A stretch of DNA of 64,000 nt, from positions 1,302,001 through 1,366,000 of the forward strand of contig NC_014374.1 in NCBI RefSeq assembly GCF_000144915.1, read 5' to 3'. The notes beneath the pieces are model-generated. The model searched no databases. It worked only from the letters and a program-made list of their open reading frames with translations, and was not told where the DNA came from. This document shows, piece by piece, positions 1-64,000 of the stretch. Source of the stretch: Acidilobus saccharovorans 345-15 (GTDB taxonomy: Archaea > Thermoproteota > Thermoprotei_A > Sulfolobales > Acidilobaceae). Position numbers and translations under genes: made by a program. The first letter of the stretch is position 1, and each line of letters opens with the position of its first letter.

Positions 1-510
1 GCTCGTGTCAAAGTCTATGTAAAGGTAATCCATGGACTCAAGCCTGGGCGCCCTGACTATGGCCTGAACCCCATAAATCTTCTCGCCATCGTAGAAGGCA
101 ACGCCGCCCGCCAGGAGGCCCGTCCTGACCTCCCTGACCTGGCCGTTCACCTTAACTGTGCCGTTTGAGGCGTTGTAAGGCGACGAAGTGTACAGCTCGG
201 CCCCAGAGGAGGCTATTACATCACGTATCATGCCCTCCTTGTCAACTATGTACCCCCTGACAGTGTCCCTGACCTCAACGGACTTAACCCCATCAACATA
301 GAGGACGGCGCCCTTTATGTCAGCTATGACCCTTTCCTTGGGGACCTCGAAGGGCAGGTTAGAAAGCGTTGGTATGCCCCTTCCGCATGGCTTAACAGCC
401 GGCCTTGGGTTAGCCTCGTAGACAACTGCCCTGAAGCCAAGCTTCGAGGCCGCGTACGCCGCAGAGGCGCCTGCAGGGCCCGCTCCAACTATGTTTAGTG
501 CCTCAGCCAA
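1..510 (-). CDS. Geranylgeranyl-reductase-like FAD oxidoreductase (3' part off the window)
   Basis: Only the first 170 codons lie in the window; the gene runs off the left edge. The start is a TTG at 508-510 preceded by a GGAAGGGG-like Shine-Dalgarno sequence. The product opens with a dinucleotide-binding loop VGAGPAG (residues 8-14) and carries KPCGRGIP at residues 40-47, the Cys-Gly-rich motif of the geranylgeranyl reductase / digeranylgeranylglycerophospholipid reductase superfamily. Such enzymes use FADH2 to saturate isoprenoid chains of archaeal lipids. The family also has members of unknown substrate, so the exact reaction is inferred. It is divergent from archease with a 55-bp gap. A second member of the superfamily lies at 6271-7410. 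Confidence 0.75.
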   Translation of the reverse strand, partial: MAEALNIVGAGPAGASAAYAASKLGFRAVVYEANPRPAVKPCGRGIPTLSNLPFEVPKERVIADIKGAVLYVDGVKSVEVRDTVRGYIVDKEGMIRDVIASSGAELYTSSPYNASNGTVKVNGQVREVRTGLLAGGVAFYDGEKIYGVQAIVRAPRLESMDYLYIDFDTS

Positions 511-565
511 GCCCCTTCCTCTAAAGCCTTTTACATTTGCAGCGAAGTAATAAGTTTGCGGCAGG

Positions 566-1006
566 GTGGGAGTGTTGCAGGGCTGTCCCGGCTATGACTT
601 CCTGGATCACACGGCTGACGTGCTCATAGAGGCCAGGGGCAGGACCAAGGAGGAGGCACTTGAGCAGGCGGGGCTGGCGGTCTACGAGATCATGACTGAC
701 ACGTCGAAGGTCAGGCCACTGACTCACGTCGACATAGAGGTTAACGGGATGGACCTCTACAACACCATTTACAGGTGGATCGAGCAGCTCCTGGTCAGCA
801 CCGACGCCGACGGCTTGGTCTTCAGCATATTCAGGGTGTGCGACCTCAGCGAGGACGGCACGCGGCTCGTAGCCAGGGTCTGGGGCGAGAGGTTCGACCC
901 GTCAAGGCACGAGCAGAGGACCATAGTAAAGGCGATGACCTACTCGCAGATGGACTTCAGGGAGGAGGACGGGTGCTGGAGGCTTCGCTTTGTCGTGGAC
1001 ATCTAG
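566..1006 (+). CDS. Archease
   Basis: The 146-residue product matches the archease family in length and signature. The N-terminal FLDHTADV (residues 12-19) supplies acidic metal ligands, and the chain ends in FVVDI with the conserved C-terminal aspartate. Archease activates the RtcB tRNA ligase (GTP-dependent guanylylation) and has been linked to tRNA methylation in archaea. No rtcB is visible here. GTG at 566 is chosen; GTG 572 or TTG 575 are possible because the domain starts at Tyr10. The stop codon interlocks with that of the convergent archaemetzincin gene through a shared CTAG at 1003-1006. Confidence 0.9.
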   Translation: MGVLQGCPGYDFLDHTADVLIEARGRTKEEALEQAGLAVYEIMTDTSKVRPLTHVDIEVNGMDLYNTIYRWIEQLLVSTDADGLVFSIFRVCDLSEDGTRLVARVWGERFDPSRHEQRTIVKAMTYSQMDFREEDGCWRLRFVVDI

Positions 1007-1542
1007 TCCGAGGGGTGAAGGGACCTGAGCTTAAGCTTGCAGTCGTCGCAGAAGTACGCGGACTTAAGGTCGACGTCCTCCAGCGAGTTGCTGAACGACA
1101 TGACGCACGACCTGTTGCTGCAGTGTCCAAGGCCAAGCAGGTGGCCCACCTCGTGAACAGACTCCTTGAGGAGCCTCCCCAGGTACTTGCCGTGGTCCTC
1201 GGTCTCAAGCCTTGCGGTGTAGACGGTGGCAACTCCAAGGTTTGGGTCAGCGAGGCCAAAGACGAAGTTAAGGCCAGGCACGTAGGCGTCCGCCCCCACG
1301 AGGCCCAGCGCTAACCTCCCTCCCTTGAGGAGCGGCTCAAGGTTCCTGTGAAGCCACGCGTTGACCTCATCAGCCCTGTACTGCATCCTGCTCCAGTCAT
1401 AGGCAGATGCGGGGGGCTGAAGCGGCCACATGGAGGGCACGGCGCTTAACCTCACCGGGAAGTGCTTCGCTATTTCGGAGCCCACGAAGACCGCGTCCTC
1501 AGGCCTGGTCCTGCCCACGGGCTGTACTATCAGCTCTATCAT
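1003..1542 (-). CDS. amzA: Archaemetzincin zinc metalloprotease
   Basis: The 179-residue protein has the full archaemetzincin signature: HEVGHLLGLGHC at residues 130-141 (His130, Glu131, His134 and His140 are the catalytic zinc site and base), then Cys141, Cys146, Met148 (the Met-turn CVM) and the CDDC pair Cys165/Cys168, which together form the family's second, four-cysteine zinc site. It is a small soluble peptidase of archaea and vertebrates whose natural substrate is poorly known. No signal peptide is visible, so it probably acts in the cytoplasm. Single gene, convergent with archease. Confidence 0.93.
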   Translation of the reverse strand: MIELIVQPVGRTRPEDAVFVGSEIAKHFPVRLSAVPSMWPLQPPASAYDWSRMQYRADEVNAWLHRNLEPLLKGGRLALGLVGADAYVPGLNFVFGLADPNLGVATVYTARLETEDHGKYLGRLLKESVHEVGHLLGLGHCSNRSCVMSFSNSLEDVDLKSAYFCDDCKLKLRSLHPSD

Positions 1543-1608
1543 GACTCTCAGGTGCCAGGTGTTCCTTAAAGTTTTAACTTTAACTTAGACAAGGCTAAGG
1601 GGACAGCC

Positions 1609-2301
1609 TTGGGGGAGAGGCCGAAGGTCATATCAGCTGACGGCATTACAGTTTACAACATACTTAAGGGGAGCGTCACAGTGAGGCAGGAGGACTTTAC
1701 AGCGCTCCACAGCCTCCCCGACGGCCCCTTCGCCCTCCTGGTCGCAATAATATTAAGCCAGAACTCGAACGACAGAAACTCAATAGCTGCATATGATGAC
1801 CTCAAAAGGGCCACGGGCTTGGACCCGGCGAGGATACTTGCCCTAGGCGATGGTCTGGAGCAGGTAATTAGGAGGGCAGGGATGGTTAGGCAGAAGGCCA
1901 GAGCCATAAGGGAGCTCGCTAGGCTTGCGCTTGAGAGGGGAGTTGATTTCCTTGAGCACGGCGACATTAATGAGGTCGAGAGGGCACTGCTCTCAATAAG
2001 GGGCATCGGCTCGAAGACGGTTGACGTGTTCCTCTCGCTCTACAGGAAGGTGCCGAGGTTTGCGGTGGACACGCACGCCAAGAGGATAGCGGCCAGGTGG
2101 GGGCTTACAAGGAAGGGGGCAAGCTATGAGGAGGTCTCAGGGGCGCTGCTTAACTTCTTTGGGCCAGAGAGGTCTGACGAGGCTCACAGGCTATTAATAG
2201 CCTTCGGCAGGGCCTACTGCACGGCCAGGAACCCAAGGTGCTCGGAGTGCCCCCTGAGGCAGTACTGCCCATCAGCTACTGCGACAGGTGCCCAAGGCTA
2301 G
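1609..2301 (+). CDS. nth: Endonuclease III family DNA glycosylase/AP lyase
   Basis: A base-excision repair enzyme for oxidised pyrimidines. The 230-residue product shows the helix-hairpin-helix SIRGIGSKT (129-137) with the expected catalytic Lys136, the catalytic Asp154 in VDTH, and the C-terminal [4Fe-4S] loop with Cys204, Cys211, Cys214 and Cys220. The LSQNSND segment near residue 50 corresponds to the LSxQxxD damage-recognition region of Nth. The start is TTG at 1609. The 3' end overlaps the next gene by about 60 bp, so the two are probably cotranscribed. Confidence 0.93.
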   Translation: MGERPKVISADGITVYNILKGSVTVRQEDFTALHSLPDGPFALLVAIILSQNSNDRNSIAAYDDLKRATGLDPARILALGDGLEQVIRRAGMVRQKARAIRELARLALERGVDFLEHGDINEVERALLSIRGIGSKTVDVFLSLYRKVPRFAVDTHAKRIAARWGLTRKGASYEEVSGALLNFFGPERSDEAHRLLIAFGRAYCTARNPRCSECPLRQYCPSATATGAQG

Positions 2302-2783
2302 TCGTCACCTCGCTTCCAGGGAGGGACTCCTGGGCCCTCGAGGAGCTCATGGACACCGTGGTCGCGAGGGACCCCTCGGCCAGGTTTGAGGCCACGGGCT
2401 ACAGGGGGGTCGTGGAGGTCTACTCAAGCCTCAGCCCTGACGAGATCGCGAGGCAGTTCCTCCTGTATCAACATGCCTTCATAGCCAGGGTCGTCCCAGT
2501 GCTTGCGTGTTCGACGCCTGAGAGGCTGGGCGAGGCGATGGCAAGGCTTGTGCCCAAGGGGCTTTCGGCGGGCCTGGAGCTCAAGGTAAGGGTACCACTT
2601 AAGGGCAGGGTCAGCGAGGGCGCCGTTAAGGAGGCCTTAAGGGTCGCCGGCGTGGCGCTCCGCGGCAGGGAGGCCAACCTCAAGGTTGTAGTGGAGAGCG
2701 TTGGGGACTGCCTGCTCATATCAGTTGGGGAGTGGCGCAGCTGTGGGCCTCACTGCGCCGTCCTAGTTCCAGTATTACCCTGA
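2238..2783 (+). CDS. THUMP-domain protein (tRNA binding)
   Basis: The 181-residue product has the pattern of a free-standing THUMP domain (about residues 25-180). THUMP domains bind the tRNA acceptor stem and usually occur in tRNA methyltransferases, thiouridine synthases or TAN1-type acetylation cofactors. No catalytic domain follows, so it may act as an adaptor. A CDRC pair (near residues 16-19) comes just before the domain. The start is uncertain: GTG at 2238 or 2247 lies inside nth, and the next in-frame ATG at 2349 would cut into the domain. The family assignment is by overall pattern, not by a catalytic motif. Confidence 0.6.
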   Translation: MLGVPPEAVLPISYCDRCPRLVVTSLPGRDSWALEELMDTVVARDPSARFEATGYRGVVEVYSSLSPDEIARQFLLYQHAFIARVVPVLACSTPERLGEAMARLVPKGLSAGLELKVRVPLKGRVSEGAVKEALRVAGVALRGREANLKVVVESVGDCLLISVGEWRSCGPHCAVLVPVLP

Positions 2784-2896
2784 GAGGGAAGGTCCGCGAG
2801 GCGCACGCGCGGAGCTAGCAGGTTCCCTTAATAAGCTCAGCTCCTCTTCCGTTAATAGAAGGTATGAAAGTACCCTAGCCGGCCGGAGGACAGGCC

Positions 2897-4138
2897 TTGA
2901 TGGGAGGAAGGATATTCACGGACAGGAGGGTGTTCGAGGAGACCTACGTGCCCGACATACTGCCGGTCAGGGACAAGGAGGCGGAAATGCTGCTGAACAG
3001 GTACACGTCAAGGTTCAGCGAGGGGCCAGGGGCCACGGACATAACGGTTATATATGGCTCCATAGGAAGGGTTGGCATAGGCAAGACCACGCTGGCGAAA
3101 TATGTAGCGCACGCCCTCCAGGAGCACCTCAGGAGGAGGGGCGTTAACCTTAGGCCTGTCTACATAAACGTCTACGGCGCCCCCAGCGTGCACCAGATAC
3201 TCTCAGGCATAGTATCGGAGCTTGGCATAAATGTGCCGGTCAGGGGGACAGCGGCCATAGAGATGCTTAAGGCTATAACGGACTACCTTTACATAAAGGA
3301 CTCCTACGCCCTCGTGGTCCTGGACGAGTTCCAGTCGCTGCTCATGTCAACGAGGGTCAGCAACGAGGACCTCTATATGCTGCTCAGGGTCTACGAGGAG
3401 ATACCCCCTAAGGACAACGTGAACAGGCTCAACTTCCTCCTGGTCTCGCAGGACTTCAAGGTGCTCAGCTACATGAAGGAGAGGATACCGCAGGTCGAGT
3501 CCCAGATAGGCTTCAAGGTCTACCTAAAGCCTTACACGGCCGACGAGCTGAGGGCCATACTCGAGCAGAGGGCCTCCCTGGGCCTCGCCGACAGCGCGTG
3601 GAGCCACGACATAATTGACATGATATCTGACTACTATGGCTACTCCGAGACCAAGGGAGGCGACGGCAGCGCCAGGAGGGCTATACTTGCGCTCAGGATG
3701 GCAGCTGAGATGGCTGAAGCCGAAGGGGCCATCAGGATAACTGAGGAGCACGTCAGGAGGGCCATAAGCACTGACGCCATATCAAACGTGCCGCTTGACG
3801 TCATGAGGTCCCTGAACATTCACGAGCTGCTCATACTGCTGGCCATCTCAACCCTCATAGCAGCCAAGGGGGGCTGGCTCTCCACCGGGGAGATAAAGGG
3901 CGAGTATGAGAGCCTCGCCAGGGCCTACGGGGAGGAGCCCAGAAGGCACACGCAGTTCTACGAGTACCTCAAGGACCTCTCAAACCTGGGCCTCCTGGAG
4001 TCCAGGGTGACCAACCTGCCCCAGAGGGGCAGGACCACCATGGTGAGGCTCCCGCCTGAGATCCCTGCGGACAGGCTCAGGGAGGTCGTCGAGTCCATAA
4101 TAATGGACAGGGTCGGCGGCCCAAAGATATCGCCCTGA
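2897..4138 (+). CDS. Orc1/Cdc6-like AAA+ ATPase
   Basis: About 413 residues. Walker A is GRVGIGKTT (residues 57-65, Lys63), Walker B VLDEF (141-145), followed by an AAA+ lid and a C-terminal winged-helix region (about 305-400). This is the architecture of archaeal Orc1/Cdc6 initiators that bind origin DNA and load MCM. The YGSIGRVGIGKTT form of the P-loop is, from memory, typical of a crenarchaeal paralogue distinct from Orc1-1. A GGAGGA ribosome-binding site at 2884-2889 supports a start at TTG 2897 or ATG 2900. A small winged-helix gene follows after one base. No clear origin recognition boxes are seen in the 113 bp upstream. Confidence 0.85.
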   Translation: MMGGRIFTDRRVFEETYVPDILPVRDKEAEMLLNRYTSRFSEGPGATDITVIYGSIGRVGIGKTTLAKYVAHALQEHLRRRGVNLRPVYINVYGAPSVHQILSGIVSELGINVPVRGTAAIEMLKAITDYLYIKDSYALVVLDEFQSLLMSTRVSNEDLYMLLRVYEEIPPKDNVNRLNFLLVSQDFKVLSYMKERIPQVESQIGFKVYLKPYTADELRAILEQRASLGLADSAWSHDIIDMISDYYGYSETKGGDGSARRAILALRMAAEMAEAEGAIRITEEHVRRAISTDAISNVPLDVMRSLNIHELLILLAISTLIAAKGGWLSTGEIKGEYESLARAYGEEPRRHTQFYEYLKDLSNLGLLESRVTNLPQRGRTTMVRLPPEIPADRLREVVESIIMDRVGGPKISP

Positions 4139-4139
4139 G

Positions 4140-4412
4140 GTGTGGGACTTGAAGGTGGAGGACCTTCTCTCCAGCAGAGGGAGGGTGAAGGTGCTTAAGG
4201 TGCTCCTGAACGAGGGCCAGGCAAACATAACGAGGATAGTCAGGGAGTCAGGGCTCAACCACAGGCTCGTCGAGAAGCACCTTGAGGAGCTGGTCAAGAT
4301 GGGCATAGTTCAGGAAAGGAGATATGGCAGGCTGAGGATGTTCATGGTTGACCTCAGGGACCCCAAGGTCAGCGGGCTCAGCGAGGTCCTGAGGCAGCTG
4401 GAGAGCCTCTGA
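4140..4412 (+). CDS. Small winged-helix transcriptional regulator
   Basis: The 90-residue protein is a single winged helix: helices over residues 1-30, a recognition helix near NHRLVEKHLEELVKMG (about 40-55), and a wing around ERRYGRLRMF (about 59-68). It resembles ArsR/MarR-like archaeal DNA-binding proteins. It starts with GTG one base after the stop of the Orc1/Cdc6-like gene, so the two are almost certainly one transcript. The pairing suggests a role tied to the initiator, either in regulation or as a DNA-binding partner; that is inference from position only. Confidence 0.75.
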   Translation: MWDLKVEDLLSSRGRVKVLKVLLNEGQANITRIVRESGLNHRLVEKHLEELVKMGIVQERRYGRLRMFMVDLRDPKVSGLSEVLRQLESL

Positions 4413-4465
4413 GCTTGTGTAAGTTGATTTAACTTCAACCGTGTACGCCTCCTCGGGCGACCTCA

Positions 4466-4906
4466 GTGGCTCACATGGTTGACGTCACAAACAAGCCTGT
4501 AGTCTACAGGGAGGCCACCGCCTCCGGCGAGATAGTGCTCAGGCCCGAGACGGTGAGGAGGATCAGGGAGGGCCTCGTTGAGAAGGGCAACGTTGAGGCG
4601 GTGGCCTCGGTCGCGGCCATCATGGCTGCCAAGGACTCCTCAAAGATAATACCGTTAGCTCACCCGATACCTATAACTGGCGTTGACGTGAGCTTCGACT
4701 ACACCGAGAACAGCGTCAGGCTGAGGGTGACGGTTAAGACCAAGGCCGAGACGGGCGTCGAGATGGACGCCCTGGCGGGCGTCATGGCGGGCCTGCTGGC
4801 CATATGGGACATGGTTAAGGCTTACGAGAAGGACGAGAAGGGCCAGTACCCGGTAACGGCCATAAGGAACGTCGTGGTTGAGTCCAAGTTCAAGGGGGAG
4901 GCATAG
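4466..4906 (+). CDS. moaC: Cyclic pyranopterin monophosphate synthase MoaC
   Basis: MoaC converts the MoaA product 3',8-cyclo-GTP into cyclic pyranopterin monophosphate, the first stable intermediate of molybdopterin (tungstopterin) synthesis. The 146-residue length fits the family, as do the block KIIPLAHPIPITGVDV (about residues 58-73, where bacterial enzymes have LCHPL) and GVEMDALAGV (about 97-106), with downstream lysines in MVKAYEKDEKG. Start is GTG 4466 or ATG 4475. A TATA-like TTGATTTAAC lies at about 4423-4432, roughly 40 bp upstream. No other mo-genes are in the window. Confidence 0.93.
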   Translation: MAHMVDVTNKPVVYREATASGEIVLRPETVRRIREGLVEKGNVEAVASVAAIMAAKDSSKIIPLAHPIPITGVDVSFDYTENSVRLRVTVKTKAETGVEMDALAGVMAGLLAIWDMVKAYEKDEKGQYPVTAIRNVVVESKFKGEA

Positions 4907-4952
4907 GCTTACTCATTTTTCCTCCCCCTCCACCTGGGATCAGGGAGCTAGC

Positions 4953-5201
4953 TTGAGGGTTCACGACGCGCTCAGGAAGGCGTTCACCAAGTACAATGCC
5001 TACGCGGACCCGTTCACGCTAATGGAGCTAGAGACCTTCGTCCAGGCGGCCGTCAGGGAGGGGCCACAGGGGAACAGCATGAAGTCACTAGTTGATAACA
5101 TAGAAGTTATACTGAGGAGGTCCGAGGACCCAGACGCGGAGACGAAGGCTAGGGAGATAGCCGAGTACGTGCTTCAGCTCTGCAGCTCAGGGTGCAACTG
5201 A
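4953..5201 (+). CDS. Small conserved-looking protein of unknown function
   Basis: An 82-residue acidic, mainly helical protein starting at TTG 4953. An upstream in-frame extension exists but overlaps moaC and has poor codon use, so the later start is preferred. Codon use is typical of the window. I recognise no motif; the C-terminus has two cysteines (LCSSGCN). Its TGA overlaps the ATG of the DHH phosphoesterase gene by one base (TGATG at 5199-5203), which implies translational coupling and suggests that it works with the phosphoesterase. It is not ribosomal protein S15, which often sits beside archaeal RecJ-like genes. Confidence 0.6.
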   Translation: MRVHDALRKAFTKYNAYADPFTLMELETFVQAAVREGPQGNSMKSLVDNIEVILRRSEDPDAETKAREIAEYVLQLCSSGCN

Positions 5202-6274
5202 TGAGCCTCAGCAGGAACTCCCTGGCCTCCCTGTTAGCCGACGTGGAGCCCCTGATAATACACCACTGGGACGCCGACGGCATAGCCTCCGCGGTGACCG
5301 TGGCCCAGTTCGTGGGGCCTGGGGCCATCTTCGTGGTGCCTCCCTTCACTTACAGGCCGCCCAGGGACTTCGTGGAGCAGGCATCTAAGCTGGCGGCCAA
5401 CAAGGACGTGGTGCTAGTTCTAGATTATAATGCTCCCCCGGAGGTCTACGCGTCACTTGTGACGGCCGCAGGGGGGAGGCCTGTGGTGGCGGTTGACCAC
5501 CACACCACCACCTACCCAAGGGTCCCGAACTTCTACTATTACAACCCCGCCGCCGAGGGCGACCCCAACGGCCTCTGGCCCAGCGCAGCCCACGTCATAG
5601 CTGACGCCCTAGGCTTCTACGATCCCATGCTGGTAGCTATGAGCATATACGGCGACCTGTGGGACGACGCCGTCAACAACAGGGTGTACAGGGCATACAT
5701 GGAGGAGGTAGGGCTTGACGTGAAGGAGGACTCGGAGCTGATAAGGAACTGCGCCATGCAGATATGGGCGGCTGAGGCGGCGAAGCTAAAGGATGTAATA
5801 GACGGCCTCGCCTACTCGCTCGCCTATGGCGGGGCTGACCCATGCGAGGCCATACTGAGCGACCCTCGCATGACCAACGCCAGGGAGGCGGTGGAGGAGG
5901 AGCTGAGCAGGGCCCGCTCGGCCGCCTCAAGGAAGGAGGAGCTCAACGGAAGGGTGCTGGCCTTCGGGGTCACCACGAAGTATAAGATAACAGGCATGCT
6001 GGCCAGGCAGCTGGCAAGGGAGAACGCCGGTAAGATAGTGGTAGTTTATTCAGTAGAGGAGGGCGCCACGGGCAGGATCTACGTCAGGGGGCTTGCCCAG
6101 GCCAAGCCACTCATAGAGGAGCTCCGCTCCAAAGGGCTCAACGTGGGCGGAAAGAGCCAGAGGAGCAATAACGTGGTTTCACTTGAAGTTCAGCCAGGTG
6201 ACCTTGAACAGGCGGTAGATCTAGTGATTAAGTCCATAGGAAAGCTTGCAGACGTGTTAGTTAGCAATGGTTAG
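5201..6274 (+). CDS. DHH-family phosphoesterase
   Basis: A 357-residue protein with the DHH superfamily motifs: HHWDADGIAS (motif I, Asp24 and Asp26), VLDYN (Asp75), VDHH (Asp99-His101) and GDLWDD further on. The C-terminal third resembles a DHHA1-type nucleic-acid-binding domain, but the usual glycine-rich loop is weak. Related archaeal proteins include RecJ-like exonucleases and the GAN/Cdc45 replisome factors; oligoribonuclease or cyclic-nucleotide phosphodiesterase activity is also possible. Placement near an Orc1/Cdc6 gene is suggestive only. The ATG start overlaps the previous stop. The 3' end overlaps the convergent flavoprotein gene by 4 bp. Confidence 0.85.
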   Translation: MSLSRNSLASLLADVEPLIIHHWDADGIASAVTVAQFVGPGAIFVVPPFTYRPPRDFVEQASKLAANKDVVLVLDYNAPPEVYASLVTAAGGRPVVAVDHHTTTYPRVPNFYYYNPAAEGDPNGLWPSAAHVIADALGFYDPMLVAMSIYGDLWDDAVNNRVYRAYMEEVGLDVKEDSELIRNCAMQIWAAEAAKLKDVIDGLAYSLAYGGADPCEAILSDPRMTNAREAVEEELSRARSAASRKEELNGRVLAFGVTTKYKITGMLARQLARENAGKIVVVYSVEEGATGRIYVRGLAQAKPLIEELRSKGLNVGGKSQRSNNVVSLEVQPGDLEQAVDLVIKSIGKLADVLVSNG

Positions 6275-7410
6275 ATCATGTCAGCAAGCAGCGAGGCCAG
6301 AAGCCTAAGTGACGTCACGGGGCTGGTTATAATAGTATCAGCTGCGGCCAGGTAAAAACGCCACGACTTAATGGACTCCCTGAAGAGGCTATCATGGACG
6401 TCATAGTCTATCCTGCCCGAGACCCTCTCTGCAAGACCTGAGTCCGTGGCGGCCCTTATCAGCACGTCAACGGCCTCCGGCCTCCCATGAAGTAGCCTGG
6501 AGAGCCTGTAGGTTCTCCTCAAGACTTTAAGCACGCCCAGCACTGCCTCCTCTACGGCGTCAGCGGGCCTGGCCCCGCCGTTAATGAGGGCCTGCGCTCT
6601 TCGGGCGGCGGCCGCTGATGGGTAAAGCCCCCCACCCGTGAGCGGCTTGTTCATAGAGGCGGCGTCGCCGACGGCTATCACCCTGCCCAGCCTCACCCTC
6701 CTTGGCATCGGGCCCGTCAATATGGGCCCTCCATATGTCTTCAGCGGCTTTCCCTCAGCCCCGTGAACCCTCATGGACTCCTCCAGCAGCCTACCGAGGC
6801 CCCTTGGGTCCCTTGAGGCAGTCCCTACTACGGTGAGGCCATCTACGGAGACCTTCCACGAAAAGAAGCCGTCTGACGTGGACCTGTCGAACCTGGCCAC
6901 GAAGTCAGCTTCCCCGCCCCCCTCGAACTCGGCGTTGACCCCGAAGAGGGGGTGACCCGAGAACCCTATGCCCAGGGGTCCCCTCAGGCGGCCGTTAAAG
7001 CCCTCGGCTAGCACAATGACGTCATAGCTCCTGCCGGGGGGCAGCACCTCGCCCGAGGGCAGGGGCCTAACCTTGGCCCCGCTGATGAAGTTCACGCCTT
7101 CAGCCTCGGCCTCCTCAAGCATGAGCTCCTCAAGCCTCACCCTGTCGAGCTTAACTATGGGCTGCGAGGCCCTGAGCCTGAGGGACAGCCTGGGGCCGGC
7201 TATGACGAAGCTCCCTATGGTTCCCAGCTCGGAGCGCAGGGCGGGGCGGCCTATCATGTCCTGGGTGGCCTTAGACACGAGCCCCGTGCAGTGCTCAGGG
7301 TAGCCGACCCTGTTATGCTCCTCGTACAGGTCAACGTTCACTCCGCCCTGGGCCAGCGACAGGGCAAACATAAGCCCCGAGAAGCCAGCCCCTATCACAG
7401 CCGCCCTCAT
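6271..7410 (-). CDS. Geranylgeranyl-reductase family flavoprotein
   Basis: About 379 residues from ATG 7410; an in-frame extension to 7443 is possible but lies in front of the FAD-binding strand. The N-terminus has VIGAGFSG (FAD Rossmann loop), then YPEHCTGL, which corresponds to the conserved Pro/Cys motif of the geranylgeranyl reductase superfamily, and further on GDAASMNKPLTGGG, the second FAD-binding motif. Likely role: reduction of isoprenoid double bonds in lipids or quinones; the substrate cannot be read from sequence. Divergent from aconitase (75-bp gap) and convergent with the DHH gene. Confidence 0.82.
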   Translation of the reverse strand: MRAAVIGAGFSGLMFALSLAQGGVNVDLYEEHNRVGYPEHCTGLVSKATQDMIGRPALRSELGTIGSFVIAGPRLSLRLRASQPIVKLDRVRLEELMLEEAEAEGVNFISGAKVRPLPSGEVLPPGRSYDVIVLAEGFNGRLRGPLGIGFSGHPLFGVNAEFEGGGEADFVARFDRSTSDGFFSWKVSVDGLTVVGTASRDPRGLGRLLEESMRVHGAEGKPLKTYGGPILTGPMPRRVRLGRVIAVGDAASMNKPLTGGGLYPSAAAARRAQALINGGARPADAVEEAVLGVLKVLRRTYRLSRLLHGRPEAVDVLIRAATDSGLAERVSGRIDYDVHDSLFRESIKSWRFYLAAADTIITSPVTSLRLLASLLADMI

Positions 7411-7485
7411 GTCCTGGGCCTGTAAGTTCACGCCTAGATGCAATAGCTAAAAATCCAGATGCCTAGGTTAGGAGGGGACTGAAGC

Positions 7486-10194
7486 TTGAGCACGCAGGAC
7501 ATAAGCGTAGCCTTTGAAAAGATGGACTCGTACGCCGGCCCAGTGACAATAGTGAACCTCCGCAAGCTCGAGGAGAAGGGCATAGTAAAGGTCAGCGAGA
7601 TGCCGTACTCAATAAGGGTCCTGCTGGAGAACATAGTTAGAAACTACGACGGCTTTGTGGTGAGGGACGAGGACCTAAAGACCATATTTAATTGGAAGGA
7701 GAACGCGGGAAAGGTCGAGATACCGCTCCTGCCTGCAAGGGTGATAATGCAGGACCTCACAGGGGTCCCGGCCATAGTGGACCTGGCTGCCATGAGGGAC
7801 CAGTTCGCCCAGATGGGCTACGACCCCAACATGGTCAACCCGCTCATACCCGTGGACCTTGTAATTGACCACAGCGTCCAGGTCGACTACTACGGCACCA
7901 GCCTCGCCCTGAAGAAGAACATGGAGAAGGAGTTTGAGAGAAACTCAGAGAGGTACAGGTTCCTCAAGTGGGCTCAGAAGTCATTCCAGAACCTGAGGGT
8001 CGTGCCCCCAGGCAAGGGAATAATTCACCAGGTTAACCTCGAGTACCTCGCTAAGGTGGTATGGATAGGGAACGACAAGCGCAGGGGCCTCACGGCCTAC
8101 CCTGACAGCGTCCTCGGCACCGACAGCCACACGACCATGATAAACGGCCTCGGGGTGCTCGGCTGGGGCGTTGGAGGCATAGAGGCGGAGGCCGTGGTCC
8201 TCGGCCAGCCGTACTACATGCTGGTGCCCCCGGTAGTCGGAGTTAAGCTCGTGGGTAAGCCGAGGGAGGGCGTCACGCCAACGGACATAGTGCTCTACAT
8301 AACTGAGACCCTGAGGAAGGCAAATGTCGTAGGCAAGTTTGTCGAGTTCTTCGGCCCAGGCATAAAGTACCTGAGCGTCCCTGACAGGGCAACCATAGCT
8401 AACATGGCGCCTGAGTACGGAGCCACCATGGGTTACTTCCCAATCGACGAGGTCACCATAAGCTACCTGGCCATGAGCGGGAGGGACCCGAGGCACGTGA
8501 GCTTCGTGGAGGAGTATGCCAAGAGGGTTGGCCTCTGGCACGACGAGAACGCCCCTCAGCCATCCTACAGCCAGCTCATAGAGATAGACCTGGGCAAGAT
8601 AGAGCCAGCCATAGCTGGACCAGCGCATCCTGAGGACAGGATACCCCTGAGCTCCGCCAAGCAGCAGCTCAGCGCCATAATAGAGTCATATGCTAAGTCG
8701 CAGAACAGGCAGAGGAAGACTTCTAAGCTCACAATAGACGGTGAGACCTACGACGTGGGCGACGGCATGGTAATAATTGCCGCCATAACGAGCTGCACCA
8801 ACACCAGCAACCCAACCAACATGATAGCCGCTGGCCTCCTGGCCAGGAACGCGGTTCAGCGCGGCCTAAGGGTGAGGCCGTGGGTTAAGACCAGCAACGC
8901 CCCGGGAAGCAGGGTGGTCACCGAGTACCTGACAAGGCTGGGCCTCATGCCTTACCTCGAGGCCCTGGGCTTCCACATAACCGGCTACGGCTGCACGGTC
9001 TGCATAGGCAACACGGGGCCGCTCAGGAAGGAGGTTGAGGACTTCATAAGGTCCGAGAAGGTCTACACGGCTGCGGTGCTCAGCGGCAACAGGAACTTCG
9101 AGGGAAGGATACACCCGCTCGCCACCGGCGCCTTCCTGGCCTCGCCGCCGCTGGTAGTCGCATACGCCATAGCCGGCAGGATAGACATAGACTTCGACAG
9201 GGAGCCGCTCGGCTACGATCCCAACGGCGAGCCCGTGTACCTGAGGGACATATGGCCCTCGGCCGAGGAGGTGGCCAAGTACGTGCAGGGAGCCCTTGAC
9301 CCGAAGGAGTTCCAGGAGAAGTACAGTGACATATTTGAGGGCACCGAGGAGTGGGTGAAGCTAGAGGCGCCCGCGACGCCGACGTTCCAGTGGGACCCCA
9401 AGAGCACCTACCTCAAGAGGCCCCCATTCTTCGAGGGGATGACTGAGAACCCCGAGCCGCTCAAGGACATAAAGGGGGCCAGGGTGCTCATCTACGCCCC
9501 GGACAGGATAAGCACGGACCACATAAGCCCAGCCGGGGCCATAAACCCGACCTCAAAGGCCGGCCAGTACCTGCTCAGCCTGGGAGTGAGGCCTGAGGAG
9601 CTCAACACGTGCGGGAGCAGGAGGGGCAACCACGAGGTCATGATGAGGTGCACCTTCGACAACCCCAAGTTCAAGAACCTGCTGACCCCGGACAGGACCG
9701 GAGGCTACACCATATACTGGCCCACAAAGGAGGTCATGCACGTGTTTGACGCTGCAATGAAGTACAGGGAGGCGGGCATACCAGTCATAGTCCTGGGCAG
9801 GAGCCAGTACGGCATGGGAAGCAGCAGGGACTGGGCCGCCAAGGGACCCTACCTGCTGGGCGTCAGGGCCGTCATAGCTAAGAGCTTCGAGAGGATTCAC
9901 AGGAGCAACCTGGTAGGCATGGGAATAGTGCCCATAGAGTTCATGCCTAACGAGGGTCCAGACGAGCTGGGACTTGACGGCAGCGAGACCTACGATATAA
10001 TAGGGCTCTCCGACCTGACCCCAGGCAAGATACTGACCATAAGGGCCGTGAAGCCCGACGGCAGAGTCATAGAGTTTAAGGCCAAGTCCAGGGTCGACAC
10101 GCCGATAGAGGTCGAGTACATAAGGCACGGAGGCATACTGCACTACATGCTAAGGCAGCTGATGAAGGAGGCAAAGGAGAAGGCGAAGGGGTGA
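7486..10194 (+). CDS. acnA: Aconitate hydratase (aconitase A type)
   Basis: The 902-residue product is a full-length AcnA/IRP-type aconitase, converting citrate to isocitrate in the citric acid cycle. [4Fe-4S] ligands are Cys437 (TSCTNTSNP), Cys503 and Cys506 (GCTVCIGNTGPL). The C-terminal swivel domain carries the substrate-binding GMGSSRDWAAKG stretch. The start is TTG 7486, with a TATA-like GCTAAAAATCC about 35 bp upstream. It is cytoplasmic and monocistronic. It is a genuine AcnA, not the aconitase-X type that serves as phosphomevalonate dehydratase. Confidence 0.97.
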   Translation: MSTQDISVAFEKMDSYAGPVTIVNLRKLEEKGIVKVSEMPYSIRVLLENIVRNYDGFVVRDEDLKTIFNWKENAGKVEIPLLPARVIMQDLTGVPAIVDLAAMRDQFAQMGYDPNMVNPLIPVDLVIDHSVQVDYYGTSLALKKNMEKEFERNSERYRFLKWAQKSFQNLRVVPPGKGIIHQVNLEYLAKVVWIGNDKRRGLTAYPDSVLGTDSHTTMINGLGVLGWGVGGIEAEAVVLGQPYYMLVPPVVGVKLVGKPREGVTPTDIVLYITETLRKANVVGKFVEFFGPGIKYLSVPDRATIANMAPEYGATMGYFPIDEVTISYLAMSGRDPRHVSFVEEYAKRVGLWHDENAPQPSYSQLIEIDLGKIEPAIAGPAHPEDRIPLSSAKQQLSAIIESYAKSQNRQRKTSKLTIDGETYDVGDGMVIIAAITSCTNTSNPTNMIAAGLLARNAVQRGLRVRPWVKTSNAPGSRVVTEYLTRLGLMPYLEALGFHITGYGCTVCIGNTGPLRKEVEDFIRSEKVYTAAVLSGNRNFEGRIHPLATGAFLASPPLVVAYAIAGRIDIDFDREPLGYDPNGEPVYLRDIWPSAEEVAKYVQGALDPKEFQEKYSDIFEGTEEWVKLEAPATPTFQWDPKSTYLKRPPFFEGMTENPEPLKDIKGARVLIYAPDRISTDHISPAGAINPTSKAGQYLLSLGVRPEELNTCGSRRGNHEVMMRCTFDNPKFKNLLTPDRTGGYTIYWPTKEVMHVFDAAMKYREAGIPVIVLGRSQYGMGSSRDWAAKGPYLLGVRAVIAKSFERIHRSNLVGMGIVPIEFMPNEGPDELGLDGSETYDIIGLSDLTPGKILTIRAVKPDGRVIEFKAKSRVDTPIEVEYIRHGGILHYMLRQLMKEAKEKAKG

Positions 10195-10275
10195 GGGGTG
10201 CAGTTTTAAGGCCTTCAAAAACCTTCATGTATGAGGAGGCCGGAACTTTTTCTGTATGTCTTAGTTCCTTCACCT

Positions 10276-10289
10276 CCCACAGAAGTGGG
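10276..10289. terminator. Short hairpin and T-run between convergent genes
   Basis: The 118 bp between the convergent acnA and permease genes hold a perfect 5-bp hairpin, CCCAC-AGAA-GTGGG, and upstream of it a T-rich AACTTTTTCTG (about 10235-10245). Archaeal termination depends mostly on T-runs, so the T-run is the likelier terminator for acnA. The hairpin could belong to either 3' end. Nothing else is seen in the gap. Confidence 0.35.
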
Positions 10290-10312
10290 TAACAGGCGGA
10301 AGTTATAAATGT

Positions 10313-11671
10313 TCACACGCGGGCGCGGCCCAGGTGCCCTCTTACGGGATTTCTTGAAATCGACCGCCTTCCAGGCCGCTCACTCCCCAGCATGTCTAAT
10401 ATCTCGGCGTAGAAGAAGCCGAGGATTATCCAGCCCATGAAGACGTAGACCACGTACTTGTTGACGCTGGGAAGCGAGTAGAGGAGCACGAAGATGCTGA
10501 GGGAGGCGCCGAGGAGCCCTATAATGAGCTCGTGCAGGTGCTTGAGGGCCCTCCTGGCGGAGAGCCTGGCCAGGGAGAAGTTAGCGGAGGAGTGTATGAA
10601 CAGGTTGAACATGCCTGCGAGGGAGCCGAGCGCGACGAAAGTGTAGAAGAGCCCAAGCCGATAGGCCAGTAGGGTGAGAACTGCGACGAAGAGCGCGGCA
10701 GCCATGGCCTCGGCGTAGAGGGGCCTGCCCCTGGCCCTGGCTGAAAGCGACCTTGGCATGTAGCCGTCCAGGGCCATGGCCTCTATGGTCCTTGAGAGCG
10801 CAAGCATGTACGAGACTCCGCCGAGGGCGCCGTCATTTATAGCTATGATCGCCAGCGGCACCAGGCTGTAGAGGCCAAACCTGTGGAGCGAGTACTCCAC
10901 CAGGTTCCCTGAGAACTTCATGGCCTCGAGCGAGTAGAGGAACAGAGAGGCCAGCAGGCCACCGTAGAGGACAACCATGATAGCTGCTTTACCTATGCTC
11001 CTGGACTCAGCGTCGCCGCCGAGGGGCGCTATGGAGCCGTAGCCCGTCGGTATCCCAAGCCCTAGTAGGGTGGCCGCAAGGAGCGTCGAGCTCAGCCCGA
11101 ACCTAAACGGGTCGTAGAGCCTCCAGCCCGAGTCCCTGAGGAAGACCACTGAAAGCGTCACAATTATGATCATCTCCGCTATGGAGACGGCCTCGGCGTA
11201 CTTGGCGGAGTACCTTATGCCTAACATCACTACCGTGGCCGCCGCGGAGCTCACTAGGAGCGCGAAGGCCCACTGGGGCACTACATTGCCAACGCCCTGC
11301 TGAAGCACGTAGGCGCCTCCTGCGAGCAGGGTGCCGCCGTAGGCTATGGCGTAAGCCACGTAGGTCCAGCCCGCGTTAAGGCCGAGGTTTGGAGTTAGGG
11401 AGTAGTAGGCGTAGACGTAATAGCCCCCTCCCCTCTTGAACCTCCTGCTCATGAAGTAAACTACGAGGCCGTTTATGCTGACCACGGCTGTGGCTATGAG
11501 CATGGCCAGGGGTGCGGCCTCACCTGCAAGTATAACCATGGCTGTCCCGAACGTGAGCAGCGATATAAGGGGCGCCTGGCCTCCGAACGATAGGAAGAAG
11601 AGCTCGCGGAGGCTGAGCCTCTCGCGTTTGTCCTCCTTCGCCTGCAGGATCTCAGCCCTTGGCTCTGACAC
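10313..11671 (-). CDS. APC-superfamily amino acid permease
   Basis: The 452-residue integral membrane protein has about 12 predicted hydrophobic helices, starting with LFFLSFGGQAPLISLLTFG (about residues 24-42), the conserved unwound first helix of APC transporters, and a conserved GGGYYVYAY stretch after helix 2. It probably imports amino acids or related compounds by cation symport. The substrate is not readable. It starts at GTG 11671 after a charged cytoplasmic N-terminus. Stands alone; the next upstream gene is an alpha/beta hydrolase on the same strand, with a 73-bp gap. Confidence 0.85.
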   Translation of the reverse strand: MSEPRAEILQAKEDKRERLSLRELFFLSFGGQAPLISLLTFGTAMVILAGEAAPLAMLIATAVVSINGLVVYFMSRRFKRGGGYYVYAYYSLTPNLGLNAGWTYVAYAIAYGGTLLAGGAYVLQQGVGNVVPQWAFALLVSSAAATVVMLGIRYSAKYAEAVSIAEMIIIVTLSVVFLRDSGWRLYDPFRFGLSSTLLAATLLGLGIPTGYGSIAPLGGDAESRSIGKAAIMVVLYGGLLASLFLYSLEAMKFSGNLVEYSLHRFGLYSLVPLAIIAINDGALGGVSYMLALSRTIEAMALDGYMPRSLSARARGRPLYAEAMAAALFVAVLTLLAYRLGLFYTFVALGSLAGMFNLFIHSSANFSLARLSARRALKHLHELIIGLLGASLSIFVLLYSLPSVNKYVVYVFMGWIILGFFYAEILDMLGSERPGRRSISRNPVRGHLGRARV

Positions 11672-11744
11672 CAGGACTCAGCCGCAGAGCTCTGAGCCGG
11701 GAGGGCTAAAGGACGTTTGATGTGCAAAAACTTATTAATAAGGT

Positions 11745-12344
11745 TCAGGCCTGCGCTACCCTGCTCTTCAAGAACTCAACGACGGTCTGTACAAAGCCCT
11801 GAGGGTCGTCAAGGTAGCAGGCGTGCCTCTCACCTATCCTGACCAGCTCGGCCGTGTTGACCCTGCTCATGACGGCCTCTGCGTTGTCTACTGGTGACAC
11901 GTCGTCGTGTTTGCCCCATATGAGCAGTATCGGCCTGCCGGTCAGCACCTTGAACTGAGGCCCGTGCCTCACCAGGTCCACGGCGCCCACCAGGACCAGG
12001 CCGAGCACCTTGTCGGGGTGGGCCAGGGCGTAGGTTGCAACTGTGTTGCCTCCAAGGCTCGCGCCCAGCAGCACTCCCGCGTTGAAGTTAACCATGGGCA
12101 GGAAGTCCTCCAGGAACTTCAGGCCTCCCCCAAAGCCATACTTGCCCTGAGGAGTCTCGCCCTGTCCAGGAGGGTCAACGGATATGGCCCTGAACCCGGC
12201 GTCGGCCACGGCCTTAACTAGGCCCACCTGTACCCACGTCCTGGCGTTGTAGGCTGCTCCCGGCATCATGACAACAGGGGTGCCGGAGCCCTCCTCTATG
12301 TAGTGAACCTTAACTCCTCCAACGGTCACGTACCTGTCAGGCAC
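11745..12344 (-). CDS. Alpha/beta hydrolase
   Basis: A 199-residue alpha/beta-hydrolase-fold protein. The nucleophile elbow is GASLGG with Ser96, the acid is Asp147 in WGKHDDVSP, and the histidine is His174 (GERHACYLDD). The oxyanion region is MMPGAAYNARTW (about 27-38). It is shorter than most family members because the cap domain is nearly absent, so it probably cleaves small esters or thioesters. Start GTG 12344; no signal peptide, so cytoplasmic. The gene just upstream (higher coordinates) encodes a small zinc-ribbon protein. Confidence 0.85.
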   Translation of the reverse strand: MPDRYVTVGGVKVHYIEEGSGTPVVMMPGAAYNARTWVQVGLVKAVADAGFRAISVDPPGQGETPQGKYGFGGGLKFLEDFLPMVNFNAGVLLGASLGGNTVATYALAHPDKVLGLVLVGAVDLVRHGPQFKVLTGRPILLIWGKHDDVSPVDNAEAVMSRVNTAELVRIGERHACYLDDPQGFVQTVVEFLKSRVAQA

Positions 12345-12384
12345 TCCAGGTCCCAGGGAGGCTTGGGCGTTTGAAGAAAAACGG

Positions 12385-12582
12385 TTAACTCCGCTTAAGC
12401 CTCAGCCCGGCCCTCCTTATCTTACCTATGGCCCTCTTGGTTATCTCCATGTTACAGGATCCGTGGGCAGAGCACCACGACTCGCAGCTCCTGGCGGTGT
12501 CGCTGTCGGCATATATCATTCCGCAGACCTCGCACGCGTAGTACCTTGAGCTTCCCAGGACAACCTCCAGCGTTGGTATCAC
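12385..12582 (-). CDS. Small zinc-binding protein
   Basis: The 65-residue protein has a Cys-rich centre: CEVC (residues 19-22), CESWC (about 33-37), then a His and a further Cys in SAHGSCN, followed by a basic tail rich in Lys and Arg (KRAIGKIRRAGLRLKR). Together these suggest a zinc-ribbon or treble-clef fold that contacts nucleic acid. Starts at GTG 12582. It lies 40 bp upstream of the hydrolase gene and may be cotranscribed with it. The family is not one I can name. Confidence 0.65.
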   Translation of the reverse strand: MIPTLEVVLGSSRYYACEVCGMIYADSDTARSCESWCSAHGSCNMEITKRAIGKIRRAGLRLKRS

Positions 12583-12688
12583 CGTTGATGAAGATGTACC
12601 TGTTTGAGGTTTTAAAGAAAGGTCCTTATAGTCATGCTTTTATCGGCTAGCCGTAAGCGGCGGTGCTTTTGGTGGGCCTTTAGCACGC

Positions 12689-12730
12689 TTAAGAACGCTT
12701 TTATATAATTAAGAACAGTTGTTCTTAATG
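12689..12730 (+). promoter_or_regulatory. MFS promoter with palindromic operator
   Basis: A perfect 8-bp inverted repeat, TTAAGAAC-AGTT-GTTCTTAA (12709-12728), sits just downstream of a TATA box TTATATAA (12701-12708) and ends on the A of the ATG start of the transporter gene. A third, direct copy of the half-site TTAAGAAC lies at 12689-12696, just upstream of the TATA box and 20 bp from the first arm. A dimeric regulator bound here would cover the TATA box and transcription start, so repression is the natural reading. The regulator is not identifiable. Confidence 0.7.
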
Positions 12731-14071
12731 GTGGCAGGCTTGCCCGAGGACCTTGGAGGCCTAATAGACAGGGCCCGCTGGGGGAGGGCCCACACGCTAA
12801 TATTTGCCTCAACGGCGATAGGCTTCTTCATATGGGGCATAATTAACGCGCTGGCATTCTCTGTTTACCCAAGTTATAACAACGTCTACTACATAGTGGT
12901 GGTTGCCGCGGCGCCCCTGCTGGGCGACCTATTGCTTCCATGGATCTCGGACCAGTCCCTCGGCAGGAAGAACATGTACATAATAACCATGAGCCTCTAT
13001 GGAATAGGAAGTGCTGTAATAGTGTTGGACTTGTTGCTGCTTAAGCCTGGCCTCCGGCAGATGGTCATTTTCCTGGCGGCCTACGCGCTCTCCATGATTG
13101 GCGTTGAAGGCGAGGTGCCCGTGGGGCTGGCGCTCCTGGCGGAGATCATGCCAGTCAAGTGGAGGCAGAAGAGCCTGATCCTGAGCCCTAACTTTGAGAA
13201 CATAGGGGCCGCGGCGGGCGCCGCAGCTATATACTTGACTTACTTCCTGGGCCCTCATGCCCCTGTCGTCGATGCAATATCAATAGTAGGCATAGCTGTG
13301 GGAGGGCTCGTCGCCGCCATAGTCATCAGACTCATGATGCCGGAGTCCATAAGGTGGCTCACGGCCAGGGGGCTGGCCAACGTCGCTGAGAGGGAGGTGA
13401 AGAAAGTCAACTTCACTGAGGACCCCGGCGTGAAGGTCGAGGAAGTAAACAACAGGCTGGGCGTGAAGTCAAGGTTCCTGGTGCTCACGTCGTGGAGCAT
13501 CGCGAACTACCTGACCTGGTCGCTCATGGCGTTCGTGCTGGCAGACTATTACTTCAAGCCACCGCAGCTGTACCTGGTAATGTTCTATGCTAACCTAGGC
13601 GCCGCAGCGGCCGGCCTGGTAGTCCCGCTTTTCATAGAGAAAATCAACACCAGGAGCTACAGCCTGCTGTCCTTCGCGCTGGCATCGCTAAGCTTTATAC
13701 CGGTGCTGCTCTATGTGGCTTTAGGCCTTGATAACGCCACCATATTTTACGCCCTGACCTTCACTAACCTCTTCTTCATAACATTTACCTGGTTTGCCAG
13801 AACTATATACGAGCCCCTGCTCTTCCCAACTGAGAGGAGGGCCTTCATGGTGGGCTCCGTTAGGGCCGTGGCGATGAGCGCTTTCACGGCCTCCACTTAC
13901 GTTACGTACAACTTCTCGGAGCTCGATTTCGCGCTCTACGGACTTATCATGGAGCTTGTCGGGCTGGCCGGAGCCCTGTGGTGGGCCTTCAAGGGCTATG
14001 ACGTGAGGATGAAGTCCACGGACTCGCTGTCGGCCATACCATCAAGGCCGTCCTACAGGCCGCTATCCTGA
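12728..14071 (+). CDS. MFS transporter
   Basis: A 447-residue major facilitator protein with about 12 hydrophobic helices. Motif A appears as DQSLGRKN between helices 2 and 3 (about residues 75-85), and MPESIRWL in the middle corresponds to the PESPRWL motif of the sugar-porter subgroup. Likely substrates are sugars or organic acids; the direction is probably import. ATG 12728 is preferred over TTG 12719 because the TATA box at 12701-12708 would give a leaderless mRNA starting near the ATG. Regulated by the palindromic operator at 12709-12728. Confidence 0.85.
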   Translation: MVAGLPEDLGGLIDRARWGRAHTLIFASTAIGFFIWGIINALAFSVYPSYNNVYYIVVVAAAPLLGDLLLPWISDQSLGRKNMYIITMSLYGIGSAVIVLDLLLLKPGLRQMVIFLAAYALSMIGVEGEVPVGLALLAEIMPVKWRQKSLILSPNFENIGAAAGAAAIYLTYFLGPHAPVVDAISIVGIAVGGLVAAIVIRLMMPESIRWLTARGLANVAEREVKKVNFTEDPGVKVEEVNNRLGVKSRFLVLTSWSIANYLTWSLMAFVLADYYFKPPQLYLVMFYANLGAAAAGLVVPLFIEKINTRSYSLLSFALASLSFIPVLLYVALGLDNATIFYALTFTNLFFITFTWFARTIYEPLLFPTERRAFMVGSVRAVAMSAFTASTYVTYNFSELDFALYGLIMELVGLAGALWWAFKGYDVRMKSTDSLSAIPSRPSYRPLS

Positions 14072-14164
14072 AAAAAGAAGTATCAATAGATTTTTATAAA
14101 CTAAATTAATTAGTACATTAGTTTTAAAGGATTCGCTGCCTTTACAACACACGGGACACCTGCT

Positions 14165-14686
14165 TTGGAGCTTCCAAGCTACCTGGACCTGTTAGACTAC
14201 CAGGACGACAGCATAGCAGTTAAGGCGTGGGGCGAGGCCGTTAAGAACCTGTCAGCGGATGACGTGAAGGCAAAGGTGATAGCTAACAGGGCGAGGCTCC
14301 TATCAATGCTGTCCTCAAGGAGCCTGCAGGTCAGGATGGCCGCCTGGCCAGTGGCCGTGGCCCTGCTCAAGGAGGGGCTCCTGAGCGAGGACGACCTGAG
14401 GCCGCTGGGCAAGTATTATGTAGAGGCGCTGAGCTCCATAGGCCCCGAGGACTACCTTAAGGCAGTCTTTGTCTCCGTGGCGCCTGAGCTGGTCTCAAGG
14501 GGCGTAATACGTAAGGAGGAGGTTAAGGCGGCAAGCGATGCCATATGGAAGCTTGTCGACAGGCTGGGGGCCAGCATTCCCCAGCTAACTCAGGCCGTGG
14601 AGGAGCTGCTTAGGGTAGGCGCACTTTCAAAGAGGGGCTGGTCCAGCGGCGTCAGGGTCCTGAGCGACGACGCCATAATTCTTTAA
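14165..14686 (+). CDS. Hypothetical helical protein
   Basis: A 173-residue acidic protein, nearly all alpha-helical by composition, with alternating hydrophobic helices that could form a HEAT-like or all-helical bundle. I recognise no family. Codon use matches the surrounding genes. The start is TTG 14165; the 93 bp upstream are AT-rich (TTTTTATAAACTAAATTAATT near 14092-14112) and look like a promoter. No signal peptide, transmembrane segment or cysteine cluster. Confidence 0.65.
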   Translation: MELPSYLDLLDYQDDSIAVKAWGEAVKNLSADDVKAKVIANRARLLSMLSSRSLQVRMAAWPVAVALLKEGLLSEDDLRPLGKYYVEALSSIGPEDYLKAVFVSVAPELVSRGVIRKEEVKAASDAIWKLVDRLGASIPQLTQAVEELLRVGALSKRGWSSGVRVLSDDAIIL

Positions 14687-14749
14687 GCTCAGTTAAACTT
14701 TTTAACCTGCCCTAAACAAGTATAGGGGTAAGCGGGTGATCCTCCAGAG

Positions 14750-14968
14750 TTGAAACGACGGAAGCCGGGTAAGGTTATGTATGTGGCCCAGGGCCTGGCG
14801 TTTCTTGCGTCCCTGGCATGGGTGTTGGCGACCCATCACGTTTCCCTTGCCTCGCTGGCGGGAACCGTTGGAGTCTCAATGATAGACGACGTGATAATAG
14901 CGGCCGCCCCCCTGCTGATGAAGGCTCTGAAGGCAGCCGGGATAATTAAAGGCTCAGGCCCTGCCTGA
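14750..14968 (+). CDS. Small membrane protein
   Basis: A 72-residue product with a basic N-terminus (KRRKPGK), one clear hydrophobic helix (about residues 10-26), a second weaker one (about 30-55) and a short Lys-containing tail. The start is TTG 14750. There is no recognisable family. Its 3' end overlaps the convergent deoC gene by 15 bp. Codon use fits the genome, but the short length keeps confidence moderate. Confidence 0.5.
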   Translation: MKRRKPGKVMYVAQGLAFLASLAWVLATHHVSLASLAGTVGVSMIDDVIIAAAPLLMKALKAAGIIKGSGPA

Positions 14969-15676
14969 GCTGACGTCCCTCCATATGGAGGCCGCCGCGC
15001 TCGTGCCAATCCTAAACTTTGAGGGGTCCGGGGGCCTACCCGAGGCCTCAAGAAGCTCCTGGACCTGCCTCAGGGTCCTTATGCCTCCGGCCGCCTTTAT
15101 TCCAAGCGAGGGGTTGTACTTGTTGGCCACCTCAGCCATGAGCCTCACGTTGTCAGCCTGGGCCCCTGGCCTGTTGCCTATCGACGACGCGTACTCCCTG
15201 TCCTCAAAGCCCGTGCCGGTCTTTATGAAGTCAGCCCCCGAGGTGGCCACGATCTCGTAGAGCTTAAGCTTCTCATCCCTGGTGGTGTAGGCGTCCTCAA
15301 CGATTACCTTTATCACGAGGCCCTCGCCGTGGGCGGCCCTGACGACCCTGCTCAGGTCCCTGGTGACCTCAGCCCAGCGGCCGGACTTCACTAGTGTGAT
15401 GGGGGCAACTATATCTACCTCGTCAGCTCCGTTGGCCGCGGCCCTGGCTATCGCCTCAACCCTGGACTCCGTGTCCATGGCCCCGAATGGGAAGTCTATG
15501 ACTGAGCAGACCCTCAGGTTGGCCCCGGCGTCGTCAACGAGGCTCCTGGCGAAGCTCACGTAAACGGGGTTGACGCATATTGAGTAGCAGCCAAAGCTTA
15601 CTGCCTCCTGGAACACCCTCCTCACGTCCTCCTTCGTAGAGTACGGCTTGAGGATGGTGTGGTCCACAAGCTTCAT
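14954..15676 (-). CDS. deoC: Deoxyribose-phosphate aldolase
   Basis: DeoC cleaves 2-deoxyribose-5-phosphate to glyceraldehyde-3-phosphate and acetaldehyde in deoxynucleoside catabolism. The 240-residue TIM barrel begins MKLVDHTILKP and has the proton-relay Asp in VIDFPFGA, the Schiff-base Lys in DFIKTGTGF, and a second active-site Lys in GIKAAGGIRT. ATG 15676 is preferred to the in-frame TTG 15700 because MKLVDHT matches family N-termini. Divergent from the GlcD-type gene with a gap of about 78 bp. Confidence 0.95.
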   Translation of the reverse strand: MKLVDHTILKPYSTKEDVRRVFQEAVSFGCYSICVNPVYVSFARSLVDDAGANLRVCSVIDFPFGAMDTESRVEAIARAAANGADEVDIVAPITLVKSGRWAEVTRDLSRVVRAAHGEGLVIKVIVEDAYTTRDEKLKLYEIVATSGADFIKTGTGFEDREYASSIGNRPGAQADNVRLMAEVANKYNPSLGIKAAGGIRTLRQVQELLEASGRPPDPSKFRIGTSAAASIWRDVSSGRA

Positions 15677-15754
15677 TATATCAGCTCCTGGGAGCCCCAA
15701 GCCCTTTTCCCTCGAGCGCTAGGCTTATTGCCATTATTAAGCCTAAGGTACCTG

Positions 15755-17164
15755 GTGCAGCGGTTGGAGGACAAGGTAGGCGAGGCTGTCAGGCTGCTAA
15801 GGGATGAACTCGGCGACGACAAAGTTATAACTGACCCCAACGTGGTGATGCTGTACTCAAGGGAGCCTGACGGGCTGGCCCACCAGGCCAACGCAGTCGT
15901 CTTCCCCTCCACGCCTGACGAGGTCAGCAGGGTAGTGGCGACCAGCTACTCCTATGAGGTCCCGATATACCCGCAGGGAAGCTCTAGCAGCCTCTCGGGA
16001 AACGCAGTACCCTTGAAGGGAGGGCTCGTGCTGAGCCTTGAGAGGATGTCGTCAATACTTGACGTCAGCCTGGCGGACTCCGTCGCTGACGTTGAGCCTG
16101 GGGTCAGGATAGATGACCTGAACGTCGAGCTCTCAAAGGTTGGCTACATGTTTCCAGTAGACCCGGCCAGCCAGGCGGTTGCAACCGTGGGAGGGGCTAT
16201 AAACAACGGGGCCGGCGGCATGAGGGGGGCAAAGTACGGCACCATGAGGGACTGGGTCAACGGCCTTGAGGTGGTTCTGGCCGACGAGTCCGGCACGAGG
16301 CTCTGGCTCGGGTGCCGCACAGTTAAGTGCAGGGAGGGCTACGACCTGGTAAGGCTCATAGTTGGCAGTGAGGGCACGCTGGCCGTCGTGACTAGGGCTG
16401 CCCTCAGGATAGCGCCGCTGCCCGAGAAGGTGGTGACGGCGCTTGCCTTCTTTGACGACATAGGCTCGCTGATGAAGGCTTACATGGCTATTAAGACCAG
16501 CAGGGTGCAGCCCTACATAGCCGAGTTCATGGACGCGCCTACTGTTAGGCTGGCCTCGCAGGCCGTGAGCCTCCCCTTCGAGGCCAGCAGCAACATGTTC
16601 CTGGTGAGCCTTGAGAGCACGCCGGAGAGCTCGGAGAGGCACCTCAGGTGGCTTGAGGGCGTCATGAGGTCCTCGGGGGCCAGGAACGTCTACACGGCTG
16701 ATAACGATAAGGACGCCGAGCCCCTCTACCAGCTCAGGAGGTCCCTCTTCCCAGCCCAGGTCAACATGTTCAGGAGGCCTGGGAGGCCCTTCCAGCTCCT
16801 CATAGAGGACATAGTCGTGCCCCCGTCAAGGGTGCCGGAGGCCATAAGGGAGCTCAGGGCCCTTGACGACAAGTACGGCCTGACCTCGTCCCTGGGGGGC
16901 CACATTGGTGACGGCAACCTGCACCCAGCCATAGGCTTTGACCCCACGGACCCTGAGTCTACTAAGGTCGCCCTGCAGTGGTTTGACGACGTTGTTGACA
17001 TAGCGCTGAGGCTGGGAGGTGCTGTGAGCGCTGAGCACGGCATTGGCGTGATAAAGAGGGAGGCGCTCAGGAGGGCGGTGGGCGACAGGCAGCTCGAGCT
17101 GATGAGGTCCATCAAGGCAGCCTTTGACCCGAGGGGCATACTAAACCCTGGGAAGCTTTTCTGA
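15755..17164 (+). CDS. FAD-linked oxidase, GlcD/D-lactate dehydrogenase type
   Basis: About 469 residues from GTG 15755; longer in-frame starts exist back to 15659 but overlap deoC and have poor codon use. The VAO-type FAD domain shows YPQGSSSSLSGNAVP and ATVGGAINNGAGGMRGAKYG; the C-terminal half has GGHIGDGNLHPAIGFD and SAEHGIGVIKR, motifs of 2-hydroxy-acid dehydrogenases (glycolate or D-lactate). It would oxidise a D-2-hydroxyacid with FAD and pass electrons to the respiratory chain. No GlcE or iron-sulfur GlcF partner is nearby, so it may act alone. Confidence 0.88.
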   Translation: MQRLEDKVGEAVRLLRDELGDDKVITDPNVVMLYSREPDGLAHQANAVVFPSTPDEVSRVVATSYSYEVPIYPQGSSSSLSGNAVPLKGGLVLSLERMSSILDVSLADSVADVEPGVRIDDLNVELSKVGYMFPVDPASQAVATVGGAINNGAGGMRGAKYGTMRDWVNGLEVVLADESGTRLWLGCRTVKCREGYDLVRLIVGSEGTLAVVTRAALRIAPLPEKVVTALAFFDDIGSLMKAYMAIKTSRVQPYIAEFMDAPTVRLASQAVSLPFEASSNMFLVSLESTPESSERHLRWLEGVMRSSGARNVYTADNDKDAEPLYQLRRSLFPAQVNMFRRPGRPFQLLIEDIVVPPSRVPEAIRELRALDDKYGLTSSLGGHIGDGNLHPAIGFDPTDPESTKVALQWFDDVVDIALRLGGAVSAEHGIGVIKREALRRAVGDRQLELMRSIKAAFDPRGILNPGKLF

Positions 17165-17176
17165 GCAAAAAGGAAG

Positions 17177-17299
17177 TTACCTCGTGAACCTGTAGAGCCC
17201 GCTCTGCACCAGGAAGCTCATCTGCAGGGAGTCCTGCTGCCCGTGCGGCGACCTCACTATCCTGGCGGAGCTCCTGTTCTCGTGCCTTATGGTCGACAT
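17177..17299 (-). CDS. 40-residue small basic protein
   Basis: An open frame of 40 codons from ATG 17299 to TAA 17177. Evidence that it is real: codon choices (AGG, ATA, GAG, CTG, TCC) match the genome; a GGGAGAG Shine-Dalgarno lies a few bases before the ATG; and a TATA-like TTTAAAAG lies at about 17334-17341, 35-40 bp upstream. The product is rich in Arg, Ser and Gln and starts MSTIRHENRSSARIVRS. It has no cysteines and no transmembrane segment, and I recognise no family. It is convergent with the GlcD-type gene and lies downstream of no other reverse-strand gene. Confidence 0.55.
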   Translation of the reverse strand: MSTIRHENRSSARIVRSPHGQQDSLQMSFLVQSGLYRFTR

Positions 17300-17410
17300 T
17301 TATCTCTCCCAGCCCAGGTGTACTGTTTCAGCACTTTTAAACAGTTATTCGTATTAATGAATCAGTAAAAATAGACATTGATTGATAATAAAATGTGTAC
17401 AGCGAGCTGT

Positions 17411-19177
17411 TCACGTAGTTATAGCCTTGGCCAGGCCTGGCGGCGAGTCTATGGGCAGCCCCCTCTCAAAGCCCACCCTGTATGCAAGGAGCTGAAGCGG
17501 CGCTACAGCAGCTATTGGGTAAAGCTCAGGCCTCGGCGCGCGGGGCGCCTGCAGGGCGGCCTGCGTTGAGTCGGAGACCTCTATCACCTTGGCCTCCCTG
17601 GCCCTCAGCTCTGACATGACCCTAGAGTAGAGCTCCTCCGCGGCCTCCTCCCTGGGCTTTATGACTATTATTGGGTAGTTGCCCCTTGCCAATACCATGG
17701 GGCCGTGCCTGAGCTCGCCGAGCTGAACCCCCTCCGCGTGGAGCATTGCGGCCTCCTTGAGCTTGAGGGCCCCCTCCAGGGCCACGGGGTAAGTTATGCC
17801 GCTGCTCACCACGTAGGCGTCCCTGGAGTCCCTCAGCTCCCCCGCTATCTTTGACGCGGCCGCATCTATGGCTGGCATGTCCTCGGCTAGGGACCTGGAG
17901 AAGGACCTTATGTCGTTGTAGAGCTCGTTTAGCTCCGCCTGTGAGAGCCTGCCCGCAGTGAGGCCCACGTGGGCCGCCAGCAGCATGAGGGCCACGAGGG
18001 TTGACGTGAACGTCTTAGTGGCCGGCACCGCGAGCTCAGGCCCAGCGCCTATTGGGAGGTAGACGTTGGACTCCAGGGCGAGCCTTGAGCCCAGGACGTT
18101 GGTCACCCCGACTATCACCGCCCCCCTCTGCTTGGCCATCTTGACGCTCCTTATGACGTCGCTGGTCTCGCCGCTCTGGCTGACGGCCAGCACAACGGTG
18201 CCCGTGCCCACGCTGTCGAGCGCGTAATAGGGGAACTCGGCGGCGCTGACGACATCTATGCTCATGCCCCCAAGAGACGAGAAGTAGTAGGCCGAGACCA
18301 TGCCCGCGTGGAGGCTGGTGCCGTTGCCTATTATAAAGGCCCTCCTGGCGCCGTAGAGTATCATGCCAGAGAGCCTCAGGTACTTGTCCATCAGCGAGTG
18401 GGTCGTCCTCTCCAGGGCCTCAGGTATCTCATAGATCTCCTTAAGCATGTAGTGCGGGTAGCCGGCCTTGTCAAGGGAGCCTGGCTCATACTTGACCCTC
18501 TTGGAGGTGAGCTGCTGCACAGGGCTACCGTCGGCGCTGAAGACAGAGAGCTCGCCTGAAGCTGATATGTAGCCGTAGGAGCCCTCGGGCACTATCACCG
18601 CCTCATCGGCGAAGCCGTAGAGGCTGGGCAGGTCGCTGGCCAGGTACAGGCAGTCCTGACCCCTGCCTATAACCAGGGGCTGGCCGTCCTGCACGAACCA
18701 GACCCTCTCGTCGCCTGACCTCACGTAGGCCGCCGAGAACGTGCCGCGGAGCGCGCTCAGAAGGTCCCCGGGCCCCTTGCCCTCCTCAAGGAGGTGCGGT
18801 ATGACCTCAGTGTCCGTGGTTGTCACAAGCCTGTGCCCCCTCGAGGCCAACGACGAGCGGAGCTGCTCGTAGTTGTCTATGACTCCATCCATTACAACGG
18901 CCACCCTGCCGGTGCAGTCAAGTATTGGGTGGGCGTTCTCGACGGTTGGCCACCCCCTGGTGGCGTACCTTGTGTGGCCCAGGGCCACCCGCGAGGTGAA
19001 CGAGAACAGCCCAGGGTTCCTGTCGGCGGGGCCCATGGCCTTCTTGACCTCAATTTTATCGTCAAGGAACGCCACGCCGACGCTGTCATAGCCCCTGTAG
19101 GTCAGCCTCCTAAGCCCCTCAAGTATTGCTGAGCCATCCCTAGGCGACCTGCAGGCGAACGCGAATATTCCTCCCAA
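17411..19177 (-). CDS. glmS: Glutamine-fructose-6-phosphate aminotransferase-like, degenerate glutaminase site
   Basis: The 588-residue protein has the GlmS layout: an N-terminal class II amidotransferase domain (1-220) and two SIS isomerase domains (about 270-588) with IGNGTSLHAG, SQSGETSD, AEGVQLGELRHGP and the C-terminal LAKAITT loop lysine. It would make glucosamine-6-phosphate from fructose-6-phosphate. Unusually, the nucleophile Cys that normally follows Met is Gly here (MGGIFAF, not MCGI), and the oxyanion-hole HNG is MDG (Asp97). Arg70 of HTRYATRG is kept. Glutamine hydrolysis therefore looks lost; free ammonia is the likely nitrogen source. Start TTG 19177; TATA CTTTATAG about 33 bp upstream. 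Divergent from nagA. Confidence 0.9.
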   Translation of the reverse strand: MGGIFAFACRSPRDGSAILEGLRRLTYRGYDSVGVAFLDDKIEVKKAMGPADRNPGLFSFTSRVALGHTRYATRGWPTVENAHPILDCTGRVAVVMDGVIDNYEQLRSSLASRGHRLVTTTDTEVIPHLLEEGKGPGDLLSALRGTFSAAYVRSGDERVWFVQDGQPLVIGRGQDCLYLASDLPSLYGFADEAVIVPEGSYGYISASGELSVFSADGSPVQQLTSKRVKYEPGSLDKAGYPHYMLKEIYEIPEALERTTHSLMDKYLRLSGMILYGARRAFIIGNGTSLHAGMVSAYYFSSLGGMSIDVVSAAEFPYYALDSVGTGTVVLAVSQSGETSDVIRSVKMAKQRGAVIVGVTNVLGSRLALESNVYLPIGAGPELAVPATKTFTSTLVALMLLAAHVGLTAGRLSQAELNELYNDIRSFSRSLAEDMPAIDAAASKIAGELRDSRDAYVVSSGITYPVALEGALKLKEAAMLHAEGVQLGELRHGPMVLARGNYPIIVIKPREEAAEELYSRVMSELRAREAKVIEVSDSTQAALQAPRAPRPELYPIAAVAPLQLLAYRVGFERGLPIDSPPGLAKAITT

Positions 19178-19199
19178 GCTTCCACCAAGTAATCTGGGC

Positions 19200-19227
19200 C
19201 GTGGGAGCTATAAAGGGGGCTAGATCC
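19200..19227. promoter_or_regulatory. Shared glmS/nagA promoter region
   Basis: The short divergent region contains one strong TATA-like element, AGCTATAAAGG (19206-19216), that reads as CCTTTATAGCT on the other strand. It is about 33 bp from the TTG of glmS, the right distance for a nearly leaderless glmS transcript. For nagA it would place transcription start near 19235, at or after the annotated ATG. Both genes concern glucosamine-6-phosphate, so shared control makes sense. Confidence 0.45.
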
Positions 19228-20391
19228 ATGGGCAGCTTGACCCTGAGGCACGCCGTGATATTAACCCCGCGCGAGGTCATACCGGATGGCTTCGTGAGGA
19301 TAGTTGACGGAGCGGTGGCGGGCGTAGGCCCCGAGCCCGCGGAGCAGGGGCCTGATGACGTCAACGTGAGGGGCCACCTGGTGGCCCCAGGCCTTGTTGA
19401 TGTGCACATACACGGCGCGGGCGGCTACGACGTTATGAGCCTGAAGTCAAGGGACCTGGAGGGGATGGCCAAGTTCCTCGCCTGCAGGGGCGTGACTTCC
19501 TTTGTGCCGACAACCGTTAGCCTTCCGCCCGAGGACATAAAGAGGGCGTGCACGGCTCTAATCAGCTTCATGGACTCCAGGCCGAGGGGCGCGGCCAGGG
19601 CCCTGGGGCTTCACCTGGAGGGGCCCTACATAAGCCCTGCAAGGCGCGGCGCTCACCTCGCTGAGAACCTCAGAGCCCCGGACCTCGGGGAGCTTAGGGA
19701 GCTGCTCGCCTCGTGCAGGGGCGTTATAAGGGAGGTCACCATAGCGCCTGAGCTGCCAGGGGCCATCGACGCTATAAGGCTGTTGTCTTCCAGCGGGGTC
19801 ACAGTCCAGCTGGGCCACACCGACGCGACGTTCTCCCAGGCCATGGAGGCCCTCAGGGCCGGGGCCACCAAGTTCACGCACCTCTTCGACGCCATGAGGC
19901 CCTTCCACCACAGGGAGCCGGGGACTGTGGGCGCCGCGCTGCTCAGCAACGCCTACGTTGAGCTGATAGGGGACCTGGTCCACGTCTCACCTGAGGCGAT
20001 TCTCCTTGCATACAGGGTTATCGGGCCTCGCAGGCTAGTCCTAGTCTCAGACGCCACGCCAGCGGCCGGACTGCCCGAGGGGGAGTACTCGTTCTGGGGC
20101 CTCAGCGTGGTCTCAAGGGGCGGGGCCGCTTGGATCAGGGGCTCTAACACGTTAGCTGGGAGCGCCTCTACTCTGGAGACTGACATGGCCAACCTCTACA
20201 GGGTTGGGATTGACATCTCAGACGCCGTGGGGGCGGCCACCCAGAACCCAGCTATGTCAATAGGGGCTCACTTAAAGGAAGGGGTTGGGGAGCTGAGGGC
20301 TGGCATGAGAGGCGACTTAGTAATCCTCAACAAGGAGCTGAGGGTAGTGGCCTCGGTAGTTGACGGCGAGACCGTCTGCGGGAGCCTTTAA
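19228..20391 (+). CDS. nagA: N-acetylglucosamine-6-phosphate deacetylase
   Basis: About 387 residues from ATG 19228 (an in-frame GTG at 19201 sits upstream of the TATA element). Amidohydrolase-fold enzyme: DVHIHGAGG near the first metal-binding strand, GLHLEGPYISPARRGAH with the metal-ligand Glu, LGHTDA and THLFDAM with substrate/metal histidines, and the catalytic Asp in VSDATPAAGLPEG. It removes acetate from GlcNAc-6-phosphate to give GlcN-6-phosphate. Divergently paired with the GlmS-like gene, whose product interconverts GlcN-6-phosphate and fructose-6-phosphate, suggesting an amino-sugar module. Confidence 0.92.
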   Translation: MGSLTLRHAVILTPREVIPDGFVRIVDGAVAGVGPEPAEQGPDDVNVRGHLVAPGLVDVHIHGAGGYDVMSLKSRDLEGMAKFLACRGVTSFVPTTVSLPPEDIKRACTALISFMDSRPRGAARALGLHLEGPYISPARRGAHLAENLRAPDLGELRELLASCRGVIREVTIAPELPGAIDAIRLLSSSGVTVQLGHTDATFSQAMEALRAGATKFTHLFDAMRPFHHREPGTVGAALLSNAYVELIGDLVHVSPEAILLAYRVIGPRRLVLVSDATPAAGLPEGEYSFWGLSVVSRGGAAWIRGSNTLAGSASTLETDMANLYRVGIDISDAVGAATQNPAMSIGAHLKEGVGELRAGMRGDLVILNKELRVVASVVDGETVCGSL

Positions 20392-20432
20392 GGACTCAGG
20401 GTTATATAGTGAAGCCTTTCCCACCAACAGGG

Positions 20433-21074
20433 GTGCTAGAGCTGCAGGCGCTCCAGCTCATAGGTCTGACCGTGGCCCTGTCTGCAAGTGGAGCGCTTTC
20501 ACCTGGGCCCCTTTCGGCCGCGGCGGTGGTTAACGGCGCCAGGCAATCCTGGAGGGCGGGGGTTAAGATGGCCGCGGGCCACATGACCTTTGAGCTGCCC
20601 TTCGTGGTTGCGATAGGCCTGGCCGCCTACGAGCTCAGGTGGGCCCTCAGCCTTAGCATAGTTAGGTACGCCCTTGGAGGGGTGCTCGGGGCCTTCATAG
20701 TTTACTTCTCCGCGGCCACCGCCATTGATGGCTTGAGGATGCTCAGGGGCGGGGACCCCGAGGTGAAGGCATCGCTTGCCTCAACGCCGTACGTTACGGG
20801 CCTCGCCCTCACGGCCCTTAACCCCTTCTTCCTCCTGTGGTGGCTCACGGTAGGGCTTGTGCTCGTGGAGGCGGCGTCCACGATGGGCCTCGTGGTGGGG
20901 TACTCAATAATGTACCCGAGCCACGTTTGGATGGACTACGCCTGGCTCACCCTCCTCTCGGGCCTCGGCTACCAGGGCAGGAGGCTCCCGGGCAGGAAGT
21001 ACGGCCTCCTCCTTCTGGCGCTCTCAACAGTCATGCTGGCGGCTGGAGCTTACGCGCTGATGGCCCTTGCCTAG
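20433..21074 (+). CDS. LysE/RhtB-family exporter-like membrane protein
   Basis: About 213 residues with six hydrophobic helices. SGALSPGPLSAAAVVNG near the N-terminus is the SPGP motif of the LysE/RhtB family, and LTALNPFFLLWWLTVG matches its conserved second half-motif (LNP). Family members export amino acids or small metabolites. A TATA box (TTATATAG, 20402-20409) lies so close to GTG 20409 that the in-frame GTG 20433, about 28 bp downstream, is the likelier leaderless start. The stop interlocks with the convergent methyltransferase stop through CTAG at 21071-21074. Confidence 0.8.
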   Translation: MLELQALQLIGLTVALSASGALSPGPLSAAAVVNGARQSWRAGVKMAAGHMTFELPFVVAIGLAAYELRWALSLSIVRYALGGVLGAFIVYFSAATAIDGLRMLRGGDPEVKASLASTPYVTGLALTALNPFFLLWWLTVGLVLVEAASTMGLVVGYSIMYPSHVWMDYAWLTLLSGLGYQGRRLPGRKYGLLLLALSTVMLAAGAYALMALA

Positions 21075-21649
21075 GGCCTCCTCGCTATCAGGACGCCCTC
21101 AAGCGTGGGCACCACAGCGTACCTCCAGCCCGCGCCGCTGAGCTGCTGGAAGGTCTCAGCCGGGGGCGGGGGCCTTATGGCGTTGTGGAACAGGACTAGG
21201 CCTCCCCTCTTGAGCTTCCTGAGCATGAGCTCGGCGACCCTGGGGTAGAGGCTCACGTGAACATCAACGAAGGCCGCGTCTATGCTCTCATCATCAACTC
21301 CCTCAAGCACGTTGACGGCGTTGCCCTCGATAAACGTCACCTTAACCTTCTCGAGCTTGACGTCCCTGAAGAACTCCTGGGCAGCCTTGACCCTGTCGCC
21401 CCTGAGCTCAACGGCGACGACGTCGCACTCGCCCGAGCAGGAGTCCTCAAGGGCCTTAGATATCCAGAGCGTTGAGTACCCCATGGCCGAGCCCAGGTCA
21501 AGAACCTTGGCTCCGGAGGCCCCGCTCAGGTGGGTGAAGAGGGCGGAGTAGATTACGAGGCCATCCTCAAAGTCTATTCTGCTGACGCCAGCTGAGTCCG
21601 AGTCCAGCCTGAGCTTCAGCTCCAGGTCCCTGAAGTCGCTCTCCCTCAA
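21071..21649 (-). CDS. Class I SAM-dependent O-methyltransferase family protein
   Basis: A 192-residue Rossmann methyltransferase. Motif I is VLDLGSAMGYS, the acidic loop at the end of strand 2 is VVAVELRGD, and the later FVDVHVSLYP and GGLVLFHNAIRPP segments match the catechol/caffeoyl-CoA O-methyltransferase family (metal-binding DxH and N). The acceptor is unknown. The start is TTG 21649, with a TATA-like CTTAAATTA on its strand at about 21681-21689. Soluble. Confidence 0.82.
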   Translation of the reverse strand: MRESDFRDLELKLRLDSDSAGVSRIDFEDGLVIYSALFTHLSGASGAKVLDLGSAMGYSTLWISKALEDSCSGECDVVAVELRGDRVKAAQEFFRDVKLEKVKVTFIEGNAVNVLEGVDDESIDAAFVDVHVSLYPRVAELMLRKLKRGGLVLFHNAIRPPPPAETFQQLSGAGWRYAVVPTLEGVLIARRP

Positions 21650-21697
21650 GCAGTTACCCCAGGGTTCAGTGGGGCATTACTAATTTAAGGTAACTCT

Positions 21698-21798
21698 ATT
21701 TTGAAACAAAATATTTTCTAATTTAAAACGTAATGGAGAGGCTTAGGATTTGTATACGAATTGCACATAATTTTGGAAAAGTGATTTTAATTTTAATC
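21698..21798. promoter_or_regulatory. AT-rich divergent promoter region with inverted repeat
   Basis: The 175 bp between the methyltransferase gene (reverse) and the SnoaL-repeat gene (forward) are strongly AT-rich. They contain ATTTTG-AAA-CAAAAT, a perfect 6-bp inverted repeat (21698-21712), two copies of CTAATTTAA about 37 bp apart (21680 and 21718), and a TATA-like GATTTTAATTTTA at about 21783-21795, some 30-40 bp before the GTG of the surface-protein gene. The AT content exceeds that of other gaps in the window. Confidence 0.45.
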
Positions 21799-21824
21799 TA
21801 GCCTAAACCTCCTGAGGCGAGACC

Positions 21825-23876
21825 GTGGACGTAAAGCTAGCGGGCCTCTCGGCGCTGGTTATAGTGCTAGTGATAGTCGCCGGCGCCCTGGGGGTCATGT
21901 ACTCATCGCTTGCCTCAAAGTACTCCAGCCTAAAGTCAAGCTATTCCTCGCTCAAGGGCAGCTACTCCAGCCTAAACACAAGCTACACAAGCCTCAGCGC
22001 CAGCTACTCATCGCTTAAGGGCGAGTACTCCTCGCTGCAGAACATGTACTCAGCCCTTGAGAGCATGTACAAGAACCAGCAGGCTGACGTGGTCCTGGCC
22101 GCAGCCATGAGCCACTGGAACGACATCGCAATAGAGAGCCCCAGCCTGGTGGCCCCGCAGTACCTGTCTAACGCCACGCTGCACTGGATAGGAGGCCCCC
22201 TGAGCGGCGTGTATACTGGCATCTCAGCTATTAACGCGACGTGGAACAAGTTCTTCAACATGTATGAGACCGTCTACTGGTACACCATAGTGCCTCCGAC
22301 GGTCACCCCTGTGTCGCCTGGCGTCTACAACGTCACGGGCTACGTTCAGTTCCTCGTGGCGCCCACGGCGGCACCAATAAACGTGCTGGTGCTCAACGTG
22401 ACAGAGGTCCTGACTTACGTTAACACTTCGAGCGGCTACCTCATAGAGAACGAGGTCTGGAAGGTCAAGCCCATACCTCTGACCGACGTAATTGCTGGAT
22501 ACCCAGGCCAGGAGCAGCTGGCCGAGAGCGCGGTCCTTGCAGACGCTATGAGCCACTGGAACGACATAGCCATAGAGAGCCCCAGCCTTGTTATCATGCA
22601 GTACGCCCCAGATGCGACACTTGACTGGGTCGGCGGACCGCTGAGCGGAGTCTACACGGGAATCCCCGCGATCAATGCAACTTGGAACAAGTTCTTCAAC
22701 ATGTATGAGACCGTCTACTGGTACACCATAGTGCCTCCGACGGTCACCATGATAAGCCCAGTGGAGTACAACGTGACTGGCTACGCCCAGTTCTTCGTGG
22801 CCCCAACCGCCGCGCCTCTTGACATATTCGTGCTTAACGTGACAGAGGTTCTCACCTACACCTACAACTCCAGCGCGGCCTCATTCCAGATAACGCATGA
22901 GGTCTGGAAGGTCAAGCCCATACCGCTTACTGACGTAATAGCTGGCTACCCAGGCCAGGAGCAGCTCATAGAGGGCACCGTTCTGGCCGCAGCCATGAGC
23001 CACTGGAATGAGATAGCCATAGAGAGCGCTCCGCTCGTGATAGCTGAGTACGCTCCCAACGCGACGCTCGACTGGGTGGGAGGCCCCCTGAGCGGCGTGT
23101 ATACTGGCATCTCAGCTATTAACGCGACGTGGAACAAGTTCTTCAACATGTATGAGACCGTCTACTGGTACACAATAATACCGCCCACCGTAACTATGAT
23201 AAGCCCGACGGAGTACAATGTGACCGGGTACGCCCAGTTCTTCGTAGCGCCTACGGCAGTTCCGATACACCCGCTGGTGCTCAACGTGACGGAGATACTG
23301 ACCTACGTCTACAACGAGTCAGCCGCCCAGTTCCAGATAACGCATGAGGTCTGGAAGGTCAAGCCACTGTCGCTCAGCGACGTGATAGCGGGCTACCCGC
23401 CGCAGACATACATAGAGGAGCAGATGGCGCTCGCCCAGGCCTACGCGCACTGGAACGACATAGCAATAGAGAACGCCTCCCTAATAATAACTGAGTACGC
23501 TCCAAACGCCACGCTGCACTGGATAGGAGGCCCCCTGAGCGGCAACTACACCGGTATATCAACGATTAACGCCACCTGGACAAAGTTCGACAACATGTAC
23601 GAGTACGTCGTCTGGTACGCCCTGGTGCCGCCGACGGTGCAGGTCAAGGGTGACATGGCCATGGTAAAGGCCCCGCTGCAGTTCGTGGTGTTCCCGTACC
23701 CAACGGCGTCCAACCCGCACCCGGTTGAGCTGGTGCTCAACGTGACGGAGATACTCTACTACAACTACAACGCGACCGCCATGCAGTGGCAGATAGTCAA
23801 CGAGTACTGGATAGTGCACCCGCTGTCAATATCAGACGTGGCCCCAGGCTACTCGCCTGGCCAGTACCAGGGCTGA
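21825..23876 (+). CDS. Stalked surface protein with four SnoaL/NTF2-like repeats
   Basis: A 683-residue extracytoplasmic protein. Residues 1-27 form a membrane anchor or signal helix; residues about 27-85 are a heptad-like coiled-coil stalk made of repeated SYSSLK units; the rest is four tandem domains of 147-149 residues, each opening with (S/A)HWN(D/E)IAIE and containing GGPLSG(V/N)YTGI and INATW. The fold pattern is that of SnoaL/NTF2-like domains, which bind small hydrophobic ligands. Many NxS/T sites suggest N-glycosylation outside the cell. There is no C-terminal anchor, so it probably hangs outward from its N-terminal helix. Start GTG 21825. The family's function is unknown; ligand binding is inference. 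Confidence 0.75.
   Translation: MDVKLAGLSALVIVLVIVAGALGVMYSSLASKYSSLKSSYSSLKGSYSSLNTSYTSLSASYSSLKGEYSSLQNMYSALESMYKNQQADVVLAAAMSHWNDIAIESPSLVAPQYLSNATLHWIGGPLSGVYTGISAINATWNKFFNMYETVYWYTIVPPTVTPVSPGVYNVTGYVQFLVAPTAAPINVLVLNVTEVLTYVNTSSGYLIENEVWKVKPIPLTDVIAGYPGQEQLAESAVLADAMSHWNDIAIESPSLVIMQYAPDATLDWVGGPLSGVYTGIPAINATWNKFFNMYETVYWYTIVPPTVTMISPVEYNVTGYAQFFVAPTAAPLDIFVLNVTEVLTYTYNSSAASFQITHEVWKVKPIPLTDVIAGYPGQEQLIEGTVLAAAMSHWNEIAIESAPLVIAEYAPNATLDWVGGPLSGVYTGISAINATWNKFFNMYETVYWYTIIPPTVTMISPTEYNVTGYAQFFVAPTAVPIHPLVLNVTEILTYVYNESAAQFQITHEVWKVKPLSLSDVIAGYPPQTYIEEQMALAQAYAHWNDIAIENASLIITEYAPNATLHWIGGPLSGNYTGISTINATWTKFDNMYEYVVWYALVPPTVQVKGDMAMVKAPLQFVVFPYPTASNPHPVELVLNVTEILYYNYNATAMQWQIVNEYWIVHPLSISDVAPGYSPGQYQG
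22110..23873 (+). repeat. Four tandem coding repeats of about 445 bp
   Basis: Unit starts, aligned on the (S/A)HW codons, are at 22110, 22551, 22998 and 23445, giving periods of 441, 447 and 447 bp. All are multiples of three, so copy number can change without breaking the frame. Units 1-3 are much closer to one another than to unit 4, which has KFDNMYEYV in place of KFFNMYETV. Confidence 0.9.
22191..22285 (+). repeat. 95-bp block identical between repeat units 1 and 3
   Basis: Bases 22191-22285 are identical to 23079-23173, including third codon positions, although the flanking sequence differs. A separate 66-bp stretch (22242-22307) in unit 1 is identical to 22683-22748 in unit 2. Such mosaic identity points to recent gene conversion or unequal exchange among the units. 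Confidence 0.9.
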
Positions 23877-23913
23877 GGGGCCCGACTTGGATGACCCAAA
23901 CGTAAATACAGGG

Positions 23914-23922
23914 TCTTTTTTG
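23914..23922 (+). terminator. T-run terminator after the surface-protein gene
   Basis: A TCTTTTTTG run lies about 40 bp after the stop of the SnoaL-repeat gene. T-rich runs on the coding strand are the usual archaeal termination signal. The next gene starts at 23982 on the same strand and would need its own promoter. Confidence 0.5.
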
Positions 23923-23981
23923 TTCTTGCTCAATTCGCTTATTTACTCAGGCCTACATATGACCTCCTGGGAAACCTATGA

Positions 23982-24299
23982 ATGCCTGAGAGGGGCCTCG
24001 GCTTTCGAGACAAAGACCACCTGCTCTGGTGGCTCTTCATCGGCTCGAGGGGAGGGGAGATGAGGCTGAGGATCGTGGAGCTGCTCGCCAAGGGGCCGGC
24101 CAACGCGAACCAGATAGCCGAGGCCCTGGGTGTCAACTACAGGACGGTCAGGCACCACCTGGAGCTCCTTGTGGAGTCCGGCCTGGTGATTACAGAGGGC
24201 CCCAGGTACGGGCAGCTCTACTACCTGTCAAAGGACATGCTTGAGTCCCTGGGGAGGGTGAAGGGGATGGTCAAGGAGGGGAGTCTCAGGTGGCGCTGA
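23982..24299 (+). CDS. ArsR-type winged-helix regulator
   Basis: A 105-residue DNA-binding protein. The winged helix spans about residues 25-95: MRLRIVELLAKGPANANQIAEAL (helices 1-2), NYRTVRHHLELLVESGLV (recognition helix) and a wing around TEGPRYGQLYYL. No cysteine pair is present, so metal sensing in the ArsR manner is unlikely. Starts at ATG 23982. The 3' end overlaps the next membrane-protein gene by 10 bp, giving a regulator/membrane-protein pair like other archaeal one-component sensors. Its targets may be the flanking envelope genes (inference). Confidence 0.82.
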   Translation: MPERGLGFRDKDHLLWWLFIGSRGGEMRLRIVELLAKGPANANQIAEALGVNYRTVRHHLELLVESGLVITEGPRYGQLYYLSKDMLESLGRVKGMVKEGSLRWR

Positions 24300-24583
24300 C
24301 GCTCATGTCATTTTGGAGCCTTGAGATAGCGGTCTCAGTAGTTGGGCTGGCGCTCGCCGCCTACGTGTTCTCATTTTACTACAGCTCAGGCGTCAGGAGG
24401 ACCTCCATAGGGAGGAAGCTAACAGCAGCCGTTGGCGTGTTCACCGCCCAGATGCTGGTCACCATAGCCCTCTCGTTCTACCTTGCCAGGAGGTTCTCAG
24501 CCGACGTGGCGGTGCCAATGCTAGCGATAACGACGCTGGAGGTGGTCGGGCTAACCCTCATCACTCTGGCCGTCAGGGAGTGA
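24290..24583 (+). CDS. Small three-helix membrane protein paired with the regulator
   Basis: 97 residues from GTG 24290, with three hydrophobic helices (about 8-28, 44-64, 72-92) and a conserved-looking basic loop RRTSIGRKL between helices 1 and 2. No family is recognised. Overlap with the upstream winged-helix gene indicates cotranslation; it may sequester or signal to that regulator at the membrane. The 3' end overlaps the convergent DUF4350 gene by 33 bp. Confidence 0.65.
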   Translation: MALTLMSFWSLEIAVSVVGLALAAYVFSFYYSSGVRRTSIGRKLTAAVGVFTAQMLVTIALSFYLARRFSADVAVPMLAITTLEVVGLTLITLAVRE

Positions 24584-25474
24584 CCTCTCCCTAGCTATTT
24601 CTATAAGCTTCTCTCTGTCCCAGTCGGGGTGCAGCCTTAGAAGAGCATCAACCTCGTCCTCTACTTCTTCAGCCGTCGGTGGCCTGGCGTGGTAAAGGAC
24701 AACGACGGCCGTGAGGAGCAGGGCCACGAGGGCCTGGCCCTCCAGCGAGCGGACGAAGTGGAGGGTTTCCTGGGCGAACACCTGCAGCGGGGGGCTCAGC
24801 CAGAGGAACTCAACCAGGTAGGCGTCTGTGCTGTTAATAAGTAGCTTCAAGGCGTTTGAGTTGTCTGCCTGGGAGAGGAGCCCGCCGGAGGCTATGTAGG
24901 GGTCAGAGATCACTATTAGCTTCCCTGCTCCAACCTGCTGATAGGCTGCGACCACATATGACCCATTACCCTCCAGCGTGCCGTTGACGAGGATCCTTGA
25001 GTTAGGGGGCACCTCTATGAGCGGCTCGGCGCCAGGGCCAAGCTCAAGGGGGGAGGCGTTGAAGAGCGCTATCGTGAAGTTCCTGAAGGTCGCCAGCGGC
25101 GCCAGGGGGGTGCCGGCGTTAATTGTCGGGTTGACCACCACGCCCTCCGCGACAGTTATGTTGGAGTTCAAGGACCTGAGGAGCTCGTTAACGCCGGCGC
25201 CCGAGCCTATAACTATGAGCCTCCCGCCCATGTAGAGGAACTCCCTGAGGGAAGAGGCCTCGCCTGCGGTGGGCCTGAGCTCTGGGTCCACAACTATTGC
25301 CACGGTGGCCCTGCCGTTGAGGAGGTCGCCTGGCTGGGGGATGGGAACTAGGTTAACAACGCGGGCCAGGGAAGACCCAGGCTGGTGCCCCCACGAGGCC
25401 CCTATGGCTAACCCCACCGCTACCGCCAGGGCGAGGCCGAGAGCTATGTAGCCCAGCGGGGCCCTGAGCTTCAC
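24551..25474 (-). CDS. DUF4350-like membrane-anchored protein
   Basis: 307 residues: an N-terminal transmembrane helix (about 8-27), an extracytoplasmic Rossmann-like domain (about 35-225) with a glutamine-amidotransferase-like fold pattern (VAIVVDPELRPTAGEASSLREFLYMGG, then LIVIG and LIVISDPY), a second transmembrane helix (about 245-262) and a cytoplasmic acidic tail. This is the layout of DUF4350 proteins, which in many prokaryotes sit beside MoxR, DUF58 and DUF4129 genes. It starts at GTG 25474, overlapping the stop of the DUF4129-like gene by 4 bp (GTGA). Last gene of a five-gene operon. Function unknown. Confidence 0.72.
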   Translation of the reverse strand: MKLRAPLGYIALGLALAVAVGLAIGASWGHQPGSSLARVVNLVPIPQPGDLLNGRATVAIVVDPELRPTAGEASSLREFLYMGGRLIVIGSGAGVNELLRSLNSNITVAEGVVVNPTINAGTPLAPLATFRNFTIALFNASPLELGPGAEPLIEVPPNSRILVNGTLEGNGSYVVAAYQQVGAGKLIVISDPYIASGGLLSQADNSNALKLLINSTDAYLVEFLWLSPPLQVFAQETLHFVRSLEGQALVALLLTAVVVLYHARPPTAEEVEDEVDALLRLHPDWDREKLIEIARERSLPDGQSDEG

Positions 25475-27252
25475 ATCCCCTCGGACCTCCTCAGCTCGTC
25501 GACAAGTTTCTTTATGTTGTTGATGGCGGCCTCATCCCTCAGCCCGCCGTAGGCAACCCTCTCCATGAGGTCGGCAAGCGACGAAAGCCTGTCCGCCAGC
25601 TCCACCCTCCTTGACGCTATGGCTCCGCTCAGCTCTCTAATGGTAGTTGAAGGCAGCACCGGAACCCTGAACTTGCGGCCCATCCTAACCAGCAGGTCCC
25701 AGGCATCGTTAAGCGCGCCGACGGACGCTAACTTCCTTGGCATAAGCGGCGATGGAGCTGTACGACGCCTGCGCAGCGCGTAAAGCAGGGCCACCGCGGC
25801 CGCCACGGGCACCTCGGTGGGCACCGACGCGGCCCTTACACTTTGAGAGTAAGGCGAGAAGGTCGCATTGACCGGGTACATAGTTACGTTAACCGAGAAG
25901 GCCAGCTGGGGCTGGAGTAGCGGAAGTATTAAAATAAAAGACCCCCTGGAAGTCAGGCCGTTAACCTCATTGTCACCGAAGCTTATGCTAAGCCTTGACG
26001 GCACCGGTGATGCGCCAGAGACCACCAGCACGCCGGGCGAGAGGGCCCAGGCGCTTAGCTTGCCTGGCCTGTCTGGAGGCCTATATATGTAGACCTCGGC
26101 TGAAGCCGACGAGGGGGCGCAGCTGCCGTATTGAGAGGTCGTTACGCTCACATTATTGTACCCGGAAAGCCCCAGGGGCACGGTTAGGTTGACCGTCGCT
26201 GTGCCATTGTTTATGACGCCTCCATAGCTAAGGCTGCCCAGGGTAACAGTGTAAGCTGGGCTGCACGAGGCGTTAGAATACCTTATGTAAATTGAAATGA
26301 CGTGACCTGGCATCACTACGGGCGGCCTCACGGAGACGTTAAGGCGTGTCGGGACGAAGCTCAGCTGCCCACACACATATGACGTCAGGCTCCTGTTTAT
26401 TATTAATGACCCGGTCGGGATTACCTTGGCGTGAACGCACTCCATGCCCGACGCGTTGAAGACCGCCTGCAGCCCTACGCTGAAGTAGCCTGACGAGTTG
26501 GAAACAGCTAACACGTTGAGGTCGCCGACGCCCACCTCAACAAGTGCGTTGCCGAGCGGTGAGGACCCGTTCACCAGCACAGTGCCATTTACATAGAACT
26601 TCTGGCCAAGCTTATAGTGAGCGGGGGCCCGCAGGTCTACTGTCACGAGGCCGTTTACCTTTCTGGCCACGGACAGCTGTATAATCTTAAGCTCAAGGTA
26701 ATCCTCCCCCGTGAAGAGGCCCGTCACCCCTAAAGCCCTGTTGACCAGCTTCATAGCGTCCTGGTAGGCCTGGGGACCCAGCTCGGCCTGCTCCGCGTAG
26801 ATATACGACATAAGCGAGTAGATGGTGGCGTTTGCCCTGGCCAGGTACTGGAGGGACAGGTTAGCATAGTACGCGGCGAGCGTGTAGTTGCCTTTGCTGT
26901 AGTAGCTTTGTGACATAAGGTAGTATCCCCCTCCCTTTCTGGTAAGGTTGAGGGCCTCCTCGATCTGGTCTAACAGGGGCTTAAGCTGGGGAATTGTGGC
27001 GAACTCCCTGTAGGCGGCATTGACCGTTGACTCCACCTGTGACGGTGTTGACGCCGAGGAGAGGTTGTTTATGAACCCTTCAGAGATGACGGCAAGAGGA
27101 GCAATGTAATATTGAAACTGGGGCAGCTTAACATGGTTAAAGCTCTGGACGACCCTTGACCTCTCCCATGAGTAGTAGCTGACTGACGCCACTATTATGC
27201 CTCCAACCAGCGCCAGGGCGAGGGCGAGTGCCACGGCCTGCCTAAGGCACAA
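25471..27252 (-). CDS. Large extracytoplasmic protein with DUF4129-like tail
   Basis: 593 residues. A signal or anchor helix (about 5-27) is followed by a helical, TPR-like region (about 60-200, with runs such as YYLMSQSYYSKGNYTLAAYY), then beta-rich Ig-like or carboxypeptidase-regulatory-like domains (about 205-450) with many NxS/T sites. A second transmembrane helix near 475-492 precedes a cytoplasmic domain whose SVGALNDAWDLLVRMGRK and PSTTIRELSGAI match the DUF4129 C-terminal domain common next to transglutaminase/MoxR modules. No transglutaminase Cys-His-Asp triad is seen. TTG start at 27252 overlaps the upstream small gene by 11 bp. Confidence 0.65.
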   Translation of the reverse strand: MCLRQAVALALALALVGGIIVASVSYYSWERSRVVQSFNHVKLPQFQYYIAPLAVISEGFINNLSSASTPSQVESTVNAAYREFATIPQLKPLLDQIEEALNLTRKGGGYYLMSQSYYSKGNYTLAAYYANLSLQYLARANATIYSLMSYIYAEQAELGPQAYQDAMKLVNRALGVTGLFTGEDYLELKIIQLSVARKVNGLVTVDLRAPAHYKLGQKFYVNGTVLVNGSSPLGNALVEVGVGDLNVLAVSNSSGYFSVGLQAVFNASGMECVHAKVIPTGSLIINRSLTSYVCGQLSFVPTRLNVSVRPPVVMPGHVISIYIRYSNASCSPAYTVTLGSLSYGGVINNGTATVNLTVPLGLSGYNNVSVTTSQYGSCAPSSASAEVYIYRPPDRPGKLSAWALSPGVLVVSGASPVPSRLSISFGDNEVNGLTSRGSFILILPLLQPQLAFSVNVTMYPVNATFSPYSQSVRAASVPTEVPVAAAVALLYALRRRRTAPSPLMPRKLASVGALNDAWDLLVRMGRKFRVPVLPSTTIRELSGAIASRRVELADRLSSLADLMERVAYGGLRDEAAINNIKKLVDELRRSEGM

Positions 27253-27484
27253 GGCCCACCACCTTAAGGGCGCTGTAAAGTATGAACGCGGAGGTCACGG
27301 CTGCGGCTATTGTCATCAAGTGCCTGTATCCTCTGGGCTTGGCGTACCAGGCCGCGGGTAAATAGCTTAAGGAGTAGAGCCCCAGGTAAACTCCCAGGGA
27401 CTCCTCCCCGCCTATGACGAGCGCAAGCTCTATGAGGGCCGTCACGAAGAAGATGTATATTAAGAACGCCTCACTTCTGTCCAC
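27242..27484 (-). CDS. Small membrane protein of the envelope operon
   Basis: 80 residues from GTG 27484; a longer frame to 27556 lies inside the upstream gene and is less likely. Three hydrophobic segments (about 6-22, 28-44, 53-76). Its start overlaps the upstream gene's end by 14 bp and its end overlaps the next gene by 11 bp, so it is tightly embedded in the operon. No family recognised; a small accessory subunit of a membrane complex is plausible. Confidence 0.6.
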   Translation of the reverse strand: MDRSEAFLIYIFFVTALIELALVIGGEESLGVYLGLYSLSYLPAAWYAKPRGYRHLMTIAAAVTSAFILYSALKVVGLVP

Positions 27485-28178
27485 CGCTCTCAGCCCCCAG
27501 AGGCCTGAGCTCAACGGCCCAGCCGTCCTGCGTCCTGTAGGAGTCAGCGACCGCAACTGGGACTCCCTTAAGGGAGGCCACCACGGTCGCCCCGAGCAGC
27601 AGCGGGAGGGTCCCGGCCCTGTTCAGCCTGGGCAGGTCATCCATGACAGGCCTCACAGCCTCAAGCACTATGACGTTGCCCCTCTCCTCAAGCCTAATGG
27701 CCTTGGCCATCTCAGACCTCTCTACGACCACCTCCCTGAGGGCTGACTCCATGTCCGTGGAGCTCAGCGGGAGCGGCGAGGGCAGGAAGGCGAGCACCCC
27801 CCTGCGCCCTGCGGGCGACGGGAACAGGCTCTGAGGCGCGCTTCTTAAGGCCCTGGCCACAGCCTCAGGGTCCGCGTCCTCGCTGAGGGGTATGAAGGCC
27901 GCGCACCTCCCCCCGACTGGAGGCATCACTATTGCCTTCCCCCTGGCGTCGGCCTCCTCAAGGAGCGCTTCAAGGTTAACTCCCAGCGCTGAGAGCATGG
28001 ACCTGAGCTGCGGCGGCTGCGGCCTCGGCGAGTCGCCGATCACTATCGCGCTTAGGCCAGCTATGGCAACGCCTATCATGGAGAACGCCAGGGGCCTGTA
28101 GCCTAGCGAGAAGTATGCTATGAGCCCCAGAGCCGCGGCAAAGGCCGTGGTGGCGTAGCCCAGCTCCCTAATGGCCAC
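27471..28178 (-). CDS. Membrane-anchored protein of unknown function
   Basis: 235 residues: two N-terminal transmembrane helices (about 8-48), then a soluble mixed alpha/beta domain (about 60-235) probably in the cytoplasm. The soluble part has a VMPPVGGRCAAFIPL block and a long charged helix. In related archaeal clusters this position is often a DUF58 gene, but the DUF58 signature is not visible, so I leave it unnamed. Start GTG 28178; 45-bp gap from the upstream DUF1616 gene. Confidence 0.6.
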   Translation of the reverse strand: MAIRELGYATTAFAAALGLIAYFSLGYRPLAFSMIGVAIAGLSAIVIGDSPRPQPPQLRSMLSALGVNLEALLEEADARGKAIVMPPVGGRCAAFIPLSEDADPEAVARALRSAPQSLFPSPAGRRGVLAFLPSPLPLSSTDMESALREVVVERSEMAKAIRLEERGNVIVLEAVRPVMDDLPRLNRAGTLPLLLGATVVASLKGVPVAVADSYRTQDGWAVELRPLGAESGGQK

Positions 28179-28223
28179 ACAGTGTCCCAGTGGAGGGCGG
28201 CTAACGCCATTAAAAACACGACG

Positions 28224-28781
28224 TCAGCTCCTCCTCAGGGCCTCCTCGTAGCTGGCCCTCCTGGCCGCTGCAACTAGGATTAGCGCCACGGAGAGGCCGT
28301 CCACGGAAATTAGGGTAGTGTTGACGGTCAGGTCCACGCCTATGGTGACCAGCGTTATTCCTATGATGGGCAGCAGGGACAGGCTCATTGCTATGGCCAG
28401 GGCCGCCTCGTCGAACCCCTTCCACTTCCACTCGGGGTACAGGGCCCTCACGAGGGCCAGGCCGGGTATGTAGAAGAGGGACGGCGCGCCCATGGCGACC
28501 TTTATGAACTCGAGCTGCACTGGCGAGTGGGGCACGAGGAGGGCCGCTACAACGCCAAGGGCTACCCCCAGGAGGGCCAGCCAGGCCCACCACGAGGCGG
28601 GGCTCAGCATGTAAGCTGCGAAGCCCCTGCCCTCGCCCCTGACGTCTATTTCGCCTGACTCCCTCATGGACCACAGGGCCCTGGCGACCTCCTCGCCGTA
28701 GCCCATGGAGCTCGCTATCTCCCAGACGTAAAGCGAGCCTCCCCCTTCCTTGATGGCCCTCCTTATGGCTTCCTCGCTCAA
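28224..28781 (-). CDS. Winged-helix plus DUF1616 membrane protein
   Basis: 185 residues. The N-terminus (about 1-55) is a predicted winged helix on the cytoplasmic side (EEAIRRAIKEGGGSLYVWEIASSMGY...). It is followed by four transmembrane helices with the DUF1616 signature LFYIPGLALVRALYPE (about 105-120) and a helix pair ALAIAMSLSLLPIIGITLV. DUF1616 proteins are archaeal membrane proteins of unknown role, often in surface-structure loci. First gene of the reverse operon, start TTG 28781; divergent from a thioredoxin-fold gene (91 bp apart). Confidence 0.72.
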   Translation of the reverse strand: MSEEAIRRAIKEGGGSLYVWEIASSMGYGEEVARALWSMRESGEIDVRGEGRGFAAYMLSPASWWAWLALLGVALGVVAALLVPHSPVQLEFIKVAMGAPSLFYIPGLALVRALYPEWKWKGFDEAALAIAMSLSLLPIIGITLVTIGVDLTVNTTLISVDGLSVALILVAAARRASYEEALRRS

Positions 28782-28872
28782 CTCTGCCCAGGGCAGAGGG
28801 CTTGGGCGTGCTTAATACCTTAACGCAAAGCGTTTTACTTCGACTAAGGACTCACCTAACTTCAGGGGAGCC

Positions 28873-29421
28873 ATGGAGCCCATAAAGGCCAGAAGGCTTG
28901 GCAGGGAGTCCACGGACGGCGTCTACTATTTTGACTTCAGCAGCGGCTACTGGGTAATGATGGAGGAGTCGGCCTCGCCGCTCATCCCCAAGGAGAGGTA
29001 CTCCCTCGTCTACTTTGACAACACCCTGTGCCCCGTCTGCAGGAGGTACGATTTGCACTGGTACCCGTTCGTTGAGTCAAACCTCGAGAGGCTCAGGGGC
29101 TTCGGGCTTTACGTGGTGCTCTGCGACTGGTTCACGCAGCAGTGCACCTCAGCCAAGGGGGCCATGACCTTCATAGAGTACAAAGTGAGGGCGTCGCCGA
29201 CTACCATGTTAATGCTGAGCGACGGCTCAAAGGTGATATACACTGAGAGGTACGAAGGCCTGCTCACTGAGAGGGACCTGAACAACATAGTCTTCACGTT
29301 CCCGGAGAGGGCCGAGAGGGCGGCCAGGGGCGAGAAGGTCGAGAGGCCCTTAACGGAGGAGGAAATGATAGAACGGCTGTCAAAGACCCTCGCGCAGGGA
29401 GGCGCAGGGGCGAAGCCTTAG
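28873..29421 (+). CDS. Thioredoxin-fold protein with CPVC motif
   Basis: 182 residues with a thioredoxin-like fold: strand YSLVYFDN, redox motif CPVC (Cys53, Cys56) and the cis-proline loop SPTT (Pro109). Two more cysteines (Cys84, Cys91) could form a second disulfide. No signal peptide or membrane segment, so cytoplasmic. An acidic/basic helical tail (about 140-182) is an addition to the basic fold. Likely a thiol-disulfide oxidoreductase; partner unknown. ATG 28873. Divergent from the DUF1616 operon. Confidence 0.8.
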   Translation: MEPIKARRLGRESTDGVYYFDFSSGYWVMMEESASPLIPKERYSLVYFDNTLCPVCRRYDLHWYPFVESNLERLRGFGLYVVLCDWFTQQCTSAKGAMTFIEYKVRASPTTMLMLSDGSKVIYTERYEGLLTERDLNNIVFTFPERAERAARGEKVERPLTEEEMIERLSKTLAQGGAGAKP

Positions 29422-29469
29422 CGCTATATCCCTTCATGGTGGCATGGCTTAGGTTAAGCCCTGGAGGCC

Positions 29470-29566
29470 TTATTAAAGGGCTTTTATCCTGCGCCCCCAC
29501 ATACCTCTTGAGGCAAGAGGGTAGCCAAGCCACAGCCCTCTTAGAAGAGAAGAGGTGTGACGCGAG
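29470..29566 (+). promoter_or_regulatory. dnaG promoter and structured 5' leader
   Basis: A TATA-like stretch TTATTAAAGGGCTTTTATCC (29470-29489) puts transcription start near 29500-29510. The leader of about 60-65 nt opens with a perfect 7-bp hairpin, CCTCTTG-AGG-CAAGAGG (29504-29520), followed by purine-rich AGAAGAGAAGAGG before the GTG. Most genes here appear leaderless, so a structured leader on the primase gene stands out. Confidence 0.4.
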
Positions 29567-30886
29567 GTGTTGAAGTACCTCATAAGGGCGTCATTTGAAG
29601 TCGACGGAAGGGTGGAGAAGCACGACATAATAGGTGCGGTCTTCGGGCAGACGGAGGGGCTCCTGGGCTCTGAGTTCAACCTAGAGGAGCTCCAGAACAA
29701 GGATAAGATTGGCAGGGTTCACATAGACCTGAAGTACCAGGGCACCAAGACCGTGGGCGAGATACAGATACCCAGCAACCTGGACAGGGTTGAGACCGTC
29801 CTACTTGCTGCCATGATAGAGACCGTGGACAAGGTGGGCCCGTACACTGCAAGGATAACGGTGGAGTCCATAGAGGACCTGAGGGCGGAGAAGCTGAAGT
29901 GGATAGTGCAGAGGGCCAGGGAGCTGCTGCAGACGGTTAAGGAGCAGGAGCCGGACATAAAGGAGATCATAAGGGAGGTCACGCAGAGGATAGAGGCGCA
30001 GCCCAAGGTAATAGAGTACGGCGAGGACAAGCTCCCAGCTGGGCCGGACGTTGAGAAGTCAGACACCATAATAATAGTCGAGGGCAGGGCCGACGTAATA
30101 AACCTGGGCCGCTACGGCTACACCAACACCATAGCCATAGGGGGAGCCAAGGAGAGGGTGCCCAAGACCATAATTGACCTGGCCAAGGGCAAGAAGGTCA
30201 TACTGTTCGTTGACGGCGACAGGGGCGGAGAGATGATAATGAGGACCGTGCTGAGCCAGATGCACGTCGACTACGTGGCCAGGGCCCCCAAGGGCATGGA
30301 GGTGGAGCAGCTGACAGGGAAGGAGGTCGCCAGGGCCCTGGCCCAGATGGTGCCAGCTGAAGAGATGATGAAGCAGCTCGGCATGGCTCCTGCCCAGCCG
30401 GCCCAGCAGGTCCAGCAGCCTCAGCCTCCCGCCGGGGCGGCGGCCCAGCAGGAGCAACAGGCGGTAGTCCAGCCCCCCGCGGCCCAGCCTCCTCAGCAGC
30501 CCCAGGCTGAGGCTCAGGCAGTGGCCCAAGAGGCTCAGCCTCAACAGGCTGAGGTGGCTCAGCAGCAGGCCGGCGTTACGTCACTGATAATGCCCAAACA
30601 GGTCCTAGACAACATGAAGGAGCTCAAGGGGACCCTGGAGGCGGTGGCCTACGACAGGTCGTGGAACGAGGTCGCCAGGCTCAAGGTTAAGGACCTGTTC
30701 AACTGGATGCAGCAGATAGAGCCCGGCAAGGTCTACGCGGTCGTCTTTGACGGGATAATAACGCAGAGGCTCATCGACGCCGCCTCCGAGAAGGGCGTGG
30801 CCCTGCTCATAGGGGCCAGGATAGGGAGCAAGGTGTCATCAAGGAAGGGCGACGTGGTCTTCATGACTTTCAGCGACATTGTGTGA
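29567..30886 (+). CDS. dnaG: Archaeal DnaG-like primase / exosome DnaG
   Basis: 439 residues with the archaeal DnaG N-terminal domain, a TOPRIM domain at about 165-250 (IIIVEGRADV, acidic LFVDGDRGG) and a conserved C-terminal domain (about 340-439). Archaeal DnaG is a subunit of the RNA exosome with some primase activity. Between TOPRIM and C-terminus lies a Gln/Pro/Ala-rich linker (about residues 274-338), long and low-complexity. GTG 29567 or the adjacent TTG 29570. Convergent with the DNA polymerase gene. Confidence 0.93.
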   Translation: MLKYLIRASFEVDGRVEKHDIIGAVFGQTEGLLGSEFNLEELQNKDKIGRVHIDLKYQGTKTVGEIQIPSNLDRVETVLLAAMIETVDKVGPYTARITVESIEDLRAEKLKWIVQRARELLQTVKEQEPDIKEIIREVTQRIEAQPKVIEYGEDKLPAGPDVEKSDTIIIVEGRADVINLGRYGYTNTIAIGGAKERVPKTIIDLAKGKKVILFVDGDRGGEMIMRTVLSQMHVDYVARAPKGMEVEQLTGKEVARALAQMVPAEEMMKQLGMAPAQPAQQVQQPQPPAGAAAQQEQQAVVQPPAAQPPQQPQAEAQAVAQEAQPQQAEVAQQQAGVTSLIMPKQVLDNMKELKGTLEAVAYDRSWNEVARLKVKDLFNWMQQIEPGKVYAVVFDGIITQRLIDAASEKGVALLIGARIGSKVSSRKGDVVFMTFSDIV

Positions 30887-30902
30887 GCCGGGGCCCCTCC
30901 CC

Positions 30903-30915
30903 TTTGTTTTTTGTT
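30903..30915 (+). terminator. T-run terminator of dnaG
   Basis: A TTTGTTTTTTGTT run immediately after the dnaG stop, in the 31 bp before the convergent polymerase gene's stop. It is T-rich only on the dnaG strand, so it most likely ends dnaG transcripts. Confidence 0.5.
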
Positions 30916-30917
30916 GC

Positions 30918-33326
30918 CTACTTCTTGTTTATGTAGTCGAAGAGCGAGGCCTGCCTGCCGCCCGCCTTGAGCTCCCTCTCGCTGATGCCAAAGAAGCTGA
31001 GTATCCTGAGGGCGGCCGGCACTATCTGCTTGTCTATGTAGTAGTTAACGTCTATGTCCTGCGGCTTCACCAGGAAGTAGGGCCTGGCCCTCCTGCTCAG
31101 CGGCCCGTCACCCTTAACAATGACGTAGCCTATCTTTGAGCCGACGTCTATCTTGAAGCCCAGCTTCTCCATCATCTTCGCCACGTACACGTGCGGCGCC
31201 TCGGCCTCGTACTTGTCAACGCTCTTGGTCAGGGTCTTCCATATTATGAGCTTCTCCACCTCCACCTTGCCGTTCCTGAGGTCATTTATGACCTGCCTCA
31301 CGTAGTCCACGGCTTTCCTCACGTCGTCGCTCCTGAGCACTATCTCCGCCACCTTGGCCTGGGTGTCCTTGGCCAGGTCGCTCCAGTCGCCCCTGACGGC
31401 CTCAAAGCCCACTATGTCTATCTTGCCCTCCGGCGTGAGGCCCGCGTACCTCTTCTTGGCCTCAGTGAAGAAGACCCTGCTGTAAACCTTGTCTATCTTT
31501 ATGTCAAACTCAAGGCCCTTGGTTATGCCCTCTATGACCTTCTCAACCTTCTCGGGGTCGTTCTCAACGAAGAGGCTGTCGGTGTCGCCGTAGTAGACCT
31601 TGAGCCCGAGGGACCTGGCCAGGGAGGCGGCCCTAGTGATGAGGTCCCTGCCCCACGCGGTTACAGACTCAGCGCACTGCCTGCAGTACCACCTGGCCCC
31701 GGCCCAGCCCATGTAGCCGTAGCTGGCGTTGGCGAGCACCTTTATGGCCCTCTGCCTCTCGTTGAGGAGCCTGTACTGCGGGCTCCCCTCGGGGTACTTC
31801 TTCATGGCCGCCTTGACCTCAGCCCTCCACTTCAGGAACCTCTCCAGGACCCTCTTGAAGAACGCGTCCCTGTCGGCGCAGAACCTGTGCCTGACCCCCG
31901 GCGCCTCGTTTACCCTCTCGCAGGCCTCCCCCTCCTTGAGCAGCGTGTCTGGGCCAACGTTGTACTTAACCATTATGCTGGGGTACATGCTGGCGAAGTC
32001 CAGGACTGCCACGTTGTGGTGGATCCCCGGCTTGGGCTCCAGCACGATAGCGCCAGTGTAGGTCTCGAGCTCCCTGGTCTCCTCCTCGGCCCTGTTGGGC
32101 ACCAGCTCCCCCAGCTTCCTGGCCTCCCTCATGAACCTCATCTCAAGCCTGAAGGCCACGCTGGCGGCGGCCACCTGGTCAAGGGGCAGGCCGCTTATCT
32201 GGCTCAGCTGCGCCCCGAAGGGCAGGAACTGGTAGGCGAGGCCAAGGGTTGACGTCACGTCGTCCATGTTGTATGCTAGCAGCGTCTTCCTCTTCTCCGA
32301 GTCGTCCCAGTACTCAGCTATCCTCCACCAGTCGACGTTGACCCTCTTGTCCTTAGGCATAACGCCAAGGTAGTCTGCGACCTCATCGAGGGTCTTGACC
32401 TTGACCTCCTCTATCTCCTCCGCGAAGTTGTAGAGGTCCACGTTAAGCCTACCCTGCACGGAGATGTGCCCGAAGACGCTGGGGTTGGGCTCGGCGCCCC
32501 TCTTCCTGCCCACCTCAAGCTTGACGCCGTTTACCTTGGCCCTCTCCAGGAGGTAGGGCCAGTCAAAGGAGTTCTGGTTGTAGCCAACTATTACATCTGG
32601 GTCCTTCCTCCTTATGACGTCGACGAACTTCTGTATGAGCTCCTTGTCGGAGTGTCCCGCGGCCTCGAGCTGCAGCCTCTCGCCGTCGTTAAAGGCCACC
32701 CCTATGATAATGACTGGGTCCTTTGAGGGGTTGGGCGAGCCCTGCGGGTTGTAGGCCTCAATGTCAAACGCCATTATCCTGAGGCCGTCGAGCGGGTCGA
32801 CGTCAGCCATGGAGGGCTCCTCCGACGGCCTACTTACCAGCCTGTAGGCGCCGTCAGCAATTATGTCGCTCCTGTTGACCGGCTCCGCGTCTGCGACGTA
32901 CCACCTCATCGGGTACAGGTTCAGGTCTATCAGGTACCTCATGGAGAACCTCACGTCGGCCTCGAGGACCTCAGCCACCCCTGGGAGCTTGGCGGCGAGG
33001 TCACGGTACTCCCTCACGCTCTCGGGTATGAGCGTCGTCACCCTGAGCGCGGTCACGGGCCTTCCGAAGTACTTCATGTCAACCTTCTCGACGGAGGTCA
33101 CTGGGCTCCTGGGCCTCGAGAGCCTCCTCAGCTCCTCGGCAAGCTTGTCCAGGTCCGCGCCGTTCTGAGGCAGCACGTAGAAGTAGGGCCTGAAGGTGTC
33201 GTCCAGGAGCAGGAGCCTCCTGCCCTTGACGTCCCTGGCCCAGATCTCTATTACAGGCCTCCCGCCCTCCACTGAGTAGCTCACGTCAAGGAGCTGAAAC
33301 GTCAGCCTCTCGGCCACCAGCTGCAC
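30918..33326 (-). CDS. polB: Family B DNA polymerase
   Basis: An 802-residue replicative/repair DNA polymerase with 3'-5' exonuclease. The exonuclease domain shows MAFDIEAY (Asp188, Glu190), VGYNQNSFDWPYL and an AYNMDD-type Exo III. The polymerase domain shows LDFASMYPSIM (motif A), NASYGYMGWAGARWYC (motif B), YGDTDSLF (motif C) and TEAKKRYAGL (KxRY). All catalytic residues are present. Length is close to euryarchaeal PolB (about 775). Start GTG 33326, 40 bp after the NRAMP-like gene on the same strand. Convergent with dnaG. Which crenarchaeal PolB paralogue it is would need a tree. Confidence 0.95.
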   Translation of the reverse strand: MQLVAERLTFQLLDVSYSVEGGRPVIEIWARDVKGRRLLLLDDTFRPYFYVLPQNGADLDKLAEELRRLSRPRSPVTSVEKVDMKYFGRPVTALRVTTLIPESVREYRDLAAKLPGVAEVLEADVRFSMRYLIDLNLYPMRWYVADAEPVNRSDIIADGAYRLVSRPSEEPSMADVDPLDGLRIMAFDIEAYNPQGSPNPSKDPVIIIGVAFNDGERLQLEAAGHSDKELIQKFVDVIRRKDPDVIVGYNQNSFDWPYLLERAKVNGVKLEVGRKRGAEPNPSVFGHISVQGRLNVDLYNFAEEIEEVKVKTLDEVADYLGVMPKDKRVNVDWWRIAEYWDDSEKRKTLLAYNMDDVTSTLGLAYQFLPFGAQLSQISGLPLDQVAAASVAFRLEMRFMREARKLGELVPNRAEEETRELETYTGAIVLEPKPGIHHNVAVLDFASMYPSIMVKYNVGPDTLLKEGEACERVNEAPGVRHRFCADRDAFFKRVLERFLKWRAEVKAAMKKYPEGSPQYRLLNERQRAIKVLANASYGYMGWAGARWYCRQCAESVTAWGRDLITRAASLARSLGLKVYYGDTDSLFVENDPEKVEKVIEGITKGLEFDIKIDKVYSRVFFTEAKKRYAGLTPEGKIDIVGFEAVRGDWSDLAKDTQAKVAEIVLRSDDVRKAVDYVRQVINDLRNGKVEVEKLIIWKTLTKSVDKYEAEAPHVYVAKMMEKLGFKIDVGSKIGYVIVKGDGPLSRRARPYFLVKPQDIDVNYYIDKQIVPAALRILSFFGISERELKAGGRQASLFDYINKK

Positions 33327-33366
33327 CAGGCTAACAGGGGCGACCGAAGGCTTAAGCCCTTGCTCT

Positions 33367-34572
33367 TCACAGCGACGCGGCTATCGCTATAAGCCCCGAG
33401 GCCACGACGAGGGCTGACATGATCCAGTAAGCTACTGCCCTCGCGCCCCTGAGCCTGGCGCTCCCCATGACGTCCTCCCTGGAGGCTATCCTGCCCAGCA
33501 TGTAGAGCAGCGGCGCCAGTATTATAGTGAAGGCCGCCATGAGGTCAAGTATCAGGTTGATGAGGTCGCCCAGCGAGAGGGCTACTATCACGAGGGCTGG
33601 GACGCTCTCAAGCACGTAGGTCAGCCTGTAGGCCAGGGTCCCCCTCTTAAAGTTCACTGCCTCGAGGAAGCCCCAGGCGGAGCCAAGCGATATGACTACC
33701 AGGGCCAGGAAGCCCGACGCCATGAAGCCGAGTCCCATTATGTACCTGCTCGCCAGGCCCAGCGGCTCCAGCGCGCTTGCCAAAACGTTGGCGTCAAGCG
33801 CGGCCCCAGCCCTGCCGCCCAGGAATATGCCGACGACTACAGTGGCAACCATGAGGAGCTCTGACACTATGGCGCCAACCAGGGTCTCAAGCCTCTCCGG
33901 CCTCAGCTCCTCGGGCCTCAGCCCCTTCCTGACGTCGGCGCCTGAGTGGAAGAAGAGCATCCATGGCATTATCACGGAGCCCACGCTGGCGGCCAGCATG
34001 TAGTCAAAGCTCGGCCTCCAGAGCGGCCAGGGGCTGAGCAGGGCGTCGCTGATCCTCCCTGGGTCGGGCCTCGTGACTAGGGCCGTGTAGAGCAGCGCCG
34101 CAACAAGCAGGAAGCTCACTGGAAGCAGGAAGGCCTCGGCGTGCCTGTACCTGCCGCTCCAGGCCACCGCTATGTGTATTGCAAAGACCGCCAGCAGGCC
34201 GGGGAGGAGGGGGAGGCCCAGGAGCTTAAGGCCAACCGCGATCCCTGCGTACTCCGCCACGTACTCCATGATGTCAGCGACCGCCATGGGGATTGAGGCC
34301 AGCTGGGCCATCCTTCGGCCGTAGAGCCTCTTTATGGCCGTGCCCAGCCCCATGCCTGAGACCGTCCCGAGGGTGCCCGCGGCGTCCTGGATTACAAAGA
34401 GGGGCACCGTGAGGGCCAGCATGACGCTGACCATTATGTAGCCCCAGGCCGCCCCGACCTGGAAGCCGGTGACTATGGAGGCCACGTCGACGTCTGCCAT
34501 CATTACAAGCCACGCTGGCCCGAACGTCCTAAGCGAGTCCTTTAGCTCCCTGCTCAGCCTGCTGGCGTCCAT
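33367..34572 (-). CDS. Divergent NRAMP-like divalent metal transporter
   Basis: 401 residues, about 11 hydrophobic helices, with an NRAMP-type beginning (FGPAWLVMMADVDVASIVTGFQVGA). The helix-1 metal motif DPGN is changed to DVDV (residues 27-30): the Asp is kept, but Pro, Gly and the metal-binding Asn are lost. The helix-6 MPH motif is MPW (202-204), keeping Met-Pro but not His. This places it with NRAMP-related outgroup transporters whose substrate may be Mg2+, another ion or something else. Start ATG 34572. The polymerase gene follows on the same strand. Confidence 0.78.
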   Translation of the reverse strand: MDASRLSRELKDSLRTFGPAWLVMMADVDVASIVTGFQVGAAWGYIMVSVMLALTVPLFVIQDAAGTLGTVSGMGLGTAIKRLYGRRMAQLASIPMAVADIMEYVAEYAGIAVGLKLLGLPLLPGLLAVFAIHIAVAWSGRYRHAEAFLLPVSFLLVAALLYTALVTRPDPGRISDALLSPWPLWRPSFDYMLAASVGSVIMPWMLFFHSGADVRKGLRPEELRPERLETLVGAIVSELLMVATVVVGIFLGGRAGAALDANVLASALEPLGLASRYIMGLGFMASGFLALVVISLGSAWGFLEAVNFKRGTLAYRLTYVLESVPALVIVALSLGDLINLILDLMAAFTIILAPLLYMLGRIASREDVMGSARLRGARAVAYWIMSALVVASGLIAIAASL

Positions 34573-34666
34573 CTTCAGCTCTAGGCTTTCTAAGTTGCCT
34601 GGAGCTTTTTTAAGTGTGCCTAATTTTTAAGGTTATTTAACTAATATCGGTTATCCGAAGTAAGCG

Positions 34667-34703
34667 GTAAATTAAGGCCCTCCAGCTGTTAGCTGGTCAG
34701 GCC
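34667..34703 (+). promoter_or_regulatory. tmk promoter with palindrome
   Basis: A TATA-like GGTAAATTAAGG (34665-34676) is about 30-35 bp before the TTG start. Between them is the perfect inverted repeat CCAGCT-GTT-AGCTGG (34682-34696). Its position just before the expected transcription start favours an operator over an RNA hairpin. Confidence 0.4.
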
Positions 34704-35348
34704 TTGAAAGGCGCCATAGTGGCTCTTGAGGGGATAGATGGCAGCGGCATAACAACGCACTCGAAGCTGCTGGCCCAGAGGCTCTCATCTATGGGCTACA
34801 GGGCCATATACACTAAGGAGCCCACCGAGGGTCCCGTGGGGCAGGTCATAAGGCAGCTCCTGGCCCAGGGAAGACCTGAGCCGAGGCTCGCGGCGCTGCT
34901 CTTCGCCGCCGACAGGTCGTGGCACCTCTGCTGCGACCCCTCCCTGCCGGGAGGCGTCATGGGGGCCCTAGAGCAAGGCTACGTAGTTGTGATGGACAGA
35001 TACAAGTACAGCTCCATAGCGTACCAGGGGGCCTCCGGCGCCGACCCAGGCTGGCTCTGGGAGGTCAACAGCTTCGCCCCAGAGGCTGACCTCCTGATAT
35101 TCATAGATGTCCCTGTTGAGGTGGCCCTGTCCAGGGTGGCCGAGAGGCAGAGGAGGGAGGGCTACGAGGTCGAGGGGTTCCTCAGGAGGGCCAAGGAGAG
35201 GTTTTACGAGGTCCTAGCTCAGGCCGAGGCCAGGGGCGTGACCGTGGTCAGGCTGAGCCAGGTAAAGGACGACAGGCCCCTCAGCGTCGACGAGTTCTCC
35301 TCATTAGTTCTGGAGGAGGCCCTCAGGTTCCTTAAGACATTAAGATAA
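34704..35348 (+). CDS. tmk: Thymidylate kinase-like protein with altered P-loop
   Basis: 214 residues of the dTMP kinase family, which makes dTDP from dTMP and ATP. The base-binding DRYKYSSIAYQGA, the Arg-rich lid (ERQRREGYEVEGFLRRAKERF region) and the KEPTEGP loop match. However, the P-loop reads GIDGSGITT: the invariant Walker A lysine (GSGKTT) is Ile16, encoded by ATA, one base from AAA. The rest of the protein looks fully maintained, so it is either a functional lineage variant with a compensating residue or a repurposed kinase. TTG start 34704. Confidence 0.85.
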   Translation: MKGAIVALEGIDGSGITTHSKLLAQRLSSMGYRAIYTKEPTEGPVGQVIRQLLAQGRPEPRLAALLFAADRSWHLCCDPSLPGGVMGALEQGYVVVMDRYKYSSIAYQGASGADPGWLWEVNSFAPEADLLIFIDVPVEVALSRVAERQRREGYEVEGFLRRAKERFYEVLAQAEARGVTVVRLSQVKDDRPLSVDEFSSLVLEEALRFLKTLR

Positions 35349-35409
35349 GGCATGCTGGGAAACGCTTAAAACTTAGGCAAATAGCAGTTCCACTGGACGG
35401 TGAAAGTAG

Positions 35410-35727
35410 ATGGCCAGGGACAAGGTTACCGGCGCGGCGCTGCTGATAATCTCCGTTTTCATAATAATAATATACAACGTTGCCATGTGGTACCCGCCCC
35501 TCTCCAGCCTGGCCGCGTCGTTCCTGCTGAAGCTCACGGACTCAATAATAGTCATAGTGGTGCTTGCAATACTCGCGTGGATAGGCTACACGCTCGTCAC
35601 GACCCCTCCGCCTAAGCCCATAGAGGAGATAGAGAAGGAGCTCGAGAGCGAGCTCAAGAGCCTGACCTCGCAGCAGGGGAGCTCGTCATCCAGCTCGGGC
35701 AGCAGCAAGAGCGGCGAGCATTCTTAA
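35410..35727 (+). CDS. Small two-helix membrane protein with Ser-rich tail
   Basis: 105 residues: two transmembrane helices (about 8-27 and 42-62), then a PPPKP hinge, a charged helix (EEIEKELESELKSL, about 72-85) and a low-complexity Ser/Gly tail ending HS. No known family. TATA-like GCTTAAAACTT (about 35363-35373) is some 40 bp upstream of ATG 35410. Followed 63 bp later by a CPYC protein on the same strand. Confidence 0.65.
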   Translation: MARDKVTGAALLIISVFIIIIYNVAMWYPPLSSLAASFLLKLTDSIIVIVVLAILAWIGYTLVTTPPPKPIEEIEKELESELKSLTSQQGSSSSSSGSSKSGEHS

Positions 35728-35790
35728 CTTAACAGAGGCTATTCAAGGAGTTTTATTAACGTCAGCCGCTAGGAGCCCCTGGGTGGTGTT

Positions 35791-36579
35791 TTGAAGGACA
35801 GGGGGTCCTTGAGTAAGGCTGAAGCCATAGTAATAATCGTTATAGCGGTGGCCGCAGTGGCCGGGGCCGCTTACGTGATTAGGCAGTCGCCGTTTCACAG
35901 CAGCGTTCCAAAGACCACAGCGCCGGAGTCCCAGGCAAGCTCGTCAACTACAACGTCGTCAGGCCCCCTGACGCTGAGCGACATAGAGTCCCTGAACTCC
36001 AGCTGGATAATATCGCTGGGCCCCCCTAACTCGTCAAAGGTCATAGTTGTGGTCTACGATCCCGAGTGCCCCTACTGCTCCCTTGAGCTCAACGCCACCC
36101 TGCCCTTCCTCTACTACGTCTCGGAGAACACCAGCCAGGCCAGGGTGATATTTCTCGGGCTTCCGATACACGAGTACTCGGTCCAGATGCTCGAAATTCT
36201 CTACGAGGTATATCACCTCTATGGTCCTGTGGCCTTCGTAAAGCTGCTTGACGCCAACTACGCCTACTACACGAGGAACATAGAGCTGTACCTGAATCAC
36301 GAGACTAACCAGCTCATCATACCCACCAACTACACCCTAATATACATGGCAGACGCCCTGGGCTACAACGTCACCCAGCAGGAGTCGGAGGTCTGGTATC
36401 CGGCAGTCGAGGAGGTCGCTAACTTCCTTCTGTCACACAACATAAGCGCCACGCCGGCCTTGCTGGCCTTTAATGAAACTGGCGCTCCCGTGTATTACGA
36501 GGTCGGCCTGGAGCAGCCCCTGTATATAGAGGGCAACCTCACAGAGAGGCTTGGCCTGCAGGTGCCTGGGCTTGGCTGA
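35791..36579 (+). CDS. Membrane-anchored DsbA/DsbG-like thioredoxin-fold protein
   Basis: 262 residues. An N-terminal anchor helix (about 11-30), a Ser/Thr-rich linker (35-58) and an extracytoplasmic thioredoxin-fold domain with CPYC (Cys93, Cys96) after VIVVVYDPE, a helical insertion, and a cis-Pro region SATPALLAF near residue 220. NxS/T sites fit an outside location. Likely a thiol-disulfide oxidoreductase for secreted proteins. Start TTG 35791; TATA GTTTTATTAAC about 35 bp upstream. The next gene overlaps its 3' end. Confidence 0.82.
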   Translation: MKDRGSLSKAEAIVIIVIAVAAVAGAAYVIRQSPFHSSVPKTTAPESQASSSTTTSSGPLTLSDIESLNSSWIISLGPPNSSKVIVVVYDPECPYCSLELNATLPFLYYVSENTSQARVIFLGLPIHEYSVQMLEILYEVYHLYGPVAFVKLLDANYAYYTRNIELYLNHETNQLIIPTNYTLIYMADALGYNVTQQESEVWYPAVEEVANFLLSHNISATPALLAFNETGAPVYYEVGLEQPLYIEGNLTERLGLQVPGLG

Positions 36580-37024
36580 CTGCGAGCTGAGCGAGGTCAG
36601 GGTCCCGTGGGGAAGGTACCTTGTGGCGATCTGCGAGGGCCACGTGGATGACCACGAGCTTGAGAGGGTGTCAACGGAGCAGGGCCTCAAGGCGCTGGTT
36701 CTGAGGCTCGCCAGGAGGCCCGACCCCTGCGAGGCGGCCCTCTACCTGGCCTACTCCAGGGAGGACGCGGACCAGGGCAGGGTGAGGCTAAGGAAGCAGC
36801 ACCTGCAGGCCCTCCTGTATGCCACCAGGTCGAAGCAGCTCTCCGAGGCCCTGAGCAGGTCAAAGGGAGGCAGCACCATCGTGGTCGTATCGGACGACCC
36901 CTCAAGGCTTGAGGGCGTTGCCTCAAGGCTCGGCCTGGGCCTGGGCAACGTTAAGGAGGCCAGCTGCGACCCCTCATCGCTTCAGGACCTAAGCTCCTTC
37001 AGGCTTCAGCTGCTGCTCAGCTGA
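36572..37024 (+). CDS. Probable KEOPS subunit Cgi121
   Basis: 150 residues from TTG 36572, which overlaps the previous stop by 8 bp (an earlier in-frame TTG at 36551 is possible). The middle segment with ALYLAYSREDADQGRVRL and LQALLYATRSKQLSEAL fits the Cgi121 pattern in which a helical bundle with an (A/L)xxTRQIxEA-like stretch binds tRNA and Bud32, followed by a VVVVSDD strand. KEOPS makes the universal t6A37 tRNA modification. The assignment rests on the pattern alone; no other KEOPS gene is in the window. Confidence 0.5.
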   Translation: MADCELSEVRVPWGRYLVAICEGHVDDHELERVSTEQGLKALVLRLARRPDPCEAALYLAYSREDADQGRVRLRKQHLQALLYATRSKQLSEALSRSKGGSTIVVVSDDPSRLEGVASRLGLGLGNVKEASCDPSSLQDLSSFRLQLLLS

Positions 37025-37063
37025 GCGCGTCAATTTTAAAGCGGCCCTGACCTTTCCTGCCTG

Positions 37064-37170
37064 TTACGGCGGGACGCTCAGCCGGTAGAGAATTTGAGCT
37101 CTGAGTGCGAGGTACTCGCGGCCCGATGATTGGGTGGACCGCTGCTGAGCCGTGAGGATGGAATCCAAGG
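37064..37170 (+). ncRNA. Candidate structured RNA, partly C/D-box-like
   Basis: The 146-bp gap after the Cgi121-like gene has a TATA-like AATTTTAAAG (37032-37041) followed 25 bp later by a region full of complementary segments: GCTCAGC (37076-37082) with GCTGAGC (37144-37150), and the hairpin GCGAG-GTA-CTCGC (37107-37119). A GATGA (37125-37129) followed by CTGA (37145-37148), a three-base spacer and GTGAGGA (37152-37158) imitates the C, D' and C' boxes of archaeal sRNAs, but no clear final D box is seen. Not a tRNA. Real transcription is likely; the class is uncertain. Confidence 0.35.
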
Positions 37171-38025
37171 CTATGAGGGCCTCTTAGGCCTCACGAACTC
37201 TATTATCTTGGTGTAGTCCAGGTCCCCCATTCCGTGGGCCTCGGCGCTCTTGTAGAGCCTTGCTGCTGCCGAAGTCACAGCCGCCGGCAGTCCGACGTCA
37301 AAGGACGCCCTGCTGGCGTATTCAAGGTCCTTAGCTGCCAGCGAGAGCCTGAAGTGAAGCTGTGAGCCCGAGAGCATCCTGTCTATGTACTTTTCGGCCA
37401 CCCCTGCAAAGGCTGTCCTCTTCATAACCTCCTTCAGCTTCTCAGGGCCAACGCCGTAGGCCTCAGCGAGGGATATTGCCTCGGCAAGCGACGACATGGT
37501 TGTTATCAGCACGGAGTTGTAGGCAAGCTTAAGCGCCATGGCTGAGCCCGGGCCGCCGCCCACCTCAATCAGCTCCCCGGCGGCGCTCAGGACGCCCCTC
37601 GAGAGCCTGACGCAGCCCTGGTCCCCGGCCACCAGGAAGAGAGCGCTCCCCCTCTCCAGGTCGTTGGCCCCGCCGACGACGGGGGCCTCGACGTAACATA
37701 TGCCAAGCCCTGCGAAGTGCTCTGCCAGCGCCCTGCTGGTGTTGGGGGTTATTGTTGAGGAGTTTATGAAGAGGAGGCCGTCGGCCCTCCTCATGTCAGT
37801 GGCAACCGATATCATCGCGCTGTCGTCGGAGAGGAAGGCTATGGCCGCGTCAGCTGCCTCCACGGCCCTCCACGGGGAGCCGAAGGCCTGGCCCCCTGCC
37901 TGCTTCGCAAGGGCCTCCGCCTTCTCCCTGGTCCTGTCCCACACGTGCACCTGGAAGCCCTGGGAGCTGAGCCTCATGGCCATGGCTGAGCCCATGAGGC
38001 CGGCCCCTAAGACCGCGACTTTCAA
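37171..38025 (-). CDS. 3-hydroxyisobutyrate dehydrogenase-family NAD(P) enzyme
   Basis: A 284-residue beta-hydroxyacid dehydrogenase. The N-terminal Rossmann loop is LGAGLMGSAMA (about 6-16), then FLSDD, the INSSTITPNTS substrate loop, EAPVVGGANDLERGSALFLVAG and the catalytic Lys in GPGSAMALKLAYNS. Family members oxidise 3-hydroxyisobutyrate, tartronate semialdehyde or gamma-hydroxybutyrate, or reduce succinate semialdehyde and glyoxylate. The exact substrate cannot be set. Start TTG 38025; divergent from nmd3. Confidence 0.88.
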   Translation of the reverse strand: MKVAVLGAGLMGSAMAMRLSSQGFQVHVWDRTREKAEALAKQAGGQAFGSPWRAVEAADAAIAFLSDDSAMISVATDMRRADGLLFINSSTITPNTSRALAEHFAGLGICYVEAPVVGGANDLERGSALFLVAGDQGCVRLSRGVLSAAGELIEVGGGPGSAMALKLAYNSVLITTMSSLAEAISLAEAYGVGPEKLKEVMKRTAFAGVAEKYIDRMLSGSQLHFRLSLAAKDLEYASRASFDVGLPAAVTSAAARLYKSAEAHGMGDLDYTKIIEFVRPKRPS

Positions 38026-38093
38026 CTAAGCCACCGAAGTATTTAGCTTCAGGGGACTATTTCTGCCTGCGCAGGGAGGTCGGAAGCACAGCC

Positions 38094-39140
38094 TTGCCTG
38101 AAAGGATCTGTCCCATGTGCGGCAGGAGCAGCAGGGAGGTGGAGTTCATAGGCAGCCTCTGCAAGGACTGCTTCGTTAAGAGGTACGGCATCGCGAGGCT
38201 GCCGGAGCAGGTGGAGGTGACATATTGCACGTCCTGTCACGCCCACAGGACCTCTGGCAGGTGGTCGGACCCGTACCCGAGCCTGGAGGAGTCGCTCACT
38301 GACTACTTGGAGGCGTACCTTGCCAACAAGGTTAAGCCCGTGGAGCCCCTGGAGAGCGTAGGCATAGACGGCGTGAGGCTGGAGCTGCAGGGGGGCACGG
38401 CGACCGCCTACGTTGACCTAGAGGGAAGCTATGGTGACGTCAAAGTTAAGGGGACGGCGGTCGTCAAGGTGATGCTTAAGCCGACCCTGTGCCCCGTGTG
38501 CTCCTCAAGGAAGACGGGCGAGGGCTACACGGCTGTGGTGCAGCTGAGGTCATACCCAAGATCCATCAGCGAGGTCAGGCGCCTGAGCGAAAGGGTGCAG
38601 AGGATAGTGGCCTCGATAGGTGACGACATAGTCAAGGTTGAGGAGCGCAAGGAGGGCCTCGACGTGTACGTCAGGGAGCACTCGGCCGCCAGGGTGCTCG
38701 CGACGAGGCTCAGGTCTGAGTTCAACGCTAAGGTCATAGAGACCTACAAGGGGAGGGGCGACAGGCTGAAGCTCTACGTCTCCGTGAGGCTGGCCACAGT
38801 GTCCCCAGGGGACGTGCTTGAAGTGGACGGCACGCCCTACTTCTACATGGGGGACAGCCAGAACGGCCTGCTGCTGATAAACCTTGAGACGGGCAAGAGG
38901 GCTGTCATGACCCCGGACGAGCTGTGGGACCAGGGCTTCAAGCTCTACGAGGGCCAGAACCTGGAGAGGATGATGCTGCTCAGCAGGCAGGGCAACAGGT
39001 ACGTGCTTGTCGGCGACGAGGGCTCCATAGAGGTGCCCTCCGACCAGGTCGAGGCCTTCACTGAAAGTGTAAATGAAGGCGACCACTTCTTAGTTTATTT
39101 ATCCAGGAGGCGCATCTACCTCGTGAGGAGGGAAGAGTAG
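38094..39140 (+). CDS. nmd3: NMD3-like 60S/50S ribosome biogenesis protein
   Basis: 348 residues. The N-terminus has paired zinc-binding CPMC...CKDC and later CTSC and CPVC knuckles, as in NMD3, which binds the large ribosomal subunit late in assembly. The C-terminal half (about 240-348) is an OB/SH3-like beta region (SPGDVLEVDGTPYFYMG...). Start TTG 38094. First gene of a translation cluster nmd3 / aIF1A / rio1 / KH, with gaps of 3 bp or less or overlaps. Confidence 0.9.
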   Translation: MPERICPMCGRSSREVEFIGSLCKDCFVKRYGIARLPEQVEVTYCTSCHAHRTSGRWSDPYPSLEESLTDYLEAYLANKVKPVEPLESVGIDGVRLELQGGTATAYVDLEGSYGDVKVKGTAVVKVMLKPTLCPVCSSRKTGEGYTAVVQLRSYPRSISEVRRLSERVQRIVASIGDDIVKVEERKEGLDVYVREHSAARVLATRLRSEFNAKVIETYKGRGDRLKLYVSVRLATVSPGDVLEVDGTPYFYMGDSQNGLLLINLETGKRAVMTPDELWDQGFKLYEGQNLERMMLLSRQGNRYVLVGDEGSIEVPSDQVEAFTESVNEGDHFLVYLSRRRIYLVRREE

Positions 39141-39143
39141 CGC

Positions 39144-39479
39144 TTGGTGGAGAAGAGGAAGCAGGGCAAGGGAGAGACCCCCCTTCCAAACGACGAGGAG
39201 GGGACCATGCTCTGCGTGACCGAGAGGATACTCGGAGGTAACTTCGTGGAGATAATGTGCGCTGACGGCAACAAGTACAGGGCCATGATACCGGGCAAGA
39301 TGAGGAGGAGGGTGTGGATACACGAGGGCGACCTGGTGCTCTTCCTGCCCTGGGGCACCCCGGACAACAAGGGGGAGCTGGTCTACAGGTACAGCGAGTC
39401 GGAGTCCAAGGAGCTCACAAAGAAGGGCCTCGTGCCAAAGGACCTCCTCGACCTCATGAGTGGTGAGGGCGCCACTTGA
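39144..39479 (+). CDS. Translation initiation factor aIF1A
   Basis: 111 residues: a short basic N-terminal tail, then the S1-like OB fold with CVTERILGGNFVEIMCADG, RAMIPGKMRRRVWIHEGD and VLFLPW, all diagnostic of IF1A. It binds the ribosomal A site and helps initiator-tRNA and start-codon selection. TTG start 39144 is 3 bp after nmd3; the stop overlaps the next gene by 4 bp. Confidence 0.95.
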   Translation: MVEKRKQGKGETPLPNDEEGTMLCVTERILGGNFVEIMCADGNKYRAMIPGKMRRRVWIHEGDLVLFLPWGTPDNKGELVYRYSESESKELTKKGLVPKDLLDLMSGEGAT

Positions 39480-40258
39480 GCCCGCACAGGATAAGGATTG
39501 ACAGGGAGGAGAGCAAGGTAAAGGACGAGGACGTAATAAAGACCGTGGAGGAGGTCTTTGACTCCTTCACAAACTACCACGTCTACAGGCTCAGGAACTC
39601 GCTGAAGGCGTTCAAGGAGCTCAGGGGGGCCGTAAGCGCGGGCAAGGAGGCCAGGGTTTACTGGGCCAAGGGGTGGAGGGGCGAGGACCTGGCGGTCAAG
39701 ATATACCTCACATCCTCGGCCGAGTTCAGGAAGAGCATAAAGAACTACATAGCTGGCGACCCCAGGTTCCCCTCGGTGCCGTCCAAGTTCAGGGACCTCG
39801 TCTACCTCTGGGCCAGGAAGGAGTACGGTAACCTTGAGGACATGGCTAAGGCCGGCGTCAGCGTCCCTGCCCCCGTGGCCGTCTCGGGCAACGTGCTCGT
39901 AATGAGGTTCCTGGGCGAGAACGGCCTCAGGGCCCCCCTGCTGGTCGAGGCCTGGAGGGAGCTCGAGGACGAGGACGTGGAGAGGATGTTCAACTTGTTG
40001 GTTGACGACATAGAGAGGATGGTGTGTAAGGCCAGGCTGGTCCACGGGGACCTGAGCGAGTACAACATAATGATATGGGAGGGGAGGCCCTGGATAATTG
40101 ACGTGGCCCAGGCGGTGAGCCTCGACCACCCCAAGTCAAGGGAGCTCCTTGAGAGGGACCTGAGTAACGTCTTTAGCTTCTTCTCTCACAGGCTGGACGT
40201 GAGCGAGAAGGAGGAGAGCCTCAGGAGGTCCTTAGAACAATGCCTGGAAGCGAGCTGA
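39476..40258 (+). CDS. rio1: RIO1-type atypical protein kinase
   Basis: 260 residues. Kinase features: flexible P-loop GKEARVYWA, catalytic Lys in LAVKIYL (about 74), catalytic loop VHGDLSEYNIMI (His190-Asp192) and the metal-binding Asp in WIIDVAQAV (about 209), a RIO signature. RIO1 acts as an ATPase/kinase in final 30S maturation. TTG start at 39476, 4-bp overlap with aIF1A; 19-bp overlap with the KH gene. Confidence 0.95.
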   Translation: MSPHRIRIDREESKVKDEDVIKTVEEVFDSFTNYHVYRLRNSLKAFKELRGAVSAGKEARVYWAKGWRGEDLAVKIYLTSSAEFRKSIKNYIAGDPRFPSVPSKFRDLVYLWARKEYGNLEDMAKAGVSVPAPVAVSGNVLVMRFLGENGLRAPLLVEAWRELEDEDVERMFNLLVDDIERMVCKARLVHGDLSEYNIMIWEGRPWIIDVAQAVSLDHPKSRELLERDLSNVFSFFSHRLDVSEKEESLRRSLEQCLEAS

Positions 40259-40833
40259 GGCCCCAGCCCCAGGCCAGGGCCTACGAGCCCGTGCCGCCCG
40301 AGGAGCTGGGGAGGGTTAAGGAGGTCATAGGTGGGATATCCAAGCAGGTCATGGAGAGGCTCGGGGTCTCCATAAGCGTTGACGAGCAGAACTCAGCTGT
40401 CATAGTAGAGCCCCTGACGCCTCAGGGCTCAGCCAACGTGCTCAAGGCGAAGGACATAGTCAGGGCGCTGGTCATAGGCTTTCAGCAGTCCGACGTTACA
40501 GAGCTATTTGACGACGATGTAATATTGGTCGTGGTTGACGTGGCCTCCGCCCTGGAGGACAAGGAGAACCACGTGAGGAGGGTGCTGGGCAGGATAATAG
40601 GGGAGGGCGGGAGGGCCAAGAGGGCCATAGAGGAGATGGTGGGCGTCAAGATAGCAGTCAACGACGGCAGGGGGCTGGTCGGCATAATTGGCGACTACGA
40701 GAGGGCCATGATAGCAAGGCATGGGATTGAGATGCTCGTGGAGGGCAAGATGCACGGCACCGTTTACAAGAGGCTTGAGGCCATGATGAGGGAGCTCAAG
40801 AGGAGGGAGTCCACGGAGCTCTGGTACAAGTGA
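40240..40833 (+). CDS. KH-domain ribosome biogenesis protein (Pno1/Dim2-like)
   Basis: 197 residues with two KH-type domains: one around ISVDEQNSAVIVEPL and a second, clear type I KH domain with GRIIGEGGRAKRAIEEMVGVKIAV (GxxG-like loop GEGG). Archaeal homologues follow RIO1 and aIF1A and resemble eukaryotic Pno1/Dim2, which assists 3'-end processing of small-subunit rRNA. ATG 40240 inside the end of rio1, so translationally coupled. Confidence 0.88.
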   Translation: MPGSELRPQPQARAYEPVPPEELGRVKEVIGGISKQVMERLGVSISVDEQNSAVIVEPLTPQGSANVLKAKDIVRALVIGFQQSDVTELFDDDVILVVVDVASALEDKENHVRRVLGRIIGEGGRAKRAIEEMVGVKIAVNDGRGLVGIIGDYERAMIARHGIEMLVEGKMHGTVYKRLEAMMRELKRRESTELWYK

Positions 40834-40885
40834 CGCGGATAACCAATTTTATTTCCGGGTACACCCCACCCTACTGGGAAAGGGC

Positions 40886-41875
40886 TTGTCCTCGATGGTC
40901 CTCTCAGGGGACGCGTCGCTCCTGAAGGGCAAGGTGATAGCGGTCCTCGGCTATGGCAACCAGGGCGAGGCGCAGGCCAAGGTCCTCAGGGACAGCGGGC
41001 TTGAGGTAATAGTAGGCAACGTTAACGACGAGTACAGGAGGAGGGCCGAGAGGGACGGCTTCAGGGTCTACGACATACCTGAGGCAGCCTCAAGGGCCGA
41101 CATAATAATGGTGCTCCTCCCCGACGAGGTCCAGCCCCTGGTGTTTAACGACGTGGTCAAGGCCGTGGGGGACAGGGACGCCGTAATAGACTTCGCCAGC
41201 GGCTACAACGTCGCCTTCGGCCTCATAAGGCCCCCCGACAGGTATGACGTGGTCATGGTGGCCCCCAGGATGATAGGGGCCGGCATCCTGGAGCTTCACT
41301 CCAAGGGCATGGGCTACCCGGTGCTGATAGGGGTCGCTAATGATCACAGCGGCAGGGCGTGGGACTACGCGGTCGCCATAGCGGCTGGCATAGGGGCCAT
41401 TGGGAGGCCAGGGGGCATTGGAGTTAAGGTGACTTTCAAGCAGGAGGCCTTCATAGATCTCCTCGATGAGCACACCAACTGGCCTCTCATATTGGCCAGC
41501 TTCATGGCGTTCTTCGACGTGGCCACGGAGAAGTATGGGGTGCCGCCCGAGGCCGTGCTGCTGGAGATGTACGCCTCCGGCGAGATGGCCGAGGTGGCCT
41601 CAAGGATGGCGAGCTTGGGCGCCTTTGAGCAGCTGAGGCTTCACTCCACGACAAGCCAGTACGGGCAGCTGAGCAGGGCCTTCAAGTTCTATGACATGGT
41701 TAGGCGGGTGGTCGAGGACGAGGCGTCCCAGATATGGCTTGGGGACTTCGCCAGGGAGTGGACCCTTGAGCAGCTGGCCGGCAAGCCAAAGTTCAACGCC
41801 CTGTGGGACGCCGCCAGGGGCTCAGACATGGCCAGGGGGGAGGACGGGCTGTTCAGGCTGCTGGGAAGGAGGTAA
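40886..41875 (+). CDS. Ketol-acid reductoisomerase-like protein
   Basis: 329 residues. The N-terminal NADP Rossmann domain has VLGYGNQGEAQ (about 20-30) and MVAPRMIGAG; the C-terminal knotted domain aligns with KARI, where the usual TDLFGEQ is IDLLDEHT, keeping the Mg2+-binding Asp and Glu at the same spacing. The usual histidine in AHGSGFNIHYG is lost (FASGYNVAFG). True KARI makes branched-chain amino acid precursors; this looks like a divergent paralogue that may act on a different substrate. No other ilv genes are near. TTG 40886 or ATG 40895. Confidence 0.75.
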   Translation: MSSMVLSGDASLLKGKVIAVLGYGNQGEAQAKVLRDSGLEVIVGNVNDEYRRRAERDGFRVYDIPEAASRADIIMVLLPDEVQPLVFNDVVKAVGDRDAVIDFASGYNVAFGLIRPPDRYDVVMVAPRMIGAGILELHSKGMGYPVLIGVANDHSGRAWDYAVAIAAGIGAIGRPGGIGVKVTFKQEAFIDLLDEHTNWPLILASFMAFFDVATEKYGVPPEAVLLEMYASGEMAEVASRMASLGAFEQLRLHSTTSQYGQLSRAFKFYDMVRRVVEDEASQIWLGDFAREWTLEQLAGKPKFNALWDAARGSDMARGEDGLFRLLGRR

Positions 41876-41890
41876 GCGGGCGGCGCGCCG

Positions 41891-41968
41891 TGGCGCCGCG
41901 GCCGGGATTTGAACCCGGGTCACGGGCTTGACAGGCCCGCATACTATGCCGGGCTGTACTACCGCGGC
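41891..41968 (-). tRNA. tRNA-Asp (GTC), CCA encoded
   Basis: The reverse complement folds as a full cloverleaf: acceptor GCCGCGG / CCGCGGC, D arm GTAC...GTAT, anticodon stem CGGGC / GCCCG with loop CTGTCAA (anticodon GTC), T arm CCGGG-TTCAAAT-CCCGG, discriminator G, and an encoded CCA at 41891-41893. No intron. The length with CCA is 78 nt. Confidence 0.97.
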
Positions 41969-42009
41969 GTGCCATCGCATATAGCCCATGCTAGGGGCTA
42001 TTAACCTTT
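41969..42009. promoter_or_regulatory. 41-bp divergent promoter for tRNA-Asp and the 5'-kinase gene
   Basis: On the reverse strand a TATA-like GGTTAATAGCC (41996-42006) lies about 30 bp from the tRNA 5' end. On the forward strand GCATATAGC (41977-41985) lies about 28 bp from the TTG of the kinase gene. The two TATA boxes face each other's start site, so the promoters interlock within 41 bp. Confidence 0.5.
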
Positions 42010-43041
42010 TTGCGTGAACTCTGCCTGGGCTTCACCTTGAGGCTCAGCGGCTGTGTAGCCGTCAGAGGGCCATCGATAATAGCGGTCAACGACGGGGACA
42101 TCAGGGTGCTCGGGGCCCAGGTGCCCCCGGGCTCCTCGCTCACTGTGCCGGTTGGCAGGGCGGTGATAGTTGAGGGCAATGGAGACCTAAGCGTAAACGG
42201 CCAGCTTGAGCCCTGCGACGGCGAGAGCCTTAAGGCGATAGAGGGCGTCGTGGAGGAGGTAAGGGGGGCCAGGAGGATTATACTTGTGGGCCCCAGCGAC
42301 AGCGGCAAGAGCACGCTGGCGGCGTACCTCTACAACTCCGGCGCCGTGAACTCCGTCATATCAACAGACGTGGGCCAGAACGAGGTCTACTGCCCCGGCT
42401 TTGAGGCCCTCTCTATGCCCAGGAGGCCCTTCCTGCCGGGCTCCCCCCAGGACCAGCCCCTCTCGGCCTGCCTGGTCGGGGACTTCACGCCCAGGGGACT
42501 CGAGGGCAGGTACATGTCATGCGCCATAAGGCTCTCAAGGCTCTCTGGCAGCTTTGTAATAGACACGGACGGGTGGGTGTCACAGGAGGGGGTTGAGCTT
42601 AAGGCGGCCCTGTCGCTCGCAGTTAACGCTGACGCTGTGGTGGCCATAGGCCTTGACAGCGACGCGGTGGTCGCCCTGAGGCACGAGAAGGCAGGCCCCC
42701 TGGTCGCCGTGCCGAGGCTGGCGCCCGCCTCCAAGAGCGTCCCTGAGAGGAGGGCCAACAGGGACAGGCTGATAGCCTCGTGCATAATGAGGTCGAAGAG
42801 GAGGACGCTGAGGCTAGAGGGCCTTGCCATGGAGGGCAGGGGGCCCGGCGAGGACTGGCAGGGCCTCCTAGTGGGGCTTGAGGGGCCGGGGAGCGACTAC
42901 TTCGGCGTAGTTGAGAGGGGGCCCTCAAGGTCTGGCGCTATAACAGTTATCTCAGAGTACCTGGGCGATGTGACAGCTGTTAAGCTCGGCAGGGCGAGGG
43001 TCGACCTGGGGGCCTTCAGCGGACTCATCGGGCAGGCCTGA
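42010..43041 (+). CDS. Clp1/Grc3-type polynucleotide 5'-hydroxyl kinase
   Basis: 343 residues. A beta-rich N-terminal domain (1-85) leads to the P-loop GPSDSGKST (about 94-102), then the STDVGQNEVYCPG switch, FVIDTDGWV, and a C-terminal domain. This is the layout of archaeal homologues of Clp1/Grc3, which phosphorylate 5'-OH RNA or DNA ends during tRNA splicing and rRNA processing. The gene follows tRNA-Asp divergently. TTG start 42010, likely leaderless. The 3' end overlaps the mannosidase gene by 17 bp. Confidence 0.88.
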   Translation: MRELCLGFTLRLSGCVAVRGPSIIAVNDGDIRVLGAQVPPGSSLTVPVGRAVIVEGNGDLSVNGQLEPCDGESLKAIEGVVEEVRGARRIILVGPSDSGKSTLAAYLYNSGAVNSVISTDVGQNEVYCPGFEALSMPRRPFLPGSPQDQPLSACLVGDFTPRGLEGRYMSCAIRLSRLSGSFVIDTDGWVSQEGVELKAALSLAVNADAVVAIGLDSDAVVALRHEKAGPLVAVPRLAPASKSVPERRANRDRLIASCIMRSKRRTLRLEGLAMEGRGPGEDWQGLLVGLEGPGSDYFGVVERGPSRSGAITVISEYLGDVTAVKLGRARVDLGAFSGLIGQA

Positions 43042-46000
43042 GTAGCAGCGTTATGATCTCCCTGGGCCTGTAGGAGAACCTCACGAGGTCGCCCTCGACG
43101 CTCAGCTCCCTCGGCACCTCGTCCTCCTCAAGTATGTTAACGCTCCTGGCCTCGCCTACCCTGAACGGCGCCCTGAGCACGCCAACGCCGGAGGAGTTGT
43201 GGGCCTCGAAGACCCTCACCACTATGCCGTCCCCGTCCTCCGGGACCTTCACGGCCTCCAGCACCAGGTTACTGGGCGAGAGCTCCATGAACGACCCCTC
43301 ACCGCTCCCCGGGCCTACGGTGAGCTGGAAGGCGTATTCGTAGGCAACCCTGGGCACGTTGGCCGACCTCCAGTCGCCCGGGTGGACGTATATGGCGTAG
43401 GTGAACTCCTGCCTCCCAAGGTCAGTGGCGGGGTCAGGGAAGACGGGCGTCCTGAGGAGGGTGAGGCCTACCCTGTTGTCCATGACGCTCGCTCCGTACT
43501 TCTTAGGCGAGAGTATCGCTGCCCCCCTTGAGGAGTCGTAGACGTCTATGAACTTCTGGAACGGCACCTCAAACATCGCTCTCTCCCAGCTGTTGTTCCT
43601 GCGGGCAGGCTCCTCCAGCACCCCCAGCGGGGCGCCGTAGGCGTAGTAGTCATTGTTGACATTAAACGAGTGCCAGGCCTTGAGCATCTGCTCCCTGTCC
43701 ACGGCGTCAATAGTGACCTTGAACTCTACCAGCGGGAGCCCAGCGTACAGTCTGACCTCCTCCGTGACACTGCTCCTGCCGAAGGAGTACGTTATGGCTG
43801 CTGAGGCCCTGAGGGGGCCTGACTCCTTGACCGTCACGGAGTCCGCCTTAAGCTTGACCTCGCCCAGGCGGTAGCCAGGCTCTATGTCCCACGCGTCCGC
43901 CCAGCCCGGCGAGTTCTGGTAAACCGCGAGCTCGTTGGCCCTGCCCGAGACGAACTCGTGGCCGCTGTCCTTCAGCAGTATTGACGATATGGTTCCATCG
44001 CGCTCTATGACGACCCTGAGCCTGGAGCCCTCAAGTATGACCTTGTCGCCCTCTGTCCTGGCGCTTACTGAGTCGCCTGGGTCAGCTGGCCTGAGGGACG
44101 AGTAACCCATGGGTGGGACCTTGACGAAAGCCAGGTAGCCCTCGTCAACCCTCTGGGCCCCGTCCACCGGGGAGTTTACAACCACGTACCCTGCCCTCGG
44201 CCACGGCAGCGAGTTGAACACCGCGTTGCCTGAGCCGCCTGCCAGGAGGGACATGGCCTTGGCTGCCTCGGCCCTGGCCTTGTCTATTACATCCTGCAGC
44301 TCCCTGTAGACCTCATCGTAGACCTCCCTTATGGCGGACCCTGGAAGGACGTCGTGGAACTCGTCCTTCATTATAACCTTCCAGAGCGACTGCGCCTCCG
44401 ACCTGTCGTAGGCGTTGGCCAGGGCGGACCAGGCCTCGAGCTCCCTCATCCACCTCTCGGCGTCAAAGTGAAGGGCCTTCATGGCCGAGTGGCTCGTGTA
44501 CGTGCCCCTGTGGGTCTCAACGTAAAGCCTGCCCCTCCACCTGTCGAGGGAGGAGACTTCTATATAGTTAAAGTACTCCGAGGGCCGCGAGTGGACGAGC
44601 CTCGGCAGCCCCGGCATCTCATTTATTACGTCAAACAGCAGCTCCATGTCCTCAGTTGGCCCCCCGCCGCCGTCGCCGTAGCCATATGATATGAGCGTCG
44701 GGTACTCCTTGGTAGGCCACCTGTCCCACTGCTCCAGGACTGAGGATGCCGTCAGCGGCGAGTTGTAGCCCCTGCCCCCGAAGCCGAAGACCACGGAGGG
44801 TATTGGGACCCCGTCGCCCCCGTCCCAGAGGAAGGGCCCGTAGGGGAACTGGTTGGTGTCGTTCCAGGTGAGCTTGTGGGTCGCGAAGTACTTTACGCCG
44901 GAGAGCCTGGCTATCTGGGCCAGCGTCGCCTGGTAGCCGAAGCTGTCGGGCAGCCACAGGACCTCAGCCCTCCTGCCGAAGGCACGCTCGAAGAACCTCT
45001 GGGAGTACAGCAGCTGCCTCGCCATGGATTCGCCCGACGTCACGTTTGGGTCGAACTCGATGTAGCCCGCCCCCAGCTCCCACCTGCCCTCCTTGATTAG
45101 CTGGGCTATCCTTTCAATGAGCTCGGGGGCGTCCTGCTGGAGCCACTCGTAGTAGAGCGACGAGGACTGGACGTACTTCATGTCCCTGAACTGGTCCATG
45201 AGGGTGAGCACTGTAGCCGTGGTCCTGAGCACCTTCCTCCTGGTCTCGCTGAACGGCCACAGCCACGCCGCGTCTATGTGGGCGTGGCCAACGACGTGGG
45301 CGACGCCCGGCTTGCCGTGCCTCTCCACGAGGTCCTTGAGCCCCTCCCTGAGGACCCTCAGCGCCTCTGAGAACTGAACTCCCTCGGGCTCCACGTAGAC
45401 GCTTGAGAGGCTCTCGTCGAGCGAGACCAGCACTCTCCCAGCGTCGTAGCTGGTCCTGTAAAGGGTTGACGCTATCTCAAGCTGCGCCGGCGAGATCGAG
45501 GGGACCCTGACCAGCGACAGCGACCTTGAGAGCAGCGACAGAAGGTCGTCCCTGAGCTGCTGGTCACGCGTTGACTGGGCCACCTCAAGGGCCGAGGACG
45601 CGTAGAGGAACAGCGCGTAGCCCTCGGGGTCCCTCAGGGCCGTGTAGGCCCTCGGGGGCCCCAGGGGCCTGCCCATCTTGAGGGCGGGCTCGCCGAAGTC
45701 GTCATATATTGTGAGCTCAGCCGTCACCGTGTGCTGGCCCCGGGGCAGGGGCACCTGGTGGTGCTCCCTGTCAATTTCATAGTAGGGCCTTCCGTCAAGC
45801 CTCACAAGGGCGGGCACGGAGTGCGCCGTGACTACCATGTAGAGGTCCTTAGGCGACTCAGACGAATACCTGTAAGAGTAGAGCGTCGTCCCCTCGCGGG
45901 ACCAGGGGACTGGCCTTACCTCCCTGAAGGAGGACGCAAGGACCAGCAGGACCCTGTGGGCTATTGCTTGAGGCGTAAGCTTCTCCAAGATTGACACCAA

Positions 46001-46054
46001 AGTAAAAGGCTTGCAGCTCACCCTTATTTCTTCCTTTGCTATAGCGGCCCTCAC
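43025..46054 (-). CDS. GH38 alpha-mannosidase
   Basis: About 1009 residues, the normal length for the family. GH38 catalytic domain: GHAHIDAAWLWPFSETRRK (about 255-273, zinc ligands His and Asp), WLPDSFGY with the nucleophile Asp370, then the alpha-mannosidase middle domain and C-terminal beta domains. It hydrolyses alpha-mannosides, likely from glycoprotein N-glycans or polysaccharide. No signal peptide, so intracellular. The start is uncertain: GTG 46054 lies only about 20 bp from a TATA-like GTTAAAAACC (about 46071-46080), so GTG 45997 may be the true start. Confidence 0.92.
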   Translation of the reverse strand: MRAAIAKEEIRVSCKPFTLVSILEKLTPQAIAHRVLLVLASSFREVRPVPWSREGTTLYSYRYSSESPKDLYMVVTAHSVPALVRLDGRPYYEIDREHHQVPLPRGQHTVTAELTIYDDFGEPALKMGRPLGPPRAYTALRDPEGYALFLYASSALEVAQSTRDQQLRDDLLSLLSRSLSLVRVPSISPAQLEIASTLYRTSYDAGRVLVSLDESLSSVYVEPEGVQFSEALRVLREGLKDLVERHGKPGVAHVVGHAHIDAAWLWPFSETRRKVLRTTATVLTLMDQFRDMKYVQSSSLYYEWLQQDAPELIERIAQLIKEGRWELGAGYIEFDPNVTSGESMARQLLYSQRFFERAFGRRAEVLWLPDSFGYQATLAQIARLSGVKYFATHKLTWNDTNQFPYGPFLWDGGDGVPIPSVVFGFGGRGYNSPLTASSVLEQWDRWPTKEYPTLISYGYGDGGGGPTEDMELLFDVINEMPGLPRLVHSRPSEYFNYIEVSSLDRWRGRLYVETHRGTYTSHSAMKALHFDAERWMRELEAWSALANAYDRSEAQSLWKVIMKDEFHDVLPGSAIREVYDEVYRELQDVIDKARAEAAKAMSLLAGGSGNAVFNSLPWPRAGYVVVNSPVDGAQRVDEGYLAFVKVPPMGYSSLRPADPGDSVSARTEGDKVILEGSRLRVVIERDGTISSILLKDSGHEFVSGRANELAVYQNSPGWADAWDIEPGYRLGEVKLKADSVTVKESGPLRASAAITYSFGRSSVTEEVRLYAGLPLVEFKVTIDAVDREQMLKAWHSFNVNNDYYAYGAPLGVLEEPARRNNSWERAMFEVPFQKFIDVYDSSRGAAILSPKKYGASVMDNRVGLTLLRTPVFPDPATDLGRQEFTYAIYVHPGDWRSANVPRVAYEYAFQLTVGPGSGEGSFMELSPSNLVLEAVKVPEDGDGIVVRVFEAHNSSGVGVLRAPFRVGEARSVNILEEDEVPRELSVEGDLVRFSYRPREIITLLLRPAR

Positions 46055-46202
46055 GGCTCAAACCTTGTGAGGGTTTTTAACTTCAGCAGGCCAAAGCCCT
46101 CACGGTGAGGAGCGGGTCGCCAGGAGGATACTCTGGCTCAGGGCAGACCCAGATGGGATAAGGGAGCTGAGGAGGAGGCTGTGGCTGCTGGCCCCCCAGG
46201 GC

Positions 46203-46712
46203 GTGAACGTAACGTTTGAGGTCGCCTCCTCCTGGGAGGTCGCCGTCATGCCGGTGCCGGGCTCCCCGGAGTACAGGCTGCTGGCAGACAAGGTGGACGG
46301 CAGGCCCAAGATATTTGAGGAGGACCCGCTCAGGGCGCTGCTCCTTGCCATAGCTTACCCCCTCAGCAGTTTCTCGAGCCTCAGGGTAGGGATAGACCCC
46401 GGCAGGAGGTCCTGCGGCGTGGCGGCGCTAGCTGACGGCATGATATTTCACGCCTCCTCCGTGGGCTGCAGCGACGTGGGCCGCGAGGCGGCCTCGATAA
46501 TTAGGGCGGCGCCGGCCGAGAGCTTCTCCGTGTTCCTGGGCTCCGGGACAGGCTGGGAGGAGGTGGCCAGCTCACTGCTCGAGGCTGGGGTCGAGTTTAA
46601 GGTGGTCGACGAGTATGGCACGTCAAGGGGCGACCTGGGCCTCCCGCTCCCATTGAAGGATAAGAACATGAGGGCCGCCGTGAGGCTCGCGCTGACGCCT
46701 CCTGAGGATTAG
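46203..46712 (+). CDS. RuvC/RNase H-fold nuclease-like protein, 5' end possibly frameshifted
   Basis: 169 residues from GTG 46203. The RVGIDPGRRSCGVAALADG strand-loop is the RNase H/RuvC-type catalytic start (first Asp), and VVDEYGTSRG provides a later acidic/Ser segment; it resembles the YqgF/RuvC-like archaeal family. Codon-typical, in-frame reading continues upstream through about 46109 (translating to an Arg-rich helix) with no start codon. A GTG at 46105, placed at a TATA-spaced transcription start, is out of frame by one base. See findings. Confidence 0.6.
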   Translation: MNVTFEVASSWEVAVMPVPGSPEYRLLADKVDGRPKIFEEDPLRALLLAIAYPLSSFSSLRVGIDPGRRSCGVAALADGMIFHASSVGCSDVGREAASIIRAAPAESFSVFLGSGTGWEEVASSLLEAGVEFKVVDEYGTSRGDLGLPLPLKDKNMRAAVRLALTPPED

Positions 46713-46752
46713 GGTCTTTAACCTGGACCCATGTACTTAGCGAGGGCTTGGC

Positions 46753-48024
46753 TTGAGGGCCTCGCTCAGCGAGTTTGTCGAGGAGATAGGCTACGAAGAC
46801 GTGGGCCGCCTGCCCAGGGAGTTCGCGGCCGCGGCCGAGCTGAAGAGGAGGCAGGGCAGGGGCAAAGCCGTCAGGTTCCTGGTGGAGGGCTCGGAGCAGG
46901 AGGCGGTAGGTAACGTGGTTGACAACAGGGACAAGGTAATCAAGGCGCTCTCGGCGAGCGACCTAAGGGACGCGTACCGCAGGGTGCTGAAGGCGATGAG
47001 CGAGCAGGGCGAGCTGAGGGAGGTCGGCATGCCAAGGCTCAGGGAGGCCTCCAGGGGCCTCCTCTCGCTCCCCGCGGTCAAGTTCTACGAGAGGGACGGC
47101 GGCCTCTACCTGTCAAGCGCCATGTTCATTGCATGCTACGACGGCGTGTGCAACGCGAGCATACACAGGGTCATGCTGTTGGGCGAGAGGAGGGCGGCCG
47201 TGAGGCTCGTGCCCAGGCACCTGTGGTACCTCTACAACAAGGCCATGTCAAGGGGCGAGCCCCTGCCCGTCACGGTTGTTGTTGGCGTTCACCCGGCGGT
47301 CCTGCTGGCCGCGGCCTCATCACCGCCACTGGGGTTCTTCGAGCTCAGGGGCGCGTCGGCTATGGTTGGCGGGCTTGAGGTCTTCAGGAGCCCCCTCCAC
47401 GGCAACCCGGTGCCGGCTGGCGCCTCAGCGGTGGTGGAGGGCTACCTGACCTCGGAGCAGGCCGACGAGGGACCCTTCGTCGAGGCCATGGGAGGGTATG
47501 ACAGGGTGAGGAAGCAGCCCGTGCTCGAGGTGAGGTCAGTCCTAATAAACCCGGACGAGGTTTCCCACGTGATCCTCCCCGGCGGCCTTGAGCACGGCAT
47601 GTTGATGGGCTTCCCCAGGGAGGCCGCGATATACGACGCCGTCTCAAGGGTCGTGCCTGAGGTGGTGGCCGTGAGGCTGACCCCCGCCAGCGGCACCTGG
47701 CTTCACGCTGTGATCTCCATAAGGAAGAGCCACGACGGGGACGCGAAGAACGCCATAATGGCAGCCTTTGCGGCCCACCCGAGCCTCAAGCACGTGGTCG
47801 TCGTGGATGACGATATAAACGTTGACGACCCCTACGACGTGGAGTGGGCCATAGCAACCCGCTTCCAGGCCGACAGGGGGCTCGTCATAGTCACGGGGGC
47901 CAGGGGGTCAACCCTTGACCCCAGCAGCTCCCAGGACGGCCTCACCGCCAAGGTGGGGGTGGACGCCACGAAGCCCATGGGGCAGGGGGAGCGCTTCGAG
48001 AGGGCCAGGATACCCGGGCTCTGA
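46753..48024 (+). CDS. UbiD-family decarboxylase (candidate anhydromevalonate phosphate decarboxylase)
   Basis: 423 residues of the UbiD fold, which uses prenylated FMN. The family's HxxR-type and EGP motifs appear as LVPRHLWYL and DEGPFVEAMGGY; other conserved blocks are SAMFIACYDG and NVDDPYDVEWAIATRFQ. Archaeal UbiD homologues include the anhydromevalonate phosphate decarboxylase of the archaeal mevalonate pathway (shown for Aeropyrum pernix); in a crenarchaeon that is the likely role, by inference. TTG start 46753. No UbiX flavin prenyltransferase or aconitase-X genes are in view. Confidence 0.88.
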   Translation: MRASLSEFVEEIGYEDVGRLPREFAAAAELKRRQGRGKAVRFLVEGSEQEAVGNVVDNRDKVIKALSASDLRDAYRRVLKAMSEQGELREVGMPRLREASRGLLSLPAVKFYERDGGLYLSSAMFIACYDGVCNASIHRVMLLGERRAAVRLVPRHLWYLYNKAMSRGEPLPVTVVVGVHPAVLLAAASSPPLGFFELRGASAMVGGLEVFRSPLHGNPVPAGASAVVEGYLTSEQADEGPFVEAMGGYDRVRKQPVLEVRSVLINPDEVSHVILPGGLEHGMLMGFPREAAIYDAVSRVVPEVVAVRLTPASGTWLHAVISIRKSHDGDAKNAIMAAFAAHPSLKHVVVVDDDINVDDPYDVEWAIATRFQADRGLVIVTGARGSTLDPSSSQDGLTAKVGVDATKPMGQGERFERARIPGL

Positions 48025-48067
48025 TAACGTAATTTTACCCCTGGTAGGCTCACATCTTGGGATCAGC

Positions 48068-49144
48068 TTGGACGCGGAGGAGAGGCTGTCATTAATTACG
48101 AGGAACCTGGTAGAGGTCATAACCTATGACGAGCTCAAGGAGAAGGTGAGCTCCGGGGCCCAGCTCAAGGGTTACATAGGCTACGAGCCCAGCGGCCTGG
48201 CCCACATAGGGCACCTAATATGGATGTTCAAGGTTAAGGACCTCGTGGAGGCGGGCGTGCAGTTCAACGTCCTTGAGGCCACCTGGCACGCCATGATAAA
48301 CGACAAGTTCGGGGGCAACATGGAGCTCATAAGGAGGGCGGCGGTCCTCTTCAGGGAGATCATGAGGTCCCTGGACATACCGGTTGACAGGATAAACTTC
48401 GTTGACGCCGAGACCATGGTCTCTGACAAGGACTACTGGGCCCTGGTGCTCAAGGTGATGAAGATGACCAGCCTCGCCAGGATGAAGAGGGCCCTCACCA
48501 TAATGGGGAGAACCATGGACGAGGCGGAGCTCGACTCGTCCAAGCTTGTCTACCCAGCCATGCAGGTGTCTGACATAATTTACATGGACCTGGACATAGC
48601 GCTCGGCGGGCTTGACCAGAGGAAGGCCCACGTCCTCCAGCGCGAGGTGGCCGAGAGGATGGGGAGGAAGAAGGTGATAGCGCTCCACACGCCGATACTG
48701 ACTGGCCTCGAGGGCGGCAAGAGAATGGACAACGTGGAGAGCGACGAGCAGGCCGCCGCCTTCAAGATGTCCAAGTCAAAGGCCTCCTCGGCCATATTCC
48801 TCAATGACAGCCCCGAGCAGGTCAGGGCCAAGATAAGGGCTGCCTACTGCCCTCCAAGGCAGGTGGAGCTCAACCCGGTGATCGAGATAGCTAAGTACAT
48901 ACTGTTCTCGAGGCCCGGCTTCACGTTGCACGTTGAGAGGCCTGCCAAGTACGGCGGGCCCGTTGACTTCACGAGCTACGCTGAGCTCGAGAAGGCCTAC
49001 GTGGAGGGGAGGCTCCACCCGCTGGACCTCAAGGAGGCCGTTGCCGAGGCCCTCAATAAGATGCTCGAGGGGCCCAGGAAGCTGTTCGAGAGGCCCGACA
49101 TAGCCGAGCTCGTGGCCCAGCTGGAGTCCAAGGTGACCAGGTGA
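48068..49144 (+). CDS. tyrS: Tyrosyl-tRNA synthetase
   Basis: 358 residues from TTG 48068; the longer in-frame reading overlaps ubiD and is rejected. Class Ic synthetase: GYEPSGLAHIGHL (about 38-50, HIGH signature), YPAMQVSDIIYMDLDIALGGLDQRKAH (Tyr-specific) and KMSKSK (about 233-238). It attaches tyrosine to tRNA-Tyr. Length and motifs fit archaeal TyrRS. 43-bp gap from the ubiD gene. Confidence 0.95.
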   Translation: MDAEERLSLITRNLVEVITYDELKEKVSSGAQLKGYIGYEPSGLAHIGHLIWMFKVKDLVEAGVQFNVLEATWHAMINDKFGGNMELIRRAAVLFREIMRSLDIPVDRINFVDAETMVSDKDYWALVLKVMKMTSLARMKRALTIMGRTMDEAELDSSKLVYPAMQVSDIIYMDLDIALGGLDQRKAHVLQREVAERMGRKKVIALHTPILTGLEGGKRMDNVESDEQAAAFKMSKSKASSAIFLNDSPEQVRAKIRAAYCPPRQVELNPVIEIAKYILFSRPGFTLHVERPAKYGGPVDFTSYAELEKAYVEGRLHPLDLKEAVAEALNKMLEGPRKLFERPDIAELVAQLESKVTR

Positions 49145-49166
49145 GCTGGGGGCCTCGCCGCGGCGA

Positions 49167-50555
49167 TCAGGCCTGCCTGAAGGCCTCGGCCAGGACCTCC
49201 ATCGGCGACGGGTGTGGCGGGGCCAGCCAGTAGAGCCTCTCCGCGTCAAGGCCTGAGCCCATGGCCATGGCGAAGGCAGTCAGTATGGCGTGGGCCTCGG
49301 GGGCGAAGGCCTGGGCCCCGAGCACCCTGCCGGGCTCGTCAACAAGCACCTTGACCCACGAGTCCTGGTGGCCCAGCATTAACGTGTAGGAGTTGGCCTT
49401 CATGCTGTACCTTATGACGTCGAACTTAACGCCCATGGCCCTGAGCTCCTCCTCGGTGTAGCCCACGTAGCCCATCTCCGGCACGGTATAGACGACGGAG
49501 GGAACGTCCAGGTAGCTCATCCTGTAGGCCTCCCTGCCGACTAGGATGTTCCTGGCCGCCACCAGGCTGCCCCTCACGGCCGCGTGGTAAAGCATGGCCT
49601 TTCCAGTGACGTCGCCGGCAGCGAACACGTTTTCCCTGCTCGTCCTCATGCCTGGGGACACCTTTATGCCGGGGCCAACGTCAAGGCCCAGGACCTCGAG
49701 GCCGTAGCCCTCAAGCCTGGGCCTCCTGCCAACCGCCATTATAACCTCGTCGGCCCGAACCTCTATGGAGCCCCCGTCCCTTGAGGTCGCCCTGAGGACC
49801 TTGGCCTGGCCCCTCCTCTCAACCGAGGAGGCGGCGTAGCCGAGCCTCACGTCAACGCCCCTCCTCTGCAGTGCCCTGAGGGCCGCCCTCGAGAGGTCCA
49901 TGGGCATGTTGGGCAGGAGCCTGTCCATCATCTCGACGAGGGTCACCTTGACTCCAAACCTTGAGAGCACCTCGGCCGCCTCGACACCTATGTAGCCGCC
50001 CCCCACTATGGCCACTGAGTCCGGCAGCTCCCTGGGGGTCCTCATGTAGGTGTAGAGGTCATCGCTGGTCATGCAGAGCTCCGCTCCAGGGATCCTGGGC
50101 ACCACGTTAACCGAGCCCGCCCCTATGTGGAGGTACCTGAAGTTTACGGTGAGCTCGCCCTCCTGGGTCCTGACCCTGAGCTCCCTGTCGCTCACTATGG
50201 TGGCCCAGCCCCTGAGCACGGTCAGCCTCTCGGACAGCTGCTCGGCCATCCACTTCAGCTGCGAGAACACCTGGGACTGGACCCTGTCCTTAGCGTCAAC
50301 GGCCCTCCTCCAGACCTCGTCGGGGTCCACCTTAGCGCCGATGGAGACTGCCTCGTCAACCTTCAGGGCCCACTCCCTGAGGGCCTTTGAGGGCACGCAG
50401 CCGCTGTGGAGGCACTCGCCCCCTAGGAACTCCCTGTCGTCAACTAGGGCCACCCTAAGGCCCGCCCTGGCGAGCTCGAAGGCTCCTGGGTAGGAGGCAC
50501 CGCCCCCTCCTATGAGGGCCACGTCTACCGTCAGGGCGCCGGACAAAAGCTTCAC
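49167..50555 (-). CDS. Pyridine nucleotide-disulfide oxidoreductase, dihydrolipoyl dehydrogenase type
   Basis: 462 residues. FAD loop LIGGGGASYPGAFELARAG, redox disulfide GGECLHSGCVPSK (two Cys spaced by four), NAD loop VAIVGGGYIGVEAAEVL, second FAD motif VFAAGDVTGK and a C-terminal HPSPMEVLAEAF, corresponding to the His-Glu catalytic pair region of lipoamide dehydrogenase. Either E3 of a 2-oxoacid dehydrogenase or a stand-alone mercuric/CoA-disulfide-type reductase. No E2 or lipoyl gene is nearby. GTG 50555; only 13 bp from the divergent start at 50569. Confidence 0.88.
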   Translation of the reverse strand: MKLLSGALTVDVALIGGGGASYPGAFELARAGLRVALVDDREFLGGECLHSGCVPSKALREWALKVDEAVSIGAKVDPDEVWRRAVDAKDRVQSQVFSQLKWMAEQLSERLTVLRGWATIVSDRELRVRTQEGELTVNFRYLHIGAGSVNVVPRIPGAELCMTSDDLYTYMRTPRELPDSVAIVGGGYIGVEAAEVLSRFGVKVTLVEMMDRLLPNMPMDLSRAALRALQRRGVDVRLGYAASSVERRGQAKVLRATSRDGGSIEVRADEVIMAVGRRPRLEGYGLEVLGLDVGPGIKVSPGMRTSRENVFAAGDVTGKAMLYHAAVRGSLVAARNILVGREAYRMSYLDVPSVVYTVPEMGYVGYTEEELRAMGVKFDVIRYSMKANSYTLMLGHQDSWVKVLVDEPGRVLGAQAFAPEAHAILTAFAMAMGSGLDAERLYWLAPPHPSPMEVLAEAFRQA

Positions 50556-50568
50556 CGCAGAGCGCGGG

Positions 50569-51252
50569 ATGCCAAGGTATTTCAGCCTTATCCTTAGGCA
50601 TTACAGTATTTACCTTGGCCTCCACAGGGAGCTCGGTGAGCCGGTGCTCAGGGCCAGCGAGTCCATAGCGGCCTCCCGCCTGGAGTCCATGGGCTTCAGG
50701 GTGCTGGAGTTCCACAGGAAGGTCATAGTAGACGGCGTCGAGGCCTCGGACATAGACATAGTTGCAGAGAAGGACAACGTCCTATACGCAGTCGAGGTCA
50801 AGGCCGGCCTGGTTGACGTGTCTTCCGTCAGGCAGGCCTACGTTAACTCCGTGCTCACGGGCATGAGGCCAGCCATAGTGGCCAGGGGCTACTCGGACGA
50901 GGCGGCCAGGGCGGTGGCCTCGAGGCTCGGGGTTGAGGTGATAATTTTGGATGACCAGCTCTTCGTTCAGCCCGACGAGCTGAGGGAGCTGATAGTTGAC
51001 GCCGTGGAGGAGGCCCTGGAGAGGGTGACGCTGCCGCTCTCCTTCTGCGGCAGCCTGAGCGAGGAGGAGCTCAGGGCGGTCAAGGCCATAGCGTCGGCCG
51101 AGGACTTCAGCTCCGCGGCCAAGGCGCTCGGGGTCACGACGGAGCAGCTGGGAAGGCTCGTGGAGTCCATGAGGAGGAGGGGCGTTATGCCGAGGGGCGA
51201 CTTCAGGGCCATGAGGGTGGCCTCGAGGCTTTTGCTCCTGTGCAGCCGCTGA
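50569..51252 (+). CDS. RecB-like restriction-fold nuclease with HTH tail
   Basis: About 227 residues from ATG 50569. The central ASDIDIVAEKDNVLYAVEVKAG (about 60-81) carries the D...ExK active-site pattern of the PD-(D/E)xK / RecB-like fold. Residues 165-215 form a predicted helix-turn-helix (AAKALGVTTEQLGRLVESMRRRG). The substrate is probably DNA, as a repair or Holliday-type nuclease, but that is inferred from the fold. The divergent flavoprotein start is 13 bp away, so the promoter must lie inside one of the genes or one start is wrong. Confidence 0.75.
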   Translation: MPRYFSLILRHYSIYLGLHRELGEPVLRASESIAASRLESMGFRVLEFHRKVIVDGVEASDIDIVAEKDNVLYAVEVKAGLVDVSSVRQAYVNSVLTGMRPAIVARGYSDEAARAVASRLGVEVIILDDQLFVQPDELRELIVDAVEEALERVTLPLSFCGSLSEEELRAVKAIASAEDFSSAAKALGVTTEQLGRLVESMRRRGVMPRGDFRAMRVASRLLLLCSR

Positions 51253-51333
51253 GCTTATTTGGCTAGTGTTTCCGATATATCAGTGAGAGAGTGAAGCGGC
51301 ACGGAGGCAGTTGAGACCCAGGACCTGACGAGG

Positions 51334-52251
51334 GTGTTCAAGGTCAAGTCGCTGGAGGTCAGGGCCCTGGACGGGGTGAGCATCAGGGTCCCCAGGAGCT
51401 CGGTGGTCGCCCTGGTGGGCCCCAACGGCTCGGGCAAGACGACGCTGATAAAGATACTCTCAACTCTCCTGCTCCCCACCTCCGGGAAGGCCTACGTCAT
51501 GAGCTATGACGTCACAAGGGACGTCAAGGAGGTCAGGGGAAGCATAGGGCTCGTGCTGACGGGCGAGAGGCTTTTCTACTACAGGCTCACGGGCTACGAG
51601 AACCTGCTCTTCTTCGCGAGCCTCTACGACATGAGCCTCGGCGAGGCCAGGCGGAGGGCGAGGGAGACGCTGGAGCTCGTGGGCCTGGGCAGGTGGGCAA
51701 ACGTGCAGTACATGAAGTACAGCCTGGGGATGCAGAGGAGGCTCGCCATAGCCAGGGCCCTGATCCACGACCCCCCGGTGCTGCTGCTGGATGAGCCTAC
51801 CCTGGGCCTCGACCCGGTCTCAGCCAGGGAGCTGAGGGGTCTTGTCAAGTCCCTCTCGAGGGACAAGGCCGTCCTCATGACTAGCCACTACATGGGCGAG
51901 GTGGAGGGCCTGGCAGACTACATCTACGTGATAAAGTACGGCAGGATAATAGCCGAGGGCACTCCTGCCAGCCTCAAGGCTGCGGTCGGCAAGGTCGTGG
52001 AGGCCTCGCTCCCCTACGACGCCGTCCCCCAGGACCTGAGGAGGTTCATGGCGTTCGTCAGGGGGAGCAGGGCGGTGCTCAGGGTGCCCAGGAGCATGGC
52101 CGACAGGCTCGACGGGAGGGCCGAGTACTACAGGGAGGACGAGCCGACCCTTGAGGACGTCTACGCCGCCCTGGTGGGCGAGGAGACTATGGAGATAGAC
52201 CACAGGTCCAGGGTCAGGGGAGGCTGGGCCTGGAGGGGTGGGATGGCTTGA
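51334..52251 (+). CDS. ABC transporter ATPase (ABC-2 exporter type)
   Basis: 305 residues from GTG 51334. Walker A GPNGSGKTT (near 29-37), signature KYSLGMQRRLAIARAL (SxGMQRR form), Walker B LLLDEPTLGLD, His switch TSHYMGE, and a C-terminal extension typical of drug/NatA-type exporters. The first beta strand of the domain (reading ETQDLTRVF) precedes this GTG, and an ACG at 51301 would restore it (see findings). The stop overlaps the permease gene by 4 bp. Substrate unknown. Confidence 0.9.
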   Translation: MFKVKSLEVRALDGVSIRVPRSSVVALVGPNGSGKTTLIKILSTLLLPTSGKAYVMSYDVTRDVKEVRGSIGLVLTGERLFYYRLTGYENLLFFASLYDMSLGEARRRARETLELVGLGRWANVQYMKYSLGMQRRLAIARALIHDPPVLLLDEPTLGLDPVSARELRGLVKSLSRDKAVLMTSHYMGEVEGLADYIYVIKYGRIIAEGTPASLKAAVGKVVEASLPYDAVPQDLRRFMAFVRGSRAVLRVPRSMADRLDGRAEYYREDEPTLEDVYAALVGEETMEIDHRSRVRGGWAWRGGMA

Positions 52252-53084
52252 GCCTGGCCAGGAGGCTGAGCGTTGTGGCCGCCAGGCTCTACGCCTACGT
52301 TTACCTAAGGGGCTTCAGGGTCTGGAGCACCTACAGGACGCAGATAGCGCTTAACGTGGTCAGTTGGGTCCTCCCCGTGTTCACATACTACTTCACTGGG
52401 ACAGCCCTCGGCGCCAGGATAGTGAGCGGGGCCTTCAGTATGAGGCCCCAGGAGTACACGCCCTTCGTCGTCATTGGCCTGGCCTTCCAGGGCTACGTGT
52501 CCTCCGTCATAACGACGATAAGCGGGAGGATGAGGAACGAGCAGCTCATGGGCACCATAGAGTACTACCTGATGACGCAGAGCGGGGTCCTCGGCATGCT
52601 TATATACTCGACGCTGTGGGGCTTCATAATGAACTCGATAAGCATGGCTGTTACCCTGGCCATAGGCTACGGCCTGGGCGTCAGGTACGCGGCCTCAGGC
52701 CTGCTGGCCGCGGTGATCATAGTGGCCGAGCTGCTCATAGCTACCGTCGGCATATCAATGGTGGCAGGGGGCGTAGTGATGATAACCAAGCAGGGCAACC
52801 CGGTGGCGTTCTTCTTCTCAACGGTCACCACACTGATAGCTGGCACCGTGTTCCCCGTGTCCGTGCTCCCGGCGTGGCTCAGGTACTTGAGCTACGCCGT
52901 GCCCCTGACGCCCGCCCTCCAGGGCCTCAGGCTGTCGCTCCTTGATGGCGTCGGCGTGGGCGGCGCCCTCTGGTACATACTTGTGCTCCTGGCCTATGAC
53001 GTGGTCCTGCTGCCCCTGGGAGTCGCAGTTTACACGTACGGCTTCAACAGGGCCAGGAGGGACGGCACGCTCAGCGAGTACTGA
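52248..53084 (+). CDS. ABC-2 type permease
   Basis: 278 residues with six hydrophobic helices in the ABC-2 layout. Helix 5 region: GTVFPVSVLPAWLRYLSYAVPLTPALQGLR, the conserved segment of DrrB/NatB-type permeases. It pairs with the ATPase gene just upstream (4-bp overlap, TTG start 52248). Likely exports lipids, drugs or polysaccharide; not resolvable. The 3' end overlaps the convergent HAD gene by 14 bp. Confidence 0.88.
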   Translation: MSLARRLSVVAARLYAYVYLRGFRVWSTYRTQIALNVVSWVLPVFTYYFTGTALGARIVSGAFSMRPQEYTPFVVIGLAFQGYVSSVITTISGRMRNEQLMGTIEYYLMTQSGVLGMLIYSTLWGFIMNSISMAVTLAIGYGLGVRYAASGLLAAVIIVAELLIATVGISMVAGGVVMITKQGNPVAFFFSTVTTLIAGTVFPVSVLPAWLRYLSYAVPLTPALQGLRLSLLDGVGVGGALWYILVLLAYDVVLLPLGVAVYTYGFNRARRDGTLSEY

Positions 53085-53775
53085 GCTCCAGGATCACCTG
53101 CCTGAGCCCCCTGAGGTCAGGCACCACCGCAAACCCCAGCTCCGGGAGCACAATCGCCTCGCTCACCCTGCCCCTGGCGACCAGCACCGCCCTGAGGCCG
53201 GCCGCCAGGGCGCCCCCCAGGTCCTCCGACGCCCTGTCGCCCACGTGCACGAGCTCGCTGACGTCAACCCCCAGTCCCTTCGCTGCGGCCAGGAAGGCCT
53301 CAGGGCTCGGCTTTGAGTGGCCTATCTCGTCGGCAAAGCCCATGAAGTCGAAGGCGTCCCCGAAGGCCCTGCTCAGGAGCCTCCTGGTGGCGGAGCTCGA
53401 CCAGAACAGGGTGTTCCCCAGGACCCCGACCCTGAGGCCCAGCCCCCTCACATCCCTCACTGCCTCCAGCGAGTCCTGGAAGGCGACGGCGCTCACGTCA
53501 AGGGAGGCCACGGCATCGTTTATAACCTGCAGCAGGTCGCCCCCGTAGCCGAGGGATGACGCCAGGTAGCTGACCGAGGCCCTGACGCTCTCGGCGCCGC
53601 TGAGCCCCCTGAGCTGCCTGAGCCTCCTGACGTGCCTGTCCGCCTCGCTGACTGCCTTCCTGACGTCGTCCACGGGCCTTCCCGTGGCCCTTGAGACGGC
53701 CCCTATCATCGCCTCCCTGGCCACCTTGAGGTTCAGCAGCGTGTCCCAGACGTCAAACGTAACGGCCCTTATCAT
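53071..53775 (-). CDS. HAD-superfamily hydrolase
   Basis: 234 residues. Motif I FDVWDTLL (Asp8, Asp11), motif II LGNTLFW (Thr), motif III Lys in GHSKPSPEAF, motif IV VGDRASEDLGGA. The helical cap sits after motif I (about 15-85). This matches class I HAD phosphatases of the phosphoglycolate/haloacid type; substrate unknown. ATG 53775. Soluble. Confidence 0.88.
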   Translation of the reverse strand: MIRAVTFDVWDTLLNLKVAREAMIGAVSRATGRPVDDVRKAVSEADRHVRRLRQLRGLSGAESVRASVSYLASSLGYGGDLLQVINDAVASLDVSAVAFQDSLEAVRDVRGLGLRVGVLGNTLFWSSSATRRLLSRAFGDAFDFMGFADEIGHSKPSPEAFLAAAKGLGVDVSELVHVGDRASEDLGGALAAGLRAVLVARGRVSEAIVLPELGFAVVPDLRGLRQVILELSTR

Positions 53776-54099
53776 GGCCTCTCGCCGGAGGGAAGCCAGG
53801 GAGTTTACTCATAGCCTAAAGCCTTTTAATTACATCTAACCTTTCACGGCGTCCTCTTAAGGGGTCACATACGGCCACCTCTAAGTCATTGGAACCGCTT
53901 GAGGAGGACGCCGCTATTATCTCATAATATCACATGTACACATATATTTTCCTTGCAAGGTTAAGTGGGGCCGCGGAGCCTTCCCTAAATTAATCAAAGG
54001 AGTTTCAGCTTTTGCGCCTTTGAGGCTTAGAATTAAAACTTCGTGTGTTCCGGCGCGGCGACCGTGAGCCTCTTTGGCCCGTTACATCTCTTGGCATCT
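53776..54099. other. Intergenic stretch of 324 bp, no gene
   Basis: Between the HAD gene start and the end of the secreted-protein gene, both on the reverse strand. It holds the HAD promoter (TATA-like AATTAAAAGGC on the reverse strand near 53821-53831), the inverted-repeat RNA candidate at 53847-53913, and an AT-rich part (TATCTCATAATATCACATGT... up to 53950). Short reading frames here do not have genome-like codon use. No tRNA or known RNA family is seen. Confidence 0.6.
53847..53913 (+). ncRNA. Candidate hairpin RNA or long inverted repeat
   Basis: CGGCGTCCTC (53847-53856) and GAGGACGCCG (53904-53913) form a perfect 10-bp stem closing a 47-nt interior. Inside, AGGGGT...ACCTCT can pair with one G-U. 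A TATA-like CTTTTAATTA (53823-53832) is 20-25 bp upstream. Strand and function are unproven; it could also be a DNA-level regulatory palindrome for the HAD gene. Confidence 0.35.
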
Positions 54100-55761
54100 T
54101 CAGGGCGAGGAGGTGAGGTTTATGAACACGAGCTCCCTGGGCAGCGTGAAGCCGTAGCCGCTGGCGTTATAGTACACAGGCGTCAGGTTGCTGTAGTATG
54201 CGCTGGCATAGTAGCCCTTCGGCAGGCCATTGCCTATCAAGATAGTGTTTGCGCTGACTGCCACTGAATAGCTTTGGTACTGGAAGGGGTTGAGGACCCC
54301 AGCTATCAGGTCCGCGGCCGCTGCCGCCTCAGCCCGGCCAAATATCATTGAAATAGTCTTGCTCGCCGACGCTATGGCCGAGCCCAGATCAAGGCCCACG
54401 CCCAGGGGGGAGCTGGCCCCGTTAACCCCGACCGAGAGGTCAACGAAGGCCTTGGTGAGGGTGCTGCCAGGGCTCACGGTGGCATAATAAGCCAGGTTCG
54501 TCGCATAGTCCTGCCATATGACGGGCGCTGGCGTGTTGGGCAGGGGGCAGGTCGAGTTCATGCCAGTCCCGAGGAAGCGGCCTGGAGACTGCATGAGCAG
54601 CTCCTGCTCGTAGGCCCACATGCTCAGGTTGACGCACCTGTCGTAGGCCTGCCAGACGTATACTGCTGGAGCCTCAGCGCCGTTATCTTCTACTACCTGG
54701 ACCTCTGTTAGCTGGAGGCCAAGGTACCAGGCCACTACAGATGAACCCGCCTCCTCGGTCCAGTTGACAAGCGCGCCCTGGCCCACTATATAGAGCTGGC
54801 CTAAGTTGAGGGTAAGCGTTGGGGTGTCAGCCTCGGTTCCGTTACCCTCGACCACCTTACCCCCTGTCGTGAACGTAAATGCGGCACCCATCAGGGGGGA
54901 CAGCTCGCTGACCGCCTGGAAAAGCTTTCCCGACTCAGCGTCTCCTAGGGCTGACTCGAACTCACTGCCGAGCAGGGTAATTGAGTTCACGCTGAACTGG
55001 TCAACCAGCTCAGAGGCGTCAAGGATCTCTATGACCGCGTTTGCGGAGCCTGACCCGCTGACTGTGCTGGGCTGCGCTGCCGCCAGGGCGAGGCTTATTG
55101 GAGCCATGCCTGTGTCGTTGGGATACCACGCCAGAACGTGAGGCACTAGGTAATACGGAGGCGAGGCGGGCTCAGTAGTTATAGTGGTGCTGACTGTTGT
55201 CGTAGTAGCGCTTTGCGCTGGCGTCGTCCCACCCATGTTCTCCGTAACCTTAATGCCATTGCCGGAGGTTTCCAGAATAGTCCTGAATGGATGGCCCACT
55301 ATCACGCTTATTACAGCTCCCCTGCCGCTCAGGGCAAGGCTCAGGTTCAGGGGCTGGTAGATGGGCTGCGCTATAACCTCAACGCTTCCGTTAGGGAGGT
55401 CCACGGCGTATGAGACCCATATTATTATTGAGGGCTCCAGGGAGTACACGACGGCCCTGCCATACCTGTGCACCCAGTCCTCAGCCCAGCCGGTCAGCCT
55501 CCCTGCGCTTATGTTCGCCTGCGGGCCGGTGCCGTTGTACACCGCAATGAACTGCGTCCCATCGGGGGTCGGCGCCCAGGCCCACACCGAGAAGGAGGCG
55601 TTGGTCAGTTGGACGGGTTCGCTGTCGTTCGCGACGGCATAGGCCTTTATTATTATTTCCTCCCCGTGGCGCAGCAGCTTAGGTATAAGATAAAGCCCTG
55701 TTAGCAGGGAGGTCGCGACAACTATGACTAAAATGGCAGCTAAGGCGCCAACAGCCTTCAC
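54100..55761 (-). CDS. Membrane-anchored extracellular protein, Thr-rich linker
   Basis: 553 residues. N-terminal anchor helix (about 5-25), an extracellular beta-rich domain (about 35-175), a low-complexity Thr/Ser/Ala linker (about 180-200) and a second large domain (205-553) with multiple NxS/T sites and few cysteines. No family recognised. GTG 55761 with a strongly AT-rich upstream region (55790-55870). Stands alone. Confidence 0.65.
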   Translation of the reverse strand: MKAVGALAAILVIVVATSLLTGLYLIPKLLRHGEEIIIKAYAVANDSEPVQLTNASFSVWAWAPTPDGTQFIAVYNGTGPQANISAGRLTGWAEDWVHRYGRAVVYSLEPSIIIWVSYAVDLPNGSVEVIAQPIYQPLNLSLALSGRGAVISVIVGHPFRTILETSGNGIKVTENMGGTTPAQSATTTTVSTTITTEPASPPYYLVPHVLAWYPNDTGMAPISLALAAAQPSTVSGSGSANAVIEILDASELVDQFSVNSITLLGSEFESALGDAESGKLFQAVSELSPLMGAAFTFTTGGKVVEGNGTEADTPTLTLNLGQLYIVGQGALVNWTEEAGSSVVAWYLGLQLTEVQVVEDNGAEAPAVYVWQAYDRCVNLSMWAYEQELLMQSPGRFLGTGMNSTCPLPNTPAPVIWQDYATNLAYYATVSPGSTLTKAFVDLSVGVNGASSPLGVGLDLGSAIASASKTISMIFGRAEAAAAADLIAGVLNPFQYQSYSVAVSANTILIGNGLPKGYYASAYYSNLTPVYYNASGYGFTLPRELVFINLTSSP

Positions 55762-55957
55762 AGGGCAGCCGCCGATTGTTACTAAGGGACGCGTGTTTAT
55801 AAGATCTTTCTTATAAAACTTTCTTATCTCAATTTTATTTATTTTAATTTTAATATTTCAATATATTATGTACTTGGGCAGCTGTTTTACATTTTAAAGT
55901 TTGTAATAAATAGACAAGAACTAATGTCTCGCGGGGCCTGGGTTGATGTTCCTCGCC

Positions 55958-56536
55958 TCACTCTACCTTGCCTGCCCCCTCCTGTAGCCCCAGGACCTCA
56001 GATGCCTCGGAGGCGAGCCTGTGGGCCACCCTTATGGGCTCAGGCACCCTGGTGAAAAACTGGTATAGCTCAACGAGCTTAGCGGCCTCATCGACGCCCA
56101 TGCCCCACGTAACGAGGTAGAGCCTGCCCCTCCTCGTGTTAACCTCCCTCGCGCCCGAGACCAACGATATGGCCCTGAGCCTCAGCTCCGCGTCCCTGAA
56201 GTGCTGCCTCAGCGGCCTTGAGAGCCTCCCGAGGCTAGGCATGTAGGAGTACACCACGACCACGGGCATGCCCGTCAGCCTGCTGAGGCCCGGCAGCGAG
56301 ACGAAGTTGAAGCCGCCTATGGTTATGGAGTCCAGCATTATGACCCCTGGGGGCCTCGCCATGAGCGACACCATGCCTGATATCACTGAGGTGGCGTCGA
56401 GGCCATCGACGCGTATCAGGCCTATTGAGGCGCTGCGAGGCCACAGCTCCCTGTAGGAGACGCAGGCGACCGCCGTGACCCCGCCCCCCAGCTTTTTGAC
56501 GACGCCGTCGTCGCACGCGACAGCAGTGAACTCCAA
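55958..56536 (-). CDS. DUF99 family protein (endonuclease V-like)
   Basis: 192 residues with the DUF99 pattern: AVACDDGV at the N-terminus, IRVDGLDAT, VIMLDSITIGGFNFV, and GMPVVVVYSYMPS. DUF99 proteins have an endonuclease V/RNase H-like fold and are widespread in archaea with no proven role, though repair or RNA processing has been suggested. TTG start 56536; 10 bp after the GH3 gene on the same strand, so likely cotranscribed. Confidence 0.85.
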   Translation of the reverse strand: MEFTAVACDDGVVKKLGGGVTAVACVSYRELWPRSASIGLIRVDGLDATSVISGMVSLMARPPGVIMLDSITIGGFNFVSLPGLSRLTGMPVVVVYSYMPSLGRLSRPLRQHFRDAELRLRAISLVSGAREVNTRRGRLYLVTWGMGVDEAAKLVELYQFFTRVPEPIRVAHRLASEASEVLGLQEGAGKVE

Positions 56537-56546
56537 GGCGGGCCCC

Positions 56547-58778
56547 TCAGTAGCTGACCGCAGCCCACAGGCCGCCGCCGCGGCCGCCGAGCCTCACCTC
56601 ATCAAGTCTCAGTGAGCCGCTCAGCCTGAGGTCCGCGGAGGAGGGGCCGACGTAGAAGCTGTAGGTGCCCCCGGGCACTACAAGCCTGTCGCCCGGCAGG
56701 TAAACCGAGAGAGCTTCATAGCTGACGCTGAACGTGACCCGCCTGGCCTCGTTGACCTTAAGGGGCACCCTGGCGAAGCCCACCAGCTCCACCTTTGGCC
56801 TCTCGTAGGCCTGGGAGGGAGCGCTCATGTAGAGCTGTGACACCTCCTCAACATCAAGGGGGCCCAGGTTCCTCACTGTAAAGGAGGCCCTGACTCCATT
56901 GTCATAGGTAATCAGCTCAAGGTCAGAGTACTCGACCCTTGAGTAGCTCAGCCCGTGGCCGAACGGGAAGGCCGCCGAGGGCCTCCTCCTGGTGATCCTG
57001 GAGTATGAGGACCTGCGGAGGTTGTACCTGACCGGCAGGTCACCAACGGAGGCCGGTATCGTCACTGGAAGCCTGCCCGAGGGGTTCACCAGGCCCGCCA
57101 GGGCCCTCGCTATAGCGTTGCCCCCCTCCTCGCCCGGGTAGAACGAGTACAGGATCGCCACGGATGACCTGACCACGTCATCAGGTATGGCCAAGGGCCT
57201 GCCGGAGACGATCACTGTGACCAACTTAACTCCAGCGCTGGCCAGCTCCCTGAGAAGCCTCGCCTGGCACTCGGGCAGCACGGGGTCCCTGTCTATCCCC
57301 TCGCCCGAGGTAACCTCGGGGTCCGCCAGCCAGAAGCCGCCCGCAACCTCGCCGACGACGGCAACGACTACGTCGTGCCCGGGTGTGGCCTCGGCCGCAG
57401 CCCTGACCTCCTCGTCGCTGCACCTGGTCCAGCTGCTCACTCTGACGAAGTCGACGTTGAGCCCCAGGCCCCTGAGGCCCTCAAGTACGCTCACAACCCT
57501 GGTGACCTCCTCCCTGAGGCCCCTGTGGGCCTGGAGGTGGTAGTCGAAGAGCAGGGCCCTGCCATCTGCGGCGCTGGGGCCCGTCAGCAGGACCCTAGCG
57601 TCGCGCCTCAGGGGCAGGGCCCCCTCGTTCTTAAGCAGCACCAGGGACCTCTCAGCGGCCTCCCTGGCCAGCTCCCTGTCGCCAGGCTCCTCCAGCGGCT
57701 CGCCCGAGTAGCTCACGTAAGGGTTCTCAAAGAGGCCGAGGGCCACCTTAGCCGCGACCACCCTCTCGGCAGCCCTCCTTATCACGGACTCCGGCGCCCT
57801 GCCTGACCTGGCCATGTCTGCCAGGGCCCAGTAGAGCCTCTCCCTCATGGGCGCGTAGCCGTTCTCCACGTCAACTCCTGACGTTATGGCCAGGAGCGCG
57901 GCCTCCTCCCTCCCCTGGGCGACGCCCTGGGTGTCAATGAGCATGCTCAGGGCCTCGGCGTCTGACGCTGTGAAGCCGCCGAAGCCCCACTCGCCCCTGA
58001 GGACGCCGTCTATGAGGAGCCCGTTGGCGTGGCTTGGGACCCCGTCAACGTCGTTGTATGAAGGCATGACTGAGAGGGGCGAGGACTCCTTGACGGCCGC
58101 CTCGAAGGGGACCATAACGAGGTTCCTGAGGTCCAGGTAGCCTATGGGGGCGTTGGCGCCGTTCCTGCCACCCTCCGAGGCGCCGTAGGCCACGAAGTGC
58201 TTCAGCGTCGCGGCCACCCCCTGGGACTGCACCCCCCTGACGTAGCTCACCCCCATGGCTGCAGCCAGCTTGGGATCCTCGCCGTAAGTCTCCTCGCACC
58301 TGCCCCACCTGGGGTCCAGGCAGAGGTCAAGCACTGGGGAGAAGAGCTGCCTGACGCCAAGCCTTGAGGCCTGCCTTCCAATGGCCTGGGCAACCCTCAG
58401 CATCAGGCCGGGGTCAAAGGTGCTGGCCATTGCCAGGGGCGAGGGGAAGGCCGTGGCCTGGGGCACCATCAGCCCTCCCGCCCCCTCCTCCTCAGGTATG
58501 GCAGGTATGCCAACCCTCTCCATAAGGAACCGCTGCAGCCTGTTGAGCTCCCTGGCGGCGGCCGCCAGGTCCCTCACGACGCCGTTGCCGTAGACCCTCT
58601 TGACTATGCCGACCCCGCTGCCGACCAGTTCCCTTGCCTTCTCCTCCGAGAGCCTTCCGTCCTCGTCGAGGAGGTCCGTGAACGGTATGGCCTCCAGCTG
58701 GGCTATGGCCTCCTCCAGGGACAGCCTTGAGACTATTTCCCTCGCCCTGAGGAAGTGCTCAGGCCTTAGCTCCAGCAA
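56547..58778 (-). CDS. GH3 beta-glucosidase / beta-xylosidase
   Basis: 743 residues with the full GH3 layout: TIM barrel (about 90-330), alpha/beta sandwich (about 375-580) and C-terminal FnIII-like domain (about 630-735). The KHF motif is at 193-195 and the nucleophile Asp273 in TASDAEAL, with SPVLDLCLDPRWGR before it. No signal peptide, so it hydrolyses imported oligosaccharides in the cytoplasm. TTG start 58778. Lies downstream of the oligosaccharide transporter/endoglucanase operon. Confidence 0.93.
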   Translation of the reverse strand: MLELRPEHFLRAREIVSRLSLEEAIAQLEAIPFTDLLDEDGRLSEEKARELVGSGVGIVKRVYGNGVVRDLAAAARELNRLQRFLMERVGIPAIPEEEGAGGLMVPQATAFPSPLAMASTFDPGLMLRVAQAIGRQASRLGVRQLFSPVLDLCLDPRWGRCEETYGEDPKLAAAMGVSYVRGVQSQGVAATLKHFVAYGASEGGRNGANAPIGYLDLRNLVMVPFEAAVKESSPLSVMPSYNDVDGVPSHANGLLIDGVLRGEWGFGGFTASDAEALSMLIDTQGVAQGREEAALLAITSGVDVENGYAPMRERLYWALADMARSGRAPESVIRRAAERVVAAKVALGLFENPYVSYSGEPLEEPGDRELAREAAERSLVLLKNEGALPLRRDARVLLTGPSAADGRALLFDYHLQAHRGLREEVTRVVSVLEGLRGLGLNVDFVRVSSWTRCSDEEVRAAAEATPGHDVVVAVVGEVAGGFWLADPEVTSGEGIDRDPVLPECQARLLRELASAGVKLVTVIVSGRPLAIPDDVVRSSVAILYSFYPGEEGGNAIARALAGLVNPSGRLPVTIPASVGDLPVRYNLRRSSYSRITRRRPSAAFPFGHGLSYSRVEYSDLELITYDNGVRASFTVRNLGPLDVEEVSQLYMSAPSQAYERPKVELVGFARVPLKVNEARRVTFSVSYEALSVYLPGDRLVVPGGTYSFYVGPSSADLRLSGSLRLDEVRLGGRGGGLWAAVSY

Positions 58779-58899
58779 CCTCGCCCCGCGGCGTTGTTGC
58801 CTAGGCAGAATAAATGCATGTCAGCGCCTCAGCGGGTGTCGAGCGCTGTATACTTTTTTCTACTCATTCATGTCTATTTTAATAGATTCTTTGATACTA

Positions 58900-58941
58900 A
58901 GAAAGGTTTTTAAAGATTAGAAAGGTTAATGAAGTGTGGTG
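58900..58941 (+). promoter_or_regulatory. Promoter with direct repeats for the 41-codon gene
   Basis: AGAAAGGTT occurs at 58900-58908 and again at 58919-58927, 19 bp apart (about two helical turns), flanking a TATA-like TTTTTAAAG (58907-58915) that is about 27-35 bp before the start codon. The spacing suits a regulator that binds on one face of the DNA. Confidence 0.45.
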
Positions 58942-59067
58942 ATGAAAGTGGCCTACCAGAGGAAGGACATAAGGGAGGGCGGAGCCAGGTACTCCACGGA
59001 CACCAGGTACGCGATATGCGAGAGGCTGGGCTACACCACGTGCCTCAGCCTCTACGGGTTCAAGTGA
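58942..59067 (+). CDS. 41-residue small protein
   Basis: ATG 58942 to TGA 59067, 41 residues beginning MKVAYQRKDIREGG and containing two cysteines (residues 26 and 34). Upstream in-frame GTG codons at 58936 and 58939 are possible starts. Codons are typical of the genome (AGG, ATA, GAG, CTC), while the overlapping frame from ATG 58929 is not. It has its own TATA box 27-35 bp upstream. No family recognised. The stop is 3 bp before the stop of the convergent GH12-like gene. Divergent from GH3. Confidence 0.5.
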   Translation: MKVAYQRKDIREGGARYSTDTRYAICERLGYTTCLSLYGFK

Positions 59068-59069
59068 GG

Positions 59070-60266
59070 TCATTTTCTTTTAGTCAGCAGGGCAAGGGCT
59101 ACGATTAACGCAGTTATAACAACTACAGCGGGGACCAGTAGCTCCTCGACTTCATGAGCCTCGCCTGGCCTGGGGGATTGTACGGAGGAAGAAGTTGTGA
59201 GGCTTCTAGAGACCACGGGCGTGCTGACGTTACTTGTTGTGCTCGTTAACTGTGGGGCTGTAACTGAAGTTGTTGTGGTCGTGGTCATCGCGCTGCAGAG
59301 GTTTGTGGGGGAGCCGTTAACCAGGTACCAGGAGCTGACGTTGAAGTTCATAATCATATCGCCGCCTGGGGCGTCAACCTCGGCCCCGAGCTGTATAACG
59401 CTCAGGTAGAGCCCCTGTTCCCACCGGGTGCCGTTGAACTCCCCGATTATGTTAAGGGTCTCATTCATAAGCTCGCCCAGGTTGACGCCGTACTCGCCCT
59501 TAAGTAGCCCGTGGTACTGGCCGCCACTTGTGTTGACCTCAGGTATCAGTATTATGAGCATCCAGCCCGAGGGACCCCCGTTGCGGGGAAGTATGAAGAC
59601 CTGGTAGGTCACGTTTTCAATATCGCCGTTGATGAGCGTCGGCATCGTTATAGGCCTCCACGTGACCCAGTACGGCAGCCCAGCGAGGCTCTGGTTGGCA
59701 AACATCCAGAGCATTAGCTCAACGTCGCTTGGCCCAAGCGAGGTGACGCCAGGGCTTCTGACCAGCCATATGTCGTATGAGAAGTCGTTGTAGGCGCCCC
59801 TGCTGAGCGAGAGGGAGTAGTTCACCACGGACCAGAGGTCAGGCACCTCAGAGGCCGGCATGGGGAGGCTCAGGAAGCCGTAGCTTGAGGTCCTGGTATA
59901 GAAGGGCCCCCAGGAGTACCAGCCGTACATTATGTCGGGGAAGCCCACCACCGGCGTGAACTTGATGGCCCTCGAGACGCCCGTGACGTTAATATAAACG
60001 TAAAGGCGCCCTCCTGAGAGCACCATGGTCACGTTGCCTGTGCCGCCTACAAGGTTCCAGAGCATGGGGGATATCATTGCAGTGGCCCCGTCCTGGAGGC
60101 CGCCTATGTAGGCGTTGTAGTTGTTGACGCCGGCAAGCGTGAGGAGCGAGTAGTTGCCCCTCGGTATCATAGTGTAGTACTGGCTGCAGGCCGCCGCCTG
60201 GGGGCCTGTCAGTGCGAAAGCCACTACGCCAACAGCTAGGGCCAGGTAAAGAAGCCTCACACGCAT
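59070..60266 (-). CDS. GH12-like membrane-anchored endoglucanase
   Basis: 398 residues. Signal peptide (1-27), a beta-jelly-roll catalytic region (about 30-320), a Ser/Thr-rich linker (about 325-365) and a C-terminal transmembrane helix with basic end (375-398). NDFSYDIWL, VELMLW (nucleophile candidate Glu183) and QLGAEVD (acid/base candidate Glu296) match the GH12 endoglucanase pattern seen in Sulfolobales and Acidilobales. It would cut beta-1,4-glucans at the cell surface. ATG 60266, 13 bp after oppF: last gene of the transporter operon, whose imported products GH3 could finish. Confidence 0.7.
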   Translation of the reverse strand: MRVRLLYLALAVGVVAFALTGPQAAACSQYYTMIPRGNYSLLTLAGVNNYNAYIGGLQDGATAMISPMLWNLVGGTGNVTMVLSGGRLYVYINVTGVSRAIKFTPVVGFPDIMYGWYSWGPFYTRTSSYGFLSLPMPASEVPDLWSVVNYSLSLSRGAYNDFSYDIWLVRSPGVTSLGPSDVELMLWMFANQSLAGLPYWVTWRPITMPTLINGDIENVTYQVFILPRNGGPSGWMLIILIPEVNTSGGQYHGLLKGEYGVNLGELMNETLNIIGEFNGTRWEQGLYLSVIQLGAEVDAPGGDMIMNFNVSSWYLVNGSPTNLCSAMTTTTTTSVTAPQLTSTTSNVSTPVVSRSLTTSSSVQSPRPGEAHEVEELLVPAVVVITALIVALALLTKRK

Positions 60267-60279
60267 GGTATCGGACCCC

Positions 60280-61251
60280 TCAGTGGGCCGACTTCAGGGC
60301 CTCCAGCGCGTAATGGCATGAGGCCCAGTGGCCCGGCTCAACCTCCTTCAGCGTGGGCTTGTTGGACCTGCAGTAATCCCTTGCGATTGGACACCTGTCG
60401 GCGAAGACGCAGCCCTTTATGTAGCCGGTCTTGAACTCTATGGTTGTCGTGGTTATGCGGTCCCTCCACTTGGAGGTAACGCGGGGTATGGACTTCATAA
60501 GCAGCTGGGTGTAGGGGTGGGCAGGCCTGCTGTAGACGCTGTCGACGTCGCCATACTCCATGATCTCGCCCTTGTAGAGCACCAATATCCTGTCTGCTAT
60601 GTAAGACGCCAGGCCAAGGTCGTGGGTCACGAAGAGCACGGACACCCCGGCCTCTGTCTTGAGCTTGTAGAGCAGGTTGAGCACGTTGGCCCTTAGTGAG
60701 GCGTCTATCATTGAGACTATCTCGTCGGCCAGGAGCACCCTGGGCTTTATCAGGAGGGCCCTGGCTATCATTATCCTCTGCAGCTGTCCGCCGCTCAGCT
60801 GGTGCGGGTACTTGCCCAGGGTCTCGTCGGGGTCCAGGCCAACGAACTCCAGGGACTCCCTTATGGCTTTCATCCTCTCGGCCTCGGATGCCGAGGGCAT
60901 GTAAGTCTTTGCAGCCATGTAGAGGGGCCTCTCAACCCTGTAGAACGGGTTGAAGGAGGAGTAGGGGTCCTGAAGCACGGCCTGAACCTCCTTCCAGTAC
61001 TCCCTGCTGTCCCACCTCTCCAGCGGCCTGCCGCGGTACAGTATGGTGCCTGAGGTGGGCCTCTCAACCTTCATCAGTATCTTGAGCAGCGTGCTCTTCC
61101 CGCTGCCGCTCTCGCCCACAATTGAGAGCACCTCGCCCTCCCTCACGTTGAATGATACGTTGTTAAGCGCGTAGATCCTCGTTGTCCTGAAGAAGCCCGT
61201 GCTGAAGACCTTGGTGAGGCCCTTAACCTCGTAAAGCCCCTCGCCGTTCAC
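60280..61251 (-). CDS. Oligosaccharide/oligopeptide ABC transporter ATPase, OppF type
   Basis: 323 residues. Walker A VGESGSGKST (45-54), signature LSGGQLQR, Walker B VLLADE, and the C-terminal Opp/Dpp extension with CVFADRCPIARDYC, whose cysteines are typical of this ATPase class. GTG 61251 overlaps the OppD stop by 4 bp. With OppD it forms the heterodimeric motor of a Dpp/Opp importer, used for both peptides and oligosaccharides in archaea. Confidence 0.93.
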   Translation of the reverse strand: MNGEGLYEVKGLTKVFSTGFFRTTRIYALNNVSFNVREGEVLSIVGESGSGKSTLLKILMKVERPTSGTILYRGRPLERWDSREYWKEVQAVLQDPYSSFNPFYRVERPLYMAAKTYMPSASEAERMKAIRESLEFVGLDPDETLGKYPHQLSGGQLQRIMIARALLIKPRVLLADEIVSMIDASLRANVLNLLYKLKTEAGVSVLFVTHDLGLASYIADRILVLYKGEIMEYGDVDSVYSRPAHPYTQLLMKSIPRVTSKWRDRITTTTIEFKTGYIKGCVFADRCPIARDYCRSNKPTLKEVEPGHWASCHYALEALKSAH

Positions 61252-62237
61252 TGAGCCTCACCTCCTCCGGCGTAGAGCCAGCACGTCACAGCCCTCCTTC
61301 CTCCGTCTAAGTGAACTGTGGGCGGGGCCTGGCGGGAGCATATGTCCTTTGCCATCGGGCACCTGGGGTGGAACCTGCAGCCGCTGGGAGGTGATATCAG
61401 GGATGGCGGCTCCCCCCTGAGCCCCTCGACGCGCTTCTTAGCTATCCTGACCCCCGGCTCGGGTATGTTTGATATGAGGACCTTGGTGTAGGGGTGCCTG
61501 GGGTTTGTCATAACGTCCTCCGCAGGGCCCATCTCCACTATCTGACCGGCGTACATGACCGCTATGTCTGTCGATATCTCATTCACCAGGGCTATGTCGT
61601 GAGTTATGAACACCATGGACTTTATGGAGCCCTCGCTGACCAGGTCCTGCAGGTACTGTATTACCAGCCTCTGCACCACCACGTCAAGCGCGCTGGTCGG
61701 CTCATCCGCTATAAGGACCTCAGGGTCCAGGAGGGTGCTTATTAGGATAGTCACCCTCTGCCTCATGCCGCCGCTGAGCTCTATGGCGTACCTGTCAAAG
61801 ACCCACGGGGGAAGGCCGAGCTTCAGGGCCCTCTCCCTCGCCAGCTTCACCCTGTACGCGAACTCGTCAGGTGGAACTTCATGGGATATCAGCAGGTCCC
61901 TCACTATATCCCTTATCTTGCTTGTCGGGTTCAGGGCGTTCATGGCGTACTGGGGAATTATGGATATGCCTGCGGCCCTCACCTTCCTAAGCTCCTCGGG
62001 GTGCATCTTAAAGATGTTCACGCCCTTGAACAGGACCTCGCCCGAGACCACCTTAAGCGGGGGCCTCATGGTGTTTGACAGGACGCTTCCAAGCGTGCTC
62101 TTCCCGCTGCCGCTCTCGCCCACGACTCCCAGGACCTGCCCCTGCTCCAAGTCAAAGGAGACGCCGTCCACGGCCTTGACCTCGCCGGCCGACGTGAAGT
62201 AGTACGCCTTGAGGTCCCTTACCTCGAGCAGCTTCAA
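61248..62237 (-). CDS. ABC transporter ATPase, OppD type
   Basis: 329 residues. Walker A VGESGSGKST (39-48), signature LSGGMRQR, Walker B VLIADEPTSALD, and a C-terminal domain with GCRFHPRCPMAKDIC. Partner of OppF. TTG start 62237, 3 bp after the oppC stop. The two ATPases are paralogues of about the same length. Confidence 0.93.
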   Translation of the reverse strand: MKLLEVRDLKAYYFTSAGEVKAVDGVSFDLEQGQVLGVVGESGSGKSTLGSVLSNTMRPPLKVVSGEVLFKGVNIFKMHPEELRKVRAAGISIIPQYAMNALNPTSKIRDIVRDLLISHEVPPDEFAYRVKLARERALKLGLPPWVFDRYAIELSGGMRQRVTILISTLLDPEVLIADEPTSALDVVVQRLVIQYLQDLVSEGSIKSMVFITHDIALVNEISTDIAVMYAGQIVEMGPAEDVMTNPRHPYTKVLISNIPEPGVRIAKKRVEGLRGEPPSLISPPSGCRFHPRCPMAKDICSRQAPPTVHLDGGRRAVTCWLYAGGGEAQ

Positions 62238-62240
62238 CCC

Positions 62241-63128
62241 TCATGCACCCCTCAGCCTTGGGTTAAACACCCTGTCCATGCCTATTGCTATTGCCGTGAG
62301 CGAGGTTGCCACGAGAATTATTACTACCACTGGCGGCATCCACCACCACCACCAATTGTAAACTAGGGCTCCCCAGCCCCAGGCGTAGCCTATCATGAGG
62401 CCAAGGGTTATGGTGTTCCCGGGGCCAAGCCCTATGGCGTCGAGCCCCACGTCTGCCATGAGCGCCCCGTTGAGCGTCATCACGAGCATTATAGCTATGT
62501 AGGGGAGCATCTGAGGCATTATCTCCGTGAGGGCTATGGACAGCCCGCCCATGCCGTTGAGCCTGGCGACGGTGACGTAGTCCCTGCTCCTCATGTTCAG
62601 GGCAAAGCTCCTGTAGGCCCTCGCCCCCCAGGGCCACGAGAACGCGCCTATTATTACGGCCTCGAGCTGAAGGCCTGGATGGTGAACTATGGAGGCTATC
62701 AGCAGGAGTATGGTAAAGGTGGGTATGACTAGGAACGTGTTGGTAAGGAAGTTGAGCACGGCGTCAGGTATGCCCCCCATGAAGCCGGCTATGATGCCTA
62801 TGGCCAGGCCTATGAGAGTGGCCAGGACGGCCGCCACTGTAGCGACGAACAGCGTGTGCTGCGTGCCGAAGAGGAGCTGGGAGAAGACGTCCTGCCCGAA
62901 GCCCGTAGTGCCTAACAAGTACTTAGCCGACGGGGGGCTGTTCAGTGGCCCCACAGGGGCCAGGTAGTCCTTGTAGGGGGCTATCACGCCGGCCAGGAGG
63001 GCGGGGACTACTACTATAAGGAGAACTATCACACCCCCCAGGAAGAACCTCTCCCTCAGGAGGGACCAGAGCAGGGAGTTCCTGATGCTCTGGACCTCAA
63101 CCTTAGGCCTTGGGATTCTCCTGCTCAA
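62241..63128 (-). CDS. ABC transporter permease, OppC/DppC type
   Basis: 295 residues, one N-terminal helix (about 25-50) and five more. The extracytoplasmic loop has LLGTTGFGQDVFSQLLFGTQ, the OppC counterpart of GTDxxGRDV, and the cytoplasmic EAA loop is MRSRDYVTVARLNGMGG. TTG start 63128. Second gene of the operon, 7 bp after oppB. Confidence 0.92.
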   Translation of the reverse strand: MSRRIPRPKVEVQSIRNSLLWSLLRERFFLGGVIVLLIVVVPALLAGVIAPYKDYLAPVGPLNSPPSAKYLLGTTGFGQDVFSQLLFGTQHTLFVATVAAVLATLIGLAIGIIAGFMGGIPDAVLNFLTNTFLVIPTFTILLLIASIVHHPGLQLEAVIIGAFSWPWGARAYRSFALNMRSRDYVTVARLNGMGGLSIALTEIMPQMLPYIAIMLVMTLNGALMADVGLDAIGLGPGNTITLGLMIGYAWGWGALVYNWWWWWMPPVVVIILVATSLTAIAIGMDRVFNPRLRGA

Positions 63129-63135
63129 GGCATCA

Positions 63136-64000
63136 TCACTCCCCTACCTCGGCCACCCTGACCCTGGGGTCAAGCACGCTGTAGAGTATGTCAACAATGT
63201 AGTTAGCTAGCAGCACCACGGTCGCTATAACGACGAAGACCCCGGCCACTGTGAGGTAGTCGTTGTCTGTGGCAGCTATGCCCATTATGTAGCCCATGCC
63301 AGGGTAGCCAAATATGAACTCGAGCACGTAGGAGCCGCCCACCACGGTTCCGAGGCTGAGCGCCAGGCCAGTTATCTGAGGCAGGAAGGCGTTCTTCATG
63401 GCGTACCTCGACAGTATCGAGGGGCGGATCCCCAGGGCCTCGCCGTAGTTCATGTAGTCGCTTCCCTTCTCGTTAATTATGAGCTGCCTCATGCCGAGGA
63501 CCCAGCCGCCTAGCGAGACTATGGTTACAGAGGCGAAAGGCAGTATCCAGTGCCTGAAGAATATCGGAAGGTAGGACCAGGTGAGCCTGGGTATCGCTGA
63601 AAACGTGTACCCAGTGGCAGGGAGCCAGTGGAGGTCCACCGCAAACACAAGTATGAGCAGGAGGCCAAGCACGAAGAACGGTATATTGTTTATAGCCACA
63701 AAGGCTATCATCGAGGCCTTGTCAGTTATGGTGCCCGTCTTCCTGTAGCCTATCTGGGCCCCCAGTATGTTGCCAATGACCCAGGCCACCACCGTGGAAG
63801 GTATTATTAATATAAGGTCATAGGGCAGCGCCTCAGCTATAACCTTGTTGACAGTGGCTGGGAAGAACGCTATCGAGGGCCCGAGGTTCCCGTGGAGCAG
63901 GTCCTCCCAGAAGTGGACGTACTGCAGCCACAGCGGCTCGTTGGCGCCGAAGAGCCCCTCTATGTAGTTGACCATCTCCTTATACTCCTGTGGCGATATC
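63136..64000 (-). CDS. ABC transporter permease, OppB/DppB type (5' end off the window)
   Basis: Runs off the right edge; at least 288 codons are present, and in-frame codons continue upstream of the ATG at 63975 (ISPQEYKEM...). The extracytoplasmic WLQYVHFWEDLLHGNLGPS matches the OppB loop, and the cytoplasmic EAA loop is NYGEALGIRPSILSRYAMKNAFLP. With OppC it forms the membrane channel. No substrate-binding protein gene is in the window; it probably lies beyond the edge. Operon order oppB-oppC-oppD-oppF-GH12. Confidence 0.92.
   Translation of the reverse strand, partial: ISPQEYKEMVNYIEGLFGANEPLWLQYVHFWEDLLHGNLGPSIAFFPATVNKVIAEALPYDLILIIPSTVVAWVIGNILGAQIGYRKTGTITDKASMIAFVAINNIPFFVLGLLLILVFAVDLHWLPATGYTFSAIPRLTWSYLPIFFRHWILPFASVTIVSLGGWVLGMRQLIINEKGSDYMNYGEALGIRPSILSRYAMKNAFLPQITGLALSLGTVVGGSYVLEFIFGYPGMGYIMGIAATDNDYLTVAGVFVVIATVVLLANYIVDILYSVLDPRVRVAEVGE

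What the first reader, a model, noticed from the sequence alone, without database searches (positions are those of the whole stretch)
21825..29421. Envelope-related gene island that may be an undescribed system
In order: a stalked tandem SnoaL surface protein, a winged-helix/membrane-protein pair, then a reverse operon of five membrane proteins (wHTH-DUF1616, unknown with two TM helices, 80-residue TM protein, TPR/Ig-like with DUF4129-like tail, DUF4350) and a divergent CPVC thioredoxin-fold protein. DUF4129 and DUF4350 normally travel with MoxR and DUF58, which are absent here. The tight overlaps show that the five proteins belong together, and no function is known for the set.
Basis: partly seen in the sequence, partly recalled or inferred. 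Interest (0 to 1): 0.7.

Follow-up and report, generated by a model that had tools for sequence, protein, structure and literature searches.

The report
Scattered archaeal MoxR–DUF58 envelope complex
Five adjacent membrane-protein genes are the membrane half of a known but untested archaeal cell-surface machine whose ATP-driven half and one outer domain have moved elsewhere in this genome, so the island is not a new system but a scattered copy of one already predicted.

Summary
The genes are real and in the stated order, but the island is three units. (1) SnoaL–wHTH–membrane protein is its own trio, found without the rest in five relatives. (2) The CPVC protein is a widespread gene, normally elsewhere. 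(3) The five reverse genes do belong together: the same order, followed by MoxR and DUF58, occurs in a same-family genome and, with rearrangements, across Thermoproteota into Methanomicrobiales. MoxR and DUF58 are not missing: they sit as a pair about 260 kb away (C1:89–91 kb), and the detached outer half of DUF1616 is at C1:744 kb. Two near-complete congeners lack all parts; one keeps fragments of the first and last operon genes at the exact site, so it deleted the block. Unlinked parts were therefore lost together. The system was published as a predicted secretion or membrane-remodelling complex (Makarova et al. 2015, PMC5898192). New here: the three-way split and fossil deletion, a confident model of the 235-aa subunit without PDB match, evidence that DUF58 is cytosolic, and an archaeosortase near MoxR in a second cluster type. 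Likely mechanism (function inferred): a cytosolic MoxR–DUF58 motor working on a membrane complex with glycosylated Ig-like ectodomains for surface-protein export or assembly.

The parts
24551..25474 (-). DUF4350 protein (arCOG01314-type): TM, extracellular GldG-like domain, TM, cytosolic tail; 307 aa
   Evidence: Pfam PF14258 49.9 bits; homologues found beside other cluster genes in the fetched loci; six N-glycosylation sequons, all between the TMs
25471..27252 (-). DUF4129 protein: TM, helical-hairpin domain, Ig-like beta domains, TM, cytosolic DUF4129 domain; 593 aa
   Evidence: Pfam PF13559 26.2 bits; AlphaFold model (mean pLDDT 77, pTM 0.41); 17 sequons, all in the outer part
27242..27484 (-). 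tm104/80-aa protein with two TM helices (ORF opens at 27556, likely GTG start 27484)
   Evidence: profile hits in the cluster loci, between tm235 and DUF4129
27471..28178 (-). tm235: two TM helices plus a soluble alpha/beta domain, no named family
   Evidence: profile hits in cluster loci; AlphaFold mean pLDDT 90.7; no PDB fold match at E<=0.001
28224..28781 (-). inner half of DUF1616: winged-helix-like N-terminus plus membrane part; 185 aa
   Evidence: Pfam PF07760 positions 5-122 of 307; alignment; outer half is usually a separate gene in Thermoproteota and lies at G000:C1:744377-744829 here
21825..23876 (+). NOT part of the system: N-anchored coiled-coil stalk with four SnoaL-like repeats; first gene of a separate trio
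   Evidence: trio SnoaL-wHTH-mem97 in five relatives with no five-gene operon beside it
23982..24299 (+). NOT part of the system: ArsR-type winged-helix protein, second gene of the trio
   Evidence: Pfam HTH_5 45.9 bits; synteny
24290..24583 (+). NOT part of the system: 97-aa membrane protein, third gene of the trio; its 3' end overlaps the 3' end of DUF4350
   Evidence: synteny
28873..29421 (+). NOT part of the system: CPVC thioredoxin-like protein
   Evidence: relatives in 126 of 197 order genomes; no system genes beside it in G046, G037, G169, and only remnants in G054

Best explanation
The five reverse genes (24551-28781) are the membrane and outer-domain half of the archaeal MoxR-DUF58-DUF4350-DUF1616 complex (arCOG01314 neighbourhood). 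In this genome the operon has broken into three loci: the five genes here, MoxR-DUF58 at C1:89.3-91.4 kb, and the DUF1616 outer half at C1:744.4-745.3 kb. Shown: membership, the split, intact ATPase motifs, co-loss in relatives. Inferred: a MoxR hexamer and the membrane-tethered DUF58 protein act from the cytosol on the cytosolic parts of tm235, DUF4129 and DUF1616 and, driven by ATP, assemble or switch a membrane complex whose glycosylated Ig-like and GldG-like domains (DUF4129, DUF4350, DUF1616 outer half) stand outside the membrane and handle surface proteins: export, assembly or anchoring of S-layer-type glycoproteins.
For: Order DUF1616-tm235-tm104-DUF4129-DUF4350-MoxR-DUF58 contiguous in same-family G046, and rearranged versions in many other loci; 48 loci with at least four of six core families, in named Desulfurococcales, Nitrososphaeria, Bathyarchaeota, Methanodesulfokora, Vulcanisaeta and Methanomicrobiales records. 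Own genome: one DUF4129, one DUF4350, one DUF58 and one cluster-type MoxR, the last two adjacent. Walker A, Walker B and further conserved residues kept in own MoxR (invariant columns). Split pieces are genuine parts: own MoxR, DUF4350 and tm104 have G046 as best match; own ecto, DUF1616 and tm235 have congener G169. Co-loss: congeners G037 and G054 (99% complete) lack DUF4350, DUF4129, DUF1616, DUF58, MoxR and ecto. In G054 the 421 bp between mem97 and CPVC hold remnants of the DUF1616 start (32.3 bits) and DUF4350 end (28.9 bits) in the right order and strand; best of 1000 random stretches 22.3 and 22.7. Topology: own sequons only in DUF4350, DUF4129, ecto and one in DUF1616; none in MoxR, DUF58, tm235, tm104; DUF58 and tm235 charge pattern is positive-inside. 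A Haloferax DUF1616 protein is N-glycosylated (PMC8241124). MoxR-VWA pairs are remodelling motors elsewhere (abstracts of PMC13036017, PMC9976466).
Against: No member of this archaeal complex has been tested in any source I found. Export/assembly rests on topology, neighbours and the published prediction. In DUF58 only 42 residues match Pfam and the canonical MIDAS DxSxS is not evident. The loci were gathered with DUF4350 and DUF1616 queries, so neighbour counts are biased. G169 keeps ecto-DUF1616-tm235 without a detectable MoxR or DUF58 (84% complete genome). The single-protein DUF4129 and DUF4350 searches are insensitive, so absence in G037/G054 leans on the profile searches (MoxR, DUF58, ecto) and on the deletion scar.
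Confidence: 0.65

Rival explanations
1. A free-standing, undescribed five-protein system that works without MoxR and DUF58.
For: MoxR and DUF58 are not beside the operon; tight gene overlaps.
Against: Cluster-type MoxR and DUF58 are in the genome as an adjacent single-copy pair; both absent in congeners lacking the five genes; contiguous in G046; published.
Confidence: 0.04
2. All nine genes form one functional envelope island, including the SnoaL stalk protein, wHTH pair and CPVC protein.
For: Adjacency in this genome; G054 has the same flanks plus remnants of the operon, so the arrangement predates the split of the two species.
Against: In G046, which has both, the trio is at 275 kb and the cluster at 933-940 kb; trio without operon in G037, G075, G143; CPVC protein elsewhere in G037, G046 and G169. 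No homologue of the SnoaL or CPVC protein in the other cluster loci checked with the window queries.
Confidence: 0.04
3. The complex serves surface glycan or glycoprotein synthesis: a scaffold for glycosyltransferases and glycan export rather than protein export.
For: GT2 glycosyltransferases near 21 of 48 core loci, and in 6 of 12 same-genome loci against 0 of 20 control windows; GT1 and sugar epimerases recur. The own DUF58 gene is next to a GT2 gene.
Against: No glycosyltransferase is constant; about half the loci have none; control set is small; many core operons end cleanly without one.
Confidence: 0.2
4. MoxR-DUF58 is a chaperone that matures a membrane enzyme (as NorQ-NorD or RavA-ViaA do) and the outer proteins are that enzyme's scaffold; no export.
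For: Best-tested MoxR-VWA pairs do this (PMC13036017, PMC9976466, PMC3893208).
Against: No oxidoreductase or metal-binding subunit was seen among the recurrent neighbours that were annotated.
Confidence: 0.1
5. A decaying remnant in this species: the operon is broken up and on its way to loss, as happened in G054.
For: Three-way split here, deletion in G054, partial set in G169.
Against: All eight parts are intact open frames with conserved motifs.
Confidence: 0.1

Closest known systems
Putative archaeal secretion / membrane-remodelling system around arCOG01314 (Makarova, Galperin & Koonin 2015, PMC5898192)
   Same: DUF4350, MoxR ATPase, vWA/DUF58, Ig-like membrane protein, DUF1616 (pfam07760) and small 2-3-TM proteins
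   Different: Here broken into three loci; DUF1616 split into inner and outer genes; sequon and charge data place DUF58 in the cytosol, whereas the paper calls the vWA protein likely secreted
Bacterial MoxR-VWA motors (NorQ-NorD, RavA-ViaA)
   Same: MoxR AAA+ plus VWA-type partner; the MoxR family here matches a solved bacterial MoxR (2r44) over its full length
   Different: Extra membrane subunits with large outer domains; no enzyme client in the cluster
Bacterial MoxR-DUF58-transglutaminase/DUF4129 operons (e.g. bifidobacterial PFNA; details partly recalled, not tested)
   Same: MoxR, DUF58, DUF4129-type C-terminus; PFNA also has a beta-sandwich (FN3) surface protein
   Different: Archaeal DUF4129 protein has helical and Ig-like outer domains, no transglutaminase match
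GldG / gliding-associated ABC components
   Same: DUF4350 shares the GldG-like domain (published HHpred; own hit to ABC_transp_aux is only E=0.049)
   Different: No matching ABC transporter inside the operon

Membership tests
arCOG01314 (DUF4350) predicted archaeal secretion system | DUF4350 protein with N- and C-terminal membrane anchors | tested here: met
   PF14258 49.9 bits; hydrophobic segments at 3-30 and 240-263
arCOG01314 (DUF4350) predicted archaeal secretion system | MoxR-type AAA+ ATPase of the cluster type in the genome | tested here: met
   PF07726 187.7 bits at C1:90888-91277; cluster profile E=1.1e-131; not adjacent to the five genes
arCOG01314 (DUF4350) predicted archaeal secretion system | vWA/DUF58 partner beside MoxR | tested here: met
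   DUF58 gene directly downstream of MoxR; cluster profile E=7.6e-92
arCOG01314 (DUF4350) predicted archaeal secretion system | canonical VWA metal site (DxSxS) in the DUF58 protein | tested here: inconclusive
   own segment is VVDLTATDPESAD; the family shares two Asp columns but no DxSxS; only 42 residues match Pfam
arCOG01314 (DUF4350) predicted archaeal secretion system | Ig-like membrane protein | tested here: met
   DUF4129 protein model and Foldseek matches to Ig/FN3-type domains, E to 1e-9 but low TM-scores
arCOG01314 (DUF4350) predicted archaeal secretion system | DUF1616 protein with outer domain | tested here: met
   inner half in the window; outer half in a distant gene
arCOG01314 (DUF4350) predicted archaeal secretion system | all genes in one operon (usual, not strictly defining) | tested here: not met
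   three loci here
arCOG01314 (DUF4350) predicted archaeal secretion system | secretion or remodelling activity | not testable with these tools
   no experiment known to me
MoxR AAA+ family | Walker A, Walker B and arginine residues | tested here: met
   invariant columns incl. K53, T54, D110, E111, R169 in the alignment that holds the own protein
Anti-phage defence system | match to a defence family beyond generic AAA+ | tested here: not met
   PADLOC: only P-loop matches to MoxR

The most novel reading that the evidence does not exclude
The complex is an ATP-powered surface-protein sorting machine coupled to archaeosortase. A second cluster type carries, usually right before MoxR, a membrane protein matching Exosortase_EpsH in 6 of 7 members scanned, most with a C[ST]G...R...FH triad. 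The MoxR-DUF58 motor would gate delivery of glycosylated substrates to the sortase or another anchoring enzyme; in lineages such as this one the sortase would be unlinked or replaced.
Probability: 0.2. Interest if true: 0.75.

Novelty: new member of a known kind. Interest (0 to 1): 0.42.

Why it matters
A widespread archaeal membrane complex, found from Thermoproteota to methanogens, has stood as an untested prediction since 2015. A genome where its parts are unlinked, beside congeners that lost all of them, makes co-loss informative about which parts belong, without the confounding effect of a shared operon. It also supplies a parts list with domain topology, a confident model of an unnamed subunit and an archaeosortase link that suggest concrete experiments on archaeal envelope assembly.

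Tried and rejected
Profile search of genome contigs with tm235 and with the full DUF1616 set gave no usable pattern; a narrower DUF1616 set worked. NCBIfam gave nothing useful for the core proteins; its SlaB match to the SnoaL protein covers only the coiled coil. PDB profile search for tm235 found only engineered proteins at E 0.008-0.23, taken as chance. Foldseek hits of the DUF4129 protein are generic Ig/FN3 domains. ABC-ATPase neighbours were dropped as evidence because they appear in 7 of 20 control windows. An early iterative 'MoxR' profile picked up ABC ATPases; later counts use a strict MoxR set. Defence role rejected. Single-protein genome searches under-count: DUF4350 33 of 197 and DUF4129 2 of 48, so I do not use them as prevalence.
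Full report
OBSERVATION. The nine genes are present and open as described. Pfam confirms DUF1616, DUF4350, DUF4129 and an ArsR-type winged helix; the 97-, 80/104- and 235-residue proteins match nothing. The five reverse genes overlap or nearly abut. The 683-residue protein is an N-anchored coiled-coil stalk with four repeats; 'SnoaL' is only a sub-threshold match. The genome is a single 1,496,453-bp contig; I recognise that size as Acidilobus saccharovorans 345-15 from memory, not from a tool.

THE MISSING PARTNERS ARE IN THE GENOME. DUF58 and a cluster-type MoxR each occur once and are neighbours at C1:89.3-91.4 kb, about 260 kb away around the chromosome if it is circular. DUF4350 and DUF4129 are single copy too. 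The Pfam family DUF1616 describes one protein with an inner membrane half and an outer half; in the Thermoproteota loci these are usually two genes. The window holds the inner half (profile positions 5-122 of 307); the outer half was found at C1:744,377-744,829, E = 7.9e-39, in a 323-aa gene whose best match is the one that adjoins DUF1616 in congener G169. The system is thus spread over three loci.

THE SAME SET ELSEWHERE. In same-family genome G046 all seven genes are contiguous: DUF1616-tm235-tm104-DUF4129-DUF4350-MoxR-DUF58 (L039). In other genomes of the order the outer and inner DUF1616 genes follow DUF58 instead. A DUF1616 scan of named genomes returned 80 loci; the core recurs in Desulfurococcales, Nitrososphaeria, Bathyarchaeota, Methanodesulfokora, Vulcanisaeta and, with a divergent DUF4129-like protein and reordered genes, Methanomicrobiales. 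Both scans were anchored on a member of the set, so they show what travels with it, not how common it is.

ISLAND BOUNDARIES. SnoaL-wHTH-mem97 is a trio of its own: same order and strand in G054, G037, G046, G075 and G143, with no intact operon beside it. In G046, which has both units, they are more than 600 kb apart. The CPVC protein has relatives in 126 of 197 order genomes and no system genes beside it in the relatives examined; in G169 it adjoins the glycosyltransferase that adjoins DUF58 in the window's genome, a hint that the ancestral neighbourhood included both.

A FOSSIL DELETION. G054 (same genus, single contig) is syntenic on both sides but has 421 bp where the window has 4.3 kb. 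Those 421 bp contain, on the minus strand and in the right order, a match to the first 27 residues of DUF1616 (13/27 identical, 32.3 bits) and to residues 273-295 of DUF4350 (12/23 identical, 28.9 bits). The best of 1000 random stretches of about the same length scored 22.3 and 22.7 bits. The operon therefore most likely stood here in the common ancestor, already without MoxR next to it, and was deleted in G054. G054 and G037 also lack MoxR, DUF58 and the outer DUF1616 gene. Loss of unlinked genes together is the strongest evidence here that they work together. In the family, the 4 of 25 good genomes with DUF1616 (G000, G046, G093, G099) are the same 4 with cluster-type DUF58. G169 is an exception: it keeps ecto-DUF1616-tm235 but no MoxR or DUF58 was detected (84% complete).

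SUBUNITS. tm235: AlphaFold mean pLDDT 90.7; two TM helices, a further helix and an alpha/beta domain; best PDB matches E >= 0.01, none at 0.001. DUF4129 protein: TM, helical hairpins, Ig-like domains, TM, cytosolic helical tail with the conserved T..E...Y (moderate confidence). Own N-glycosylation sequons: 17 in DUF4129 (all outer), 6 in DUF4350 (all between TMs), 9 in ecto, 1 in DUF1616, none in MoxR, DUF58, tm235, tm104; family-wide, sequons are enriched 2.8-fold in DUF4129 and 3.9-fold in ecto and below expectation in MoxR and DUF58; positive charges flank the DUF58 and tm235 TM hairpins on the N- and C-terminal sides, not in the loop. I infer that DUF58 and tm235 face the cytosol, which differs from the published table's 'likely secreted' vWA protein.

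MECHANISM. MoxR ATPases with VWA-type partners remodel target complexes (PMC13036017, PMC9976466, PMC3893208). Transferred here: a cytosolic MoxR hexamer plus membrane-tethered DUF58 act on the cytosolic faces of tm235, DUF4129 and DUF1616, and through them on outer Ig-like and GldG-like domains. The client is unknown. Neighbours point to surface-protein or glycan work: GT2 in 6 of 12 same-genome loci against 0 of 20 control windows, and, in a second cluster type, an archaeosortase-like protein, usually next to MoxR, in 15 loci, Pfam Exosortase_EpsH in 6 of 7 scanned, with C[ST]G, R and FH motifs in most. Whether this genome has an archaeosortase was not tested.

WHAT IS KNOWN. Makarova, Galperin & Koonin 2015 (PMC5898192, section 3.2, Table 2) describe this neighbourhood as a putative novel secretion system. 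No paper in the held library names two of DUF4350, DUF1616 and DUF4129 together; only one names DUF1616, reporting a glycosylated Haloferax member. I found no experimental test of the complex.

VERDICT. A scattered member of an already predicted archaeal complex; the nine-gene island is an accident of neighbourhood. My confidence in membership is about 0.95; in the cytosolic-motor topology about 0.7; in surface-protein export/assembly as function about 0.5.

Noticed in passing
L052:3841-5517, L055:3826-5526, L054:14423-16081, L102:932-2656 and 11 more: Archaeosortase-like membrane proteins (PF09721) next to or near MoxR in a second, reordered type of the cluster, most with a C[ST]G...R...FH triad.
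   Followed up: partly
window 21825-24583; L201, L203, L206, L208, L209: SnoaL-repeat stalk protein, ArsR-type regulator and 97-aa membrane protein form a conserved trio; the stalk protein varies in length between species and long homologues (about 750-840 aa) occur in many genomes of family f11.
   Followed up: partly
L201:9880-10330: 421-bp deletion scar in G054 with remnants of the first and last genes of the operon.
   Followed up: yes
L038:10485-10562: tRNA-Trp directly upstream of the relocated MoxR-DUF58 pair, a possible breakpoint hotspot.
   Followed up: no
L043:597-3986 and about 20 loci: Two unnamed membrane-protein families (about 514 and 374 aa, no Pfam match in the members scanned) run with an ABC ATPase beside many copies of the cluster; possible transporter or glycan module.
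   Followed up: partly
L204:3721-5983: G169 keeps only ecto-DUF1616-tm235, without a detected MoxR or DUF58; a minimal or decaying version.
   Followed up: partly
L243:5885-10346: The detached outer half of DUF1616 overlaps a convergent 1168-aa gene; a homologue of that gene lies near ecto in G169 as well.
   Followed up: no
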